Origin: Pseudomonas aestuarii
Lineage (GTDB): Bacteria; Pseudomonadota; Gammaproteobacteria; Pseudomonadales; Pseudomonadaceae
Reading direction: 5' to 3'
DNA: 64,000 nt
Assembly (NCBI RefSeq): GCF_027988105.1
Contig: NZ_JAQJZJ010000001.1
Location: 434,001 to 498,000, forward strand
The translations under genes were made by a program, and so were the position numbers. The notes below the pieces were generated by a model that did not search any database, was not told the DNA's origin, and saw nothing but the letters and a program-made list of their open reading frames with translations. Positions 1 to 64,000 of this stretch are shown here, one piece after another (position 1 is the first letter of the stretch; each line of letters starts with the position of its first letter).

Positions 1-1125
1 TTCAGTCGTGGCAGTCATCCGGCCCGGCGCCTGCTCAATGAAATCGCTTCGGCTGCTCTGGGCTGGGGTGAACAGGACGACACGCAGCGCGGCAGCCTCT
101 ATCAGAAAATCGAGCAAGTGGTGCAGCGCTTGCTCAACGACTTTGTCGATGATCCGCAGATCTTTGCCGAACTGCTGGCCGACTTTCTCGCTTTCACCGG
201 CAATGAGCGGCGGCGTAGCGAGCTGCTGGAACAGCGTACTCGCGACGCGGAAGAGGGCAGCGCCAAGGCCGAGCTGGCTCGGCGGCAGGTCGAGTTGGCG
301 CTGAATGAGCGCTTGCTCGGCAAGCGCCTGCCCGAGGTGGTGGTGCGCCTGCTGCAGGAGGCCTGGAGCAAGGTGCTGCTGCTGACCTGCCTCAAGCACG
401 GCGTGGACTCGCCCGAGTGGCGGGCAGCGTTGGCGACCATGGACGATCTGGTCTGGAGTGCACAGCCCCACGAGGACCCGGAGGCGCGTCTGCATCTGCT
501 GCAGCTGGTCCCGGGGCTGCTCAAGGCGTTGCGCGAAGGCATGGCCAGCGCGGCGTTCGATCCGTTCTCCACCGGCGAGTTCTTCAGTCAGCTGGAGATT
601 CTGCATGTGCAGGCTTTCCAGCGGTTCAAGCGAGTGATGCCGGCGGCCGAGCAGGATCGGACCGAAGAGCCGGCAGAGCTCGTCAGCGACGCTCCTGAGG
701 CTGCGGGTGAGCCGGCCACGCTGGAACTGTCGCCAGCGGCAGCGCTGGAGGTGCCAGCGATGATCGAGGTGGTCGAGGAAATCGTCCTGCTGGCCCCCGG
801 GCAGATCGGTGTGAGTGCGCCCGAAATCTGCCTGGCCGATGACGACGAAGCCCTGCTGCGGGTTGATAGCTTGCGGGTCGGCAGCTGGGTCGAGTTTCAG
901 GAAGACGCGGAGCACAAGCTGCGCTGCAAGCTGGCCGCGGTGATCAAGCCGACCGGCAAGTACATCTTCGTCAACCGCACCGGCATGAAGATACTGGAAA
1001 AAACCCGCATGGGCCTGGCGATCGAGTTCCGCCGCAATGCCATCCGCCTGCTCGACGATGCGCTGCTGTTCGATCGGGCGCTGGAATCGGTAATCGGCAA
1101 CCTGCGCAAGCTCAAGGGCGCCTGA
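1..1125 (+). CDS. DUF1631 family protein, 3' part (5' end outside window)
   Basis: The reading frame is open from base 1 and ends at the TGA at 1123-1125, so only the C-terminal roughly 374 residues are seen. The first residues (HPARRLLNEIASAALGW) and the alpha-helical, Glu/Leu/Arg-rich body are typical of the DUF1631 proteins of gammaproteobacteria. The last 90 residues (VGSWVEFQ, LAAVIKPTGKYIFVNRTGMK) look like the small C-terminal beta domain of that family, which resembles a PilZ-type fold. There are no membrane segments. The biochemical function is not established. Synteny with ampD agrees with the P. aeruginosa order as I recall it. A second ATG at 118 is only an internal start. Confidence 0.8.
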   Translation, partial: FSRGSHPARRLLNEIASAALGWGEQDDTQRGSLYQKIEQVVQRLLNDFVDDPQIFAELLADFLAFTGNERRRSELLEQRTRDAEEGSAKAELARRQVELALNERLLGKRLPEVVVRLLQEAWSKVLLLTCLKHGVDSPEWRAALATMDDLVWSAQPHEDPEARLHLLQLVPGLLKALREGMASAAFDPFSTGEFFSQLEILHVQAFQRFKRVMPAAEQDRTEEPAELVSDAPEAAGEPATLELSPAAALEVPAMIEVVEEIVLLAPGQIGVSAPEICLADDDEALLRVDSLRVGSWVEFQEDAEHKLRCKLAAVIKPTGKYIFVNRTGMKILEKTRMGLAIEFRRNAIRLLDDALLFDRALESVIGNLRKLKGA

Positions 1126-1672
1126 AAACCCTCGGTTGCTCTGGCCCTGGCGCCGGGGGCGGTTTGCCACGTCCCTTGGGGCAGCGCCCAGCGCTAGGTG
1201 GCTGTGGCTGCGCTCCATGTGAATCGCCGCCCGCACCGCCCTGCGGATCCATGGGCGGATTGGTGGATTTAGAGCTATCCACAACCTGTCGGGAGTCACT
1301 CGCCGCAGGCAGTGCACTGCTAGTTGTTCGGCGCTGCACAAATTTTGGCGGGCTGTCGCTGCGCTCCGAGGCCGCCCTACGATGGATGGCGGCTGGCTGA
1401 GTTTGGAGCAATCTCCAGTCTGTAGGGTGTCACTCGCCGTAGGCAGTGCACCATTGGTCGCTCGGCGCGGCACAACAGCTGGTGGGCTGTCGCTGCGCTT
1501 CAAACGGATCGCCGGCCACACCGGCCTACGCCCGAATCGCCGTCTGGCCGCTCTTGCAAGGTAATCACCGCCTTACGAGGCTGCGGCGCTCAGGCAACGT
1601 GCATCCGCCATGACCAGTGCTTGGCCCTGCTGCCCGCCTGCTCTAGAGTGGAGGCTCGTTCAAGGAGCCTTT
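1126..1672. other. Gene-poor intergenic stretch holding repeat cluster 1
   Basis: No convincing gene lies here. Short open frames in the stretch are Arg/Cys/Ser-rich and low complexity, and they run across the repeats described separately. The distal part (about 1560-1672) leads into ampD and ends with its ribosome binding site AAGGAG at 1662-1667. No clear terminator for the upstream DUF1631 gene was identified. Confidence 0.6.
1260..1535 (+). repeat. Intergenic repeat cluster 1 (about 134-bp period, 2 imperfect copies)
   Basis: The marker TCACTCGCCG(C/T)AGGCAGTGCAC occurs at 1296 and again at 1430, a spacing of 134 bp. Each copy is followed by GGCTGTCGCTGCGCT. The same unit occurs in inverted orientation at 5695-6025, so the two clusters bracket ampD, ampE and the chemoreceptor. 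A degenerate third copy may lie at about 1190-1260. The unit contains GCCGCCCTAC and GTAGGGTG as complementary arms, so it can form stem-loops. It looks like a dispersed noncoding intergenic element; I cannot name the family. Confidence 0.75.
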
Positions 1673-2236
1673 ATGCAGCTGGATTCTCGCAGTGGTTGGT
1701 GCCAAGGGGTGCACCACTGTCCGTCGCCCAATTTCAATGAGCGCCCGCAGGGTGAGGTTTCCCTGTTGGTGATCCATAACATCAGCCTGCCACCAGGGCA
1801 GTTCGCTACCGGCAAGGTGCAGGAATTTTTCCAGAATCGCCTGATCGTCGATGAGCATCCATACTTTGCCGAGATAGCGGCGTTGCGCGTGTCGGCGCAT
1901 TTCCTGATCGAGCGCGACGGCGCCATCACCCAGTTCGTCTCGTGCAACGAGCGCGCCTGGCATGCCGGGCAGTCGTGTTTCGCCGGGCGGGAGAACTGCA
2001 ACGACTATTCTCTGGGGATCGAGCTGGAAGGCACCGATGAGCGACCCTTCACCGATGCGCAATATGCCGCATTGGTTGGCCTGACGGTCGAGTTGCAAAG
2101 GGTGTATCCGGCGCTCAACCTGGCGCGTATCTGCGGGCACAGCGACATCGCCCCGACCCGCAAGACTGACCCCGGTCCGGCGTTCGATTGGCCACGCCTG
2201 CGCGCCGCACTGATGGATAGGAAGGAGAGATCATGA
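1673..2236 (+). CDS. ampD: 1,6-anhydro-N-acetylmuramyl-L-alanine amidase AmpD
   Basis: This cytoplasmic zinc amidase removes the stem peptide from anhydro-muropeptides during cell-wall recycling, which keeps the inducers of ampC beta-lactamase low. The 187-residue protein matches the usual length and fold (N-acetylmuramoyl-L-alanine amidase type 2). Visible zinc ligands are His35 (VIHN), His156 (GHSDIAP) and Asp166 (TDPGP), with Glu117 or Glu119 and Lys164 in the catalytic positions. I chose the ATG at 1673 because AAGGAG lies five bases upstream and the N-terminus MQLD fits the family; a further in-frame ATG at 1610 would add an unrelated 21-residue extension. The stop overlaps the ampE start by 4 bp, so the two are co-transcribed and probably translationally coupled. 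Confidence 0.96.
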   Translation: MQLDSRSGWCQGVHHCPSPNFNERPQGEVSLLVIHNISLPPGQFATGKVQEFFQNRLIVDEHPYFAEIAALRVSAHFLIERDGAITQFVSCNERAWHAGQSCFAGRENCNDYSLGIELEGTDERPFTDAQYAALVGLTVELQRVYPALNLARICGHSDIAPTRKTDPGPAFDWPRLRAALMDRKERS

Positions 2237-3069
2237 GTTTTCTGGTGTTGTTGCTGGTGCTGTGGGTGGAGAAATTCTCGGCCTGGCGCAACAAGATTCA
2301 GCAGGACGGGCCCTGGTTGCGACTGTTGGCCTGGTCGGAACGACAAGCGGATTTTATCGAGAGCCCATGGTTGGCGGTCGTGGTGTTGGTGGTTCTGCCG
2401 CTGGTGGCGCTGGGGCTGGTGCTGATGCTGCTCGAGCCGCTGGCCTATGGATGGTTGGCGTTGCCGGTGCACCTGCTGGTGCTGATCTATAGCCTTGGGC
2501 GTGGCGATTTGCAGGCGGCGCTCGGGCCGTTTCGCGACAGCTGGCGGCGCGGCGACAGTGAGGCGGCCTATCTGGTCGCCCGGCGTGACCTGGCCCTGGA
2601 GGCCGACGAAGAGGGCGTGCTGCTGCAGCAGGTGCAGGGCCATCTGGTGTGGCAGGCCTATCAGAGTTTCTTTGCCGTGATCTTCTGGTACGCGCTGCTT
2701 GGCCCATTGGCGGCCTTGGCTTATCGGCTGCTGGCTCTGCTGGCCGAACATGCCGGGCAGGAAGTCTTGCGCGAGCGTGCCGTGCAGCTGCGGCATGCTT
2801 TCGACTGGATGCCCGTGCGGGCACTGGCGGCGAGTTTCGCCCTGGTCGGTCATTTCGTGGCGGTCAATCGGGCGTTGCTGCATGAATTGTTGAGCTGGGA
2901 CATCAGTGCAGCCCAGCTGGTGATCGACGTTGGACGCGCGGCCTGCGAGACGCCGGAGCCGGTGATCGGCGAAGTCGGGGTGCGCAGCCTGGACAGCTTG
3001 TGGCAGCTGCTGGTGCGCGCCGCCGTGCTCTGGTACGTCGTATTCGCCCTGTGGGAGCTGCTCTACTGA
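2233..3069 (+). CDS. ampE: AmpE, inner-membrane regulator of beta-lactamase induction
   Basis: This 278-residue polytopic membrane protein forms the second gene of the ampDE operon (ATGA overlap with ampD, AAGGAGA at 2222-2228). Hydrophobic segments are visible at residues 1-12, about 50-90, about 140-170, about 195-215 and 255-278. Conserved family features include the N-terminal LLLVLWVEKFSAWRNKIQQDG and the central GDLQAAL and WQAYQSFFAVIFWY segments. AmpE resembles the CobD/CbiB membrane family. It is linked to AmpD function and beta-lactamase induction, but its exact reaction is unsettled. Confidence 0.94.
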   Translation: MSFLVLLLVLWVEKFSAWRNKIQQDGPWLRLLAWSERQADFIESPWLAVVVLVVLPLVALGLVLMLLEPLAYGWLALPVHLLVLIYSLGRGDLQAALGPFRDSWRRGDSEAAYLVARRDLALEADEEGVLLQQVQGHLVWQAYQSFFAVIFWYALLGPLAALAYRLLALLAEHAGQEVLRERAVQLRHAFDWMPVRALAASFALVGHFVAVNRALLHELLSWDISAAQLVIDVGRAACETPEPVIGEVGVRSLDSLWQLLVRAAVLWYVVFALWELLY

Positions 3070-3071
3070 TT

Positions 3072-3091
3072 CCGCGCGGTCGCGGGCTTTT
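3072..3091 (+). terminator. Possible short terminator after ampE
   Basis: A short GC stem, CCGCG at 3072-3076 pairing with CGCGG at 3081-3085 around a 4-base loop, is followed by a run of four T. It lies directly after the ampE stop. The stem is short, so this is tentative. Confidence 0.4.
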
Positions 3092-3577
3092 CTAGGCGCT
3101 GGCTGAGCGGAGCGACACCCATCGGCGCTCAGCCATCATCATCGGTCAAATCAATCCATCGACGCATACGCTTCGGCGCTCTCCGGGGCGTGGTTGCGCG
3201 GGCGGCAGATTTCCCGCAGTTCACCCAGAACGCTGTGTGGGCTGGCGTTGCGCTCAGCCTGCGCTGGCCGCGTCATTTGATGGGGCGCCGGTCGGCCAGC
3301 CCCGCCGGCGCATGCACCGCTCCTGCTGAGGATCAAGAGCAGAAGATAGTGGGTGCTTAACCTTAAGTTACAGAGTTTGCTGTCGATACCGGGTATACAA
3401 GCACACAGTGCTCGATCGAGCGGCCAGGGGGGCTCAGGCGGATCTGCCGGACTGGCTGCTGCGCATTGATCGGGACGCTTCAGGGCGGGCTGCAAGGGAT
3501 GCAACCATCACCGCGGAAGCCTTTTCGCGGTCAACCTTGTAACGCTTCATAACAATAATGAGAACGGGAGACGTCTT
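3092..3577. other. Intergenic region upstream of the chemoreceptor
   Basis: About 490 bp without a supportable gene. It contains a relatively AT-rich patch near 3335-3400 that could hold a promoter, and a small hairpin (ACCGCG/CGCGGT around a ten-base loop) near 3510-3530. It ends with a ribosome binding site GGGAG at about 3566-3570. No repeat or RNA gene was recognised. Confidence 0.4.
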
Positions 3578-5608
3578 GTGAAGACCGTGCTGTATCCGGC
3601 CATCGCGCTAATGAATCGCCTCAGCTTCGGCATGAAGTTCAGCTTGATCAGTGTCTTGTTCTTTCTGCCCATGCTGGTCACCAACTTCTATCTGGTACGC
3701 GACTCCTATCGTCAGTTCGTCAGTACCCAGGCGGCCCTGGAGAGTATCGACCTGCTCGGTCAGGGGCTGAATTTACGGCGCGACCTGGAAGACTTCTCCG
3801 ACCTGGCGGAAATCAACGTGATGATCGGTCAGTCCGGTCAGGCCGGCGACCTCGAGAGTCGCATCACGCGCCTGCAAGGCTCCATCGCGGAGCGCCTGCG
3901 CGACTTGGCGCCGGTGGTGCACGAGGCCGAGCAGATCGACGAATTCACCGCCAAGCGCGATGAAATGGTTGCCGAGCTGGCCGCGGTACAGAGCGAGACG
4001 TCGCTGCAAGGCAAAGCGGCCATGGCCAAAAAGCTATTGGGCCAGTCGCAGGTCTTTATCAAGCTGATCGCCGCTCAGGCCGGACTCAGCCAGGATCGTC
4101 AGCGCGAAGTGCGGCAGATGACCGAGCTGATCGTCGGCATCACGCCACGGGTTGTCTCCGCATTGGGTGAAGGCCGGACGATGGGTGCTGCTTCCCTGGG
4201 GCAGGGCTTTCTCAATTCGGGCACCAGTACCAAGTTCGATGATTTGCTGCTGGAGCTGGAAAAACTCCACGCCGAATATGGCTTGAACCTGCAGGAGGCC
4301 TTGAGCAGCAGCCCGGCTGCGCGCGCGGCACTGGAAGCCCTGGCCACGGCCAGCCAGGCGACCCTGAAGACCAGCGCTGTGCTGTTCGAAGACCAGGTGG
4401 TGATTGCCGATACCCTGGATACGCCCTGGACGCAGTTCTATGAGCAAGTCGACGCGGCCATGGGCAAGACCTATGAGCTGAACGAGGCGGTGCTGGCTTT
4501 CCTCGATCAGCAACTGCAGGAGCGGCTGCAGGAAAACCGTGGGCAGATGGTCCTGTTGGTTGCGGCGCTGGTGGTGGTGTTCCTGCTGATCGGCTACCTC
4601 TATGGCGCCTTCTATGTGTCGACCCGCAGCACCTTGAAGAGCCTCGGCGAGGTCATGAACAAGGTCGCGGCCGGCGATATGACGGTCAGCTTCACCGCGC
4701 AGAGCAAGGATGAGCTGGGCGAGCTGGGGCAGGTATTCAACGAGACCGTGCGCAAGATCCATGACCTGATCGAGCGGGTTGGCCAGACCGTGGGCGAGGT
4801 CGAGCGTCAGGCCGACAGCGTGGAGCTGGTCTCGGGTGAGAGCAACCAGGCGGTCGCTGGGCAACGCAGCCAGATCGAGCAGGTGGCGACGGCGATGAAC
4901 CAGATGTCCGCCACCGCCCAGGAGGTCGCGCGTAGCGCCGCTGCGGCGGTCGACAGCGCGCAGAGCGTGAACAACGAAACCGTCAGCGGCCGCGCCTTGG
5001 TCGAGTCCCAGGTCGGCAGCATTCAGCGCCTGTCCAGTGAGATCGACCAGTCGGTGGCGGTGATCAACCAATTGGCCAGCGACAGTGCCTCGATCAGCCA
5101 GGTGCTGGACGTGATCAAGGGCATCGCCGAACAAACCAACCTGCTGGCCCTCAACGCGGCTATTGAGGCGGCGCGGGCTGGCGAACAGGGCCGCGGTTTC
5201 GCCGTGGTCGCCGATGAAGTGCGCAACCTGGCCAAGCGCACCCAGCAGTCCACCGAGCAGATCGAGAACATGATCGACAAGCTGCAGGGCGGCGTCGGGG
5301 CGGCGGTCAAGGCCATGGGCGCCAGCCATCAGATGGCCAGTGGCACGGTCAGCGAGTCGGGCAAGGTGCAACAGGCGCTGGAGAACATCCTCGGCGCGGT
5401 GGGCATGATCGTCGATCAGAGCCAGCAGATCGCCGCGGCCGCCGAGCAGCAGACGGCGGTGGCGCACGATATCGACCAGAATATCGTCGAGATCAACCGC
5501 GCCGGCGAACGTACCGCCGCAGGCGCCAGCCAGACCGAGTCGGCCAGCCGCGAGTTGTCCGTACTGGTATCACGCCTGAAGCAACTGATCGGCGCGTTCC
5601 GCGTCTGA
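3578..5608 (+). CDS. Methyl-accepting chemotaxis protein
   Basis: This 676-residue transmembrane chemoreceptor starts with GTG, supported by GGGAG seven bases upstream. It has a cytoplasmic N-terminus, a first membrane segment at about residues 20-42, a large helical periplasmic sensor region to about 320, a second membrane segment at about 322-344 and a HAMP domain at about 345-397. A long coiled-coil signalling domain follows, with the conserved hairpin tip around residue 520 ([19 protein letters not shown]) that contacts CheA and CheW. The sensor region is a long helical type; its ligand cannot be read from sequence. The position beside ampE matches the receptor PA4520 in P. aeruginosa as I recall it. 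No C-terminal CheR-binding pentapeptide is evident. Confidence 0.95.
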
Positions 5609-5624
5609 GGCTTGTTGCACAACC

Positions 5625-5657
5625 GACAAGGCCCGCCAATTGGCGGGCCTTGTCGTT
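5625..5657 (+). terminator. Strong terminator after the chemoreceptor gene
   Basis: A perfect 30-bp inverted repeat spans 5625-5654, with each arm reading GACAAGGCCCGCCAA or its complement. It begins 16 bp after the chemoreceptor stop and is followed by GTTT. The U-tract is short, but the stem is very stable. Confidence 0.75.
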
Positions 5658-5694
5658 TACGCCCGCTGCGCAGAACGGACTGGCGGCGCTCCGT

Positions 5695-6025
5695 TTGGGG
5701 GTGGGCAGCCGGGTCGCCGTCCGCTCGGAGCGCAGCGACAGCCAGCCAGCTTTTATGTCGCACCGAGCGGCCAATGGTGCACTGCCTGCGGCGAGTGACA
5801 CCCTACGGATCGCTAATCATCCCGGATCGGGCGGATTGCTCCGAGACGGTAGGGCGGCTTCGGAGCGCAGCGACAACCCGCCAGCTTTTATGCCGCACCG
5901 AGCGGCCAATGGTGCACTGCCTGCGGCGAGTGACACCCTACGGATCGCTAACCATCCCGGATCGGGCGGATTGCTCCGAGACGGTAGGGCGGCTTCGGAG
6001 CGCAGCGACAACCCGCCAGTTTTTA
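5695..6025 (-). repeat. Intergenic repeat cluster 2 (135-bp tandem units)
   Basis: The marker TTTTATG recurs at 5751, 5886 and 6021, giving an exact 135-bp period. The two complete units are nearly identical and share CACCGAGCGGCCAATGGTGC. The array is the reverse complement of the cluster at 1260-1535. Its last bases run into the 3' end of tatD: the tatD stop codon (6023-6025) lies inside the third TTTTA. Near-identity of adjacent copies suggests recent duplication or gene conversion. The short open frames across it are products of the repeat and not genes. Confidence 0.85.
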
Positions 6026-6802
6026 TGCCCAACCGAACAACTCCGCGGCATTGCGGCTGCTGGCTTCGGCCAGTTGCTCCGGCTCGATATTCATCAGTCG
6101 CGCCAGCTCGGCGCAGATTTCCGGTAGGTATTCCGGGCTGTTGCGCTGGTGCGGGTGCATGGCCGGGGCCATGTCCGGGGCGTCGGTTTCCAGCACCACG
6201 GCCTCCAGTGGCAGGCGCGCCAGGGTCTGCTGCAGACGCTTGGCCTGGGGCCAGGTCGGCGCGCCGCCTAGGCCCAGTTTGAAGCCCAGCTTGAGGTATT
6301 CGCGGGCTTCTTCAAAGCTGCCGGCGAAGGCGTGGATGATGCCGCCGCGTGGCGGCCTGAGGCGTTTCAGGGTGGCGATGGTGACGGCGTGGGCGCGGCG
6401 CACGTGCAGCAGGGCCGGCAGCTCGAACTCCAGGGCCAGGTGCAGTTGTGCCTCGAACAGCGTCTGTTGGCGTTCGCGGTCGAGCTGTTCGAGAAAGTAA
6501 TCCAGGCCGAACTCGCCCAGCGCACAGAGTTGCCGGTGGCCGGCCAGGCGCTGCAGCCAGTCGCGCAATTCGCGCAGGTGTTCGGGGCGGTGGTGGTCGA
6601 GGAACACCGGGTGCAGGCCGAAGGCGGCATACAGGCCGGTATCGCCCTGCACCAGGTCCCACAGCCGCTGCCAGTTGCCCTGGTGTACGCCGAGCACCAC
6701 CAGGCGCTCTACACCCTGGGCGCGGCAGCGCGCGAGCAGCTCGGCGCGGTCGGCGTCGAAGTCGGGGAAGTCGAGGTGGGTGTGGGTGTCGATCAGGCGC
6801 AT
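6023..6802 (-). CDS. TatD family metal-dependent hydrolase
   Basis: The 259-residue protein has the TIM-barrel TatD motifs: the N-terminal metal site DTHTHLDFPDFD, an inner glutamate in GEFGLDYF, LHVRRAH, HAFAGS and the late ETDAPDM. Family members are Mg-dependent 3'-5' DNA or RNA exonucleases or general phosphodiesterases. I prefer the ATG at 6802; a TTG at 6808 would add two residues. It lies 102 bp downstream of fruR on the same strand, so the two are probably co-transcribed, and the pairing tatD-fruR recurs in pseudomonads. The stop codon falls in the repeat cluster, so the last residues (LFGWA) abut repeat DNA. Confidence 0.92.
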   Translation of the reverse strand: MRLIDTHTHLDFPDFDADRAELLARCRAQGVERLVVLGVHQGNWQRLWDLVQGDTGLYAAFGLHPVFLDHHRPEHLRELRDWLQRLAGHRQLCALGEFGLDYFLEQLDRERQQTLFEAQLHLALEFELPALLHVRRAHAVTIATLKRLRPPRGGIIHAFAGSFEEAREYLKLGFKLGLGGAPTWPQAKRLQQTLARLPLEAVVLETDAPDMAPAMHPHQRNSPEYLPEICAELARLMNIEPEQLAEASSRNAAELFGWA

Positions 6803-6904
6803 GGACAAAGCATCGGCGATTTGCCGGCGCTGCGCCAGTCGGCATGCCGCCTGGTCAATCTGGGCGCGGCTTCAATCGCTAAGGATACGGCGGGCACTCG
6901 GTTG

Positions 6905-7900
6905 CTACAGCGCGCGGCGGATCTTGAGAATCCGCGGGATGGCTTCGATACCGGGTTGGTAGTCGTTGTGCTCGATGGCGCGCAGGGCCAGGTCGAGGAC
7001 GCGCTCGGCGATCTGCGCGTGTTGCTGGACTATGGCGTTGACCCGCAGCGGCAGGAAATCCAGCAACTGGGTGTCGCCGAAGGTGGCCAGGCGCAGACCC
7101 TCGACGCCCGGCCCCGACTGTTCCTGCAAGGCATCGAAGACCCCTTCGAGCAGGACGTAGGCGGTGGTGATCAGCGCATCCGGCAGGTCGGCGGGGTTGT
7201 CCAGCAGGGCGCGCATCTGCCGGTAACCACAGGCGCGGTTGAATTGTTCGGCGTGGCTGACGCTGACGGTGCCGGCGAAACCACTCAGGGCCTGACGAAA
7301 GCCGCGTTCGCGGGCCTGGCTGATCGGCAGCTCCGGGCGCGCGCCGATCAGGGCGATATGCCGCGGCGGCGGGCTGAGCAGGCTGGACGTGAGCAGGGCG
7401 CCGGCCTGCTGGTCGTCGCTGACCACCGAGCAGATGTGCGCGGGATCGAGGGCGCGGTCGACGGCGATCACCGGCACGCCGGCCGCGAGCAGGTGCCGGT
7501 AGGCCGGCTCGTCCTGCGGCAGGCAGCTGGCGACGATCAGCGCGTCGCAGCGGCGCGAGCGGAACAGTTCGAGCACCTGGCGTTCGCTGTCCGGGTCGTC
7601 ATCGGAGCTGGCGATCAGCAACTGATAGCCGGCGGCGCGGGCGCGCTGTTCGAGCAGCTTGGCCAGGCGCGCGTAACTGGGGTTCTCCAGGTCCGGCAGG
7701 ATGAAGCCCAGGCAGCGGCTCTGCCCGCGGCGCAGGCCGGCGGCTTGCTGGTCGGGGCGGTAGCCGTGGCGCTCGACCACTTCCAGTACCCGCGCCACGG
7801 TGGCGGCGCTGATCCGCCGTTTGTCGGCCTGACCGTTGATCACGTAACTGGCGGTGGTCACGGAAACCTGGGCCAGGCGGGCGATGTCGCTGAGTTTCAA
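6905..7900 (-). CDS. fruR: Fructose operon regulator FruR (Cra), LacI family
   Basis: This 331-residue LacI-type regulator has an N-terminal helix-turn-helix (KLSDIARLAQVSVTTASYVI) and a periplasmic-binding-like effector domain. Family members bind fructose-1-phosphate, which releases the operator. The first codon is most likely TTG at 7898-7900, because AGGA lies seven bases upstream and the protein then starts directly at the conserved helix-turn-helix. The upstream ATG at 7969 would add 23 unrelated residues. It is divergent to fruBKA, with its operator in the shared intergenic region. In pseudomonads FruR is mainly a local regulator of this operon. Confidence 0.95.
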   Translation of the reverse strand: MKLSDIARLAQVSVTTASYVINGQADKRRISAATVARVLEVVERHGYRPDQQAAGLRRGQSRCLGFILPDLENPSYARLAKLLEQRARAAGYQLLIASSDDDPDSERQVLELFRSRRCDALIVASCLPQDEPAYRHLLAAGVPVIAVDRALDPAHICSVVSDDQQAGALLTSSLLSPPPRHIALIGARPELPISQARERGFRQALSGFAGTVSVSHAEQFNRACGYRQMRALLDNPADLPDALITTAYVLLEGVFDALQEQSGPGVEGLRLATFGDTQLLDFLPLRVNAIVQQHAQIAERVLDLALRAIEHNDYQPGIEAIPRILKIRRAL

Positions 7901-7973
7901 AGTGGAGTCCTGGGTGGGATGACGGCCGGGCTTCAAGGATCGCCGATTATCAGGTAACGTGCCAGCCATTAGG

Positions 7974-7985
7974 TGAAACGATTCA
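7974..7985 (+). promoter_or_regulatory. FruR/Cra operator
   Basis: TGAAACGATTCA matches the classical Cra/FruR operator consensus of enterics and pseudomonads. It lies 82 bp before the fruB start codon and 73 bp upstream of the fruR TTG start, so it can serve both divergent units. Binding should be relieved by fructose-1-phosphate. Confidence 0.85.
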
Positions 7986-8000
7986 GCAAGTCGCCAGAGT

Positions 8001-8021
8001 GACTATTCTGTGCGAATAGTC
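8001..8021 (+). promoter_or_regulatory. Perfect inverted repeat in the fruB leader
   Basis: GACTATTC at 8001-8008 and GAATAGTC at 8014-8021 form perfect 8-bp arms around five bases. This is distinct from the FruR site and lies 46 bp before the fruB ATG. It could be a second protein-binding site or a 5'-leader hairpin; the sequence alone does not decide. Confidence 0.5.
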
Positions 8022-8067
8022 GGGTCTTCACCCTAGCGCCGCCGTCAGTTGCCAGAGGATATCTTCG

Positions 8068-10944
8068 ATGCTCGAGTTGAATGTCACGCAGATCCAGATG
8101 GGCCGCAGTGCCGCGGATAAACCGGCGGCGCTGGCGCTGCTGGCCGATCGCCTGGTGCACGATGATTTGGTCGCCCCCGGCTATCTGGCCGGCATGCAGG
8201 CGCGCGAAGCGCAGGGTTCGACCTACCTGGGCCAGGGCATCGCGATTCCCCATGGCACCCCGGAAACCCGCGATCAGGTGCATTGCACCGGCGTGCGCCT
8301 GATCCAGTTCCCCGAGGGGGTGGACTGGGGCAATGGGCAGATGGTCTACCTGGCGATTGCCATCGCTGCCCGCTCGGATGAGCACCTGCGCCTGCTGCAA
8401 CTGCTGACCCGCGCCTTGGGCGAAGGCGATCTCGCCCCGGCGTTGCGCGAGGCGCAAGCGCCCGAGGCGATAGTCGCGCTGCTGCAGGGCGCACCGCAGG
8501 AACTGGCGCTGGACAGCCAGCTGATCGGCCTGGGCGTGGCGGTCGAGGATTTCGACGAGTTGCTCTGGCAGGGCGCGCGGTTGCTGAAGAAGGCCGGTTG
8601 CGCCGAGTCGGGCTTCGCCAACAGCCTGGCCCAGGGCCAGCCGCTGCCGCTGGGCAACGGCCTGTGGTGGCTGCACAGCGATCAGGCGGTGCTCAGTCCG
8701 GGCCTGGCGTTCGTCACCCCAGCGCAGCCGCTCGACTATCGGGGCCAACCACTGACCGGCCTGTTCTGCCTGGCCAGCCTCGGCGAGGCCCATCGGCAAT
8801 TGCTCGAGCGCCTGTGCGATTTGCTGATTGAGGGCCGCGCCGCAGCCTTCAGCCAGGCGACTAGCAGCCGCAGCGTGCTCGAGGCCCTGGGCGGCGAAGT
8901 GCCGGCCGACTGGCCGATGCGCGCCGTGGTCCTGGCCAATAGCCATGGCTTGCATGCCCGCCCGGCCAAGGTCCTGAGCGAAATCGCCCTGGCCTTCGCC
9001 GGCGAGGTGCGGGTGCGCCTGGCCGGCGAGGCGGGACCCGGGGTCTCGGTCAAGAGCCTGAGCAAGCTGCTGGCGCTCGGCGCGCGGCGCGGTCAGGCAC
9101 TGCAGTTCAGCGCCGAACCGGCGATCGCCGGCGAAGTCCTGCCGGCCTTGGAAGCCGCCGTGCTGGCCGGTCTCGGCGAAAGCATCGAACCCTTGCCGCT
9201 GGCCGAGACAGGCTTGTCGGCCGGCGCCGCGGCAACTGTCAGCGCGGCGGCCAAGGCCCAGGCACCGGCTGCCGGCGCGCGTCTGCAGGCAGTGGCCGCG
9301 GCGCCGGGTATCGCCATCGGCCCGGCGCTGGTGCGGGTGCCACCGCTGCTCGATTACCCGCAGCAAGGCCAGGGCGCGACCCTGGAGCAGCAGCGTTTGA
9401 GCGCGGCGCTGGAGCAGGTCGGTGCCGACATTCAGCGCCTGGTCGAGGCCACGAGCGAGGCCAATATTCGCGAGATCTTCATCACCCACCAGGCGATGCT
9501 GCGTGACCCGGCCCTGGCCGAGGACGTCACGGCGCGCCTGGGCGAGGGGCTCAGTGCCGAGGCGGCCTGGGCGGGCGAGATCGAGGTGGCGGCGAGCCAG
9601 CAGGAAGCCTTGCATGATGCGCTGCTGGCCGAACGTGCCGCCGATCTGCGCGACATTGGTCGCCGCGTGCTGGCTCGGCTGTGTGGCGTCGAGGCGCCGC
9701 ACGAGCCGGACGAACCCTACATTCTGGTGATGGACGAAGTGGCGCCTTCGGATGTCGCCAGCCTCGATCGACAGCGCGTCGCCGGCATCCTCACCGCGCG
9801 CGGCGGGGCCACCGCACACAGCGCGATCATCGCCCGCACGCTGGGCATCCCGGCGGTGGTGGGTGCCGGCGAGGCGGTCTTGGCATTGGCCCAGGGCACC
9901 GTGCTGTTGCTCGATGGCGATCACGGCCTGGTCCGCGTGGCACCCGATCAGCCGACCCTGGCGCAGGCGTTGCGCCAGCGCGAGGCCAGCGAAGCCCGTC
10001 GCGAACGCGCCCATGCCGAACGCATGCAGCCGGCGGTGACCCGTGACGGCCATCGCCTGGAAGTGGCGGCCAATATCGGCGCCAGCGGAGACACCGCCGC
10101 GGCGGTCGAACTGGGCGGCGAGGCGGTGGGTCTGCTGCGCACCGAGCTGGTGTTCATGGATCACCCCCAGGCGCCGAACCAGGCGACCCAGGAGGCCGAA
10201 TACCGGCGCGTGCTCGATGCCCTCGACGGCCGGCCGCTGGTGGTGCGCACCCTGGATGTCGGCGGCGACAAGCCGCTGCCGTACTGGCCGATGCCGGCGG
10301 AGGCGAATCCGTTCCTTGGTGTGCGCGGCATCCGCCTCAGCCTGCAGCGCCCGGAGATCCTGGAAACCCAGTTGCGCGCCTTGCTCGCCGCCGCCGAGGG
10401 CCGGCCGCTGCGGATCATGTTCCCGATGGTCTGCGGCGTCGAGGAGTGGCGCAGCGCGCGGGATATGGCGCTGCGCCTGCGCGAAGAGATTCCGCTGGCC
10501 GATCTGCAGCTGGGGATCATGGTCGAGGTGCCCTCGGCGGCGCTGCTGGCGCCGGTGCTGGCGTGCGAGGTGGACTTCTTCAGCATCGGCACCAACGACC
10601 TGACCCAGTACACCCTGGCCATCGACCGCGACCACCCGACCCTGTCGGCCCAGGCCGATGGCCTGCATCCGGCGGTGCTGCGCCTGATCGGCATGACCGT
10701 CGAGGCCGCCCACGCCCAGGGCAAGTGGGTCGGGGTGTGCGGCGAACTGGCCTGCGACATGCTCGCGGTGCCCCTGCTGGTCGGCCTGGGGGTGGACGAG
10801 TTGAGCGTCTCGCCGCGCAGCATCGCCCTGGTCAAGGCGCGGGTGCGCGAGCTGGACTTCAGTCAGAGCCAGCTGCTGGCCCGCCAGGCCCTCGGCCTGG
10901 ACAGCGCCGCGGCAGTGCGCGCCCTGGTCGAGGAGATCGGCTGA
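8068..10944 (+). CDS. fruB: Fructose PTS multiphosphoryl transfer protein FruB (EIIA-HPr-EI)
   Basis: This 958-residue cytoplasmic fusion takes phosphate from PEP and passes it to FruA. The order is EIIA-Fru (residues 1 to about 145, phosphorylated His62 in IAIPHG), a linker region, HPr (about 284-370, His296 in NSHGLHARP) and enzyme I (about 410-958). Enzyme I carries His584 in the swivelling domain (GGATAHSAIIAR) and Cys891 in VGVCGELACD in the PEP-binding domain. Length and order are those of pseudomonad FruB, also called FruI. It is the first gene of fruBKA and overlaps fruK by one base. It should be regulated by FruR from the operator at 7974-7985. Confidence 0.97.
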   Translation: MLELNVTQIQMGRSAADKPAALALLADRLVHDDLVAPGYLAGMQAREAQGSTYLGQGIAIPHGTPETRDQVHCTGVRLIQFPEGVDWGNGQMVYLAIAIAARSDEHLRLLQLLTRALGEGDLAPALREAQAPEAIVALLQGAPQELALDSQLIGLGVAVEDFDELLWQGARLLKKAGCAESGFANSLAQGQPLPLGNGLWWLHSDQAVLSPGLAFVTPAQPLDYRGQPLTGLFCLASLGEAHRQLLERLCDLLIEGRAAAFSQATSSRSVLEALGGEVPADWPMRAVVLANSHGLHARPAKVLSEIALAFAGEVRVRLAGEAGPGVSVKSLSKLLALGARRGQALQFSAEPAIAGEVLPALEAAVLAGLGESIEPLPLAETGLSAGAAATVSAAAKAQAPAAGARLQAVAAAPGIAIGPALVRVPPLLDYPQQGQGATLEQQRLSAALEQVGADIQRLVEATSEANIREIFITHQAMLRDPALAEDVTARLGEGLSAEAAWAGEIEVAASQQEALHDALLAERAADLRDIGRRVLARLCGVEAPHEPDEPYILVMDEVAPSDVASLDRQRVAGILTARGGATAHSAIIARTLGIPAVVGAGEAVLALAQGTVLLLDGDHGLVRVAPDQPTLAQALRQREASEARRERAHAERMQPAVTRDGHRLEVAANIGASGDTAAAVELGGEAVGLLRTELVFMDHPQAPNQATQEAEYRRVLDALDGRPLVVRTLDVGGDKPLPYWPMPAEANPFLGVRGIRLSLQRPEILETQLRALLAAAEGRPLRIMFPMVCGVEEWRSARDMALRLREEIPLADLQLGIMVEVPSAALLAPVLACEVDFFSIGTNDLTQYTLAIDRDHPTLSAQADGLHPAVLRLIGMTVEAAHAQGKWVGVCGELACDMLAVPLLVGLGVDELSVSPRSIALVKARVRELDFSQSQLLARQALGLDSAAAVRALVEEIG

Positions 10945-11879
10945 TGGCGCGCATTCTCAGCCTGACCCTGAACCCGGCGCTGGACCTGACCGTGTCGCTC
11001 GATACCTTGCAGGTCGGCGCGGTCAATCGCAGCCTGGGGCTGCACAGCCACGCCGCCGGCAAGGGTCTGAACGTGGCCCAGGTGCTCGCCGATCTGGGCC
11101 ACAAGGTCACGGTCAGCGGGTTTCTTGGGCAGGCCAACGCCGCGCCCTTCGAGGCGCTGTTCGCCCGCCGTGGGTTCGTCGACGCCTGCGTCCGCGTGCC
11201 CGGCGAAACCCGCAGCAATATCAAACTGGCCGAGCGCGGCGGGCGGATCACCGACCTCAATGGTCCGGGGCCGCAGGTCGGGGCGGTGCACCAGGCCGAG
11301 CTGCTCGAGGCGCTGGAGCAGATCGTGGCGGGTCACGATGCCATCGTGGTCGCCGGCAGCCTGCCGCAGGGCGTCAGCCCCGAGTGGTTCGCCGCGCTGT
11401 TGCGCCGGCTGCAGGCATTCGGCCTGCCGCTGGCGCTGGACAGCAGTGGCGCCGCATTGCGCGCCGGGCTTGGCGTGGCGCCCTGGTTGATCAAGCCCAA
11501 CGAGGAGGAACTGGCCGAGGCCTGCGCTTTGCCGGTGTCCTCGGCGGCCGAGTTGCGCGCCGCGGCGCTGCGCCTGCGTGCCTCGGGCGTGGAGCATGTG
11601 CTGCTGTCGCGCGGCGCCGAGGGCGTCTACTGGTTCGGCCCGGACATTGCGCTGCAGGCACGGCCGCCGCGGGTCGAGGTGGTCAGTACGGTGGGCGCCG
11701 GCGACTCGCTGCTGGCCGCCACGCTGCACGGCCTGCTGAGTGGCTGGCCGGCAGAGCGCACGTTGCGTCTGGCCACCGCGATCGCCGCCCAGGCAGTCAC
11801 CCAGCTCGGTTTCGGTATACACGACAGGGAACAACTGGCACGCCTGGAAGCGGGCGTGGCTGTCGCGTCCCTGGATTAA
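10944..11879 (+). CDS. fruK: 1-phosphofructokinase FruK
   Basis: This 311-residue PfkB-family sugar kinase converts fructose-1-phosphate and ATP to fructose-1,6-bisphosphate and so consumes the FruR effector. The substrate-binding motif GGKGLNVAQ-like AAGKGLNVAQ appears near residue 37. The ATP and anion-hole motif VGAGDS contains the catalytic base Asp254. The start ATG overlaps the fruB stop (TGATG). fruA follows after 21 bp, completing the operon. Confidence 0.96.
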   Translation: MARILSLTLNPALDLTVSLDTLQVGAVNRSLGLHSHAAGKGLNVAQVLADLGHKVTVSGFLGQANAAPFEALFARRGFVDACVRVPGETRSNIKLAERGGRITDLNGPGPQVGAVHQAELLEALEQIVAGHDAIVVAGSLPQGVSPEWFAALLRRLQAFGLPLALDSSGAALRAGLGVAPWLIKPNEEELAEACALPVSSAAELRAAALRLRASGVEHVLLSRGAEGVYWFGPDIALQARPPRVEVVSTVGAGDSLLAATLHGLLSGWPAERTLRLATAIAAQAVTQLGFGIHDREQLARLEAGVAVASLD

Positions 11880-11900
11880 AACAATAATGAGGTCATTGCC

Positions 11901-13634
11901 ATGAATCTGCTGATTGTCACCGCCTGCCCCAATGGCATGGTCACCAGCGTGCTCTGCTCGCGTTTACTGCAAGCCGCCGCCCAACGTCTGGGCTGGACGA
12001 GCCGGGTCGAGGTGCATGACCCCAAGGCGATAGGTTCGCCGCTGAGCGACGCCGACATCGCCGCCGCCGAGCTGGTGGTGGTGGTCAAGACCGGCGACCT
12101 GTCGCTGCAACGCTTCGTCGGCAAACGCCTGGTGCAATCCACCCCGGCCGAAGCGCTGGTCGATCCGCAGCAGTTCCTGCGCGCCGCCGCCGAACACGCC
12201 GAGGTCCTGCAGCAGGATGCGCCGGCGCTCGCCGAGACGACTGCGCGGCCACGCCTGGTCGCGGTGACCGCCTGCCCGACCGGGGTGGCGCACACCTTCA
12301 TGGCCGCCGAGGCCCTGCAGCAGGCCGCCGAGCAGCTCGGCTACCAGCTGCAGGTGGAAACCCGCGGTTCGGTGGGCGCGCGCAATGTGCTGGATGACGC
12401 CGCCATCGCCGCCGCCGACGTGGTGCTGCTGGCCACCGATATCGAGGTGGACACCGCGCGCTTTGCCGGCAAGAAGGTGTTTCGCTGCGGCACCGGGGTG
12501 GCCCTCAAGCAGCCCCGGCAGACCCTCGAGCGCGCCCTGGTCGAGGCCCAGCCGCTGGCCGCTGGCGACCAGGGCGAGGCCGCGCAGTCTGGGCCCGCCG
12601 CTCAGGGCGGGGCCTACAAGCACCTGCTCACCGGGGTGTCCTTCATGTTGCCGATGGTGGTGGCCGGCGGCCTGATGATCGCCCTGTCGTTCGTCTTCGG
12701 CATCGAGGCGTTCAAGCAGGAGGGCAGCCTGGCCGCCGCGCTGATGCAGATTGGCGGCGACGCCGCGTTCAAATTGATGGTGCCGGTGCTGGCCGGCTAT
12801 ATCGCCTATTCGATCGCCGACCGTCCCGGCCTGGCGCCGGGGATGATCGGCGGCCTGCTCGCCAGCTCGCTGGGTGCGGGTTTCATCGGCGGCATCATCG
12901 CCGGCTTCCTCGCCGGTTATGCGGCCAAGGCCATCGCCCGCTGGGTGCAGTTGCCGGCCAGCGTCGAGGCGCTGAAACCGATCCTGATCATCCCGCTGCT
13001 GGCCAGCCTGTTCACTGGCCTGGTGATGATCTACGTGGTCGGTAAGCCGGTGGCGGGTATGCTGGTCGGCTTGACCAGCTTTCTCGACAGCATGGGCAGC
13101 ACCAACGCCATCCTGCTTGGCCTGCTGCTCGGCGGCATGATGTGCGTCGACCTCGGTGGGCCGATCAACAAGGCCGCCTACGCCTTCTCCGTCGGCCTGC
13201 TGGCCTCGCAGAGCTACGCACCCATGGCCGCGGTGATGGCCGCCGGCATGGTGCCGCCACTCGGCATGGCCATCGCCACCCTGATTGCCCGGCACAAGTT
13301 CGCCCAGAGCGAGCGCGAAGCCGGCAAGGCCGCCGGGGTGCTGGGGCTGTGCTTCATCTCCGAAGGGGCGATCCCCTTCGCGGCCAAGGACCCGCTGCGA
13401 GTGATCCCGGCGAGCATCGCCGGCGGCGCCCTGACCGGTGCGCTGTCGATGTACTTCGGCTGCAAGCTGATGGCGCCGCACGGCGGTCTGTTCGTGCTGC
13501 TGATCCCCAATGCGATCAACCATGCGGTGCTCTATCTGCTGGCCATCGTCGCCGGCAGCCTGCTGACCGGGGTGGTGTATGCCTTGATCAAGCGGGGCGA
13601 GGCGCAGCCGCTGCTGGTCGGGGCCGCGGCCTGA
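11901..13634 (+). CDS. fruA: Fructose-specific PTS EIIB'BC permease FruA
   Basis: This 577-residue inner-membrane permease imports fructose and phosphorylates it at C1. It has an N-terminal B' domain, a catalytic EIIB domain with phospho-Cys125 (VTACPTGVAHT) and an EIIC membrane domain from about residue 235 with roughly eight to ten helices, ending KRGEAQPLL. The late motif SEGAIPFAAKDP is typical of fructose EIIC. The B' domain here keeps a cysteine (Cys9 in VTACPNG), whereas the E. coli B' domain as I recall it has none. GAGG-less leader AATAATGAGGTCATTGCC provides a GAGG ribosome site. No clear terminator follows. Confidence 0.96.
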   Translation: MNLLIVTACPNGMVTSVLCSRLLQAAAQRLGWTSRVEVHDPKAIGSPLSDADIAAAELVVVVKTGDLSLQRFVGKRLVQSTPAEALVDPQQFLRAAAEHAEVLQQDAPALAETTARPRLVAVTACPTGVAHTFMAAEALQQAAEQLGYQLQVETRGSVGARNVLDDAAIAAADVVLLATDIEVDTARFAGKKVFRCGTGVALKQPRQTLERALVEAQPLAAGDQGEAAQSGPAAQGGAYKHLLTGVSFMLPMVVAGGLMIALSFVFGIEAFKQEGSLAAALMQIGGDAAFKLMVPVLAGYIAYSIADRPGLAPGMIGGLLASSLGAGFIGGIIAGFLAGYAAKAIARWVQLPASVEALKPILIIPLLASLFTGLVMIYVVGKPVAGMLVGLTSFLDSMGSTNAILLGLLLGGMMCVDLGGPINKAAYAFSVGLLASQSYAPMAAVMAAGMVPPLGMAIATLIARHKFAQSEREAGKAAGVLGLCFISEGAIPFAAKDPLRVIPASIAGGALTGALSMYFGCKLMAPHGGLFVLLIPNAINHAVLYLLAIVAGSLLTGVVYALIKRGEAQPLLVGAAA

Positions 13635-13691
13635 GGGAAACAGCAGTCCCCAGGGCTGAACTAAGGCACCTCAGCCGTATCCACAGATAGC

Positions 13692-14280
13692 GTGGCCGGG
13701 CTGATGTTCGCTCGGCGTCGCGGTGCCATCGGACTCTACGCGCTGTTGCTGCTCGCCACGCTGGCCTGGGCCCTGTACGAGGTGCGCTTCGACTGGTGGC
13801 AGCTGGCGCCGCGTATCGACCTCTGGCGCATCCTCGGTCTCTGGTTGATCTTGCCGGTTATCAATCGCCATGTCGGTACTCGGGCTGCCATGCCAGACGC
13901 CGCCCTGGGGCTTTGTCAGCGCCGTCGATCTGCGCAGCATGCAACCGGTATGGATGCACAAGAACGGCACCAGCCGCGACAGTGCGCCGCTCGGCATCCC
14001 CTTTGCGGTGGGTACGCCGGGGCTGGGCGGACCCGTGGTAACGGCCGGAGGCGTTGCTTGCCTCAGCGGCACGCTGGACTACTACCTGCGGGCGTATGAC
14101 CTGCAGAATGGCGAGCAACTGTGGAAAGCGCGGCTGCCGGCGGGCGGTCAGGCGACGCCCATGACCTATGTGTCGGCGAAGCCCGGCAAGCAGTACGTGG
14201 TGCAGATGGCCGGCGGGCATGGATCCTTCGGTACCAAGATCGGCGATTCGCTGATTGCCTGGACGCTCGCCGAGGAGTAG
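13692..14280 (+). pseudogene. gcd: Remnant of a PQQ-dependent membrane glucose dehydrogenase gene
   Basis: Two pieces of one quinoprotein are joined in different frames. The first, about 13700-13865, encodes a membrane piece (GLYALLLLATLAWALYEV, FDWWQLAPR, LGLWLILP) typical of the N-terminal anchor of glucose dehydrogenase. The second, about 13870-14280, encodes its C-terminus (LGLPCQTPPWGFVSAVDL, WMHKNGTSRDSAPL, GGQATPMTY, GGHGSFGTKIGDSLIAW). Intact enzymes have about 800 residues; about 600 residues between these pieces and the first membrane helices are absent, and the junction near 13865 changes frame. The 137-codon 3' frame is open but lacks the active site. The strain therefore probably cannot oxidise glucose through this copy; another copy elsewhere cannot be excluded. 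Confidence 0.85.
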
Positions 14281-14410
14281 CCGGACGCGCGATGCATTCG
14301 CCAGCCGGCGGGCAAGACGATTGCGACCCCGGATCGGAGAGCTGTTTGGCTGCTGGTTTGCCGTCCGTGCGTTCGGCTGGCCGCGCCTCGGGCTAACCCA
14401 GCCTAGGTTT

Positions 14411-15103
14411 CTACTCCCGTTCGGCCATTGCTGCCATGGCCACTGAGGTGGCTGCGGTACGGGTCTCCACGCCGAGTTTCACGTAGACGTGCTCCAGGTG
14501 CTTGTTCACCGTGCGCGGACTAAGGCTGAGAATGTCGCCGATATCGCGGTTGGTCTTACCGCAAGCCACCCAGCTCAATACCTCCACTTCGCGTTCGGTC
14601 AGGGCAAAGCGCGTCGACAGGGTCGCATAGGCCGGCTCGTTGTTCAGGCTGATATCCCGTGGTGCGGCAGCCGTACGGGCGGATTGGAGGATCTGCGCGG
14701 TACGCAGGTGCGAGGCGACCCGTGCCAGCACTTCGTCGGTGTGGATAGGTTTGGTCACGTAGTCGATGCCGCCAGCGGCAAAACCTTCCACCACATGTTC
14801 ACTGTCGGTCAGCGCGGTCATGAACAGTACCGGGATATCGGCTGTCTGCGCCTCGGCTTTGATCCGCCGGCAGGTTTCGAAGCCATCCAGGCCCGGCATC
14901 ATCGCATCGAGCAGGATCAGGTCCGGGCGTCGGCGCTGAATGCGGTTGATGGCGCTGAGACCGTCGAGTGCCACCAGCACCATGTAGCCGGCATCGTCGA
15001 GGGCGTCGGAGAGCAGGGCCAGGTTGTCCGGGGTGTCGTCGACGATGAGAATCACGCCGTGGTCGGCGGCCGCTCGTTCAGCGGGTGATGTCAGCACGGT
15101 CAT
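14411..15103 (-). CDS. LuxR/FixJ-type response regulator partnered with the permease-kinase
   Basis: This 230-residue regulator has a receiver domain (residues about 17-130, acidic pocket DD at 22-23, phospho-acceptor Asp66 in LILLDAMMPG, Lys in TKPIH) and a C-terminal LuxR helix-turn-helix (about 165-217: LTEREVEVLSWVACGKTNRD, SLSPRTVNKHL). The ATG at 15103 lies inside the end of the upstream kinase gene (26-bp overlap), which indicates co-expression and a cognate pair. It probably activates the divergent urt operon and fmdA. The inverted repeat TACGTC-N4-GACGTA in front of both is a candidate target. A longer open frame upstream of 15103 overlaps kinase coding sequence and is rejected. Confidence 0.92.
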   Translation of the reverse strand: MTVLTSPAERAAADHGVILIVDDTPDNLALLSDALDDAGYMVLVALDGLSAINRIQRRRPDLILLDAMMPGLDGFETCRRIKAEAQTADIPVLFMTALTDSEHVVEGFAAGGIDYVTKPIHTDEVLARVASHLRTAQILQSARTAAAPRDISLNNEPAYATLSTRFALTEREVEVLSWVACGKTNRDIGDILSLSPRTVNKHLEHVYVKLGVETRTAATSVAMAAMAERE

Positions 15104-18100
15104 GGTCGGTCTCCTTGAGTTGGCGAGTGAGTTCGTCCAGCCGGAAACCTTTCGCCAGTGCCCGCAGTGGTGCGGTGAAACGGGCATAGTCGGACGACTG
15201 CTGGTCGATGGCATCCAGCTTGTCCTGCAGGCCGCGCACATAACCGAGTGCCGCCAGTTCGCGCAACGCCTCCAGGTCGCTGGACTTGGGCAGGCGCTGG
15301 GGGCCGGTGAGTGGTTCGGGAATGTCGTGGCGAGTGCGGTGCAACCAGGTCAGCTTGAGCTGTTTCTGGATGCGTTCGAGCAAGTGCGGGGTATGCACGG
15401 GCTTCGCCAGGTAATCGTTGCAGGTGGCGGCCACGCTGCGATCGCGGTCGTCGGCGAAGGCATTCGCCGAAATCACGATGATCGGCGCCTGCGACAGGGC
15501 ATTGCGGCGGATCAAGCGGCTGGTTTCCCAGCCATCCATCTGCGGCATCGACAGGTCCATCAGAATCAGGTCCGGGTGCAGAAGTGCCACTTGGCGGATG
15601 GCTTCCTGGCCGCTGGCGGCTTGGGCGATATTGAAACCCAACGGTTCGAGCATGCCGGTCAGCACGCGCCGGTGTTCGATATGGTCATCAACCACCAGGA
15701 TCAGCCGGCGCGGACCGTGGTAGCCGATAATGTCGTGTGCCACATGCACCACCGCCTGCGGCACGCGTACCTCGGAGAGGAACAGGCGCACCTGGAAGTT
15801 GGTGCCTTGGTCGGGCACGCTGCGCACCGATAGTTCGCCGCCCATCAGCGAGGTGAGCATGCGGGTGATGGTCAGGCCGAGGCCGACGCCGTTGTCTTGG
15901 CGCATCAGGTCGCCGCGTTCGAAGGGTTGGAAGATCCGCTCGATTTGCTCGGGGTCGATGCCGATGCCGGTATCGGCGATCTCGAAGTTGGCGGTCTCAC
16001 GCAGGTAGCTGACATGCAGGCACACTTCGCCACTGTCGGTGAAGCGGACGGCATTGCCGAGCAGGTTAATCAGGATCTGCCGCACGCGCTTTTCGTCACC
16101 GCGCACCACCGCCGGCACGCGGCCCAGTACCTCCAGGCGAAAGCGCAGGCCTTTCTCCTCGGCCTGGGGAGCGAACATGCGCTGCAGGTCCTGGATAAAT
16201 TCCGGGAAGGCAATTTCGCTGGGCTCCAGTCGCAGCTTGCCAGCCTCGATCTTGGCCACGTCGAGCAGGCCGTCGATCAGCGACAGCAGGTGCGAGCCGT
16301 TGCGCAGTATGGTCGCCAGGGCATCCTGATGGCGCTCGGGCAGGGCGTCGTCACGTTGCAGGATCTGGGTATAGCCCATGATGCTGTTGAGCGGGGTGCG
16401 CAACTCGTGGGACAAGCCGGTGACATAGCGGCTCTTCGCCGCATTGGCCGCCTCGCTGGCCTCCTTGGCCTTTTGCAGCTCCTCGTCGGTGCGCCGGTGC
16501 GCCTCGATTTCCTGCATCAACAGCACGGTCTGTCGATCCGACTCTTGCTGCGCCACGCTGCGGCTTTCTCGGGTCAGTACCACCCACCAGGCGAGGATTG
16601 CGGCGAACAGCGAGAGGGTCAGAAAGGCTTTGAGAAAGGCTGGATAGAGGCTCTTCTGCAATTCCGGAAAATGCGGCAGCAGACCATGAGACACCTGCCC
16701 ATAAATCATCGTCAGGGAGCCAAACAGCAGCAATACCAACAGCGCCAGTAAACCCAGGTACTGAGCCAGACGGCTATGCAGGTGTGGGATGCAGCGCTTG
16801 GGCAGCAGCCAGCGGGCGAAGTTATCCAGTTGTTCGCTGAGACGTGCCTGGGGCTTGCAGGCGTCGCCGCAGCGCGCGTCCAGCGAGCAGCACAGTGAGC
16901 AGATCGGCGTACTGTAGGCTGGGCAGAAGGCCATGTCGGCGCGCTCGAAGGCATTACTGCACAAACCGCATTCCAGGGTTTGCTGGGTGCTGACGGGAAA
17001 CAGCAGCTGTAGCTGCGGCTCGCTGGTGCGCGCAATGTAGTAGCGACCCTTGGTCAGCCAGGCAATTAGCGGCGCGACGATAAAGGCCGAGATCAGCGCC
17101 ACCATCGGCGAGGCGGCCTGGGCCAGTTCACCAAACCACCCGCAGTAGGCGAGGATCGACAACAGTGAGGCGCAGAGCATGGCGCCGACCCCGACCGGGT
17201 TGATGTCGTACAGGTGGGCGCGTTTGAACTCGATATGCTTGGGCGACAGGCCCAGCGGCTTATTGATCACCAGGTCGGCGACCAGCGCGCCGATCCAGGC
17301 GATGGCGATATTGGCGTACAGGCCGAGTACCTGCTGGATTGCATCGAATACGCCCAACTCCATCAGCATCAGGGCGATAGCCACGTTGAATACCAGCCAT
17401 ACCACGCGCCCTGGGTGGCTGTGGGTGACGCGGGCGAAGAAGTTCGACCAGGCCAGCGAGCCTGCGTAGGCGTTGGTCATGTTGATCTTGATCTGCGAAA
17501 TGATCACGAACAGGACCATGGCCCCCAGCGCCCACTGCGGCGAGCTGAATACGTAGCTGAAGGCCACCAGGTACATCTGCGTGGGTTCGGCCGCGCGTTC
17601 GAGGGGGATTTCATGCTGCAGGGCGAGGAAGGCCAGGAAGGCCCCGGCAAGCATCTTCAGGGCGCCGGGAATGATCCAGCCAGGTCCCGCCATCAGCAGC
17701 GCGGCCCACCAGCGCTTGCGATTGGCGGCGGTTTTTTCCGGGAGGAAACGCAGGTAGTCGACCTGTTCGCCAATTTGCGTCACCAATGCCAGCGCGACGG
17801 TACAGGCGGCGCCAAACAGCAGGAGGTTGAACGTGCCACCTTCTCCTTCGCGACCGCCGAAGGAGGTCAGGTCGACCAGCGCCTCGGGGTTCTTCCACAC
17901 CACGAATACATAGGGCAGCACCAGCAGCAATAACCACAGTGGCTGAGTCCACATTTGCAGGCGGTTGATCAGGGTGATGCCGTACGCCACCAGCGGAATC
18001 ACCATGACCGAACAAATCACGTAAGCCAGCGCCAGCGGGATCTTGAAATAGAGCTCCAGCGCCAGAGCCATGATCGCCGCTTCGAGGGCGAAGAACAGGA

Positions 18101-18563
18101 AGGTAAAACTCGCGTAGATCAGTGAGGTGATCGTCGAGCCGATATAGCCGAAGCCCGCGCCGCGGGTCAGCAGGTCCATGTCCACACCATAACGCGCCGC
18201 GTAGTAGCTGATCGGCAGGCCGGTGAGAAAGATCACCAGGGCCACTGCGAGCACTGCCCACAGGGTGTTGGTGAAGCCGTAGCTGATCGCCAGAGCCCCG
18301 CCGATGGCTTCCAGAGCCAGGAACGACACCGCACTCAGGGCCGTGTTGGCGATGCGCAGTTCCGACCATTTGCGAAAGGATTTCGGCGTGAAGCGCAGGG
18401 CATAGTCTTCCATGGTCTCGTCGGCGACCCAGCTGTTGTAGTCGCGGCGGATCTTGACGATGCGCTGAGTACCGGTGGCTTGCACGAAAGCGGTTCCTTG
18501 GTCTGTACGCCTGGCCTGTAGGGCGTCATGCGAAATAGCAAGAAACATGCCCCTGCCCGGCAA
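15078..18563 (-). CDS. NCS1-type permease fused to a hybrid histidine kinase
   Basis: The 1161-residue protein begins with a permease domain (about 35-520) resembling purine-cytosine permeases of the NCS1 family, with about twelve membrane helices. A cysteine-rich stretch follows (about 530-575: CGLC, CSLCC, CGDAC), then two more membrane helices (about 605-655) and a short coiled coil. The kinase has its H-box at His719 (SHELRTPLNS) and an ATPase domain (NLLGNAVRF, DTGIGI, GVGLGLTI). A receiver with Asp1003 (LILMDLSMP) and a 100-residue helical tail complete it. The layout is analogous to CbrA, which carries a different transporter fold. It probably senses a urea- or amide-like ligand at the membrane. 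The ATG at 18563 is the longest start; an ATG at 18548 is possible. Confidence 0.92.
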   Translation of the reverse strand: MPGRGMFLAISHDALQARRTDQGTAFVQATGTQRIVKIRRDYNSWVADETMEDYALRFTPKSFRKWSELRIANTALSAVSFLALEAIGGALAISYGFTNTLWAVLAVALVIFLTGLPISYYAARYGVDMDLLTRGAGFGYIGSTITSLIYASFTFLFFALEAAIMALALELYFKIPLALAYVICSVMVIPLVAYGITLINRLQMWTQPLWLLLLVLPYVFVVWKNPEALVDLTSFGGREGEGGTFNLLLFGAACTVALALVTQIGEQVDYLRFLPEKTAANRKRWWAALLMAGPGWIIPGALKMLAGAFLAFLALQHEIPLERAAEPTQMYLVAFSYVFSSPQWALGAMVLFVIISQIKINMTNAYAGSLAWSNFFARVTHSHPGRVVWLVFNVAIALMLMELGVFDAIQQVLGLYANIAIAWIGALVADLVINKPLGLSPKHIEFKRAHLYDINPVGVGAMLCASLLSILAYCGWFGELAQAASPMVALISAFIVAPLIAWLTKGRYYIARTSEPQLQLLFPVSTQQTLECGLCSNAFERADMAFCPAYSTPICSLCCSLDARCGDACKPQARLSEQLDNFARWLLPKRCIPHLHSRLAQYLGLLALLVLLLFGSLTMIYGQVSHGLLPHFPELQKSLYPAFLKAFLTLSLFAAILAWWVVLTRESRSVAQQESDRQTVLLMQEIEAHRRTDEELQKAKEASEAANAAKSRYVTGLSHELRTPLNSIMGYTQILQRDDALPERHQDALATILRNGSHLLSLIDGLLDVAKIEAGKLRLEPSEIAFPEFIQDLQRMFAPQAEEKGLRFRLEVLGRVPAVVRGDEKRVRQILINLLGNAVRFTDSGEVCLHVSYLRETANFEIADTGIGIDPEQIERIFQPFERGDLMRQDNGVGLGLTITRMLTSLMGGELSVRSVPDQGTNFQVRLFLSEVRVPQAVVHVAHDIIGYHGPRRLILVVDDHIEHRRVLTGMLEPLGFNIAQAASGQEAIRQVALLHPDLILMDLSMPQMDGWETSRLIRRNALSQAPIIVISANAFADDRDRSVAATCNDYLAKPVHTPHLLERIQKQLKLTWLHRTRHDIPEPLTGPQRLPKSSDLEALRELAALGYVRGLQDKLDAIDQQSSDYARFTAPLRALAKGFRLDELTRQLKETDHDRADITR

Positions 18564-18617
18564 GCCTGCTGCCGGTGGGCCCGGGCATCGGCCAGACTGT
18601 TTTTCGGGCGCGATTCT

Positions 18618-18632
18618 GCACCTTTAAGGTGC
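18618..18632. promoter_or_regulatory. Palindrome in the permease-kinase / urtA divergent region
   Basis: GCACCTT-T-AAGGTGC is a perfect 7-bp inverted repeat with a single central base. It lies 55 bp upstream of the kinase start and 144 bp upstream of urtA. It could be a regulator site for the kinase gene. No second copy was noticed elsewhere in the locus. Confidence 0.4.
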
Positions 18633-18641
18633 GTCTGCCCC

Positions 18642-18669
18642 TACGTCAGATGACGTACGCCGTTACGTC
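18642..18669. promoter_or_regulatory. Candidate operator of the amide regulator upstream of urtA
   Basis: TACGTC-AGAT-GACGTA (18642-18657) is a perfect 6-bp inverted repeat with a 4-bp spacer. A third half-site TACGTC follows at 18664-18669. The same TACGTC-N4-GACGTA arrangement occurs upstream of fmdA at 24026-24041. The position, about 120 bp before the urtA start codon, suits an activator site for a NarL/FixJ-type regulator. Confidence 0.6.
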
Positions 18670-18775
18670 AACCTGCGTATACCCAGCTCAACTCGGGCAA
18701 CCGCATGCTTGCTCCAACCCCAATCTGGTAACCGCAAGGCGAGCCGGAGCGGAACAACCACAGAGGAGCAAGACC

Positions 18776-20020
18776 ATGGATTCTCGACTAACCGGTGCGA
18801 AACACTTACTTCCCCGGCGCCTGACGCTGAGTGCCGCCGCACTCTCGCTGATGGCTGCCAGCGTGTTCAGTCAATTCGCCGTTGCAGACGCTGCCAACAC
18901 CACTGGTCTGGCAGTGACCGACACCACCGTGACAGTCGGTCAGCTGCACTCCGCGACTGGCACCATGGCTATTTCCGAGACGGGCTCGATTCAGGCTGAA
19001 CGTCTGGCCATCGACCAGATCAACGCTTCCGGCGGCATCCTCGGGCGGCAGATCGAGGTGATTCAGGAAGACGGTGCCTCGGACTGGCCGACCTTCGCCG
19101 AGAAAGCCAAGAAGCTGCTTGAGAGCGACAAGGTGGCTGCCGTATTCGGTTGCTGGACCTCGGCTTCGCGCAAAGCGGTGCTGCCAATCTTCGAGAAAGA
19201 CAACGGCCTGCTCTACTACCCGACCTTCTACGAAGGCTTGGAACAGTCGAAGAACGTGATTTACACCGGTCAGGAAGCCACTCAGCAGATCCTCGCCAGC
19301 CTCGACTGGATCGCCAAAGAGAAGGGCGCCAAGACCTTCTACCTGCTGGGTTCTGACTACATCTGGCCGCGCACCTCGATGAAGATCGCCCGTAAGCACA
19401 TTGAAAACGTACTCGGCGGCAAGGTTGTCGGCGAAGAGTACTACCCGCTGGGCAACACCCAGTTCGGCTCGCTGACCAACAAGATCAAGCTGAAGAAACC
19501 GGACGTGGTCTTTGCCGCAGTAGTCGGTGGCTCAAACGTGGCGTTCTACAAGCAGCTCAAAGCCGCGGGCATCACCTCGGACAAGCAGACCCTGCTGACC
19601 ATCTCCGTGACTGAGGATGAAATGCTCGGTATCGGCGGCGAAAACATGAAGGGCTTCTACTCCTCCATGAAGTACTTCCAGACCCTGGATAACCCTAACA
19701 ACAATAAGTTTGTTGCGGAGTTCAAGGCCAAGTACGGCAAGGACTCGGTCATCGGCGACGTGACTCAAGCAGGCTACCTCGGTCCATGGCTGTGGAAAGC
19801 GGCGGTGGAAAAAGCCGGCAGCTTTGACGTCAACAAAGTAGTGGCAGCCTCTCCCGGCATTGAACTGACCACCGCGCCGGAAGGCTACGTGAAAGTTCAC
19901 GAGAACCATCACCTCTGGAGCAAGGCGCGGATTGCCGAGATCCAGGCCGACGGTACTTTCACCGTGGTTCACGAGTCCGAACTGATCGAGCCGAATCCGT
20001 TTCCAAAGGGCTACCAGTAA
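18776..20020 (+). CDS. urtA: Urea/short-amide ABC transporter substrate-binding protein UrtA
   Basis: This 414-residue periplasmic binding protein of the branched-chain amino acid/amide type has an N-terminal signal sequence (LTLSAAALSLMAASVFSQFAV, cleavage near ADA at residue 36-40). The mature part (VGQLHSATGTMAISETG, FGCWTSASRKAVLP, YYPTFYEGLEQSKNVIYTG) matches UrtA and the related FmdD. I chose the ATG at 18776 because AGAGGAG lies just upstream; the open frame extends to 18575 but without homology. Because formamidase lies downstream, the ligand may be formamide or other short amides as well as urea. Confidence 0.93.
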   Translation: MDSRLTGAKHLLPRRLTLSAAALSLMAASVFSQFAVADAANTTGLAVTDTTVTVGQLHSATGTMAISETGSIQAERLAIDQINASGGILGRQIEVIQEDGASDWPTFAEKAKKLLESDKVAAVFGCWTSASRKAVLPIFEKDNGLLYYPTFYEGLEQSKNVIYTGQEATQQILASLDWIAKEKGAKTFYLLGSDYIWPRTSMKIARKHIENVLGGKVVGEEYYPLGNTQFGSLTNKIKLKKPDVVFAAVVGGSNVAFYKQLKAAGITSDKQTLLTISVTEDEMLGIGGENMKGFYSSMKYFQTLDNPNNNKFVAEFKAKYGKDSVIGDVTQAGYLGPWLWKAAVEKAGSFDVNKVVAASPGIELTTAPEGYVKVHENHHLWSKARIAEIQADGTFTVVHESELIEPNPFPKGYQ

Positions 20021-20030
20021 GCCTGGCGCG

Positions 20031-20049
20031 TACGTCCTGAGCGTACGTC
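20031..20049. promoter_or_regulatory. Direct TACGTC half-sites upstream of urtB
   Basis: TACGTC occurs at 20031-20036 and again at 20044-20049, 13 bp apart in direct orientation. The pair lies in the urtA-urtB gap of 136 bp. The half-site equals that of the inverted repeats before urtA and fmdA, so this may be an internal regulatory site. The evidence is weaker than for the palindromes. Confidence 0.35.
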
Positions 20050-20156
20050 GGCATGTGGGGCGATGACGGCAGGTGCCATCGCTCCCGGGCCCGTCGGGGC
20101 TAACCAGGCGGGCTCTGATCGGCCTCTTTATTTTCCACCACCGGGAGACCTCCCAG

Positions 20157-21077
20157 ATGGACGTATCTCTTTCCGAATTCGGCGCGATTGCCATCATGCA
20201 AGGCTTTAACGGCCTGTCGGTGTTCTGCGTGCTGCTGCTGATGGCGCTGGGCCTGGCGATCATTTTCGGCCAGATGGGCGTGATCAATATGGCCCACGGC
20301 GAGTTTCTCACCGTCGGCGCCTACACCACCTACGTCATCTCCTCGTTGACCCTGCAGTACTTCCCGGCCATGCAGCCGTACTATTTCTTCTTCGCCATTA
20401 TTGCCGCGTTCGTTATCGCCGGCGCCCTTGGCTGGCTGGTGGAATCGCTGATGATCAGCAAGCTTTACCACCGGCCGTTGGATACCTTACTGGCCACCTG
20501 GGGCTTGTCGCTGGTCATGCAGCAGGCGTTTCGCTCGATCTTTGGCGCTCGTGAAGTGGGCGCGGAAATGCCCGCCTGGATCATGGGCTCGTGGGCCCCG
20601 TCCGAGGCCATCGACATTCCCAGGAACGGCCTGTTCGTGATGGGCCTGACCTTGCTCTGCACGGTCACCATCTTTCTCATGCTCTATCGCTCGCGCTGGG
20701 GCCTGCAGGTGCGCGCCACCATGCAGAACCGGGTGATGAGCCGCGCGGTAGGGATCAATACCAAGAAGGTTGACCGCATGACCTTCGCCCTTGGCTGTGG
20801 CGTGGCCGGGGTGGCTGGCGCGGCCTTCACCACGATCGGCTCGACCGGGCCGACGGCCGGCTCGCTGTACATCGTCGACACTTTTCTCACCGTGGTATTC
20901 GGCGGCGCGGCGAGCCTGGTGGGCACCATCGCTTCGGCGTTCAGCATCGCCCAGGCGCAATCGCTCATGGAGTTCTTCCTCTCCGGCTCGATGGCCAAGG
21001 TACTGACCCTGTCGGCGGTGATCCTGATCCTGATGGTGCGTCCACAGGGGTTGTTCTCGAGCAAGGTGCGCAAGTGA
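20157..21077 (+). CDS. urtB: Urea/amide ABC transporter permease UrtB
   Basis: This 306-residue LivH-type inner-membrane permease has about eight helices and the family signatures GLAIIFGQMGVINMAHGE near the N-terminus and VDTFLTVVFGGAASLVGT late in the protein. The ATG at 20157 follows a GGGAGA ribosome site at 20143-20148; the open frame extends upstream without homology. It is the second gene of urtABCDE and pairs with UrtC to form the membrane channel. Confidence 0.94.
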   Translation: MDVSLSEFGAIAIMQGFNGLSVFCVLLLMALGLAIIFGQMGVINMAHGEFLTVGAYTTYVISSLTLQYFPAMQPYYFFFAIIAAFVIAGALGWLVESLMISKLYHRPLDTLLATWGLSLVMQQAFRSIFGAREVGAEMPAWIMGSWAPSEAIDIPRNGLFVMGLTLLCTVTIFLMLYRSRWGLQVRATMQNRVMSRAVGINTKKVDRMTFALGCGVAGVAGAAFTTIGSTGPTAGSLYIVDTFLTVVFGGAASLVGTIASAFSIAQAQSLMEFFLSGSMAKVLTLSAVILILMVRPQGLFSSKVRK

Positions 21078-21081
21078 TGCT

Positions 21082-21097
21082 TATGTCGTTTGACGCA
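21082..21097. promoter_or_regulatory. Degenerate copy of the amide-locus inverted repeat before urtC
   Basis: TATGTC-GTTT-GACGCA keeps the 6-4-6 arrangement of TACGTC-N4-GACGTA with one change per arm. It lies in the 103-bp urtB-urtC gap. With two mismatches it could be chance; it is listed because it shares spacing and location type with the better sites. Confidence 0.25.
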
Positions 21098-21180
21098 GGC
21101 GCCAGCGTGCTGGCGATGGACCCCGCAGGTGCCGGTGCGCTGGTGCCTGCGGGGCTGATGCAAAGCCCTAGGAGCCGTCC

Positions 21181-22368
21181 ATGAAAAATGCATACGAAAG
21201 CCTACTGGGTGGCAAGCAGGGGGCCATTGGTCTGCTGGTGCTGGCCGTCCTGATCCTGGTGGTATTCCCGTTGGCGCTGGACTCCTTCCGCCTGAGCATG
21301 GTGGGTAAATACCTGACCTACGCCTTCGTCGCTGTCGGCCTGGTCCTGTGCTGGGGCTATGGCGGCATTCTCAGCCTGGGCCAGGGTATTTTCTTCGGCC
21401 TCGGTGGCTACTGCATGGCGATGTTTCTCAAACTTGAGGCATCGGACCCAGAGAGCACCAAAATCCAGTCGACCCCGGGTATTCCGGATTTCATGGACTG
21501 GAACCAGATCACCGAACTGCCGATGATGTGGCAGCCGTTCCACAGTTTCAGCTTCACCCTGCTGGCGGTGCTCGCAGTGCCGACGCTGTTGGCCCTGGTG
21601 ATTGGCATCGCGATGTTCAAGCGCCGCGTCGGTGACGTGTACTTCTCTATCGTGACGCAGGCCATCGCCGCGATCCTGACCATCCTCATCATCGGCCAGC
21701 AGGGTCTGACTGGCGGGGTCAATGGCATCACCGACCTGCGCACCCTGAACGGTTGGGATATCCGCGATGACAGCAGCAAACTGATCCTCTACTTCGTCAA
21801 CGCCGCACTGTTGATCGGCTGCGTATTACTTGGCCGCTTCGTTCTGACTTCCAAACTCGGGCGCCTGCTGATGGCCATGCGCGACAAGGAAGAGCGGGTG
21901 CGGTTTTCCGGCTATGACGTGGCCAGCTTCAAGATCTTCGTGTTTTGCCTGGCGGCGGCCTTCTCGGCCATTGGCGGGGCGATGTTTGCCTTGCAGGTCG
22001 GCTTCATGTCGCCGAGTTTCGTCGGCATCGTGCCGTCGATCGAGATGGTGATTTTCGCCGCCGTGGGCGGGCGCATGTCGTTGCTCGGCGCGGTTTACGG
22101 CACGCTGCTGGTGAGTTTCGGCAAGACCTACTTCTCCGAGAGCTTCCCAGAACTGTGGCTGTACCTGATGGGTGGCCTGTTCATTGTGGTGGTCATGTAC
22201 TTCCCCAATGGTCTGGCTGGCCTGTGGGAAAGCCATGGGCGCAAATGGCTGTCGCGTTTTGCCCTGGGCAACAAGGTGTTTGGTCAGTCGGTAGTCAAGG
22301 CCCGGGTCATGAGCCCAGTGAAAGTTGCTACGCCGCAACCCTCCCGTGAACTGGAGACCACGCCATGA
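21181..22368 (+). CDS. urtC: Urea/amide ABC transporter permease UrtC
   Basis: This 395-residue LivM-type permease has about ten membrane helices. Family features include YAFVAVGLVLCWGYGGILSL, GQGIFFGLGGYCMAMFLKLE, TGGVNGITDL and the cytoplasmic loop MAMRDKEERVRFSGYD. AGGAG lies ten bases before the ATG. The stop overlaps the urtD start (ATGA), so the two are translationally coupled. Confidence 0.95.
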   Translation: MKNAYESLLGGKQGAIGLLVLAVLILVVFPLALDSFRLSMVGKYLTYAFVAVGLVLCWGYGGILSLGQGIFFGLGGYCMAMFLKLEASDPESTKIQSTPGIPDFMDWNQITELPMMWQPFHSFSFTLLAVLAVPTLLALVIGIAMFKRRVGDVYFSIVTQAIAAILTILIIGQQGLTGGVNGITDLRTLNGWDIRDDSSKLILYFVNAALLIGCVLLGRFVLTSKLGRLLMAMRDKEERVRFSGYDVASFKIFVFCLAAAFSAIGGAMFALQVGFMSPSFVGIVPSIEMVIFAAVGGRMSLLGAVYGTLLVSFGKTYFSESFPELWLYLMGGLFIVVVMYFPNGLAGLWESHGRKWLSRFALGNKVFGQSVVKARVMSPVKVATPQPSRELETTP

Positions 22369-23126
22369 ATAGTCCCGCTGGATTTCAGGCCGCCAAGCCG
22401 GTGTTGTCGATCGAGGGGCTGAGCGTGTCCTTCGATGGCTTCAAAGCGGTTGATAACCTCAACCTGTATGTCGACCGTAACGAAGTACACGTGGTCATCG
22501 GGCCTAATGGTGCAGGCAAGACCACGCTGCTCGATCTGATTTGCGGCAAGACCAAGGCCACCGCCGGCAGCATCGATTTCGACGGCCGTGAACTGAGCAA
22601 GATGCGCGAGTACGACATCGTTCGTGCCGGAGTCGGGCGCAAGTTTCAGAATCCATCGATTTACGAAAATCTGACGGTGTTCGAGAACCTGGAAATGTCC
22701 TATCCCAAGGGCCGCAAGGTGTTTGGTGCGCTGTTCTTCAAGCGTAGCGCCGAGGTGATTGCGCGGGTCGAGGAAGTGGCTGCGGAAATCTTCCTCAGCG
22801 AGTTGTTGGATATGCAGGCCGACCTGCTGTCGCACGGCCAGAAACAGTGGCTGGAGATCGGCATGCTGCTGATGCAGGACCCGGCGCTGCTGATGCTCGA
22901 CGAGCCGGTGGCCGGCATGAGCGTCAGTGAGCGGGTGCAGACCGCCGAGCTGCTCAATCGCATCAGTCAAGGCCGTTCGGTACTGGTGATCGAGCATGAC
23001 ATGGAATTTGTCAAAAGCATCGCCCACCGGGTCACTGTGCTGCACCAGGGCACGGTGCTGGCTGAGGGCAGCATGGAGGCGGTGCAGAGTAATCCGAAGG
23101 TGATCGAGGTGTACCTGGGGCATTGA
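22365..23126 (+). CDS. urtD: Urea/amide ABC transporter ATP-binding protein UrtD
   Basis: This 253-residue LivG-type ATPase has a Walker A motif GPNGAGKTT near residue 46, a signature SHGQKQWLEIGM, a Walker B LLMLDEPVAGM and a switch His in VIEHDMEF. It couples ATP hydrolysis to transport together with UrtE. It overlaps urtC by 4 bp and is followed by urtE after 81 bp. Confidence 0.95.
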   Translation: MNSPAGFQAAKPVLSIEGLSVSFDGFKAVDNLNLYVDRNEVHVVIGPNGAGKTTLLDLICGKTKATAGSIDFDGRELSKMREYDIVRAGVGRKFQNPSIYENLTVFENLEMSYPKGRKVFGALFFKRSAEVIARVEEVAAEIFLSELLDMQADLLSHGQKQWLEIGMLLMQDPALLMLDEPVAGMSVSERVQTAELLNRISQGRSVLVIEHDMEFVKSIAHRVTVLHQGTVLAEGSMEAVQSNPKVIEVYLGH

Positions 23127-23207
23127 TCGCCGGCACTCAGCTTTGTCGGTGGGCACGCTTGGTGTTGTCCACCTGACCCAAACAACTTGGCGGCAAGGAG
23201 TTCAAGC

Positions 23208-23897
23208 ATGTTCCAGATCACCAATCTCGTGTCCGGCTATGGCCAGAGCCAGATCCTTCACGAACTCAACCTCGACGTGGCGAAGAAGGAAATCGTCGCG
23301 GTCATGGGCCGTAACGGCATGGGCAAGACCACCCTGTTCAAGAGTCTGATGGGCGTATTGCCGCAATGGGGCGGGCAGATCAGCGTAGACGGCCAGGACG
23401 TGTCGGCGATGGAAACCCATGAGCGGGTCGAACGCGGCATCGCCTATGTGCCGCAGGGGCGGATGATCTTCTCGCACATGACGGTGCTGGAGAACATTCA
23501 GACCGGTCTGCCGGCCTCGGCCAGGGGCAAGGTGCCGGATGACCTCTACGCGCTGTTCCCGGTGCTGCAGGAGATGCGTAACCGCAAGGGCGGCAACCTC
23601 TCCGGCGGTCAGCAACAGCAACTGGCCATCGCCCGTGCACTGGCGACCAACCCCAAGGTGCTGCTGCTGGATGAGCCGACCGAGGGCATCCAGCCGTCGA
23701 TCATCAAGGACCTCGCCCACAAGCTGAAGGAGATCCGCAATCTGCGTGATCTGACCATCGTCGTTTCTGAACAGGTGCTGTCGTTCACCATGGAAATCGC
23801 CGATCGCTTCCTGGTGATCGAGAAGGGCAAGTTCGTGGTCGAGGAGAGCCGCGACAAGGTCGACGAGACGATGATCAGCCGCTACCTGTCGGTCTGA
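23208..23897 (+). CDS. urtE: Urea/amide ABC transporter ATP-binding protein UrtE
   Basis: This 229-residue LivF-type ATPase is the fifth subunit of the transporter. It shows Walker A GRNGMGKTT, the signature LSGGQQQQLAIARAL, Walker B VLLLDEPTEGIQPS and a final VVSEQVLSF switch region. The ATG at 23208 follows AAGGAG at 23194-23199; an in-frame ATG slightly upstream at 23187 lacks a comparable site. It is the last urt gene; a terminator-like hairpin follows. Confidence 0.95.
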   Translation: MFQITNLVSGYGQSQILHELNLDVAKKEIVAVMGRNGMGKTTLFKSLMGVLPQWGGQISVDGQDVSAMETHERVERGIAYVPQGRMIFSHMTVLENIQTGLPASARGKVPDDLYALFPVLQEMRNRKGGNLSGGQQQQLAIARALATNPKVLLLDEPTEGIQPSIIKDLAHKLKEIRNLRDLTIVVSEQVLSFTMEIADRFLVIEKGKFVVEESRDKVDETMISRYLSV

Positions 23898-23945
23898 CGG
23901 GCCTCTTTCCTGGCGCGTGGCTATCCGCGCCGAGCGCTGTTCTTG

Positions 23946-23980
23946 ATGCTGGCATAGGCCTCTATGCCGGCATCTTTTCG
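23946..23980 (+). terminator. Terminator after urtABCDE
   Basis: GATGCTGGCATA and TATGCCGGCATC form a 12-bp stem with one G-U wobble, followed by TTTT. It lies 49 bp after the urtE stop and separates the urt operon from fmdA. Confidence 0.7.
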
Positions 23981-24025
23981 TCTTTCAAAAACGCCCTGCA
24001 GGCCCCATGGTTGCCGGCTTTCGCC

Positions 24026-24041
24026 TACGTCATTCGACGTA
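24026..24041. promoter_or_regulatory. Candidate operator of the amide regulator upstream of fmdA
   Basis: TACGTC-ATTC-GACGTA repeats exactly the arms and spacer length of the site before urtA. It lies 88 bp before the fmdA start and downstream of the urt terminator, so fmdA probably has its own promoter responding to the same regulator. Confidence 0.6.
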
Positions 24042-24129
24042 TTTGCGGATTTTCCCCGACGTTCAAGACTAGCTCCGTACCCCGGCGCCATGGCGCCAAG
24101 TCCCTAGCAATGGTCCCAGGAGCTTTGTC

Positions 24130-25359
24130 ATGACCGATACCCTGATCAAGGTCGACCTCAATCAGCCTGCCACTGAAAACGAGCAAATCCACAACCGCTG
24201 GCATCCGGATATTCCGATGGCCTGCTGGGTCAAGCCGGGCGAGGATTTCATTCTCGAAACCTATGACTGGACCGCCGGCGCGATCAAGAACAACGACGAT
24301 GCCTCAGACGTGCGCGACGTTGACCTGTCCACCGTGCATTACCTCTCTGGCCCGGTCGGTGTGCATGGCGCCGAGCCCGGTGACCTGCTGGTGGTCGACC
24401 TGCTCGACATCGGCGCAATGGCCGACTCGCAGTGGGGCTTCAACGGCTTCTTCTCCCGGCAGAACGGCGGCGGCTTCCTTACCGATCACTTCCCCATGGC
24501 GCAGAAGGCCATCTGGGACTTCAAGGGGATGTTCACCAGTTCGCGACATATCCCCGGCGTCAACTTCGCCGGTTTGATCCACCCCGGTCTGATCGGCTGC
24601 CTGCCGGATCACAAGATGCTGGCCGACTGGAACAAGCGCGAGCAGGAACTGATCGATACCGACCCGCACCGCGTACCGGCCCTGGCCAACCCGCCGATGG
24701 CGCCGACCGCGCACATGGGCAAGATGAAAGGCGAGGCCCGCGACCTGGCCGCGCTGACCGGGGCGCGCACCGTGCCGCCGCGCGAGCATGGCGGCAACTG
24801 CGACATCAAGGACCTGTCGCGTGGCTCGAAGATCTTCTTCCCGGTTTATGTCGACGGCGCCGGCTTGTCGGTGGGCGACCTGCACTTCAGCCAGGGCGAC
24901 GGTGAAATCACCTTCTGCGGCGCTATCGAAATGGCCGGCTGGGTACACATGAAGGTCGAGCTGATCAAGGGCGGCATGGCCAAGTACGGGATCAAGAATC
25001 CGGTGTTCAAGCCCAGCCCGATCACTCCGAACTACAAGAACTACCTGATCTTCGAAGGCATCTCGGTGGACGAGGCGGGCAAGCAGCACTACCTCGACGT
25101 CAACATCGCCTACAAGCAGGCCTGCCTCAATGCCATCAACTACCTGACCAAGTTCGGCTACTCGCCGGCCCAGGGCTATGCGCTGCTCGGCTCTGCGCCG
25201 GTGCAGGGACATATCAGCGGTATCGTCGACGTGCCCAACGCCTGCGCCACGCTGTGGTTGCCAACCGAAATCTTCGACTTCGACATCAACCCCAATGCAT
25301 CCGGCCCGATCAAGTACCTCGACGGCAGCATCGACCTGCCTATCGCGCCGGACAAGTGA
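24130..25359 (+). CDS. fmdA: Formamidase FmdA (acetamidase/formamidase family)
   Basis: This 409-residue cytoplasmic enzyme hydrolyses formamide to formate and ammonia; the family also acts on acetamide. Family motifs visible include HYLSGPVGVHGAEPGDLL, GHIS-type residues, the acidic GDGEITFCGAIEM and PPREHGGNCDIKDL. The length equals that of the Methylophilus/Pseudomonas formamidases. CCAGGAG lies eight bases upstream of the ATG. Being next to urtABCDE and fmdB points to an import-and-hydrolysis route that provides nitrogen. A GGCGCCATGGCGCC palindrome at 24084-24097 in the leader may form a hairpin. Confidence 0.95.
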   Translation: MTDTLIKVDLNQPATENEQIHNRWHPDIPMACWVKPGEDFILETYDWTAGAIKNNDDASDVRDVDLSTVHYLSGPVGVHGAEPGDLLVVDLLDIGAMADSQWGFNGFFSRQNGGGFLTDHFPMAQKAIWDFKGMFTSSRHIPGVNFAGLIHPGLIGCLPDHKMLADWNKREQELIDTDPHRVPALANPPMAPTAHMGKMKGEARDLAALTGARTVPPREHGGNCDIKDLSRGSKIFFPVYVDGAGLSVGDLHFSQGDGEITFCGAIEMAGWVHMKVELIKGGMAKYGIKNPVFKPSPITPNYKNYLIFEGISVDEAGKQHYLDVNIAYKQACLNAINYLTKFGYSPAQGYALLGSAPVQGHISGIVDVPNACATLWLPTEIFDFDINPNASGPIKYLDGSIDLPIAPDK

Positions 25360-25450
25360 GTTCTTCACCCGGGCGGGGTTAGGGTTTTGGACGGCGCTTG
25401 CCCTGCCCGGGTGGCGGACACCCAGATAATTCGAGTTTCAGGAGTCAGCG

Positions 25451-25798
25451 ATGCCGACCTATGAATATGACTGTGCGGGCTGCGGTGACTTCACCCAGTT
25501 ACGGCCAATGGCTGACCGCGACCAACCCTGCGCTTGCCCGTACTGCGGTAGCCAGAGCCAGCGGGTGATCCTCTCCGCGCCGGGGTTGGCGACTATGTCG
25601 GGCAGCCAGCGCCGTGCCATCACCGCCAACGAGCGTAGCGCTCACGCACCGCAGACCCTCGATGAATACAAACACTCGCGCAAGCACCCCAAGGGCTGCG
25701 GTTGCTGCACGCCAAACAAACCGCTGGCACCCACCCAGACCAACCCGCATGCGCTGAAGGGCAAGCCGGCCGGACGGCCGTGGATGATCAGTCATTAA
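25451..25798 (+). CDS. fmdB: FmdB family zinc-ribbon protein
   Basis: The 115-residue protein starts MPTYEYDCAGCG and has the FmdB zinc ribbon with Cys8-x2-Cys11 and Cys29-x2-Cys32 (CPYC), then a basic tail ending with another cysteine group (CGCCTP). The family is named for its link to formamidase and was proposed as regulatory; its role is not proven. CAGGAG precedes the ATG, 91 bp after fmdA, so the two are probably co-transcribed. Confidence 0.9.
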   Translation: MPTYEYDCAGCGDFTQLRPMADRDQPCACPYCGSQSQRVILSAPGLATMSGSQRRAITANERSAHAPQTLDEYKHSRKHPKGCGCCTPNKPLAPTQTNPHALKGKPAGRPWMISH

Positions 25799-25820
25799 GG
25801 CGTTTATTGCCGTAACAGGC

Positions 25821-25863
25821 GGCCAGGCCCGCGCCAGTTCATCGCCTGGCGCAGCAGCTGGCC
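25821..25863. terminator. Nested hairpin between convergent fmdB and ClC genes
   Basis: GCGCCAG (25831-25837) pairs with CTGGCGC (25846-25852) inside GGCCAG (25821-25826) pairing with CTGGCC (25858-25863). It sits in the 72-bp gap between two converging genes, where a bidirectional terminator is expected. There is no strong T-run, so it is tentative. Confidence 0.4.
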
Positions 25864-25870
25864 TGAAAAT

Positions 25871-27244
25871 CTATCGGGGTGGGGCGTCAGCGGCGGGTGG
25901 CGTGGGCGGCTTGTCCCGCAGCGGCGCGATGCTGTCCAGCAACTGATTGGCGAAGGCGCGATACAGCGCCACCGGCGAGATGCGTGCGGAAATGCTGCTG
26001 GCCAGCAGGCTGGCGGCGAGGATCGGCAGGGCCATGTCCTGGCTGTGCGACAGCTCGATGGTGATCACCGTGGCGGTCAGTGGCGTGCGGGTCACGCCGG
26101 CCAGGTAGGCGGCCATGCCGAGCAGGCCGGCGGTCTGCAGGTCGATCCCGGGAATCCACTCGACCAGCCAGGGCGCCATGCCGGCGCCGACCGCCAGCGA
26201 CGGCGAAAACAGGCCGCCGGGGATGCCGGCCAGGTAGGACACCACGTTGGCCAGGAACTTCCACAGGATGAACAGGGCATCGGTCTGCGGCTCGCCTTCG
26301 AGCAGGGCGCGGGTCTCGGCGTAGCCGGTGCCGAACACGTGCTGGCCGGAGATCACCCCGAGCACCACCAGGACCAGGCCGCAGGCGCCGGCGAACAGCA
26401 CCGGGCGGCGTGCCCGCCAGGCGCCGAGCACTGCCAGCGGGCCGCGCCTGGCCGGCAGCACCAGGCGGCAGTAGAGACCGCCGAGTACCCCGCCGAGTAC
26501 CCCGCAGGCCAGCACCGCCAGCCAGGCGCGGCTCAGCGGCAGCGCGGCGCTGAGTTCGCCGAAGTAGCTGTAGCGGCCGACCAGGCCGAGGGTGACCATG
26601 CCGCCGATCAGTACGGCCATCAGGATCAGGCCATTGAAGCTCTGCTCCATGCGGTGGCTGAGTTCCTCGATGGCGAACACCACGCCGGCCAGCGGGGTGT
26701 TGAAGGCGGCGGCGATGCCGGCCGCGCCGCCGGCCATGATCAGCCCGGACAGGGCATGGCGGCCATGCAGGCCGAGGCGCCGGCCGAAGTTGTACATCAG
26801 CGCCGCGCCCACGTGCACGGTGGGGCCTTCTCGGCCGACCGAGGCGCCGCAGAGCAGGGCGACCACCGTCAGCAGCATCTTGGCGATGGCCACCGGTACC
26901 GCCAGCAGCTGGTTGCGCAGGCGCGTCGAGGGCTGTTCCAGGCAGGCGATGACCTGGGGGATGCCGCTGCCCTTGGCCTCCTTCAGCCAGCCCTGGGTCA
27001 GCCAGGCGAGCAGGGCGAAGCCCAGCGGAGTGACCAGCCAGGGCCAGTAGACGCTCTGCTCCAGCAGCCATTCGAACTGCTCGAAGGCATGGTCGGCCAG
27101 CCAGGCGAACGCCAGGGCGATCAGGCCAACCAGCAAGGCGCCGATCCAGAAGGCCGCACGCTGGCGCAGGCTGCGCAAGCGCCGGCGCCGCTCACGCAGG
27201 CGCTGGGTGGGGGACAGGGCAATAGGTGGCGAGGGGTTTTCCAT
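25871..27244 (-). CDS. ClC family chloride channel/antiporter
   Basis: The 457-residue membrane protein has the ClC signatures: GSGIPQ (residues 92-97), the gating glutamate Glu139 in GREGP, an internal proton glutamate in AIEE (Glu194) and a pore tyrosine in ALYRAF near the C-terminus. Presence of both glutamates suggests a 2Cl-/H+ exchanger. There is no CBS domain. I chose the ATG at 27244 (MENPSPP) because the upstream extension of the open frame covers the divergent permease gene and has no homology. The C-terminus is Pro/Ala-rich. Confidence 0.93.
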   Translation of the reverse strand: MENPSPPIALSPTQRLRERRRRLRSLRQRAAFWIGALLVGLIALAFAWLADHAFEQFEWLLEQSVYWPWLVTPLGFALLAWLTQGWLKEAKGSGIPQVIACLEQPSTRLRNQLLAVPVAIAKMLLTVVALLCGASVGREGPTVHVGAALMYNFGRRLGLHGRHALSGLIMAGGAAGIAAAFNTPLAGVVFAIEELSHRMEQSFNGLILMAVLIGGMVTLGLVGRYSYFGELSAALPLSRAWLAVLACGVLGGVLGGLYCRLVLPARRGPLAVLGAWRARRPVLFAGACGLVLVVLGVISGQHVFGTGYAETRALLEGEPQTDALFILWKFLANVVSYLAGIPGGLFSPSLAVGAGMAPWLVEWIPGIDLQTAGLLGMAAYLAGVTRTPLTATVITIELSHSQDMALPILAASLLASSISARISPVALYRAFANQLLDSIAPLRDKPPTPPAADAPPR

Positions 27245-27400
27245 GGTTTCCCGGGATCGCAGGCGCTCTGGAATGCTCAGTGTAGCGCGCCGAGCGTAAG
27301 CTCGGGGGCGGCCGGGGCCGCGTGCGTAAACTCCGCTTGCCTTGCCGTGCCCCTGAACGGCAGGATTCGGCCCCTGAATCGAGGTGGATGGCAGGACACG

Positions 27401-28615
27401 ATGCTGAGCATCAATAATGGCGTACTGATTGGCATGGCCCTGTTGCTCGGCTGCCTGTTGTTTCGGCCCAGGCTGCTGGCTGCACGCATGTGGCGGGCGA
27501 CGGTCACGCCGCTGGCCTCGATCATCGGCTCGGGCTTCCTGGTGGCCGGTCCGATCCTGGCGCATACCGTGGGCAACTGGGCCTGGCTGGCCATGCTTGG
27601 CCTGTGTGCGCTGGGTTACTGGTTCGGTGCGTCCATTCGCTACAACATCAGCCATGTCGAGCCGAGCCTGGCTAATCGGCCACCGCGCTATCAGGTAGGT
27701 TTGGAGCGGCTCTCCGAACTGGCCTTGTCGCTGGCCTATTTCGTCTCGGTGGCCTACTACCTCAATCTGTTCGCCGCCTTTGGTCTGCGTCTCGGCGAGG
27801 TCCTCGACCCGTTCTGGATCCGCCTGGTGTCGACTGCGGTGATTGCCTCGATCGGCCTGCTCGGGGCGCTGCGCGGCCTCGCCGGACTGGAGCGCCTCGA
27901 AGTGCTGGTGGTTGCCCTGAAGCTGTCACTGATCGGCGGCCTGTTGGCGGTGTTGGCCCAGGTCAACCTGTCGGCGTTCGCGGCGGGCGAGCTAACCTGG
28001 GTTGGCCAGCAGCATGTGCATGGCTGGCAGGCGCTGGAGATTCTTCTGGGGCTGGTGATTCTGGTCCAGGGCTTCGAGACTTCGCGCTACCTGGGCAGCA
28101 AATATGACCCGGCCACCCGGGTGCGCAGCATGCGTTGGTCACAATGGATTGCGACAGCGATCTACCTGGCGTTTCTGTTGCTGATCACCAGCCTGTTCAC
28201 CGATGGCTTGCCGCCCCAGGGTGGGGAAACCGCGATCATCGACCTGCTGCGGCCGCTGGGCACTGCCGTGGCGCCGCTACTGATCCTCACCGCCCTGGCC
28301 TCGCAGCTGTCGGCGGCGGTGGCCGACATGAACGGCGCCGGCGGGTTGCTGGCCGGCGCTTCGGGCGGGCGGGTGCCGGTGCGCCTGGGCAACCTGATCA
28401 CCGCGCTGGTGGCGATTGCCATCACTTGGACGGCGAATATCTACGAGATCATCACCTACGCCTCGAAGATGTTCGTCATCTACTACGCCCTGCAAGCCTT
28501 GCAGGCGGCGCTGGCCGCCCGGCAGCGGGGGGATTGGTGGCGCGCCTGGGGGTTTGCCGCTGCGTTGCTGGTGGCGCTGGGAGTGATTGTGTTCGCCACG
28601 CCGGTCGCGGCCTAG
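27401..28615 (+). CDS. Uncharacterised APC-like integral membrane protein
   Basis: The 404-residue protein has about eleven or twelve hydrophobic segments and resembles amino-acid/polyamine permease (LeuT-fold) proteins. Supporting features are an early PLASIIGSGFLVAGPILA, which recalls the unwound helix 1 motif, ASIGLLGALRGLAGLERLE, and QGFETSRYLG followed by the DPATRVRSMRWSQW loop. The ATG at 27401 follows GCAGGA. The frame is open far upstream across the antisense of the ClC gene, but that extension is not coding. It is divergent from the ClC gene (156-bp gap) and converges with prfC. The substrate is unknown. Confidence 0.75.
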   Translation: MLSINNGVLIGMALLLGCLLFRPRLLAARMWRATVTPLASIIGSGFLVAGPILAHTVGNWAWLAMLGLCALGYWFGASIRYNISHVEPSLANRPPRYQVGLERLSELALSLAYFVSVAYYLNLFAAFGLRLGEVLDPFWIRLVSTAVIASIGLLGALRGLAGLERLEVLVVALKLSLIGGLLAVLAQVNLSAFAAGELTWVGQQHVHGWQALEILLGLVILVQGFETSRYLGSKYDPATRVRSMRWSQWIATAIYLAFLLLITSLFTDGLPPQGGETAIIDLLRPLGTAVAPLLILTALASQLSAAVADMNGAGGLLAGASGGRVPVRLGNLITALVAIAITWTANIYEIITYASKMFVIYYALQALQAALAARQRGDWWRAWGFAAALLVALGVIVFATPVAA

Positions 28616-28664
28616 CCCGGCCGTACCGGACACGGCGAGGGTGCGCCCCTCGCCGGTCATGCGC

Positions 28665-30248
<1,584 letters not shown>

Positions 30249-30683
30249 GCTGGGGAACCCGTCGACTGATAGTCGGTCTGTCAAAAAAGGGAGCGATTAT
30301 AACGGCAAACGGCCCCGCGCGCGGCGACCTGTAGTCAGTGCGGGAAAAGTACAATTTGCCGGGCTTTGTGCAGCATTTCGCGACGCCTTGTTTTGAATCC
30401 GCAACGACCCGTGAGTAAGCCGAAAAAACCGAATGGGGATACGACAATTTTTGATTGATCTAAGCTGTCCATGGTCCTAAAGTTCGCGCCCGAACGTCCA
30501 TGCTGGCAACGATCCATCCGGCTCAAGTACTGACGACGAGAGATCGATTTCGATACTCGGCGACATGCCTTGGGAAGTAGGCGAACCAAAGTGGGGAAAC
30601 TGATCAGGCGTTCGCGGCCTTGCTATTAGTTGGCAAGGCCCCCCTAATTACCTTTGTGTGTTTTGCCATTTGGAGTCCCGCGC
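30249..30683. other. Long divergent region between prfC and speC
   Basis: The 435 bp contain no supportable gene and are richer in A/T than the neighbours in places (for example 30425-30470, GACAATTTTTGATTGATC). A hairpin with perfect arms GGCCTTGC (30616-30623) and GCAAGGCC (30633-30640) around nine bases lies 43 bp before speC. It may belong to a long 5' leader of speC or to an attenuator. The ribosome site of speC is TGGAG at about 30671-30675. Confidence 0.5.
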
Positions 30684-31847
30684 ATGCCGATTCAGGTCGA
30701 AGATTATTACCCCCGAGAAACCTTCCAGAAAATGAAGGCCTTCGCCGATCAACACGAAACCCCGTTCGTGGTGATCGATACCAAAATCATTGATCAGGCC
30801 TACGATGACCTGCGCGCTGGTTTCGAATTCGCCAAGGTCTACTACGCGGTGAAGGCCAACCCGGCGGTCGAGATCATCAACCTGCTCAAGGACAAGGGCT
30901 CAAGCTTCGATATCGCCTCGATCTACGAGCTGGATCGGGTGATGAACTGTGGTGTCGGCCCGGAGCGCATCAGCTACGGCAACACCATCAAGAAAGCCAA
31001 GGACATCCGCCTGTTCTACGAGAAGGGTGTGCGCATGTTCGCCACCGACTCGGAAGCCGACCTGCGCAACATCGCCAAGGCCGCGCCGGGCTCGAAAGTC
31101 TATGTGCGCATCCTCACCGAAGGCTCGACCACCGCCGATTGGCCGCTGTCGCGCAAATTCGGCTGCCAGACCGACATGGCCATGGACCTGCTGATTCTCG
31201 CCCGCCAACTGGGCCTGGTGCCCTACGGCGTGTCCTTCCACGTCGGCTCGCAGCAGCGCGATATTTCCGTCTGGGACGCGGCCATTGCCAAGGTCAAGGT
31301 GATCTTCGAGCGCCTCAAGGAAGAAGACGGCATCGAGCTGAAGATGATCAACATGGGGGGCGGCTTCCCGGCCAACTACATCACCCGCACCAACAGCCTG
31401 GAAACCTACGCCGAGGAAATCATCCGCTTCCTCAAGGACGACTTCGGCGATGACCTGCCGGAAATCATCCTCGAGCCGGGCCGCTCGTTGATCGCCAACG
31501 CCGGCATCCTGGTCAGCGAAGTGGTGCTGGTCGCGCGCAAGTCGCGTACCGCCGTGGAGCGCTGGGTGTACACCGACGTCGGCCTGTTCAGCGGCCTGAT
31601 CGAAACCATGGGCGAGGCGATCAAGTTCCCCATCTACACCGAGAAGAAGGGCGAGATGGAAGAAGTGGTCATCGCCGGACCCACCTGTGACAGCGCCGAC
31701 ATCATGTACGAGAACTACAAGTACGGCCTGCCGCTCAACCTGGCCAGCGGCGACCGCCTCTACTGGCTGTCCACCGGCGCCTACACCACCAGCTACAGCG
31801 CGGTGGAGTTCAACGGCTTCCCGCCGCTGAAGGCTTACTACCTGTAA
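30684..31847 (+). CDS. speC: Ornithine decarboxylase (alanine-racemase fold)
   Basis: The 387-residue PLP enzyme converts ornithine to putrescine. It is the short alanine-racemase-type enzyme with eukaryote-like layout. The PLP lysine is Lys57 (YYAVKANP); other visible sites are SFHVGSQQRD, NMGGGFP for phosphate binding, EPGRS and the active-site Cys335 in CDSAD. The ATG at 30684 (MPIQVEDYY) follows TGGAG; an in-frame ATG-like start at 30654 lacks homology. The gene ends with an excellent terminator. Confidence 0.96.
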   Translation: MPIQVEDYYPRETFQKMKAFADQHETPFVVIDTKIIDQAYDDLRAGFEFAKVYYAVKANPAVEIINLLKDKGSSFDIASIYELDRVMNCGVGPERISYGNTIKKAKDIRLFYEKGVRMFATDSEADLRNIAKAAPGSKVYVRILTEGSTTADWPLSRKFGCQTDMAMDLLILARQLGLVPYGVSFHVGSQQRDISVWDAAIAKVKVIFERLKEEDGIELKMINMGGGFPANYITRTNSLETYAEEIIRFLKDDFGDDLPEIILEPGRSLIANAGILVSEVVLVARKSRTAVERWVYTDVGLFSGLIETMGEAIKFPIYTEKKGEMEEVVIAGPTCDSADIMYENYKYGLPLNLASGDRLYWLSTGAYTTSYSAVEFNGFPPLKAYYL

Positions 31848-31862
31848 CAGCTACTGCAGCAA

Positions 31863-31888
31863 AAAGACCCGCCTGTTGGCGGGTCTTT
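31863..31888 (+). terminator. Intrinsic terminator after speC
   Basis: AAAGACCCGCC and GGCGGGTCTTT form a perfect 11-bp stem with a TGTT loop. It lies 15 bp after the speC stop. The flanking A and T runs allow it to work in both directions, also for the converging receptor gene. Confidence 0.9.
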
Positions 31889-31969
31889 GCGTTTCAGGCC
31901 TGGGCGGGGGGCGCCGGGTAGCCTCAGCGCTGAGCCTAACCTTGGGGGCGCCACTCGATAGGCCGAGAC

Positions 31970-34090
31970 TTAGAAGCGATAGTTGGCGGTCAGCTCCAGG
32001 CTGCGCGGTGCGCCGGGGGTGATCAGGTCCACCGAGCCGTGGGCCGAGGCGAAATACTCCTTGTCGAATACGTTGCGCAGGCGCAGGGCCGCGTCCCATT
32101 GCGGCTGGTTGTACAGCAGCGCGGCATCGAAGGTGGTGTAGCCGGGCATGACGGTGGCGTTGTCCAGCGCGGTGAAGCGCTCGCCGACGTAGTTGGCGCC
32201 CATGCCGACTCGCCATTGCTGGGTCAGCGAACGCACCAGCCAAAGATTGGCGCTGTGTTCCGGGGTCAGGGTTGGGGTCTGGCCCTCATTGGCCACGCCG
32301 TTAGTGAAGCTGGTGGACTTGGTGATCTGCGCATCCAGGTAGGCGTAGCCGGCATACACCTGCCACTTATCGCTGAGTTGGCCGGTCAGGGTGGTCTCGA
32401 AGCCATCGGTACGCTGTTCGCCAGCGAGGATCAGCTGGCCCGGATTAGCTGGGTCGCTGGTCTTCATGTTGGTGCGTTCCAGGCGGAACAGCGAGGCGGT
32501 GAGCGACAGGCGCTGATCGAGCAGGTCCCATTTGCCGCCCAACTCGTAGTTGGTGGTCTGCTCCGGCTCCAGATCCTTGTTCGAGTTGTTCAGCGGGAAG
32601 GTCTCGCCTGACGGCTGGTAGGAGCGGCTCACCGACAGGTAGTAGGACTGCATTTGGTCCGGCTGGTAGACCAGGCCGACACGCGGGCTCCAGGTTCTGT
32701 CGGTGCGCGAGATGTCGCTGCCGCTCAGGGCGTCCTGATACTCCTGGTCGAACACGTCATAACGCACCCCGAGCAGGGCCTTCCACTGTGGCGCCAGCTC
32801 GATGAGGTCCTGCACATAGAAGCCGGCGGTATCCTGGACGTTGCGCCCCTTGCCGGTCTGCTGCGCAGCCTGGAAGGGCACCGCGACCAGGCCGTCGCGG
32901 AACACCGGCACCCGCGCCACATCGCTCTGGCTGAAGAACGCCTGGTCCTTGTTTTGCCGACCCAGCTCCACCCCATACAGCAGGTTGTGCTGCATGCCGG
33001 CGAGCTGGGCCTGCTGCTTCAGTTCGGTCTGGTTGAACCAGCCATCCTCCTTGCGCTGCACGTTGCCACGACGCAGCTTGACCAACAGTTCGCCATTGGT
33101 GGCGGTGACGAAGCGGTTGGCATCGGTATGCGCCAGGGTGTTGTTGCGATCCAGATCGTAATGGTAGTAACGGCTGGTATTGGACAGGCTGAAGTCGTCG
33201 TTGATCTGGTAGTCGAGGCCGGCGGTGAGGGAGAACACCTCGCTGCGGGTGTAGTCCTGGTCCGGGTCGGCGGAACCGAAACGGGTGCCCGGGTCGACAT
33301 CCACCGGGCGGCCGTTCAGCGCCGGAATGCCAAAGTCGATCAGGCGCTTGTCGTACAGGTAGTTGGCGCCCAGGTTGAGCTCTAGGTCATCGGACAGCTT
33401 GAAGTAGGCCGAAGACGCCAGCGCCTTGCGCTCGAGGAAGGCATCGTCGCGAAAGCCGTCGCTGTCCTCCAGCGCGCCGGTGAATCGAAAGGCCTTGTCG
33501 CCGTGCTCCTGATCGGCCCAACCGGCATCGAACTGGGTGCGCTGCTTGCCTTCGCTGTCAACGCTGACTCCCACTTCCTGTGCCGGGGCGAAGGTCGGGC
33601 GCTTGCTCACGCTGTTGATCAGGCCGCCGGAGGAGCCGCGACCGTAGAGCACGGCGGCCGGGCCCTTGATCACTTCCACTCGTTCGATATTCGACAGGTC
33701 GCGGTAGTACAGGGCGTCGTCGCGGATACCGTCGATGTACTGATCGCCGATGGCACTGAAACCACGGATGGTGACCTGGTCGCGCTGACCGTCACCGTTG
33801 GACAGGCCGACGCCGGGTACGTTCTTCAGCACGTCTTCCATCGACTGGGCGCCCTGATCCTTGATCACGCTCTGCGGGATGACGTTGACCGTCTGCGGAA
33901 TATCGCGCAACGGCGCATCGATCTTCAGCGCGCTCTTGCTGCGGCTGGGCTTGTAGCTGGTCTGTTGCTGCTGCCCGGTTACCACGGCTGCTGGGATCTC
34001 CAGCGCGGTGTTCGATTCGGCATGTACGGCCTGAGCAGCGAAGGCGCCCAGCAGCGATAGGTAAATTGGATTTAAGCGTAAGACGGTCAC
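31970..34090 (-). CDS. piuA: TonB-dependent catecholate siderophore receptor (PiuA/Fiu-like)
   Basis: This 706-residue outer-membrane receptor has a signal peptide (LSLLGAFAAQAVHA, then ESNT), a plug domain (PQTVNVIPQSVIKDQGAQSM, RGFSAIGDQYIDGIRDD, VEVIKGPAAVLYGRG) and a 22-strand barrel ending in Phe (ELTANYRF). It resembles PiuA/Fiu receptors for catechol-iron. The start is probably GTG at 34088-34090, because AAGGGGAG lies seven bases upstream and the protein then begins at the signal peptide; the longer TTG-initiated frame at 34147 crosses a palindrome. The neighbour on the other side is a PiuB-like reductase, as in P. aeruginosa. No piuC hydroxylase gene is present in between or next to it. 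Confidence 0.92.
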   Translation of the reverse strand: MTVLRLNPIYLSLLGAFAAQAVHAESNTALEIPAAVVTGQQQQTSYKPSRSKSALKIDAPLRDIPQTVNVIPQSVIKDQGAQSMEDVLKNVPGVGLSNGDGQRDQVTIRGFSAIGDQYIDGIRDDALYYRDLSNIERVEVIKGPAAVLYGRGSSGGLINSVSKRPTFAPAQEVGVSVDSEGKQRTQFDAGWADQEHGDKAFRFTGALEDSDGFRDDAFLERKALASSAYFKLSDDLELNLGANYLYDKRLIDFGIPALNGRPVDVDPGTRFGSADPDQDYTRSEVFSLTAGLDYQINDDFSLSNTSRYYHYDLDRNNTLAHTDANRFVTATNGELLVKLRRGNVQRKEDGWFNQTELKQQAQLAGMQHNLLYGVELGRQNKDQAFFSQSDVARVPVFRDGLVAVPFQAAQQTGKGRNVQDTAGFYVQDLIELAPQWKALLGVRYDVFDQEYQDALSGSDISRTDRTWSPRVGLVYQPDQMQSYYLSVSRSYQPSGETFPLNNSNKDLEPEQTTNYELGGKWDLLDQRLSLTASLFRLERTNMKTSDPANPGQLILAGEQRTDGFETTLTGQLSDKWQVYAGYAYLDAQITKSTSFTNGVANEGQTPTLTPEHSANLWLVRSLTQQWRVGMGANYVGERFTALDNATVMPGYTTFDAALLYNQPQWDAALRLRNVFDKEYFASAHGSVDLITPGAPRSLELTANYRF

Positions 34091-34133
34091 CGTGCCACTC
34101 CCCTTGAAAAGAGTGCGAATGGTATTGTTTTGC

Positions 34134-34149
34134 ATTTGCGTATGCAAAT
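34134..34149. promoter_or_regulatory. Palindrome in the receptor leader
   Basis: ATTTGC-GTAT-GCAAAT is a perfect 6-bp inverted repeat, 44 bp upstream of the receptor GTG start. It may be an operator. It differs from the Fur consensus, although GCAAAT is a frequent flank of Fur sites. Confidence 0.4.
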
Positions 34150-34232
34150 CAGTTGTAATTTTGCTTTCAGAGAGTGGTCGATGCGAAGCGGCAGGGGGAG
34201 GTGTGACGATATGGTTGCGATTGATTGTGATT

Positions 34233-34256
34233 ATTAAATAGAATTGGTTCTCAAGT
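34233..34256. promoter_or_regulatory. Possible Fur-box region between the divergent piuA- and piuB-like genes
   Basis: An AT-rich tract here reads, on the minus strand, TTGAGAACCAATTCTATTTA, which resembles GAGAAT/ATTCTC-type Fur sites of pseudomonads but with several mismatches. Iron control is expected for such receptors. Spacing of 50-70 bp to the piuB-like start is suitable. Confidence 0.35.
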
Positions 34257-34304
34257 TAGCGGGTGCACTGGGCGTCCGTCTCATGATCGTGCCGAGCCTC
34301 ATCG

Positions 34305-36827
34305 ATGGTTAAGAATGCCTTGTTTCAACTGCACTGGTTATTTGGCATCAGTGCCGGCCTGGTGTTGGCGCTGATGGGCCTGACCGGTGCGGCCTATTCG
34401 TTTCAGGACGAACTGCTGCGTGCGCTGAATCCCGAGGTGCTGCGGGTCGAGGTGCGTGACGGCGGCGTGCTGCCGGCGGATGTGCTGCTGCCGAAGATCG
34501 AGGCGGCCAGCCAGCAGCGGGTGCTGCGCTTGAACGTGGAGGCGGCCGCCGATCTGCCCGGGCGGGTGATGTTCGCCCCGCCGCCGGGCCAGCGGCGCGG
34601 ACAATCGCGCTATTTCGACCCCTATAGCGGCGAGCTGCTCGGCGAGCCGCGCGGGCAGGGCTTTTTCGAGCTGATGCTGGAGCTGCACCGTTTTCTCGCC
34701 CTGGGCGAGTACGGCAAGCAGATCACCGCCGCCAGTACCCTGGCGCTGATCTTCTTCTGCCTCTCCGGGCTCTACCTGCGCTGGCCGCGCCAGGCCCTGA
34801 ACTGGCGCGCCTGGCTGACCCTGGACTGGGCCAAGCGCGGCCGCGGGTTCAACTGGGACCTGCATGCGGTGGCCGGCACCTGGTGCCTGGCGTTCTACCT
34901 GTGTGCGGCGCTGACCGGGTTGTATTGGTCCTACGATTGGTACCGCGAAGGCCTGACCGACCTGCTCAGCAGCGAGCCGGCCGGGAAGCCGCGTGAGCAT
35001 GGCGGTCGGCCAGCTGCCGGAGCCGTGCCCTTGGTAAATTACCCGGCGCTCTGGGGCGGTTTGCAACAGGCCGCCGGGGCGCAGTTGACCGGCTACAGCC
35101 TGCGCCTGCCGACGGCGGCCGGTCAGCCGGCCACGGTGTTCTACCTGCGCGACGACGCCCCCCATGAGCGCGCCTTCAACCAGCTGGCGCTCGACCCGTT
35201 GAGCGGCGCGCCGGGCCAGCACAAACGTTATCGCGAGCAGGCGTTGGGTGATCAGTTGCTGGCCAGCGTCTACGCCCTGCATGTCGGCAGCTACTTCGGC
35301 CTGGCCGGGCGCATCCTGATGCTGCTGGCCAGCCTGAGCATGCCGCTGTTCGCCATTACCGGCTGGCTGCTGTACCTCGATCGTCGACGTAAAAAACGTG
35401 CGGCCCTGGCCGCCCGCAAGGCGCTATCCCCCATGGGCGCGGGGGCGCGCGACTGGCTGATCGGCTTCGCCAGCCAGAGCGGTTTCGCCGAACAACTGGC
35501 CTGGCAAACCGCCGGACAACTGCAGGCGGCCGGGCTGGCGGTGGACGTGCAGCCGTTGGCGCGACTGGACGAGCAGAGGCTGCGCCAGGCGCAGCACGCG
35601 CTGTTCGTGCTCAGTACCTGCGGCGACGGCGAGGCGCCGGACAGCGCCCGCGGCTTCGAGCGCAAGCTGCTCGGCCAGGCCCTGGCGCTGCCGCACCTGC
35701 GCTATGCCATGCTCGCCCTCGGCGACCGCCAGTACCGACACTTCTGCGGATTCGCCCTGCGCGTGCAGGACTGGCTGGGCCGCCAGGGCGCGCGCAGCCT
35801 GTTCGAGCCGGTGCAAGTGGATGCCGGCGATGCGCGGGCCCTGGCCAACTGGCAGCGCCAGCTCAGTCAACTGACCGGCGTTCAGGCGACGACGGATACG
35901 GGTAACGTCTATGGGCTGTGGACGCTGCACCAGCGCGAGCTGCTCAACCCCGGCAGCCAGGGCGCGCCCACCTACCTGATCGGGCTGCGCGGCGAGCCGG
36001 CCGCCGACTGGTTGGCCGGCGATATTCTGCAGGTGCTGCCGCGTCAGGCCGATGCCGTCGTGCGCGCCTGGTTGCAGCGCTTCGGCCTGGACGGCGACCA
36101 GCCGGTGCACCTCGACGGCATGCGCCAATCCTTGGCTCAGGCGCTGGCGAGCCGGCAACTGCCGGAGAGCTTCGCCCATTTGCTCGGCCTGCACGCCCAG
36201 GCCCTGCTCGAGGCCCTGGCACCCTTGGCGCCGCGCGATTACTCCATCGCCTCCTTGCCCAGCGACGGCGTGCTGGAGCTGATCGTGCGCCAGCAGCGGC
36301 AGGGTGACGGCAGTCTTGGCCTAGGCTCCGGCTGGCTGACCGCGCATGCACCGCTGCACAGCCAGTTGCTGGCGCGGGTGCGGCGCAACAGCGCCTTCCA
36401 TGCGCCGGCGGACGAGCGGCCGCTGATCCTGATCGGCAACGGTAGTGGCCTGGCGGGCCTGCGCAGCCTGCTCAAGGCGCGCATCGCCGCCGGTCACAGG
36501 CGCAACTGGCTGCTGTTCGGCGAGCGCAACGTTGCCCATGACTTCTATTGCCAGGGCGAGCTGCAGGGCTGGCTGGCCAGCGGCGAACTGGCGCGCCTTG
36601 ACCTGGCCTTCTCCCGCGACCAGGCGCACAAGCGCTATGTGCAGGATTGCCTGGGCGAGGCCGCCGAGCAGCTGCACGGATGGCTGGCCGCGGGCGCGGC
36701 TGTGTATGTCTGCGGCAGCCTGGCGGGGATGGCGGCCGGGGTCGACGCGGTGCTGCATGACGTACTGGGCGCGGCCGGGGTCCGCGAGCTGACGGAGCAG
36801 GGCCGCTATCGCCGCGATCTGTACTGA
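34305..36827 (+). CDS. piuB: PepSY membrane protein fused to sulfite-reductase-type flavoreductase (PiuB-like)
   Basis: The 840-residue protein starts with a PepSY-associated membrane module (helices at about 10-35, 145-170, 190-215 and 335-360; periplasmic PepSY part between the first two). It is followed by a flavodoxin-like domain (about 385-520: [33 protein letters not shown]). A ferredoxin-reductase domain ends it, with RDYSIAS for flavin, [13 protein letters not shown] for NADPH and [14 protein letters not shown]. It probably carries electrons from cytosolic NADPH across the membrane to reduce siderophore-bound iron. It is divergent to the receptor, with the likely iron control region between. 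Confidence 0.92.
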
Positions 36828-37035
36828 GAGGTTGTGAAAGAATTCCCGCCTACTGCGACCGCCTCCAAACGCCCGCTGCTGACGTAGCGCGCCTTGCCGC
36901 GAACGCCTGGAGACGGTCTCGCTACGGCGCTCGATATTTTTACAGCCTCTGAGAGGTTGGAAAACAACGCTCGCCTACGGTGCCCGGCGTCAGGCGCCCA
37001 GCGCGACATTGAGCACTTTTACCCGCTCTGAGCGC
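36826..37035. repeat. Imperfect tandem repeat between piuB and pxpA
   Basis: GAGAGGTTG followed by an A-rich patch and CGCCTAC occurs at 36826 and again at 36951, 125 bp apart. Both units end in a similar way (TTTTTACAGCCTCTGAG and TTTTACCCGCTCTGAG). The second copy is about 40 bp shorter. The first copy starts inside the last codons of the piuB-like gene. It is noncoding and differs from the 135-bp family. Confidence 0.55.
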
Positions 37036-37081
37036 ACGGCCGGGCTTCACGCCACGGCGATGCGGCTCTAAGCTTGTGCAT

Positions 37082-37828
37082 ATGAACAGACGAATCCTGC
37101 TGAACTGCGACATGGGCGAGAGCTTCGGCGCCTGGAACATGGGCGATGATGCCTTGGCCATGCCCTTGGTCGATCAGGCCAACCTGGCCTGTGGTTTTCA
37201 TGCCGGCGATCCGCTGACCATGCAGCGCACTGTCGCCCTGGCGGTGCAGCATGGGGTCAGCATTGGCGCCCATCCCGCCTACCCGGATCTGGTCGGCTTC
37301 GGCCGCCGGCATCTGGCCTGCTCGCCGGAGGAGGTCACGGCTCATGTGCTCTATCAGATTGGCGCGCTTGAAGCCTTCTGCCGCTCCGCCGGCACCCAGG
37401 TGGCCTACGTCAAGCCGCATGGCGCGCTGTACAGCGATCTGGTGCGCGACGATGCCCTGCTTGCGGCGGTGCTGGATGCCTGCGCCAGCTACCGCAAGGG
37501 CTTGCCGCTGATGGTCCTGGCACTGGTCGACAATCGCCGCGAGCTGGAGTTTGCCGATGCCGCCGACGTGCCCCTGGTATTCGAGGCGTTTGCCGACCGT
37601 GCCTACCTCGCCGACGGCCAGTTGGCGCCCCGGCGGCTGGCCGATGCGGTGCACCGCGATCCGCAGCGGATTCTCGATCAGGGCCTGGCCATCGCCCAGG
37701 GTGAAGCCTTTGCCGATATCGACGGCAAGCCGCTGCAACTCTGTGCCGACAGCCTCTGCGTGCATGGCGACAATGCCGAGTCGTTGGCCGTGCTACGGCG
37801 CTTGCGGGCGCTGCTGGACGCCACGTGA
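37082..37828 (+). CDS. pxpA: 5-oxoprolinase subunit A (PxpA, LamB/YcsF family)
   Basis: This 248-residue cytoplasmic subunit acts with PxpB and PxpC in the ATP-dependent hydrolysis of 5-oxoproline to glutamate. Family motifs are [10 protein letters not shown] at the start, [30 protein letters not shown] and the late CVHGDN. I chose the ATG at 37082; a GTG two codons upstream is possible. It overlaps pxpB by one base (TGATG), so the operon is tightly coupled. Confidence 0.94.
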
Positions 37829-38502
37829 TGCGCCTCGAACCGGCCGGCGCCGAAGCCCTCCTGCTGGTGCTGGCCGAGCAGCCCGACGCGCAGCTGCCGT
37901 TACGCATCGCGCTGCTGGCCGAGCGCATTCGCGACGAACTGGGGCCGTTGCTGCGTGATCTGGTGCCGAGCTGGACCAGCCTGCTGCTGCACTACGACCT
38001 GAGCCGTACCGATCACCAACAACTGACCGCGCGCCTGACGCCTTTGCTGCAGCGCTGGCTCGCCGAGCCCCTGCCGGCCGAGGCGGGGCGCCTGCACGAG
38101 ATTCCGATCTGGTATGCCGGGGCCGACCTGGCCGAGGTGGCGCGTTTGTGCCGGCTGAGCGTGGAGCAGGTGATCGAACTGCACAGCGCCACCGAGTACC
38201 GTGTCGGCGCAATCGGTTTCGCCCCGGGCTTCGCCTACCTGGGCGACCTGCATGAGCGCCTGACCCTGCCGCGACGCAGCACGCCGCGCACCCTGGTGCC
38301 GTCCGGCAGCCTGGCCATCGCCGAGCGGCAGACCGCGATCTATCCCCAGGCCTCGCCCGGGGGCTGGCACCTGCTCGGCCTCTGTCCCTGGCGGCTGTTC
38401 GATGTCCGCCGCGAGCCGCCGTGCCCGCTGGTTGTGGGCGATCGGGTGCGTTTCGTGGCCGTGGGCGAGCAGACCTTCCGCGCCGAGGGCGGGCCGTTAT
38501 GA
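37828..38502 (+). CDS. pxpB: 5-oxoprolinase subunit B (PxpB)
   Basis: This 224-residue protein of the KipI/allophanate-hydrolase subunit 1 type forms a complex with PxpC. The most diagnostic stretch is AIGFAPGFAYLGDL followed by LPRRSTPRTLVPSGSLAIA and YPQASPGGWHLLG. It overlaps pxpA by one base and pxpC by four (ATGA). Confidence 0.94.
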   Translation: MRLEPAGAEALLLVLAEQPDAQLPLRIALLAERIRDELGPLLRDLVPSWTSLLLHYDLSRTDHQQLTARLTPLLQRWLAEPLPAEAGRLHEIPIWYAGADLAEVARLCRLSVEQVIELHSATEYRVGAIGFAPGFAYLGDLHERLTLPRRSTPRTLVPSGSLAIAERQTAIYPQASPGGWHLLGLCPWRLFDVRREPPCPLVVGDRVRFVAVGEQTFRAEGGPL

Positions 38503-39419
38503 GCGGGCTGCGGGTACTCATGCCGGGGCCGCTGAGCCTGTTGCAGGACGCCGGTCGGCACGGCTGGCAGCACCTCGGCGTGTCGCCGGCCGGGCCGCTG
38601 GATCTGCATGCCGCCGCCTGGGCCAATCGCCTGCTGGACAACCCCTGGGGCACCCCGCTGCTGGAGATCGCCCTGGGTCATCTGGAGCTGGAGAGCGAGC
38701 TGGATAGCTGGCTGGCGCTGACCGGCGCGCAGGTCGCGGCGACGCTCGACGGCGCGCCGCTGCCGCCCTGGTCGCGCTTCCCGCTCAGGGCCGGGCAGCG
38801 CCTGCGCTTGGGCTTTGCCCGCAGCGGCCAGCGCGCCTACCTGGCGGTGGCCGGCGGCTTTGTTGCGCCGCCGCTGCTGGGCAGCGTCAGCACCCAACTG
38901 CGTGAAGGCTTGGGCGGCTTGCAGGGCACGGGCGAGCCGTTGCGCGCCGGCGATCTGCTGGCCTGCCAACCGGCCAGCTTGGCGCGCGGCGCCAGCGTGC
39001 CCTGGCCCTATCAGCCGGATTACCGGGCACCGGCTGACTTGCGGGTGATCAGCGGCGGCGATGCGCCGCGCTTCGCGCCCGAGCAGTTGCAGGCCTTCTT
39101 CACCCAGGGCTGGCAGCTCAGCCCGCAGTCCGACCGCATGGGCGCACGCCTGCTCGGTGAGGCCCTGCACGCACCGACCCGGCAGTGGTCGCAGGGCGTC
39201 GGCCGCGGGGCGATCCAGTTGCCGCCCGACGGTCAGCCGATCATCCTGCAGGCCGACCACCAGACCATGGGCGGCTACCCCATCCTCGGCTGGCTGCACC
39301 CGCTCGACCAGGCGCGCCTGGCCCAGTGCCCGCCGCACCACGAACTGCGCTTCCGCCCGGTCGAGATTGGCGAGGCCCAGGCCGAGGTGCGTGAGTTTTA
39401 TCGGTTTTTCGGCCGCTGA
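38499..39419 (+). CDS. pxpC: 5-oxoprolinase subunit C (PxpC)
   Basis: This 306-residue protein is of the KipA/allophanate-hydrolase subunit 2 type. Motifs are PGPLSLLQDAGRHGWQHLGV at the start, SPAGPLD, GQRAYLAVAGG, SDRMGARL and ADHQTMGGYPILG. With PxpA and PxpB it recycles pyroglutamate formed from glutamine or peptides. It converges with the Dpp operon (80-bp gap), which fits a shared peptide and amino-acid salvage role. Confidence 0.94.
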   Translation: MSGLRVLMPGPLSLLQDAGRHGWQHLGVSPAGPLDLHAAAWANRLLDNPWGTPLLEIALGHLELESELDSWLALTGAQVAATLDGAPLPPWSRFPLRAGQRLRLGFARSGQRAYLAVAGGFVAPPLLGSVSTQLREGLGGLQGTGEPLRAGDLLACQPASLARGASVPWPYQPDYRAPADLRVISGGDAPRFAPEQLQAFFTQGWQLSPQSDRMGARLLGEALHAPTRQWSQGVGRGAIQLPPDGQPIILQADHQTMGGYPILGWLHPLDQARLAQCPPHHELRFRPVEIGEAQAEVREFYRFFGR

Positions 39420-39499
39420 TCTTGGTTCAGTCGTGAGCTGTACCCTCGACCGTGCTTCGCGGGCATGGCCCGCTCCTCCAGGGGGGCGTCAGGCTCCAT

Positions 39500-40489
39500 T
39501 CAACCGTTGATCGTCTCCGCGTGATGACAGGCTACCTGCCGCGCTTCGAGCAGGCGCAGCTGCGGCAGTTCGCTGTGGCAGCGCTCGGTCGCATAAGGGC
39601 AGCGCTGGTGGAAGGCGCATCCGGAGGGTGGCGAGAGCGGGTTGGGCAGTTCGCCGCTGAGCTTGATCTTCGGCTTGTTCGGGTCGGGGTGAATGGTGGG
39701 GGTGGCCGAAAGCAGGGCCTGGGTGTAGGGGTGCAGCGGGCGGCTGTAGATGTGCTCGCTGGGGCCCATTTCCACCGGACGACCGAGGTACATCACCAGG
39801 ACGTCGTCGGCGACATGGCGCACCACCGAGAGGTTGTGCGAGATGAACACGTAGCCGGTGTTGAACTCTTCCTGCAGGTCCATGAACAGGTTGAGCACCT
39901 GGGCCTGGATCGACACGTCCAGCGCCGAGGTCGGCTCGTCCGCCACCAGCACCTTGGGCTGTAGCATCATCGCCCGGGCCAGGGCGATACGCTGGCGCTG
40001 GCCGCCGGAGAACATGTGCGGGTAACGCTGGTAGTGCTCCGGGCGCAGGCCGACCTGTTGCATCATTGCCTGCACCTTGTCGCGGCGCTCCAGTCGCGAC
40101 AGCTGGGTGTTGATCAGCAGCGGCTCACCGATCTGGTCGCCCACCTTCTGTCGCGGATTGAGCGAGGCGTAGGGGTTCTGAAACACCATCTGCACGTCGC
40201 GGCGCAGTTGCTTGCGCTCGGCCCTACTGGCACCGGCGACTTCCTGGCCGGCAATCTGCAGCGAGCCGGAGCTGGGCTCCTCGATCAGGGTCAGGGCGCG
40301 GGCCAGGGTCGACTTGCCACAGCCGGATTCGCCGACCACGGCCAGGGTCTTGCCGGCCTGCAGCTCGAAGGAGACGCCGTTGAGTGCCTGGACACTGGCG
40401 GCGGGTTGGAACAGGCCGCGCGACACGCTGTAGTGGCGGGTCAGGTCGCGGGCGGTGAGCACCGCATCGGTGGTCGCAATGACGCTCAT
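39500..40489 (-). CDS. dppF: Dipeptide ABC transporter ATP-binding protein DppF
   Basis: The 329-residue ATPase shows Walker A GESGCGKST, signature FSGGQRQRIALARAM, Walker B VLVADEPTSALD, and the C-terminal oligopeptide-type cysteine motif CAFHQRCPYATERC that in relatives holds an Fe-S or metal site. It is the last gene of the transporter operon. Its ATG overlaps the dppD stop by one base (TGATG). Order BCDF matches the dipeptide transporter of P. aeruginosa. Confidence 0.94.
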   Translation of the reverse strand: MSVIATTDAVLTARDLTRHYSVSRGLFQPAASVQALNGVSFELQAGKTLAVVGESGCGKSTLARALTLIEEPSSGSLQIAGQEVAGASRAERKQLRRDVQMVFQNPYASLNPRQKVGDQIGEPLLINTQLSRLERRDKVQAMMQQVGLRPEHYQRYPHMFSGGQRQRIALARAMMLQPKVLVADEPTSALDVSIQAQVLNLFMDLQEEFNTGYVFISHNLSVVRHVADDVLVMYLGRPVEMGPSEHIYSRPLHPYTQALLSATPTIHPDPNKPKIKLSGELPNPLSPPSGCAFHQRCPYATERCHSELPQLRLLEARQVACHHAETING

Positions 40490-41463
40490 CAGGCCACCTC
40501 GGCATTCAGGTTCAGGGGGAAAAAGCAGCGCACCGCGCCGCGCTCGTGGGGTTCCAGCGCCGGCCGCTGTTCGTGGCAGCGCGCCTGGGCGTAGGGGCAG
40601 CGCGGCGCCAGCAGGCAGCCGTGCGGGCGGTCGTAACGACCGGGGACGATGCCGGGCAGGGTCGCCAGGCGCTGGGCGCCCAGCGAGTGCTCGGGAATCG
40701 CCTTGAGCAGCGCCTCGGTATAGGGGTGAGTCGGTGCCTCGAACAGCTGCGGCACCTGGCCGACTTCCACTGCTTGCCCGGCATACATCACGCACACGCG
40801 CTGGGCGGTCTCGGCGACCACCGCGAGGTCGTGGGTGATCAGCACCAGGGCCATGTCCTGTTCGCGCTGCAGGCCCAGCAGCAGCTCCATGATCTGCGCC
40901 TGGATGGTCACATCCAGCGCGGTGGTGGGTTCGTCGGCGATCAGCAGCTTGGGTTCGGCGGCGATCGCCATGGCGATCGCCACGCGCTGGCTCATGCCGC
41001 CGGAGAGCTGGTGCGGGTAGGCACCGAGGCGGCTTTCGGCGGCAGGGATCTCGACCCGTTCGAGCAGCTGCAGGGCGCGTTGGCGCGCTTGCTTGCCCGA
41101 GAGGCCAAGGTGCTGGCGCAGCACTTCCTCGATCTGAAAGCCGACGGTGAAGCTGGGGTTGAGCGAAGTCATCGGGTCCTGAAAGACCATCGACAGGTCC
41201 TTGCCGACGATGTGCCGGCGCTGCTTGCCCTTCAGCCGCAACATATCGGTGCCGTCGAATTGCAGCTGGTCGGCGCTGACCTTGCCGGGGGCGTCGATCA
41301 GGCCCATCAGCGCCATCATGGTCACCGATTTGCCGGAGCCGGACTCACCGACGATGGCCAGCACCTCGCCCTTGTCTACCGAGAGGTCGAGGCCATCGAC
41401 CACCGGCACCGCGTTGGCGTCGCCGAAGCGCACGCTGAGGTTGTTGATTTGCAAAAGGCTCAT
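40489..41463 (-). CDS. dppD: Dipeptide ABC transporter ATP-binding protein DppD
   Basis: The 324-residue ATPase has Walker [10 protein letters not shown], signature [15 protein letters not shown], Walker [13 protein letters not shown] and a C-terminal cysteine motif ([14 protein letters not shown]). The ATG at 41463 (MSLLQINN) is preceded by GGAG; a start seven codons upstream would overlap dppC. It works as a heterodimer with DppF. Confidence 0.94.
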
Positions 41464-41473
41464 GGTCGGCTCC

Positions 41474-42385
41474 TCAGACGGCATTCTTGAGTTTCGGGTC
41501 GAGCGCGTCGCGCAGCCCGTCGCCCATCAGGTTGATCGCCAGCACGCTGAGCAGGATGGTCAGGCCGGGCAGCGACACCACCCACCAGGCGCGCTCGATG
41601 TAGTCGCGCGCCGAGGCCAGCATGGTGCCCCACTCGGGAGTCGGCGGCTGTACGCCGAGGCCGAGGAAGCCCAGCGCCGCGGCGTCGAGGATCGCCGAGG
41701 AGAAACTCAGGGTGGCCTGGACGATCAGCGGCGCCATGCAGTTGGGCAGCACGGTGACGAACATCAGGCGCAGCAGCCCAGCGCCGGCCAGGCGCGAGGC
41801 GGTGACATAGTCGCGGTCCAGCTCGCCCATCACCGCGGCGCGGGTCAGGCGCACGTAGGACGGCAGCGACACCACGGCGATGGCGATCACCGTGTTGATC
41901 AGCCCGGGGCCGAGGATGGCGACGATGGCCACGGCCAGCAGCAGGGAGGGCAGGGCCAGCATCACGTCCATCAGACGCATGATCGAGGGGCCAAGCAGGC
42001 GCGGGAAGAAGCCGGCGGTCAGGCCGAGGAGGATGCCCGGGATCAGCGACATCAGCACCGAGGACAGGCCGATCAGCAGCGACAGGCGCGCGCCGTGCAT
42101 CAGTCGCGAGAGCAGGTCGCGGCCCAGCTCGTCGGTGCCGAGGAGGAACTGCGCCTGGCCGCCCTCCAGCCACACCGGCGGGGTCAGGAGGAAATCACGG
42201 AATTGCTCGCTGGGGTTGTGCGGCGCCGCCCAAGGGGCGAACAGCGCGCAGAAGATGATCAACAGCATGAAGCCCAGGCCGGCCACGGCGCCCTTGTTGT
42301 GGGCGAAGGCCTGCCAGAATTCCTTCAAGGGCGAGGGGTAGAGCAGGGCCTGGTCGAGGGCCGGGGAAGTCGTGGTTGCAGTCAT
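41474..42385 (-). CDS. dppC: Dipeptide ABC transporter permease DppC
   Basis: The 303-residue inner-membrane permease has six helices and the EAA-type loop ([23 protein letters not shown]) that meets the ATPases. The N-terminal OppC segment ([21 protein letters not shown]) is clear. GAGGAA precedes the ATG. Gaps of 12 and 10 bp to dppB and dppD show one operon. Confidence 0.94.
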
Positions 42386-42397
42386 GGTCGCGATTCC

Positions 42398-43408
42398 TCA
42401 GCGCTGATGGCGGATGCGTGGGTTGGCCAGGCCGTAGAGGATGTCCACGACGAAATTGACCATGATCACCAGGCAGGCGATCAGCAGGATGCCGTTCTGC
42501 ACCACCGGGTAGTCGCGTGCGCCGATCGACTCGATCAACCACTTGCCGATACCCGGCCAGGAGAAGATGGTTTCGGTCAGCACCGCGCCCGCGAGCAGGG
42601 TGCCGACCTGCAGGCCGAACACCGTCAGCACCGGAATCAGCGCGTTGCGCAGGCCGTGGATAAACACCACCCGCGCCGGCGACAGGCCCTTGGCGCGGGC
42701 GGTGCGCACATAGTCCTCACCCAGCACTTCGAGCATGGCCGAACGGGTCATCCGCGCGATCACCGCCAGCGGGATGGTACCGAGCACGATGGCCGGCAGA
42801 ATCAGGTGGCGCAGGGCGTCGACGAAGGCGCCTTCCTCGCCGCTGAGCAGGCTGTCGATCAGCATGAAGCCGGTCACCGGCGGGATGTCGTAGAGCAGGT
42901 CGATGCGCCCGGACACCGGGGTCCAGCCCAGCCAGACGGAGAAGAACATGATCAGCAGCAGGCCCCACCAGAAGATCGGCATCGAGTAACCGGCCAGGGA
43001 GATGCCCATCACCCCATGATCGAACATCGAGCCGCGTTTCAGTGCGGCGACCACTCCGGCGACCAGGCCCAGGCTGCCGGCGAACAGCAGGGCCGCCAGC
43101 GACAATTCGAGGGTGGCGGGGAACAGGGTGAGGAACTCGTCCCAGACGCTGGTGCGGGTGCGCAGCGACTCGCCCAGATCGCCCTGGGCGAGATTGCCAA
43201 TGTAGTCGAGGTACTGGGCGTACAGCGGCTTGTTCAGACCCAGGCGCTCCATGGCCTGGGCATGCATCACCGGGTCGACCCGGCGTTCGCCCATCATCAC
43301 CTCCACCGGGTCGCCGGGGATCATGCGAATCAGGGCGAAGGTCAGCAGGGTGACGCCGAAGAAGGTAGGGATCAACAGCCCCAGACGCCGCGCGATAAAG
43401 GAAAGCAT
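42398..43408 (-). CDS. dppB: Dipeptide ABC transporter permease DppB
   Basis: The 336-residue permease starts with MLSFIARRLGLLIPTFFGVT, and FALIRMIPGDP follows, both classical for DppB. The EAA loop is YVRTARAKGLSPARVVFIHGLRNAL. It forms the channel with DppC. A 143-bp gap separates it from the upstream binding-protein gene, enough for an internal processing site or weak promoter. Confidence 0.95.
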   Translation of the reverse strand: MLSFIARRLGLLIPTFFGVTLLTFALIRMIPGDPVEVMMGERRVDPVMHAQAMERLGLNKPLYAQYLDYIGNLAQGDLGESLRTRTSVWDEFLTLFPATLELSLAALLFAGSLGLVAGVVAALKRGSMFDHGVMGISLAGYSMPIFWWGLLLIMFFSVWLGWTPVSGRIDLLYDIPPVTGFMLIDSLLSGEEGAFVDALRHLILPAIVLGTIPLAVIARMTRSAMLEVLGEDYVRTARAKGLSPARVVFIHGLRNALIPVLTVFGLQVGTLLAGAVLTETIFSWPGIGKWLIESIGARDYPVVQNGILLIACLVIMVNFVVDILYGLANPRIRHQR

Positions 43409-43551
43409 AGTGATTCAATACTCCACATCAGGTTCATCTGCTCGGCGGCGGCATGGGCCAGCCGATGTTTTTTGTCAGGGGACTAGCGAAGTCTGGTCCA
43501 CCGTTGGTTGCGGCGCGGACTGTGCGGTTAATCCACCCCAAGATTGACCCT

Positions 43552-45159
43552 TCATTGCAGTCTCACCTTGGCGAAATTGTTCGAGCCCATGGGGCTGAGG
43601 ACGAAGCCCTGCACGCCTTTGCGCAGGGCACCGAACTGCCTGGGGTGGGCCAGGGGAATCCACGGCGCCTGCTCATGGAAGATTGCCAGGGCCTGGCGAT
43701 AGAGGGCCGCGCGTTGCCCCTGGCCCTGCTCCCGGCGGGCCTGGCCGATCAGCGCATCGAAGTCCGGATCGCACCAGCCGGCCTGGTTCTCGCCGGACTC
43801 GGCCGCAGCGCAGGACAGGTTGGGGCTGAGGAAGTTGTCCGGGTCGCCGTTGTCGCCGGCCCAGCCCATGAATACCAGGTCGTGCTCGCCGTTCTTGGCG
43901 CGCTTGATCAGCTCGCCCCATTCGAACACGCGAATCTCGGCCTGGATGCCGATGGCGGCGAGGTCGGCCTGGAGCATCTGCGCGCCTATGCCCGGGTTGG
44001 GGTTGGTCGGGCCGCCGCCGGGGCGGGTCCAGATCGATAGCGTGAAGCCTTCGCCATGGCCGGCATCGCGCAGCAGCTGGCGGGCGCGGGCCGGATCGTG
44101 GGGCCAGCCGTGCAGTCGCGGGTCGTGGCCCCAGAGGGTCGCTGGATAGGGGGCCAGCGCCGGGCTGGCGTTGCCCTCGCCATACTGCGCGCGGATATAG
44201 GCGGCCTTGTCGAAGGCCAGGTTGAGCGCCTGGCGCACCCGCACATCGTCCAGCGGTGGGTGGCGGGTGTTGATGCCGATGTAGGCGGTGAGCAGCGAGT
44301 CGAGCTCCAGCACCTGCAGTTCCGGGTCGGCCTTCAGGGCCGGAATGTCCACCGGTCGCGGGTGCAGGGCGATCTGGCAGTCGCCGGCCTTGAGCTTCTG
44401 CTGGCGCACGTTGGGCTCGGGGGTGATGGCCAGGATCAGCTTGTCGATGGCCGGCGCGCCGTCCCAGTAGGCCGGGTTGCCATGAAAGCGCACCTGGGCG
44501 TCCTTGGCGTAGCGCTCGAAGACGAAGGGGCCGGTGCCGATCGGCAGGCGGTTGAGCTGCTCGGGCTGGCCCCGGGCGAGCAGCCGCTCGGCGTATTCGG
44601 CGGAATAGATGGAGGCGAAGCCCATGGCCAGGTCGGCCAGGAAGGGCGCCTCGGGATGCTTGAGTACGAAGCGCACGCGGTAGTCGCCGAGCCTGTCGAT
44701 GCGCTCGATCAGATCCGCCATGGCCATGGCTTCGGCATAGGGGAAACCACGCACGGATAGCGCATGCCAGGGATGGGCCGGGTCGAGCTGGCGCTGGAAA
44801 CTCCAGAGCACGTCGTCGGCGTTGAAGGCACGGCTCGGAGTGAACCAGTCGGTGCGGTGAAACTGCACGCCTTGGCGCAGGTGGAAGGTGTAGCTCAGGC
44901 CATCGGCCGAGATTTCCCAGCGCTCGGCCAGGCCGGGGACCAACTCGGTGCTGCCGGGAGCGAAGCGCACCAGGCGCTCGAAGAGCGTCTCCGCAGAAGC
45001 GTCGGCGGTGGTGGCGGCAGTGTACTGGACGATATCGAAGCCTTCCGGGCTGGCTTCGCTGCATACCACCAGGCTGGTGCTGGCGGCATGAGTCTGGCTG
45101 CTGACAGCTAGCGCGCCGCAGAGCAGCAGGCAGGTCAAGACAGGTGAGGTGTTCTGCAT
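43552..45159 (-). CDS. Peptide ABC transporter substrate-binding protein, copy 1
   Basis: The 535-residue periplasmic SBP family 5 protein starts MQNTSPVLTCLLLCGALAVSSQTHA (signal peptide, cleaved near THA). The mature body begins with VVCSEASPEGFDI and has the family core AERWEISADGLSYTFHLRQGV and IGTGPFVFERY. It is clearly paralogous to the next gene, so DppA has been duplicated. The two probably feed one DppBCDF channel with different peptide preference. The open frame extends 20 codons upstream without homology. Confidence 0.92.
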   Translation of the reverse strand: MQNTSPVLTCLLLCGALAVSSQTHAASTSLVVCSEASPEGFDIVQYTAATTADASAETLFERLVRFAPGSTELVPGLAERWEISADGLSYTFHLRQGVQFHRTDWFTPSRAFNADDVLWSFQRQLDPAHPWHALSVRGFPYAEAMAMADLIERIDRLGDYRVRFVLKHPEAPFLADLAMGFASIYSAEYAERLLARGQPEQLNRLPIGTGPFVFERYAKDAQVRFHGNPAYWDGAPAIDKLILAITPEPNVRQQKLKAGDCQIALHPRPVDIPALKADPELQVLELDSLLTAYIGINTRHPPLDDVRVRQALNLAFDKAAYIRAQYGEGNASPALAPYPATLWGHDPRLHGWPHDPARARQLLRDAGHGEGFTLSIWTRPGGGPTNPNPGIGAQMLQADLAAIGIQAEIRVFEWGELIKRAKNGEHDLVFMGWAGDNGDPDNFLSPNLSCAAAESGENQAGWCDPDFDALIGQARREQGQGQRAALYRQALAIFHEQAPWIPLAHPRQFGALRKGVQGFVLSPMGSNNFAKVRLQ

Positions 45160-45223
45160 ACGGCTATTCCCGTGGGGGGCTGTGCTTGCAACGCCGGCCG
45201 GGTAGGCCGCTGTTGGCACGAGA

Positions 45224-45251
45224 CCCGAGCCGGTGGATAAACCGGCTCGGG
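45224..45251 (-). terminator. Stable hairpin between the two binding-protein genes
   Basis: CCCGAGCCGGT (45224-45234) and ACCGGCTCGGG (45241-45251) form a perfect 11-bp stem with a six-base loop, 19 bp after the stop of the first binding-protein gene. There is no T-run, so it may protect the upstream mRNA or cause partial termination, allowing surplus of the first binding protein. Confidence 0.6.
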
Positions 45252-45269
45252 TGGGTTACTGACAGGGAA

Positions 45270-46871
45270 TTACTTGCCGACACTCACGCCATAGAAGGAG
45301 TTGAGGGCGAACGGGCTGATCTTGAAGCCCTGCACGTTCTTGCGCATCGGCTGGTACACCGTGGAGTGGGCGATCGGGGTGATCGGCACTTCGTGCTTGA
45401 GGATGACCTGGGCCTGCTTGTACAGCTTGGTGCGCTCGGCGACGTCGGTGGTGCGTTTGGCCGCCTTGATCAGCTTGTCGTAGTCGGCGTCGCACCACTT
45501 GGAGAAGTTGTTGCCGTCGACCGCGTCGCAGCCATACAGGGTGCCTAGCCAGTTGTCCGGATCACCGTTGTCGCCGCTCCAGCCGATCAGCATGGCGTCG
45601 TGCTCGCCGGCCTTGGAGCGCTTGAGGTACTCGCCCCACTCGTAGGTGACGATCTTCGCCTTGATGCCGACGTTGGCCCAGTCGGCCTGAAGGATCTCGG
45701 CCATCAGCTTGGCATTGGGGTTGTACGGACGCTGCACCGGCATGGCCCACAGGGTGATCTCGGTACCCTCGGCGACGCCTGCGGCCTTGAGCAGCTCCCT
45801 GGCTTTTTCCGGGTTGTAGCCGGCATCCTTGATGGCCTCGTTGTAGGACCACTGGGTCGGCGGCATGCCGTTGACCGCCAGCTGCCCGGCGCTCTGGTAG
45901 ACCGCGTCGATGATCGCCTGCTTGTTCACTGCCATGTCCAGGGCCTGGCGCACTTGCAGCTGGTCCAGCGGGGGATGGGTGACGTTGTAGGCGATATAGC
46001 CATCGTTGAAGCCCGGTTGCGACGGCATCACGATGTTTGGGTCCTTCGCCAGCGATTCGAGATCAGCCGGGCGCGGGTTGAGGGTGACCTGGCATTCGCC
46101 GGCTTTGAGCTTTTGAATGCGCACCGATGCATCGGTGTTGATGGCGAAGATCAGGTTGTCGATCTTCACGTCATCCGGCTTCCAGTAGTCCTTGTTGCCG
46201 GTAAAGCGGATCTGCGCGTCTTTCTGGTAGCGCTTGAACACGAAAGGACCGGTGCCGATCGGCTTCTGGTTGATATCGGCCGCGTTGCCCTGCTTGAGCA
46301 ACTGGTCGGCGTACTCGGCGGAGTGAATCGAGGCGAAGCTCATCGCCAGGTTCTGGATGAAGGCGGCATCCACCTCGTTGAGGGTGAAGCGCACGGTCAG
46401 GTCGTCGAGCTTTTCCAGCTTGGCGATATTGGCGTCCATGCCCATGTCGGTGAAGTAGGGGAATTCGGTCGGGTAGGCCTTGCGGAACGGGTGGTTGGTG
46501 TCGAGCATGCGGTTGAAGGTGAACAGCACGTCGTCGGCGTTGAACTCGCGGCTCGGCTTGAAATACTCGGTGGTATGGAATTTCACCCCGGGCCGCAGGT
46601 GGAAGGTGTAGATCAGGCCATCATCGGAAACGTCCCACTTTTCGGCCAGGCCGGGGATGACCGCAGTGCCGCCGCGCTCGAATTGGCTCAGGCGGTTGAA
46701 GATGGTTTCTGCGGCGGCATCGAAGTCGGTGCCGGTGGTGTAGAGGCCAGGATCGAAACCGGCCGGGCTGCCTTCGGAGCAGAACACCAGATTGCTGGCA
46801 GCATGGGCAAGCGGGGTGCTGGCGATCAGCCCAGCAATGACCATGGCCTGGATGACGGCGTTTTTACGCAT
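45270..46871 (-). CDS. dppA: Dipeptide ABC transporter substrate-binding protein DppA, copy 2
   Basis: The 533-residue periplasmic protein has a signal peptide (MRKNAVIQAMVIAGLIASTPLAHA) and the SBP family 5 body: VFCSEGSPAGFDPGLYT, LAEKWDVSDDGLIYTF, IGTGPFVFKRYQKDAQI, and the ligand-region motif GWSGDNGDPDNWLG. It is the promoter-proximal gene of the transporter operon. The ATG at 46871 fits the signal peptide; the longer open frame upstream is not conserved. Related dipeptide receptors also bind heme in some species. Confidence 0.94.
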   Translation of the reverse strand: MRKNAVIQAMVIAGLIASTPLAHAASNLVFCSEGSPAGFDPGLYTTGTDFDAAAETIFNRLSQFERGGTAVIPGLAEKWDVSDDGLIYTFHLRPGVKFHTTEYFKPSREFNADDVLFTFNRMLDTNHPFRKAYPTEFPYFTDMGMDANIAKLEKLDDLTVRFTLNEVDAAFIQNLAMSFASIHSAEYADQLLKQGNAADINQKPIGTGPFVFKRYQKDAQIRFTGNKDYWKPDDVKIDNLIFAINTDASVRIQKLKAGECQVTLNPRPADLESLAKDPNIVMPSQPGFNDGYIAYNVTHPPLDQLQVRQALDMAVNKQAIIDAVYQSAGQLAVNGMPPTQWSYNEAIKDAGYNPEKARELLKAAGVAEGTEITLWAMPVQRPYNPNAKLMAEILQADWANVGIKAKIVTYEWGEYLKRSKAGEHDAMLIGWSGDNGDPDNWLGTLYGCDAVDGNNFSKWCDADYDKLIKAAKRTTDVAERTKLYKQAQVILKHEVPITPIAHSTVYQPMRKNVQGFKISPFALNSFYGVSVGK

Positions 46872-47047
46872 AGTGACCTCATGTCTTATTGTGGTTGTCA
46901 TCGTGAGGGGCCTCTCGTGAAGGCCTTGACAGAAACTATGCACGGCATGTGCCGTAGGCAAGCGACTTCTTCTGCTTAGAGCCGTAACTGTAGGTCAGCC
47001 GTAAGTTCTTGTCGCATTGCCGCAACTTAGCAGTCAAACACTGGCAA

Positions 47048-47075
47048 AGCGCCGCTATCTCCCGTTAACGGCGCT
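47048..47075 (-). terminator. Terminator after the SIMPL protein gene
   Basis: Read on the minus strand, AGCGCCG and CGGCGCT form a 7-bp stem with a 14-base loop, followed by TT. It lies 20 bp after the stop of the SIMPL gene and before the dppA promoter region. Moderate strength. Confidence 0.5.
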
Positions 47076-47095
47076 GCATGCTTGCAGGGCGTGGC

Positions 47096-47809
47096 TCAGG
47101 GCATCTGCACTTCGATGACGCCGTCGGCATTGATGGTCACCTGGCTGGTGCCGGCTTCGATTTCCGGTGTCACGGCGGCTTCCATCATGGCCGCGCCTTT
47201 CATCGCGTTCATGCGCATCGGCATCGGCGACTGAAAGCCGCCGCTGCTCAGGTTCAGGTTGACCAGTTTGTAGCCGCTGCCGCCCAGGGCTTCGGTGGCC
47301 AGTTGCGCGCGGGCCTTGAAGGCTGCGACGGCCTCCTTGAGCAGGGCATCTTCATGGGTTTTGCGCGTGGCGCTGGCAATGCTGAAGTTCATCCCGCCCA
47401 TCTTCAGGTCTTGCAGCATCTCCCCGGTAAGGGTGGACAGGGCGCTGAAATCGGCGCTTTCCAGGCGCAGTTCAGCCCGCTCGCGCCAGGCCGTGATCTG
47501 TTGGCCCTTGTCATCGTAGACCGGATAGCTGTTACGGCTGCCCATGGCCACGCTGACGCCCTTGGCCTTGCGCGCCTGGGCGATGCTGGCGTTGAGGGTC
47601 TTGCTGATCTGCGCCGCCAATGCGGCCGGGTCGCTACCCTGCGCTTCACTGTAGAGCGTGACGTGCATCAGGTCGTGGGCGATTTCCTGATTGACCTCGG
47701 CGCGCAGGGAAATCTGGTTGTAGTGGACCTCTTCGGCGTGTGCCGCAAGGCTGAGCAAAGCGGCGGCGCTGATGACCAGGGCACTGGCAAGACGGGACAA
47801 TGGCTGCAT
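47096..47809 (-). CDS. SIMPL/DUF541 periplasmic protein
   Basis: The 237-residue protein has a signal peptide (LASALVISAAALLSLAAHA) and the SIMPL-domain pattern: an early NQISLRAEVNQEI strand, KTLNASIAQARKAKGV, SYPVYDDKGQQITAWRERAELRLES and KLVNLNLSS. Relatives such as E. coli YggE reduce oxidative stress by an unknown mechanism. It is a single-gene unit between dppA and roxS (divergent to roxS). Confidence 0.88.
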   Translation of the reverse strand: MQPLSRLASALVISAAALLSLAAHAEEVHYNQISLRAEVNQEIAHDLMHVTLYSEAQGSDPAALAAQISKTLNASIAQARKAKGVSVAMGSRNSYPVYDDKGQQITAWRERAELRLESADFSALSTLTGEMLQDLKMGGMNFSIASATRKTHEDALLKEAVAAFKARAQLATEALGGSGYKLVNLNLSSGGFQSPMPMRMNAMKGAAMMEAAVTPEIEAGTSQVTINADGVIEVQMP

Positions 47810-48101
47810 GACGTTTCCTTGTGCGTGATGGGGGCGCAGAGTGTGCGGGCTGTTGCTAAGGGTAGACGTAGCGATTCGACTATTCGGGTTAACTTCGGTT
47901 CATTGTCCGCCCGGGGCACTCGCGTTGCTGTGGGGCGGGAGGATTGCCTGGGTGCTGGTTTCGGCTGGGCTGAAACGGACGCCGTGCGTCCGGCCCGGGG
48001 AGCTGACACTGCCCATGACTGCGGCCAGTTGTCGCAGCGGGCCAGGCGGAGCCTTGGTTATACTCGGCCCGCTCGGCAAACGAGACCTTCTTGGAGAGCC
48101 C

Positions 48102-49355
48102 ATGCTCGCACCCGTACAGTTGCTGTCGGCCAGCCGGCAAAATCTCTGGCGCCTGACCCTGATCCGTATCCTGGTTCTGGCCGCCCAGGCGGGCTCGGTG
48201 GGCCTGGCCTACAACTCCGGGCTGCTGCCGTTGCCCTGGCAGCAGCTGAGCATCACCCTGGGCGTGTCGCTGCTGTTGTGCCTGCTGACCGCCCTGCGCC
48301 TGCGCGGGCCCTGGCCGGTCACCGAGCTGGAATATGCGGTACAGCTGGGCTGCGACCTGATCATCCACAGTGTGCTGCTGTATTACTCGGGCGGCTCGAC
48401 CAACCCCTTCGTCTCCTACTACCTGGTGCCGCTGACCATCGCTGCGGCGACCTTGCCCTGGTTGTTCACCATCACCCTGTCGGGCCTGGCCCTGGCCGGC
48501 TACACGCTACTACTGGTGTGGTCGCACCCGCTTGAATTGCCGTCCGGTCCGCGCGAAAGCCTGTTGATCTATGGCATGTGGCTGAGCTTTGCCCTGGCCG
48601 CGGGGCTGATTACCTTCTTCGTCGCCAAGATGGCCGAGGAGCTGCGTGATCAGGAGGAGCTGCGCGCCGAGCGCCGTGAGGAAGGCTTGCGCGACCAGCA
48701 GTTGCTCGCCGTGGCTACCCAGGCCGCCGGTGCTGCCCATGAGCTGGGCACGCCGCTGGCGACCATGAGCGTGTTGATCAAGGAGCTGCGCCGCGAGCAT
48801 CAGGACCCGCTGTTGCAGGAAGACCTGGCGGTGCTGCAGGAGCAGGTCAAGCTGTGCAAGGAAACCCTGCAGCACCTGGTCCGCGCCGCCGAAGCGGACC
48901 GGCGCCAGGCGGTGATCGAGCAGTCCGCGGTGGAGTGGCTGGAAACCGCCCTCAATCGCTGGCACCTGATGCGCCCGGAGGCCAGCTACCGCTATCAGTG
49001 CCTGGGGCAGGGTACGCCGCCACGCTTGATGCCGCCGGCGGATCTGACCCAGGCGCTGCTCAACCTGTTGAACAACGCGGCCGACGCCTGCCCGGACAAG
49101 CTGGACATTCGCCTCGACTGGGATCACCAGTGGCTGCGCCTGAGCATTCGCGATTTTGGTGCCGGGGTGCCTCTGGTGATTGCCGAGCAGATTGGGCGGC
49201 CGTTTTTCACCACCAAGGGCAAGGGTTTTGGCCTGGGTCTGTTTCTCAGTCAGGCCAGCGTCACCCGTGCCGGCGGCACGGTAAAGCTGTATAACCACGA
49301 AGAGGGCGGCACGCTCACCGAGCTCAAGTTGCCGCGCGCCTATGGCCGAGCCTGA
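48102..49355 (+). CDS. roxS: Redox-sensing histidine kinase RoxS (RegB/PrrB family)
   Basis: This 417-residue kinase has six membrane helices in the first 175 residues. The quinone-site motif GGSTNPF at 97-103 is typical of RegB. The H-box is AAHELGTPLAT with His213; the ATPase motifs are NLLNNAADA, DFGAGV and GKGFGLGLFL. Cys252 in QVKLCKET corresponds in position to the redox cysteine of RegB. The ATG at 48102 is preceded by GGAGAG. RegB/RoxS kinases sense the respiratory redox state and control terminal oxidases. Confidence 0.93.
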   Translation: MLAPVQLLSASRQNLWRLTLIRILVLAAQAGSVGLAYNSGLLPLPWQQLSITLGVSLLLCLLTALRLRGPWPVTELEYAVQLGCDLIIHSVLLYYSGGSTNPFVSYYLVPLTIAAATLPWLFTITLSGLALAGYTLLLVWSHPLELPSGPRESLLIYGMWLSFALAAGLITFFVAKMAEELRDQEELRAERREEGLRDQQLLAVATQAAGAAHELGTPLATMSVLIKELRREHQDPLLQEDLAVLQEQVKLCKETLQHLVRAAEADRRQAVIEQSAVEWLETALNRWHLMRPEASYRYQCLGQGTPPRLMPPADLTQALLNLLNNAADACPDKLDIRLDWDHQWLRLSIRDFGAGVPLVIAEQIGRPFFTTKGKGFGLGLFLSQASVTRAGGTVKLYNHEEGGTLTELKLPRAYGRA

Positions 49356-49368
49356 GGAAGTATTGAAC

Positions 49369-49929
49369 ATGAGTGACGAAGTCCTATTCGAAGGCGAAGA
49401 GCAGCCCCACCTGCTGTTGGTCGACGATGACCCGACTTTTACCCGGGTGATGGCACGGGCCATGAGCCGTCGCGGTCTGCGGGTGTCGACCGCCGGTTCC
49501 GCCGAGGAAGGCCTGGCCCTGGCCGAGCAGGATCTGCCGGATTACGCGGTGCTCGACTTGAAGATGGAAGGCGATTCCGGCCTGGTGCTGCTGCCCAAGC
49601 TGCTGGAGCTGGATGCGGAGATGCGCGTGGTGATCCTCACCGGCTACTCGAGCATCGCCACCGCGGTGGAGGCGATCAAGCGCGGCGCCTGCAACTACCT
49701 GTGCAAACCGGCCGATGCCGACGATGTGCTGGCCGCACTGCTGACCCAGCACGCCGACCTGGACACCCTGGTGCCGGAAAACCCGATGTCGGTGGACCGC
49801 CTGCAGTGGGAACATATCCAGCGCGTACTCAGCGAACACGAAGGCAATATCTCCGCCACCGCCCGCGCCCTCGGCATGCACCGGCGCACCTTGCAGCGCA
49901 AATTGCAGAAGCGGCCGGTCAAGCGCTGA
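49369..49929 (+). CDS. roxR: Response regulator RoxR (RegA/PrrA family)
   Basis: The 186-residue regulator has a receiver (Asp20, phospho-acceptor Asp63 in AVLDLKMEG, Lys in LCKPAD) and a C-terminal Fis-type helix-turn-helix (GNISATARALGMHRRTLQRKL) with the basic end KRPVKR. RegA-type regulators keep this exact layout. The ATG at 49369 follows TGAGGAAG; an ATG at 49342 inside roxS is possible. It forms an operon with roxS (13-bp gap). Confidence 0.94.
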   Translation: MSDEVLFEGEEQPHLLLVDDDPTFTRVMARAMSRRGLRVSTAGSAEEGLALAEQDLPDYAVLDLKMEGDSGLVLLPKLLELDAEMRVVILTGYSSIATAVEAIKRGACNYLCKPADADDVLAALLTQHADLDTLVPENPMSVDRLQWEHIQRVLSEHEGNISATARALGMHRRTLQRKLQKRPVKR

Positions 49930-49937
49930 GCCCGCCG

Positions 49938-49991
49938 GCACTCTCTGCACGTTCCCCTGGATCGTCTTCGGGCGGGAGCTGCAGAGAGTGC
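49938..49991 (+). terminator. Long-loop inverted repeat after roxR
   Basis: GCACTCTCTGCA (49938-49949) and TGCAGAGAGTGC (49980-49991) are perfect 12-bp arms around a 30-base loop that itself contains short GC pairings. It begins eight bases after the roxR stop. It has no T-run, so it may be an mRNA 3' stabiliser or a terminator of unusual shape. Confidence 0.5.
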
Positions 49992-50057
49992 TAGGTTGTC
50001 GTACCTCTTCTGTTGCTATGATTAGCCCCCTAAGTAAATTCTCTCCCAGGGGCAGCC

Positions 50058-50999
50058 ATGCTCGCCGTCGTTCAGCAAACCCTCGCCATCACCGCGCCGG
50101 TCTTCTCCATGCTGTTTCTCGGCGTGGGCCTCAAACGCCTGGGCTGGATCGACGACGCCTTTATCAATACCGCGTCGTCACTGGTGTTTCGCGGCACCAT
50201 GCCGGCGTTGCTGTTTCTCGGCATCGTCAAGGCGGACCTGAGAACGGCCCTGCAGCCGGCGCTGCTCGGCTACTTCGTGCTGGCGACCCTGGTGTGTTTC
50301 CTGATCGCCTGGGGCTGGGCGATCTGGCACTGGCCGCAGGCGGATCGGGGGATCTACACCCAGGGCGCGTTTCGCGGCAACAACGGCATCGTCGGTCTGG
50401 CGCTGGCCACCAGTCTGTACGGCGATTACGGCCTGTCGGTCGGGGCGGTGTTGGGCGGGGTGGTGATCCTTTGCTACAACACCCTGTCCGCCATCGTCCT
50501 GGCGCTCTACAGCCCGCACGTCAAGTCCGGCCCCTGGGCCATCGCCAAGAGCATCCTCGGTAATCCGCTGATCATCGGCGTGCTGGCGGCGATACCGATC
50601 GCCTACTGGCGGCTGCCGCTACCGGGTTGGCTGATGATCTCGACCCAGTACTTCGCGCAGATGACCCTGCCGCTGGCATTGATCTGCATCGGCGGCACCC
50701 TGACGCTGGCCTCGTTGCGCAACAGCAGCGCGATTGCCATCAGTTCAAGCCTGATGAAGATGGTCTGGCTGCCGTTGCTGGCAACCCTGGGCGCCTGGCT
50801 GTGCGGCTTTCGCGGCGCCGACCTGGGGATACTCTTCCTCTATTTCGCCAGCCCCACCGCCGCCGCCAGCTTCGTCATGGCGCGGGCGGTGAACGGCAAT
50901 CATCAGCTGGCGGCAGCGATCATCGTGATCACCACCCTGGCCGCAGTGGTGACGATCAACCTCGGCCTGTTCCTGCTGCAGGGCCTCGGCTGGCTCTAG
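50058..50999 (+). CDS. AEC family transporter
   Basis: The 313-residue protein has ten hydrophobic helices and the auxin-efflux-carrier (AEC) pattern: an early APVFSMLFLGVGLKRLGWI, the central GAFRGNNGIVGLALA that fits the crossover region, and a late SPTAAASFVMARAVNGN. Bacterial members export or import small carboxylates or amino acids. The substrate cannot be deduced. CAGGGGCAGCC precedes the ATG. Confidence 0.88.
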   Translation: MLAVVQQTLAITAPVFSMLFLGVGLKRLGWIDDAFINTASSLVFRGTMPALLFLGIVKADLRTALQPALLGYFVLATLVCFLIAWGWAIWHWPQADRGIYTQGAFRGNNGIVGLALATSLYGDYGLSVGAVLGGVVILCYNTLSAIVLALYSPHVKSGPWAIAKSILGNPLIIGVLAAIPIAYWRLPLPGWLMISTQYFAQMTLPLALICIGGTLTLASLRNSSAIAISSSLMKMVWLPLLATLGAWLCGFRGADLGILFLYFASPTAAASFVMARAVNGNHQLAAAIIVITTLAAVVTINLGLFLLQGLGWL

Positions 51000-51032
51000 G
51001 CCGGCAATGCCGGGCGGCGCCCGGCTGATCGG

Positions 51033-51410
51033 TCAGGGCTGCTGGTGCGCCTCGATCACTTCCTGCGCCGCGCGGAAGGCGTCGATGGCCGCCGGCACCC
51101 CGGCGTAGACCGCACAGTGCAGCAGCGCCTCGCGGATTTCCTCGACGGTGCAGCCGTTGTTCAGGGCGCCGCGCACGTGGCCCTTGAGTTCCTGTGGGCA
51201 CCTCAGCGCGGTCAGCGCCGCCAGGGTGATCAGGCTGCGGGTCTTGCGGTCCAGGCCCTCGCGGGTCCAGACGCCACCCCAGGCGTGTTCGTTGACGAAA
51301 TCCTGCAGGGGTTGGGTGAACGCGGTGGCAGTGTCCAGGGCGCGGTCGACGAAGGCGTCGCCCATGACCTCGCGGCGTGCCTTCAGGCCCTTGTCGTAGT
51401 TATCATTCAT
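51033..51410 (-). CDS. Carboxymuconolactone decarboxylase family protein
   Basis: The 125-residue protein resembles gamma-carboxymuconolactone decarboxylase: GLKARREVMGDAFVDRA near the start, WGGVWTREGLDRKTRSLITLAALTAL in the middle and EIREALLHCAVYAGVPAAIDAF late. Conserved Arg, His and Cys sit in the usual positions. No other protocatechuate genes are nearby, so it may be a related small oxidoreductase or decarboxylase. GGAG precedes the ATG at 51410. It is 19 bp downstream of the antiporter gene. Confidence 0.85.
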   Translation of the reverse strand: MNDNYDKGLKARREVMGDAFVDRALDTATAFTQPLQDFVNEHAWGGVWTREGLDRKTRSLITLAALTALRCPQELKGHVRGALNNGCTVEEIREALLHCAVYAGVPAAIDAFRAAQEVIEAHQQP

Positions 51411-51429
51411 ATGCAGCTCCAGGTTAGGC

Positions 51430-52521
51430 TCAGGCCGTGCGCTGTTTTTGCCAGGCACGCCCGGCGATTACCACCAGGGTCACCGCCGTCAGCGGTATCA
51501 CGTAACCGAGCATGGCGTCACCGAAGACCTGGGCCAGCGGTCGACCGGTGGCGAACAGTGCCAGGTAGAGGGTGTAGGCCAGGTAGTAGGCGAGGAATAG
51601 CAGGCCTTCCCAGCGATTGATGCGATAACCGGCAAAAAAGATCGGCAGGCAGGCCACGGCCACCGCGATCATCACCGGGAAGTCAAAGGCCAGGGCGTTC
51701 GGCGAGATCGAGATCGGCAGCGGCGAGGCCAGCGAGGCCAGGCCGAGGACGAACAGCAGGTTGAAGATGTTGCTGCCGACGATATTGCCCACGGCGATAT
51801 CGCGTTCGCCGCGGATGGCGGCCATGATTGAAGTCGCCAGTTCCGGTAGCGAGGTGCCGATGGCCACCACGGTCAGGCCGATGATCAGCTCGGACAGGCC
51901 GAGGGCGCGGGCCAGGCTGACGGCGCCTTCGACCAGCAGGTTGGAGCCGCTCACCAGCAGGACCAGGCCGGCGACGATCAGTGCCAAGTTGATCAGCCAG
52001 GCGTAGGGCTTGGGCGCTTGGTGCAGGCCGAACTCCTTGGCGAACTCGTCGTCATCGGCCGCGCTCTTGTCCCTGAGGTTGCTGATGATCAGAAAGCCGG
52101 TGTAGGCCACCACGCCGGTGAACAGCAGGGCGCCGTCGAGTCTGCTCAGGCCGCCGTCCCAGGCCAGGGCGTAGACCACCAGGCTGGCGCCGATCATGAT
52201 CGGTACATCCAGGCGGATCAGCTGTCGGGAGACGATCAGCGGCGCAACCAGGGCCGTCATGCCGAGGATCAGCAGCACGTTGGCGATATTGCTGCCGATC
52301 ACGTTGCCGATGGCCAGGTCGCCGCTGTTGTTCAGGGCGGCCTGAATGCTCACCGCACTTTCCGGTGCGCTGGTGCCGAAGGCCACCACGGTCAGGCCGA
52401 TGACCAAGGGCGGAATACCGAATTGCGCTGCCAGTTTGGCGGCGCCGCGCACCAGCACCTCGGCGCCGGCTACCAGCAATACCAGGCCGGCAATCAGGTA
52501 GACGAAGGTCATCGGGGTCAT
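51430..52521 (-). CDS. Calcium/sodium antiporter (CaCA family, YrbG-like)
   Basis: The 363-residue membrane protein has two inverted halves, each with an alpha repeat: GTSAPESAVS with GNVIGSNIANVL, and GTSLPELATS with GNIVGSNIFNLL. These form the ion-binding sites of Na+/Ca2+ or K+-dependent exchangers. About ten to eleven helices are visible. GGAG precedes the ATG at 52521. The small decarboxylase-like gene follows on the same strand, probably as one transcript. Confidence 0.93.
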   Translation of the reverse strand: MTPMTFVYLIAGLVLLVAGAEVLVRGAAKLAAQFGIPPLVIGLTVVAFGTSAPESAVSIQAALNNSGDLAIGNVIGSNIANVLLILGMTALVAPLIVSRQLIRLDVPIMIGASLVVYALAWDGGLSRLDGALLFTGVVAYTGFLIISNLRDKSAADDDEFAKEFGLHQAPKPYAWLINLALIVAGLVLLVSGSNLLVEGAVSLARALGLSELIIGLTVVAIGTSLPELATSIMAAIRGERDIAVGNIVGSNIFNLLFVLGLASLASPLPISISPNALAFDFPVMIAVAVACLPIFFAGYRINRWEGLLFLAYYLAYTLYLALFATGRPLAQVFGDAMLGYVIPLTAVTLVVIAGRAWQKQRTA

Positions 52522-52611
52522 TGCAAGGAGCTCCAGAAAAGAGGCGCTAGTTTAAACATCGGCTTGCAGTACGCCAGAGGGCTATCGCGGGTTCTTTGTA
52601 AACAGCTATGT

Positions 52612-52983
52612 TCACTCGGCCAGTTGCTGCACGCGCACCGGCACCACGCCGGCGCGCAGCATATCCAGCTGTTCGGCGGCCCTTTGCGAGAGATCGATGA
52701 TGCGTTTCTTGGCGTAGGGGCCGCGGTCGTTGATGCGCACCACTACGCTCTTGTCGTTGCGCAGGTTGGTGACCAGCACCTTGCTGCCGAAGGGCAGGCT
52801 GCGATGCGCGGCGGTCAGGGCATGCTGGTCGAAGCGCTCGCCACTGGCAGTTTTCTGGCCATGGTGGCGCGCGCCGTAATAGGACGCTTGACCTTCGGCG
52901 CGGTAACCCTGCGGGTCTATCTGGCCCTGGCTGGCGCATGCGCTGAGGAGCAGGGCGATGGTCACGATCAAGAGCAGGCGCAT
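52612..52983 (-). CDS. RlpA-like double-psi beta-barrel lipoprotein
   Basis: The 123-residue lipoprotein has a signal peptide with lipobox LLSAC (Cys16) and a short RlpA domain: [40 protein letters not shown] and [20 protein letters not shown]. It lacks the C-terminal SPOR domain of full RlpA. Related proteins are septal lytic transglycosylases acting on denuded glycan. The ATG at 52983 fits the signal peptide. Position between the antiporter and gatB agrees with P. aeruginosa order as recalled. Confidence 0.92.
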
Positions 52984-53067
52984 GGCGACTCCTTGGCCGG
53001 ATGGACAGCGCTTCGAACTTCCATCGGCTTGTGCTGGGAAATCCTGCGCGGGTTTCCACCCTGCGGA

Positions 53068-53096
53068 TAAAACAACGCCGGGCGGGCCCGGCGTTG
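53068..53096 (-). terminator. Intrinsic terminator after gatCAB
   Basis: Read on the minus strand, CAACGCCGGG and CCCGGCGTTG form a perfect 10-bp stem with a 4-base loop, followed by TTTTAT. It lies 61 bp after the gatB stop. Confidence 0.85.
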
Positions 53097-53156
53097 CGTG
53101 TAACGAGGCATTCGTGCCCTGGCCCGGCCATGAGTGACCGGGCGTTGGCGCGAGGT

Positions 53157-54605
53157 TCAGCCTTCGAGCTTTTTCTTCAGCAGTTGGTTCACCTGGCCGG
53201 GGTTGGCCTTGCCCTTGGAGGCTTTCATCGCCTGGCCGACGAAGAAGCCGAACATCTTGCCGCGTTTGGCTTCGTCGCTGGCGCGGTACTGCTCGACCTG
53301 CTCGGCATTGGCCGCCAGTACCTCGTCCAGCATCGACTCGATGGCCCCCGAGTCGGTGACCTGCTTGAGGCCTTTGGCTTCGATGATGGCGTCGGCGGAG
53401 TCGCCTTCGCCGGCGGCCAGGGCCTCGAACACCATCTTGGCGATCTTGCCGCTGATGGTGTTGTCCTTGATGCGCAGGATCATGCCGCCCAGCTGCGCGG
53501 CGGAGACCGGCGACTGCTCGATCGACAGGTTGCCGGTGTTGAGCAGGCTGGAGAGTTCGCCCATCACCCAGTTGGCGGCCAGCTTGGCATCGCCACACAC
53601 GGCATTGACCGCCTCGAAGTAGTCGGCCAGTTCGCGACTGGCGGCCAGTACGTCGGCGTCGTAGGCGGACAGGCCGAACTGTGCCTCGAAGCGCGCGCGC
53701 TTCTGTACCGGCAACTCCGGCAGGCTGGCGCGAATTTCATCGAGGAAGCTCTGCTCGATCACCACCGGCAGCAGGTCGGGGCAGGGGAAGTAACGGTAGT
53801 CGTTAGCTTCTTCCTTGCTGCGCATGGAGCGGGTTTCGTCCTTGTTCGGATCGTACAGGCGGGTTTCCTGGACGATCTTGCCGCCGTCTTCGATCCGCTC
53901 GATCTGGCGCTGCACTTCGTGGTTGATCGCCTTCTCGATAAAGCGGAAGGAGTTGACGTTCTTGATCTCGGCGCGGGTGCCGTATTCGGCCTGGCCTTTT
54001 GGCCGTACCGAGACGTTGCAGTCGCAGCGCAGCGAGCCTTCGGCCATGTTGCCGTCGCAGATGCCGAGGTAGCGCACCAGGGCGTGGATGGCCTTGACGT
54101 AGGCCACCGCTTCCTTGGCGCTGCGGATATCCGGCTCGGAGACGATCTCCAGCAGCGGCGTGCCGGCACGATTGAGGTCGATGCCGCTCATGCCGTGGAA
54201 GTCTTCGTGCAGGCTCTTGCCGGCGTCTTCTTCCAGGTGCGCGCGGGTGATGCCGATGCGCTTTTGCGTGCCGTCTTCCAGGGTGATGTCGAGGAAGCCC
54301 TTGCCGACGATGGGGTGATCCATCTGGCTGGTCTGATAGCCCTTGGGCAGGTCCGGGTAGAAGTAGTTCTTGCGCGCGAAGACGTTGCTCGGCGCGATGT
54401 GCGCGTCGATGGCCAGGCCGAACTTGCAGGCCATGCGCACGGCTTCGGCGTTGAGCACCGGCAGGGTGCCGGGCATGCCGAGGTCAACCAGGCTGGCCTG
54501 GGTGTTGGGTTCGGCGCCGAAGGCGATGGCGCTGGCAGAAAAAATCTTCGATTGGGTGCTGAGCTGTGCGTGGATTTCCAGCCCGATTACGGTTTCCCAT
54601 TGCAT
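53157..54605 (-). CDS. gatB: Aspartyl/glutamyl-tRNA amidotransferase subunit B
   Basis: The 482-residue subunit recognises misacylated Asp-tRNA(Asn) or Glu-tRNA(Gln), activates the side chain with ATP, and receives ammonia from GatA. Family features are [51 protein letters not shown], and the YqeY-like C-terminus ending [15 protein letters not shown] precedes the ATG. It is the last gene of gatC-gatA-gatB. Confidence 0.97.
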
Positions 54606-54616
54606 CTATTTATTCC

Positions 54617-56068
54617 TCAGAAGCCAGCCGGAGCTTGTGTGTGCCAGTCAGTAACCTGTTGGTACTGGTGGGCGACGTTGAGCAGGCGGCCTTCCTGGAA
54701 ATAGGGTGCGAGCAGCTGCACCCCCACCGGCAAGCCGTCGACGAAGCCGGCCGGCATCGACAGGCCGGGAATACCGGCGAGGTTGGCGGTGATGGTGTAG
54801 ATGTCTTCCAGGTAGGCGGCGACCGGGTCGTTGTTCTTCTCGCCGAGTTTCCAGGCCAGGTTCGGCGTGGTCGGGCCGAGAATCACGTCCACCTCGTCGA
54901 AGGCACTGACGAAGTCGTTCTTGATCAGGCGGCGAATCTTCTGTGCTTTCAGGTAGTAGGCGTCGTAGTAACCGGCGGACAGGGCATAGGTGCCGATCAT
55001 GATGCGGCGTTTGACCTCGGCGCCGAAGCCTTCGCCGCGCGAGCGCTTGTACAGGTCTTCGAGGTTGACCGGGTTTTCGCAGCGGTAGCCGAAGCGCACG
55101 CCGTCGAAGCGCGACAGGTTGGAGCTGGCTTCGGCCGGGGCGATCACGTAATAGGCCGGGATCGCATGCTGCATGGCCGGCAGGCTGATGTCCTTGACCG
55201 TGGCGCCGAGCTTTTTCAGCTCCTCGACCACGCTCAGCACCGCCTCGGCAATACGGCTGTCGAGGCCGGAGCCGAAGTACTCCCTGGGCAGGCCGATGCG
55301 CAGGCCATGCAGCGGTTTGGCCAAAGCCGCGAGGTAGTCATCGACCGGCTGGTCGACACTGGTGGAGTCTTTCGGGTCGAAACCGGCCATGGCCTGCAGC
55401 ATCAGGGCGCAGTCTTCGGCGCTACGGGCCAGTGGGCCGCCCTGGTCGAGGCTGGAGGCGTAGGCGATCATGCCCCAGCGCGAGACGCGGCCGTAGGTCG
55501 GTTTGATCCCGGTGAGGTTGGTTAGCGCCGCCGGCTGGCGGATCGAGCCGCCGGTATCGGTGCCGGTCGCAGCGGGCAGCAGGCGTGCGGCCACGGCTGC
55601 GGCCGAACCACCGGAGGAGCCGCCCGGTACGCGGGTCAGGTCCCAGGGGTTTTTCACCGCGCCGTAATGGCTGGACTCGTTGGCCGAGCCCATGGCGAAT
55701 TCGTCCATGTTCAGCTTGCCCAGGGTCACGCTGCCGGCGGCGGCGAGCTTCTCCACCACTGTGGCGTTATAGGGCGCCTTGAAGCCTTGGAGGATTTTCG
55801 AACCGCAGCTGGTCAGCACATCCTGGGTGCAGAACAGGTCCTTGTGGCCGATCGGTGCACCGAGCAGGGCGCCGGTTTCACCCGCAGCGCGGCGGGCGTC
55901 GGCGGCCTTGGCCTGCCCAAGGGCCAGCTCTTCGGTGACGCTGATGAAACTGTTGAGCTGCGGGTCGAGTTGCCCAATGCGTTGCAGCAGGCTGCGGGTC
56001 AGTTCCTCGGCGGAAAATTGTTTGGCGGCCAGGTCGCGGGCGATTTCAGCCAGGGTCAGTCGATGCAT
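54617..56068 (-). CDS. gatA: Aspartyl/glutamyl-tRNA amidotransferase subunit A
   Basis: This 483-residue amidase subunit releases ammonia from glutamine. The Ser-cisSer-Lys triad is visible: Lys76 (GHKDLF), the cis-Ser in [10 protein letters not shown] near residue 152, and nucleophile Ser175 ([10 protein letters not shown]). I place the start at the ATG at 56068, which overlaps the gatC stop by one base (TGATG); a GTG one codon earlier is the only nearby alternative. Confidence 0.97.
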
Positions 56069-56355
56069 CACTCAATCACCTTGGGAACCAGATACAGGCC
56101 GTTCTCGACGGCCGGGGCGATCGCCTGGTAGGCGTCGCGGTGGTTTGCTTCGGTCACCACGTCGGCGCGCAGGCGCTGGGTCGCTTCCAGGGGGTGGGCC
56201 AGTGGCTCGATACCCGTGGTGTCGACCGCCTGCATCTGATCGATCAGGCCGAGAATATTGTTGAGGGTCTCGGTGGTACGTGGAATTTCGCTTTCATTCA
56301 GGCCCAGTCGGGCCAGATGGGCGATTTTTTCCACCTCGGAGCGTTCAAGCGCCAT
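56068..56355 (-). CDS. gatC: Aspartyl/glutamyl-tRNA amidotransferase subunit C
   Basis: This 95-residue subunit stabilises the GatA-GatB pair. Conserved features are [12 protein letters not shown] at the start, [23 protein letters not shown] and the final [11 protein letters not shown]. It is the first gene of the operon, divergent from mreB. Confidence 0.96.
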
Positions 56356-57841
<1,486 letters not shown>

Positions 57842-57861
57842 GCTGTCTGCGCCAAGTCTCG

Positions 57862-57898
57862 AGCTGCAAGCCGGGTTTCCACTCGCTTGCAGCTTTTT
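57862..57898 (+). terminator. Intrinsic terminator between mreB and mreC
   Basis: AGCTGCAAGC (57862-57871) and GCTTGCAGCT (57885-57894) form a perfect 10-bp stem, followed by TTTTT. It lies in the mreB-mreC gap and so would cut mreCD expression below that of mreB unless partly read through. Confidence 0.85.
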
Positions 57899-57930
57899 GT
57901 TTGCTGCTTGACGCTTGAGAGGAGCTCGCC

Positions 57931-58917
57931 ATAAAACCGCTATTTGCCAAGGGGCCTTCGCTCGGAGTACGCCTGCTGGTGTTCGCTGTGCTATCGGCTG
58001 CGCTGATGGTGGTGGATGCGCGACTTACCGTGTTGCAGCCGTTGCACCGCCAGTTGGGCTTTATTGTCGAGCCGTTCTACTGGCTCGGCCGTTTGCCGGT
58101 GACCCTGTGGGACAGTGCCACTCAGGAGCTCAGCTCGCGCAGTGACCTGGCGGCCGAGAATGAAAAACTCAAGGCCGAAAGCCTGGTGATGCAGCGGCGG
58201 CTGCAGAAACTGGCGGCGTTGACCGAGCAGAATGTGCGCTTGCGCGAGCTGCTCAATTCGTCGGCGCTGGTCGACGATGAGGTATTGGCCACCGAGCTGA
58301 TCGGTATCGATCCCAACCCCTTCACCCGCCGTATCCTGATCGACAAGGGCGGCAAAGATGGCGTGTTGCTCGGCCAGCCGGTGCTCGATGCACGTGGCCT
58401 GATGGGCCAGGTGGTCGAGGTGTTGCCCTACACCTCGCGGGTGCTGTTGCTCACCGACACTACCCACAGCATCCCGGTGCAGGTCAATCGCAATGGCCTG
58501 CGCGCGATCGCCACCGGTACCGGTAACCCGGAGCGCCTGGAGTTGCGCCATGTGGCCGATACCGCGGACATCAAGGAAGGCGATCTGCTCCTCAGCTCCG
58601 GGATGGGCCAACGTTTTCCGGCGGGCTATCCGGTGGCGGTGGTCACCGAGGTGATTCACGACTCCGGTCAGCCGTTTGCGATTGTCCGCGCCATGCCCAC
58701 GGCCGACTTGAATCGCAGCCGCTACATGCTGCTGGTCTTCACCGACCCGCGTACCGCCGAACAGCGCGCCAGTGATTCGGCCGAGGCCCAGGAAGCGGCG
58801 GATCGTCAGGCCCTTGAGCCTTTGGCGAGCGGCTCCTCGCTGCCGGCAGCCCCCCAAGGGGCCGCGGACGCTGCGCCAGCCACCTCATCCCCCCCTGCTG
58901 CGGAGCCTCGCCAATGA
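57931..58917 (+). CDS. mreC: Rod shape-determining protein MreC, apparent ATA start
   Basis: MreC is a bitopic membrane protein whose periplasmic beta-domain organises the elongasome. The typical Pseudomonas N-terminus KPLFAKGPSLGVRLLVF is encoded from 57931, but its first codon is ATA. An in-frame stop lies at 57916-57918 and no ATG, GTG or TTG occurs before the GTG at 57979, which would start inside the membrane helix. AGAGGAG lies seven bases before the ATA. The body has a helix (about 10-30), a coiled coil (about 70-105) and the conserved core (LIGIDPNPFTRRILIDKG, ARGLMGQVVEVLP). An Ala/Pro-rich tail follows. The stop overlaps mreD (ATGA). I infer a rare AUA start, a sequence error, or a conserved upstream start lost by mutation. 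Confidence 0.85.
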   Translation: MKPLFAKGPSLGVRLLVFAVLSAALMVVDARLTVLQPLHRQLGFIVEPFYWLGRLPVTLWDSATQELSSRSDLAAENEKLKAESLVMQRRLQKLAALTEQNVRLRELLNSSALVDDEVLATELIGIDPNPFTRRILIDKGGKDGVLLGQPVLDARGLMGQVVEVLPYTSRVLLLTDTTHSIPVQVNRNGLRAIATGTGNPERLELRHVADTADIKEGDLLLSSGMGQRFPAGYPVAVVTEVIHDSGQPFAIVRAMPTADLNRSRYMLLVFTDPRTAEQRASDSAEAQEAADRQALEPLASGSSLPAAPQGAADAAPATSSPPAAEPRQ

Positions 58918-59402
58918 TTGCCTTGCGTGCGCGCAATACCTGGGTGATCTGGCTAAGCCTGGCCCTGGCCCTGCTGCTCAGTGTGTCCAGCTTGCCCCAG
59001 TTCATGGAGGTTGGCCGGCCGCTGTGGCTGGCGCTGTTCCTGACCTATTGGGTGCTGGCCTTGCCCCATCGAGTGGGCATGACCACGGCCTGGTGCGTCG
59101 GTCTGTTGGCCGATGTGCTGAACGGTTCGCTACTGGGGCAGAATGCCCTGATTCTTACCCTGGTGATCTTCCTGGTAATGAATCTGCAGCAGCGCTTGCG
59201 TATGTTCCCCATGTGGCAGCAGAGCATGGTGCTGCTGGTGGTGTTCGGTCTGGCCCAGTTGGTCCAGCTGTGGCTCAATGCCTTGACCGGTAGCCGTCCA
59301 CCCACCCTGGCGTTCGTCTTGCCGGCACTGGTCAGCGCACTGCTGTGGCCATGGGTTTGTGTCATCCTGCGCGGTGTGCACAAGCGCCTCAGCGTCAATT
59401 GA
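58914..59402 (+). CDS. mreD: Rod shape-determining protein MreD
   Basis: The 162-residue inner-membrane protein has five helices (for example [21 protein letters not shown] near the start, [21 protein letters not shown], and [20 protein letters not shown] near the end). It acts with MreB and MreC in cell elongation. It overlaps mreC by 4 bp. Confidence 0.95.
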
Positions 59403-59443
59403 GTGCGGCAGGCTCCGCACGAATCCGACAGGGAGACGTCCGT

Positions 59444-60064
59444 ATGACTACCCTTTACCTGGCATCCGGGTCGCCGCGACGGAGCGAGTTATTGGCCCAG
59501 ATCGGTGTGCCCTTCATCACGCAAATCGTTCCCGTCGATGAAAGCTTATTGCCAGACGAGTCGCCCTGCGCCTATGTAGAGCGTCTGGCTCGCGCCAAAG
59601 CGCAGGCCGGCCTGGCCGCCTTGGCTGATCCGGGTGAGGCTGTAGTGCTCGGTGCCGATACCGCCGTGGTCCTCGATGGACAGATTCTCGGCAAGCCGCA
59701 GGATCGCGTCGAAGCGCTGGCGACCCTGAGCGCGCTGTCCGGTCGCGAGCATCTGGTGCTGACGGCTGTGGCCTTGGCGTCGACCGCCAAGGTGGCCGCG
59801 CGGGTGGTCAGCAGTCGGGTGCGCTTTCGCCCGTTGAGCCGCGAAGAGATCGAGGCGTATTGGGCCACCGGCGAGCCCCGGGACAAGGCTGGCAGTTATG
59901 GTATTCAAGGGTTGGCGGCAGTGTTCGTCAGCCAGTTGCAGGGCAGTTACTCGGCCGTGGTGGGCTTGCCCCTGTGCGAAACCGCCGAGTTGCTCGCAGA
60001 ATTTAGCATTCCGTGCTGGCAGACGTTGTCAGTCCATAGTCAAGAGGGTGTAGGTCGCGGGTGA
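59444..60064 (+). CDS. Maf family nucleotide pyrophosphatase
   Basis: This 206-residue enzyme hydrolyses dTTP, UTP or modified nucleotides and belongs to the Maf/YhdE group by its neighbourhood after mreD. Motifs are [12 protein letters not shown] at the start, [16 protein letters not shown], and the late [22 protein letters not shown] precedes the ATG at 59444. The long open frame further upstream overlaps mreD and is not used. Confidence 0.94.
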
Positions 60065-60119
60065 GCGCCGAAGGCTGGCGCTGCCTGGCTTGCCGCTTCG
60101 TCGGACCAGAGATACAGCC

Positions 60120-61577
60120 ATGAGTGAAGAGATCCTGATCAATATCACGCCGATGGAGTCGCGCGTGGCGGTGGTGGAGAACGGCGTGCTGCAAGAAGTG
60201 CATGTCGAGCGCACGCAAAAGCGCGGTATCGTCGGCAACATCTACAAGGGCAAGGTGGTGCGGGTGTTGCCGGGTATGCAAGCGGCGTTCGTCGACATCG
60301 GCCTGGATCGTGCAGCCTTTATCCATGCCTCGGAAATTTCCAGTCGCGAAGGCAGTGCGGTGGAAAGCATCAGCGCCCTGGTGCATGAAGGCCAGGCGCT
60401 GGTGGTGCAGGTCACCAAGGACCCGATCGGTAGCAAGGGCGCGCGGCTGACCACCCAGCTGTCGATCCCTTCGCGTTACCTGGTGTACATGCCGCGTACC
60501 AGTCATGTCGGCATCTCCCTGAAGATCGAGAACGAAGCCGAACGCGAGCGCCTCAAGCAGGTGGTGGCCGACTGCGTCGCGGCCGAAGGCATCGCCGAGG
60601 CCGGCGGCTTTATCTTGCGCACCGCCGCCGACGGTGTGGGCGCCGACGAAATTCTGCTGGATATCCGCTACCTGCGCCGTCTGTGGGATCAGATTGCGGC
60701 GCAGAAGCAGAGCGCACCGGCGCCGTCAGTGATCTACGAAGACCTCAGCCTGGCCCTGCGCACCCTGCGCGATCTGGTCGGCCCGCGCACCGAAAAGATC
60801 CGCATCGACTCGCGGGAAACTTTCCAGAAGATCACCCAGTTCGTCGCCGAGTTGATGCCGGAAATCGCCGATCGTCTGGAGCACTATCCGGGTGAGCGGC
60901 CGATCTTCGATTTGTACGGCGTCGAAGACGAGATCCAGCGGGCGCTGGAACGCAAGGTGCCGCTGAAGTCCGGGGGTTACCTGATCATCGATCCGGCCGA
61001 GGCGATGAGCACCATCGACGTCAATACCGGGGCCTTCGTCGGTCACCGCACCCTCGAAGAGACGATCTTCAAGACCAATCTCGAGGCGGCCACCGCCATC
61101 GCTCGTCAACTGCGCCTGCGTAACCTCGGCGGTATCATCATCATCGACTTCATCGACATGGAAGATGAAGAACACCAGCGCCAGGTGCTGCGTACCCTGG
61201 AAAAGCAGCTGGAGCGCGATCACGCCAAGACCAACATCATCGGGATCACCGAGTTGGGCCTGGTACAGATGACCCGCAAGCGCACGCGCGAGAGCCTCGA
61301 GCAGATACTCTGCGAGCCCTGCGGCTGCTGCCAGGGCCGCGGCAAGATGAAGACGCCGGAAACCACCTGTTACGAGATTTTTCGCGAGATCCTGCGTGAG
61401 GCGCGGGCCTACCAGGCCGAGGGCTATCGCGTCCTGGCCAACCAGAAAGTGGTGGATCGCCTGCTCGATGAAGAGTCGGGCAATGTTGCCGATCTCGAAG
61501 CCTTTATCGGCCGTACCATCAAGTTTCAGGTCGAGACGATCTACTCCCAGGAGCAATACGATGTGGTGCTGCTGTGA
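60120..61577 (+). CDS. rng: Ribonuclease G
   Basis: The 485-residue endoribonuclease processes 16S rRNA 5' ends and decays some mRNAs. It has an S1 domain (about 39-128: NIYKGKVVRVLPGMQAAFVDI), an RNase H-like region, and the catalytic part with acidic sites in STIDVNTGAF and IIIIDFIDME. The Zn-link region CEPCGCCQGRG follows. The ATG at 60120 (MSEEILIN) equals the usual start; ten codons upstream are open but not conserved. Confidence 0.97.
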   Translation: MSEEILINITPMESRVAVVENGVLQEVHVERTQKRGIVGNIYKGKVVRVLPGMQAAFVDIGLDRAAFIHASEISSREGSAVESISALVHEGQALVVQVTKDPIGSKGARLTTQLSIPSRYLVYMPRTSHVGISLKIENEAERERLKQVVADCVAAEGIAEAGGFILRTAADGVGADEILLDIRYLRRLWDQIAAQKQSAPAPSVIYEDLSLALRTLRDLVGPRTEKIRIDSRETFQKITQFVAELMPEIADRLEHYPGERPIFDLYGVEDEIQRALERKVPLKSGGYLIIDPAEAMSTIDVNTGAFVGHRTLEETIFKTNLEAATAIARQLRLRNLGGIIIIDFIDMEDEEHQRQVLRTLEKQLERDHAKTNIIGITELGLVQMTRKRTRESLEQILCEPCGCCQGRGKMKTPETTCYEIFREILREARAYQAEGYRVLANQKVVDRLLDEESGNVADLEAFIGRTIKFQVETIYSQEQYDVVLL

Positions 61578-61608
61578 ATCGCTCCGCCGTGTTCAAGGTA
61601 TGAACTGA

Positions 61609-64000
61609 ATGGCGCTTCTGGCCCGTTTGTCGGTGGTGGCGTTGCGCTGGGGACTGAGCTTGTGCGCACTGGGCCTGGTGCTGGCCGCGCTCTACGTCAG
61701 CCTTGGTCGCGAGTTGGTGCCATGGGTCGCCGAGTATCGTCTGGAGGCAGAAGACCAGGCCACCGCCGCACTCGGCATGCCGCTGCGCATAGGCCGTCTG
61801 GAAGGGCGCTGGCAGGGTTTCGCGCCACTGTTGATCGCCCATGACGTGCAGTTGGGCGAAGGTGCCAGCGCACTGCGCCTGGATCAAGTGCGTCTGGTGC
61901 CGGACGTGCTCGCCAGCCTGTCGGCGCGCCAGCCGCGGCTGGCCAATCTGGAACTGGAAGGCTTGCAGTTCAGCCTGCTGCAGGACGAACAGGGCGCTTG
62001 GGCGCTTAAGGGGCTGCCGCAGCGCAGTGAGCCCCTGGCCCTGGATGTCGCTCGGGTATTGCGGCAGTTGCAAGCGGTCAACCGTGTGTCGCTGCTGAAC
62101 AGCCAGGTGACCCTGGAAGCCCGTGAGCTGCCGGCCGTTACCCTGACGTACGTCAACCTGACCCTGCGCAATGGCGCCAGTCGGCAGCGTCTGGATGCGC
62201 GCCTGCTGCTCCCCGATGGCCAGCCGGTTGCCTTGCAACTGCGCACGCGCATGCAAGCCGAGCGCTGGCGCGAGATGCGGGCCGAGCTGTACCTGAGCCT
62301 GCCGCAAAGCGATTGGGCGCGCTGGTTGCCGCCGAGCGTGACCCGCGAGTGGCGTCTTGAGCAGTTGCAGGCCGGCGGTGAAGTCTGGCTGGACTGGGCC
62401 GATGGTGCCTTGCAGCGTGCCGTCAGTCGCTTGCATGCGCCGCAAGTGGTGGGGGCCTATCTTGAGCGTGAGGCGGCGCAGGTGCAGAACCTCGCCCTCA
62501 ACGCCTATTTCGAGCGTACCGCGCAGGGCTTCGAGCTGCTCCTGGACGATCTGGCCTTGAGCCAGGGCGAGACCCGCTGGGGCGAAGTGCAGCTGGGTCT
62601 CAGTCATCGTCAGGACAGTGCTGAAGTCGAAGAGCAATGGTCGCTCGCGGCTGATCGCCTCGACCTGGCGCCGCTGCTGCCGCTGGTCGAGGCCCTGGCA
62701 CCCTTGCCGGACAAGGCCCAGGCTGTGCTCGCTAGCCTGCAGCCGCACGGGGCCTTGCGCAACATCCAGGTGGATTACCGGCCGCAGGCCGAAGGCGACA
62801 AACGCCTGCAATTCGCCGCCAATCTCGAACACATCGGTTTTGCCGCCCATGAGGCCTCGCCCGCGGCAGAAAATATCAGCGGCAGTGTGGCCGGTGACCT
62901 CGGGCAGGGCGAGCTACGCCTGGCGGCGGAGAATTTCTCCCTGCATCTGGCCACGTTGTTCCCCCAGCCCTGGCTGTACAGTCAGGCCAATGCCCGGCTG
63001 ACCTGGCAACTGGATGAGCAGGCCTTCACCCTGCGCAGCCCCTATCTGCAAGTCGTCGGCGAGGAGGGGCCAGTTGCCGGTGACTTCCTGATCCGCCTGA
63101 TGTTCGATCCCGAGGCCGAGGACTACATGGACCTGCGCGTGGGGCTGCGTAACGGCGACGCGCGCTATACCGAGAAATACCTGCCGACCCGCGCCCCTGG
63201 CTTCAGTCCGCAACTGGCTGACTGGTTGAAGACCGCGATTCGCGGCGGCAAGGTCAATGAAGGCTATTTTCAATTTCAGGGTTCGCTGAACAAGGGCGCC
63301 GCCGATGCCGCGCGCAGTATCAGCCTGTTCTTCGCCGTGGAGGATGCCGAACTGGCCTTCCAGCCGGGTTGGCCGGCACTGCGCGAGGCGCGTGGCGAGG
63401 TGTTCATCGAAGACAGCGGCGTACGGGTGCGGGTGGCCGAGGCGCGTATCCTCGATAGTCGGGTGCGTAACGCCGCGGCTGACATCCCTCACGCCGCGTC
63501 GGGGAAGACACTGCGGCTGCTGTTGAACAGCGAGCTGGAAAGCAGCGTTGGCGATGCCCTGAAAATTCTCCAGGACGCGCCCATGGGCACTGCCGAGACG
63601 TTCGCCGGCTGGCGGGGCGAGGGGCCGTTATCGGGCAGGCTCAAACTCGACCTGCCGCTGCACAAGGGGCAAGCATCGGACGTCGAGGTGATAGTCGACT
63701 TCGCCACCGAAGGTGCACGGCTGCAGTTGACCAATCCCGAGCTGGAGCTTAGCCAGCTGAAGGGGGCTTTTCGCTATGACACGGCCAGTGGCTTGAGTGC
63801 TCCGGATATTCGCGCGCAAATCCTCGGCCATGCCGTACGTGGCAAGGCCATGGCTGAAGGTAGCCGTGGCCAGGCGCGGACCCAGATCGAAGCTCATGGC
63901 CAGGTGCCGCTGAGCACCCTGACTGCCTGGCTGGGCGTGACCGAGCCGCTGCCTGTGAGCGGGACTTTACCCTATCGCCTGCGTCTGACGCTGGATGGGG
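61609..64000 (+). CDS. yhdP: YhdP family AsmA-like protein, 5' part (3' end outside window)
   Basis: The frame is open from the ATG at 61609 to the end of the window (797 complete codons); intact YhdP has about 1270 residues. The N-terminal membrane anchor (LRWGLSLCALGLVLAALYVSLG) is followed by the family stretch LGMPLRIGRLEGRWQGFAPLL and a long repeat-rich beta body. YhdP-type proteins bridge the inner and outer membrane and help move phospholipids. It is 31 bp downstream of rng. Position agrees with the order mreD-maf-rng-yhdP. Confidence 0.9.
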   Translation, partial: MALLARLSVVALRWGLSLCALGLVLAALYVSLGRELVPWVAEYRLEAEDQATAALGMPLRIGRLEGRWQGFAPLLIAHDVQLGEGASALRLDQVRLVPDVLASLSARQPRLANLELEGLQFSLLQDEQGAWALKGLPQRSEPLALDVARVLRQLQAVNRVSLLNSQVTLEARELPAVTLTYVNLTLRNGASRQRLDARLLLPDGQPVALQLRTRMQAERWREMRAELYLSLPQSDWARWLPPSVTREWRLEQLQAGGEVWLDWADGALQRAVSRLHAPQVVGAYLEREAAQVQNLALNAYFERTAQGFELLLDDLALSQGETRWGEVQLGLSHRQDSAEVEEQWSLAADRLDLAPLLPLVEALAPLPDKAQAVLASLQPHGALRNIQVDYRPQAEGDKRLQFAANLEHIGFAAHEASPAAENISGSVAGDLGQGELRLAAENFSLHLATLFPQPWLYSQANARLTWQLDEQAFTLRSPYLQVVGEEGPVAGDFLIRLMFDPEAEDYMDLRVGLRNGDARYTEKYLPTRAPGFSPQLADWLKTAIRGGKVNEGYFQFQGSLNKGAADAARSISLFFAVEDAELAFQPGWPALREARGEVFIEDSGVRVRVAEARILDSRVRNAAADIPHAASGKTLRLLLNSELESSVGDALKILQDAPMGTAETFAGWRGEGPLSGRLKLDLPLHKGQASDVEVIVDFATEGARLQLTNPELELSQLKGAFRYDTASGLSAPDIRAQILGHAVRGKAMAEGSRGQARTQIEAHGQVPLSTLTAWLGVTEPLPVSGTLPYRLRLTLDG

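Follow-up and report, generated by a model that had tools for sequence, protein, structure and literature searches.

Organization of the locus

The window, a stretch of 64,000 nucleotides from Pseudomonas aestuarii, carries on its minus strand the genes of a sensor kinase and a response regulator, divergent from urtABCDE and a formamidase gene. The features discussed below are the following.

14411-15103, minus strand: response regulator with a receiver and a LuxR-type DNA-binding domain (ORF, Pfam, conservation; probable start ATG 15103)
15078-18485, minus strand: hybrid sensor kinase with an NCS1-like permease domain (ORF, Pfam, conservation; probable start GTG 18485)
17049-18413, minus strand: NCS1-like permease domain, residues 1-455 numbered from MEDYALRF (hhalign, model, CodB/Mhp1 match)
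16857-16970, minus strand: eight-cysteine strip, C482 to C519 (conservation; predicted beta-hairpins and helix)
16530-16772, minus strand: two extra long helices, 548-578 and 583-628 (model; the second extends towards the kinase)
16239-16439, minus strand: HisKA (Pfam, E 1.9e-19)
15777-16100, minus strand: HATPase_c (Pfam, E 1.2e-26)
15366-15701, minus strand: receiver domain, Response_reg (Pfam, E 5.2e-26)
18642-18657, no strand assigned: palindrome TACGTCAGATGACGTA, candidate operator, between the kinase gene and urtA
18776-20020, plus strand: urtA (TIGR03407, 529 bits against a cut-off of 493; probable start ATG 18776, judged by eye)
20073-21077, plus strand: urtB (TIGR03409)
21181-22368, plus strand: urtC (TIGR03408)
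22365-23126, plus strand: urtD (TIGR03411)
23187-23897, plus strand: urtE (TIGR03410)
24026-24041, no strand assigned: palindrome TACGTCATTCGACGTA, candidate operator, 104 bp before fmdA
24130-25359, plus strand: fmdA, formamidase (PF03069, E 2.4e-182; NF045496)
25451-25798, plus strand: small ORF after fmdA, conserved and adjoining fmdA in relatives too, which we take to be fmdB

Minus-strand positions 15078-18563 form a single uninterrupted ORF, which a sequence-only reading had assigned to the gene in full. The frame stands, but a start at TTG 18563 gives way to GTG 18485 (1135 aa from there), the likelier codon because N-terminal conservation within the genus begins at about that point. 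The reported overlap with the regulator gene also holds, with its extent corrected to 26 nt, the regulator most likely starting from ATG 15103. HisKA, HATPase_c, and receiver domains are found by Pfam in the C-terminal half of the same chain, making the protein a hybrid histidine kinase, and the ORF, Pfam, hhalign, and a structure model together confirm the proposal that one frame encodes an NCS1-fold permease, the eight-cysteine strip, two helices, and the HisKA-HATPase-receiver series. In the model the extra helices stand C-terminal of the cysteine strip; the C-terminus of the stand-alone relative at locus L058 comes directly after the strip. Of 149 genus genomes, 30 (counting that of the window) carry a full-length, uninterrupted fusion, the frames measuring 1131-1241 aa. 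Nothing indicates that permease and kinase are translated separately, the predicted ORF running through in 30/30 full-length genus copies. Within the fetched stretches of genus relatives, the regulator gene and divergent urtABCDE accompany the sensor in 29/29 cases and fmdA in 24/29, which bears out the suggested divergence from urtABCDE and ties the gene to urt, amidase, and urease genes.

Family and fold of the permease part

With Pfam, PF02133 gives no match to the window's permease part up to E 10, and among 23 relatives it matches one (E 7.6e-8). Alignment with hhalign nevertheless places residues 35-463 on the NCS1 profile (probability 94.7, E 6.2e-8, 381 columns). CodB and Mhp1 occupy Foldseek ranks 1-5 for the AlphaFold model of this part (pLDDT 90), and in structure comparison CodB reaches Z 34.2 over 396 residues and Mhp1 Z 26.6-29.9 over 420-426 residues, the next row standing at 25.2. 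Structures of the SSS family also have the wider fold, with lower Z values, and hhalign against three SSS proteins of the same genome returns a probability of 0.4 (E 0.15). Kinship with SLC5 transporters and CbrA is rejected on the hhalign probability and the lower structural Z; profile alignment and the Z ranking of the model support the earlier view that the permease part lies near NCS1 and not near SLC5/CbrA.

The TM8 asparagine and a TM6 D-x-x-R-F/Y motif are common to the permease part and CodB/Mhp1. At the positions aligned with Mhp1 312-313, K309 is found in 59/59 sequences, followed by I310 in 58 and V in one. The hydroxyls of Mhp1 S312 and T313, presumably sodium-site residues, are both absent from the permease part in this alignment (n = 59), and hydroxyls of this type are also absent from two of the genome's four ordinary NCS1 proteins.

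Neighboring genes, a candidate operator, and the ligand

The palindrome TACGTn6ACGTA has two sites in the window and none in 100 shuffles. Across 130 related and hence not independent loci (2.40 Mb) there are 79 sites, uncorrected for kinship, 46 of them between the sensor gene and urtA, 28 before fmdA, and three before the sensor gene, so that 77/79 precede one of these genes. At L058, where the place of urtABCDE in other loci is taken by the gene of a stand-alone permease and, after it, fmdA and amiE, the palindrome lies between the kinase gene and the permease gene. The exact palindrome is missing from most kinase loci linked to urease. The whole genome holds three palindromes against two places for the backward control pattern, and genome-wide counts alone therefore prove nothing; the weight lies in position. 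The third genomic palindrome (C1:60290) is situated just ahead of a 451-aa ORF and may be a chance occurrence, given the two genomic places of the control pattern.

Neighboring genes were surveyed by tblastn at 1e-20 within fetched stretches, several of them short, around the best 80 of at least 578 relatives confirmed for a stand-alone query, a choice in which stand-alone proteins are over-represented because the query was itself stand-alone. Formamidase, amidase, or urease genes (AmiE, AmiF, FmdA, urease; AmiF counts contain AmiE cross-hits) lie near 13/26 of the stand-alone loci in this best 80 of 578, a class assigned from frame length and end, and near 1/13 ordinary PF02133 loci. At the other 13/26, all Streptomyces loci included, no amidase or urease gene was found. 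GGDEF-EAL domains are Pfam-confirmed in L135, L138, and L171, seen by eye in L070, and assumed from length in L139. Such neighbors occur in 0/4 GGDEF-EAL loci, and none was found at 11/50 other fusions of the same best 80 of 578, the kinase fusions being the remainder of the 80, with L154 and L179 cut by a contig end and L113, L125, and L141 outside the output-domain scan. Most cyanobacterial and Sulfurimonas kinase fusions have no such neighbor within the fetched stretch. Homologs mostly without urt or amidase genes, named at the outset as evidence against the link, are thus seen in these branches and the GGDEF-EAL proteins, but not in the hybrid-kinase lineage. A weak match (26%) was recorded in G268, for which tblastn found no counterpart at L076.

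The sequence-only reading had the protein sensing urea or a short amide. It is unlikely that the ligand is urea and not formamide, with fmdA a passenger of a urea regulon, even though UrtA scores above the cut-off of the urea-binding-protein model TIGR03407 and a clade of hybrid kinases, as well as some stand-alone relatives, adjoins urease. Against urea, the genome carries a second UrtA (45% identical) and further Urt genes beside the only urease alpha gene found, tblastn finds no urease gene within the window, and in the window's lineage the palindrome is common to fmdA and not to urease. A Klebsiella plasmid locus (L227) moreover combines the same sensor, site, and urt genes with an AmiF-type formamidase, of an unrelated family, instead of FmdA. 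Because of the second Urt system beside urease and the plasmid formamidase, the ligand would rather be formamide or another short amide.

Stand-alone and fused relatives

In a tree of 101 permeases (FastTree, local support only), 28 stand-alone and 73 fused proteins are split by a single branch with support 99. The output modules of the fused proteins vary, comprising hybrid kinases, other kinases, and GGDEF-EAL proteins. Residues E111, E216, Q217, K309, N311, and N314 are invariant on both sides of the split (with a gapped TM6 alignment, E216 is not securely placed relative to Mhp1), and predicted pocket residues are identical in fused and stand-alone proteins. A handful of other positions differ in fixed fashion. 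Position 34 in TM1 is D in 28/28 stand-alone proteins and L (70), M (2), or I (1) in the 73 fused ones; position 35 is E in 73/73 fused and 0/28 stand-alone proteins; G112 and S317 of the stand-alone form are both A in the fused form, and Y31F is also among these differences.

This pattern suggests, from sequence comparison, that the fused permease is a receptor that binds and no longer transports. The protein had been proposed to sense its ligand while transporting or only binding it; of these, only binding is favored, because every fused member lacks the TM1 aspartate present in every stand-alone member. A true transceptor, with amide or urea still imported by the permease part and its transport or occupancy read out by the kinase, in line with the proposal for CbrA, appears improbable. 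It would fit the likeness of the pocket (E111, K309, N311, N314) in fused and stand-alone proteins, and CbrA transports histidine without need of its kinase domain, according to excerpts of its description (PMC7096432). However, the loss of D34 and the fixed G112A, S317A, and E35 speak against continued transport, an ABC importer accompanies the fused genes in the lineage studied, and KsAmt5 is, from the excerpted account, a known transporter domain that binds without efficient translocation (PMC8534201).

The cysteine strip

The strip follows the pattern C-x2-C-x11-C-x7-C-x2-CC-x5-C-x3-C. Its eight cysteines are kept in 30/30 genus and 18-19/19 class sequences, an alignment from which L075 (partial) and the second, cut copy of L062 were left out beforehand. 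They are equally kept in stand-alone permeases, which lack a kinase, and the idea that they are a kinase-specific feature is rejected. The cysteines, proposed earlier to bind metal or report redox state, are a trait of the whole permease family and hence no special reporter of the kinase. The strip is dispensable for the permease, since a stand-alone relative encoded on an Arthrobacter plasmid lacks it and L074 and L183 have an incomplete one. In the model it shows CxxC knuckles with predicted beta-hairpins and a helix. Foldseek with the strip returned no match at E <= 0.001 (best 0.25, a RING domain), structure comparison reached at most Z 3.7, for a ribosomal protein, with Z 3.3 for FYVE 2yw8 (41 residues at 1.9 A), and comparison with PDB and Pfam profiles gave no significant match. 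No named zinc-finger family (treble-clef, RING, or FYVE) was found for it by fold or profile. The strip may be a structural, probably zinc-binding finger already present in the ancestral permease.

That the strip itself senses redox state or metal, with the permease fold a mere membrane scaffold, is very improbable: each cysteine is kept in 80-81/81 permease parts of the named set (best 80 of 578 loci) and the model places the strip after the permease and before the helices on the kinase side, but the 26 stand-alone parts in that set conserve it equally, its knuckles, hairpin, and helix resemble a structural finger without significant fold match, and the neighboring genes indicate amides and urea rather than redox or metal stress.

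A proposed receptor built from a permease

The sensor appears to derive from a real permease whose substrates were small nitrogen compounds, formamide or urea for example. It probably switches on genes that import and break down short amides or urea. We consider it reasonably probable that it is a short-amide membrane receptor (formamide, perhaps urea) driving urtABCDE and fmdAB through the LuxR-type regulator and TACGTn6ACGTA. The NCS1-fold domain would bind a short amide, formamide first and urea second, in the pocket common to the stand-alone amide/urea permeases of the family, probably without coupled transport, since D34 has been lost (to L, M, or I) and other changes are fixed in the fused lineage. 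The cysteine finger and the two added helices may relay a conformational change to the HisKA kinase, from which phosphate would pass to the regulator, either through the receiver domain or directly. The regulator would then bind the palindromes before urtABCDE and fmdAB, presumably switching on uptake and hydrolysis.

A broader account, tentative and a little short of evenly balanced, starts from a single conversion, in which a so far nameless branch of NCS1-like amide/urea permeases with an eight-cysteine finger would have become a membrane receptor of plug-in type. With the coupling aspartate lost and two helices gained, this module would then have been fused to c-di-GMP enzymes as well as to hybrid and plain kinases in several phyla; one lineage would have acquired its own regulon via TACGTn6ACGTA, its locus now also being found on Klebsiella plasmids. 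The family is widespread yet hidden, because its permease part is invisible to Pfam and records name the fused protein 'ATP-binding protein' or 'ArcB'. Few transporter-kinase fusions have been studied. Here one and the same permease exists in a stand-alone and a fused form that differ by a handful of fixed changes (D34L, E35, G112A, S317A, Y31F), and the step from pump to receptor is therefore testable residue by residue. For a nitrogen-scavenging system, the locus also supplies candidates for the class of ligand and for the operator, together with a small regulon.

Comparison with known systems

Searches of open-licence literature listed no recognizable paper on an NCS1-kinase fusion, which may be in print elsewhere. 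The closest solved folds are CodB and Mhp1, with which the TM8 asparagine and TM6 motif are shared; unlike these, the permease part falls below Pfam detection, has invariant K309 and I/V310 at Mhp1 312-313, and carries an added finger, helices, and kinase. The ammonium transporter-histidine kinase fusion KsAmt5 has a different ligand, ammonium, and a transporter fold, Amt, that we take to be unrelated to the window's permease fold. As proposed for the window's protein, the transporter domain of KsAmt5 has turned receptor, binding its ligand and hardly translocating it in the excerpted account (PMC8534201). As at the present locus, urtABCDE is combined with formamidase in Ectopseudomonas guguanensis G3, where a hybrid HK and a LuxR regulator lie beside urtABCDE operon III and fmdA has an adjoining locus tag; the available portion of that paper names the protein merely 'hybrid HK', and the word NCS1 is absent from the paper (PMC13296017).

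CbrA and the SLC5-STAC histidine kinases (CrbS, RpuS) are, in excerpts of the relevant papers, single transporter-kinase polypeptides for which a coupling of nutrient binding to transcription has been proposed (PMC13022988, PMC7096432, PMC9100948, PMC5715377). The window's protein resembles them in joining a LeuT-type transporter fold and a kinase on one polypeptide, and differs in a transporter part that is NCS1-like rather than SLC5-like. CbrA has a PAS domain in the excerpted description (PMC13022988), whereas Pfam finds none in the window's kinase. The Pfam scan, which may include no STAC model, gave no match for such a domain. At the point where it would be expected stand the eight-cysteine strip and two helices, and the regulon indicates amides and urea.

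The Sensor Gene and Its Regulator

The sequence-only reading joined a permease and a hybrid histidine kinase in one frame, and that frame is confirmed as real in the window sequence. Among genus relatives the shared N-terminal sequence begins at about GTG 18485, and for this reason the sensor is probably 1135 aa long, starting at that codon; residue numbering here starts at MEDYALRF (18413). Pfam matches HisKA, HATPase_c and receiver domains in the sensor; for its first 629 residues there is no match with the cut-off relaxed to E 10. The regulator gene encodes a receiver and a LuxR-type domain (Pfam).

Features of the locus
15078-18563, minus strand: single frame of the sensor
15103: probable ATG start of the regulator gene, overlapping the sensor gene by 26 nt
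18642 and 24026: TACGTn6ACGTA palindromes
13870-14280: 136-aa ORF matching only 647-782 of 783 in a membrane-bound PQQ glucose dehydrogenase model, by this match either a remnant or part of a gene disrupted upstream

A Divergent NCS1-Like Permease Part With a Cysteine Strip

Judged by sequence profile and predicted structure, the permease part is a divergent NCS1 relative lying under the Pfam threshold. Profile comparison of 59 relatives with four ordinary NCS1 proteins from the window's genome gives an alignment spanning residues 35-463 (probability 94.7, E 6e-8), and no such alignment results with three SSS proteins (probability 0.4). The AlphaFold2 model from 59 sequences (pLDDT 90.0, pTM 0.88) has CodB as its top structural match (Z 34.2, 396 residues, 3.3 Å), Mhp1 following at Z 26.6-29.9 and the next fold at Z 25.2. 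PF02133 is reached by one of 23 relatives (E 7.6e-8).

Residues E111, E216, Q217, D219, R222, K309, N311, and N314 do not vary in either group, fused proteins or stand-alone permeases. By alignment, E111, K309, I310, and N311 are equivalent to Mhp1 Q121, S312, T313, and N314, residues that bind hydantoin or sodium in Mhp1. Other positions differ between the groups. D34 in TM1 is present in 28/28 stand-alone proteins and 0/73 fused ones (L in 70, M in two, I in one). All 73 fused proteins have E at position 35, where the stand-alone ones have F, Y, Q, or L, and G112 and S317 of the stand-alone proteins are both A in the fused ones, with zero exceptions. L34 occurs in all 29 genus relatives and the Klebsiella plasmid copy, D34 in an Arthrobacter stand-alone protein. 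We infer from these substitutions that the sensor has retained the pocket and lost coupling.

The eight cysteines (482, 485, 497, 505, 508, 509, 515, and 519) are kept in 30/30 genus and 18-19/19 class sequences, where the remaining domain cysteines are conserved less, and in 80-81/81 of the named set (the best 80 of at least 578 relatives), including 26 stand-alone permeases. Short strands and a helix are predicted here by AlphaFold2; no significant match was found by fold or profile, the nearest being RING, FYVE, and similar treble-clef fingers. The strip is incomplete in two loci (L074 and L183) and lost in a stand-alone relative from an Arthrobacter plasmid.

Distribution and Outputs

Of 149 genus genomes, 30 have a full-length copy of the sensor. 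The class sample gave matches in 19 of 369 genomes, the window's own counted; the other 18 comprise 16 long matches, one partial at a contig end, and one of only 26%. A GTDB scan confirmed at least 578 relatives, the best 80 of which include actinobacteria, cyanobacteria, Bacillota, Sulfurimonas, myxobacteria, and proteobacteria. Outputs include hybrid kinases, other kinases, PAS-kinase-receiver-Hpt, and GGDEF-EAL with or without PAS. An unrooted tree of 101 sequences parts 28 stand-alone from 73 fused proteins by one branch (support 99) and places 55 hybrid kinases on one side of another (support 98), output types being intermingled among the remaining fused rows. The simplest reading of this tree would be one fusion event followed by swapping of outputs. 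Permease-part matches occur in 532 of 72,556 plasmid records (342 from Klebsiella), where the sensor is annotated 'ATP-binding protein' or 'ArcB'.

Gene Neighbours and the Likely Ligand

The regulator gene and divergent urtABCDE accompany 29/29 genus relatives, and fmdA is seen at 24/29; of the other five stretches, two stop where the contig does, fmdA is truncated in one, and no fmdA is seen in two. Within the fetched stretches of the named set (from the best 80 of at least 578 relatives), FmdA, AmiE, AmiF, or UreC is found in 13/26 stand-alone loci, 28/50 other fusions (39/50 if Urt genes are included), and 0/4 GGDEF-EAL loci, vs. 1/13 control loci of ordinary PF02133 permeases. In that control locus (L212, G203:C37) the permease is clustered with UrtA-C, AmiE-, AmiF-, and UreC-like genes, and amides may be substrates of plain NCS1 proteins too. 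Stand-alone members neighbour aliphatic amidase and formamidase (NCBIfam) and UreD (Pfam) genes; eight neighbours in one scan, plus others elsewhere, have no connection with amides. The queries used found no amidase or urease neighbour for the Streptomyces and Actinacidiphila stand-alone copies (L119-L123, L134, and L115), whose substrate may be different. At L134 (11659-13173, Streptomyces) a PF02133 permease gene directly follows the gene for the stand-alone eight-Cys permease.

A Klebsiella pneumoniae plasmid (L227) carries the sensor (50%), urtABCDE (55-75%), and an AmiF-family formamidase.

L227, NZ_LR890416.1 58791-86347: conjugative IncFIB/IncFII plasmid with sensor, urtABCDE, AmiF-type formamidase, and palindrome

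FmdA and AmiF, scored by separate models, belong to different families and have formamide as their common substrate. The single urease alpha match of the window's genome (C1:256536) has its own adjoining Urt genes (a second UrtA, 45% identical, lies at C1:264303). The window's urt genes are instead paired with fmdA. From these pairings and that of urtABCDE with AmiF on the plasmid, formamide ranks ahead of urea as the candidate ligand. Urea may be the ligand in urease-linked branches.

A Palindrome and a Proposed Mechanism

The two palindromes in the window compare with none in 100 shuffles; genome-wide there are three places, vs. two for a backward control pattern. The third copy (C1:60290-60305; L219 4991-5006), just ahead of a 451-aa ORF, could have arisen by chance. 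The 130 loci searched contain 79 sites in total, 46 in the sensor gene-urtA interval, 28 at 68-131 bp before fmdA, three before the sensor gene, and two unassigned, one of these (L096) 82 bp before an fmdA truncated by the stretch end. A looser form occupies 46/60 divergent sensor-urtA intervals. The Klebsiella plasmid copy has TACGTCATTTAACGTA in this interval, and Bradyrhizobium copies have an altered palindrome, TACGCAn4TGCGTA or near. At L058 the palindrome separates the kinase gene from a gene for a stand-alone permease, after which come fmdA and amiE; here the stand-alone permease seems to replace the ABC importer. Most urease-linked kinase loci searched are without the palindrome.

In the proposed mechanism, an amide would bind within the permease fold, and the shape change would be relayed via the Cys finger and added helices, upon which HisKA would be phosphorylated. 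Phosphate would pass to the LuxR-type regulator via the receiver or directly (Pfam finds no Hpt domain in the window's sensor), and the regulator would bind the palindromes, with expression of urtABCDE and fmdAB as the outcome.

Comparison With Known Systems

In the literature searched, no mention was found of an NCS1-like receptor that carries a finger of eight Cys, of the exchange of outputs in this family, of the fixed D34 change, or of the TACGTn6ACGTA palindrome. A genome paper draws the sensor locus and names the protein a hybrid HK (PMC13296017). Fused transporter-kinases are known from CbrA (PMC13022988, PMC7096432) and KsAmt5 (PMC8534201), and the sensor is of the same general kind.
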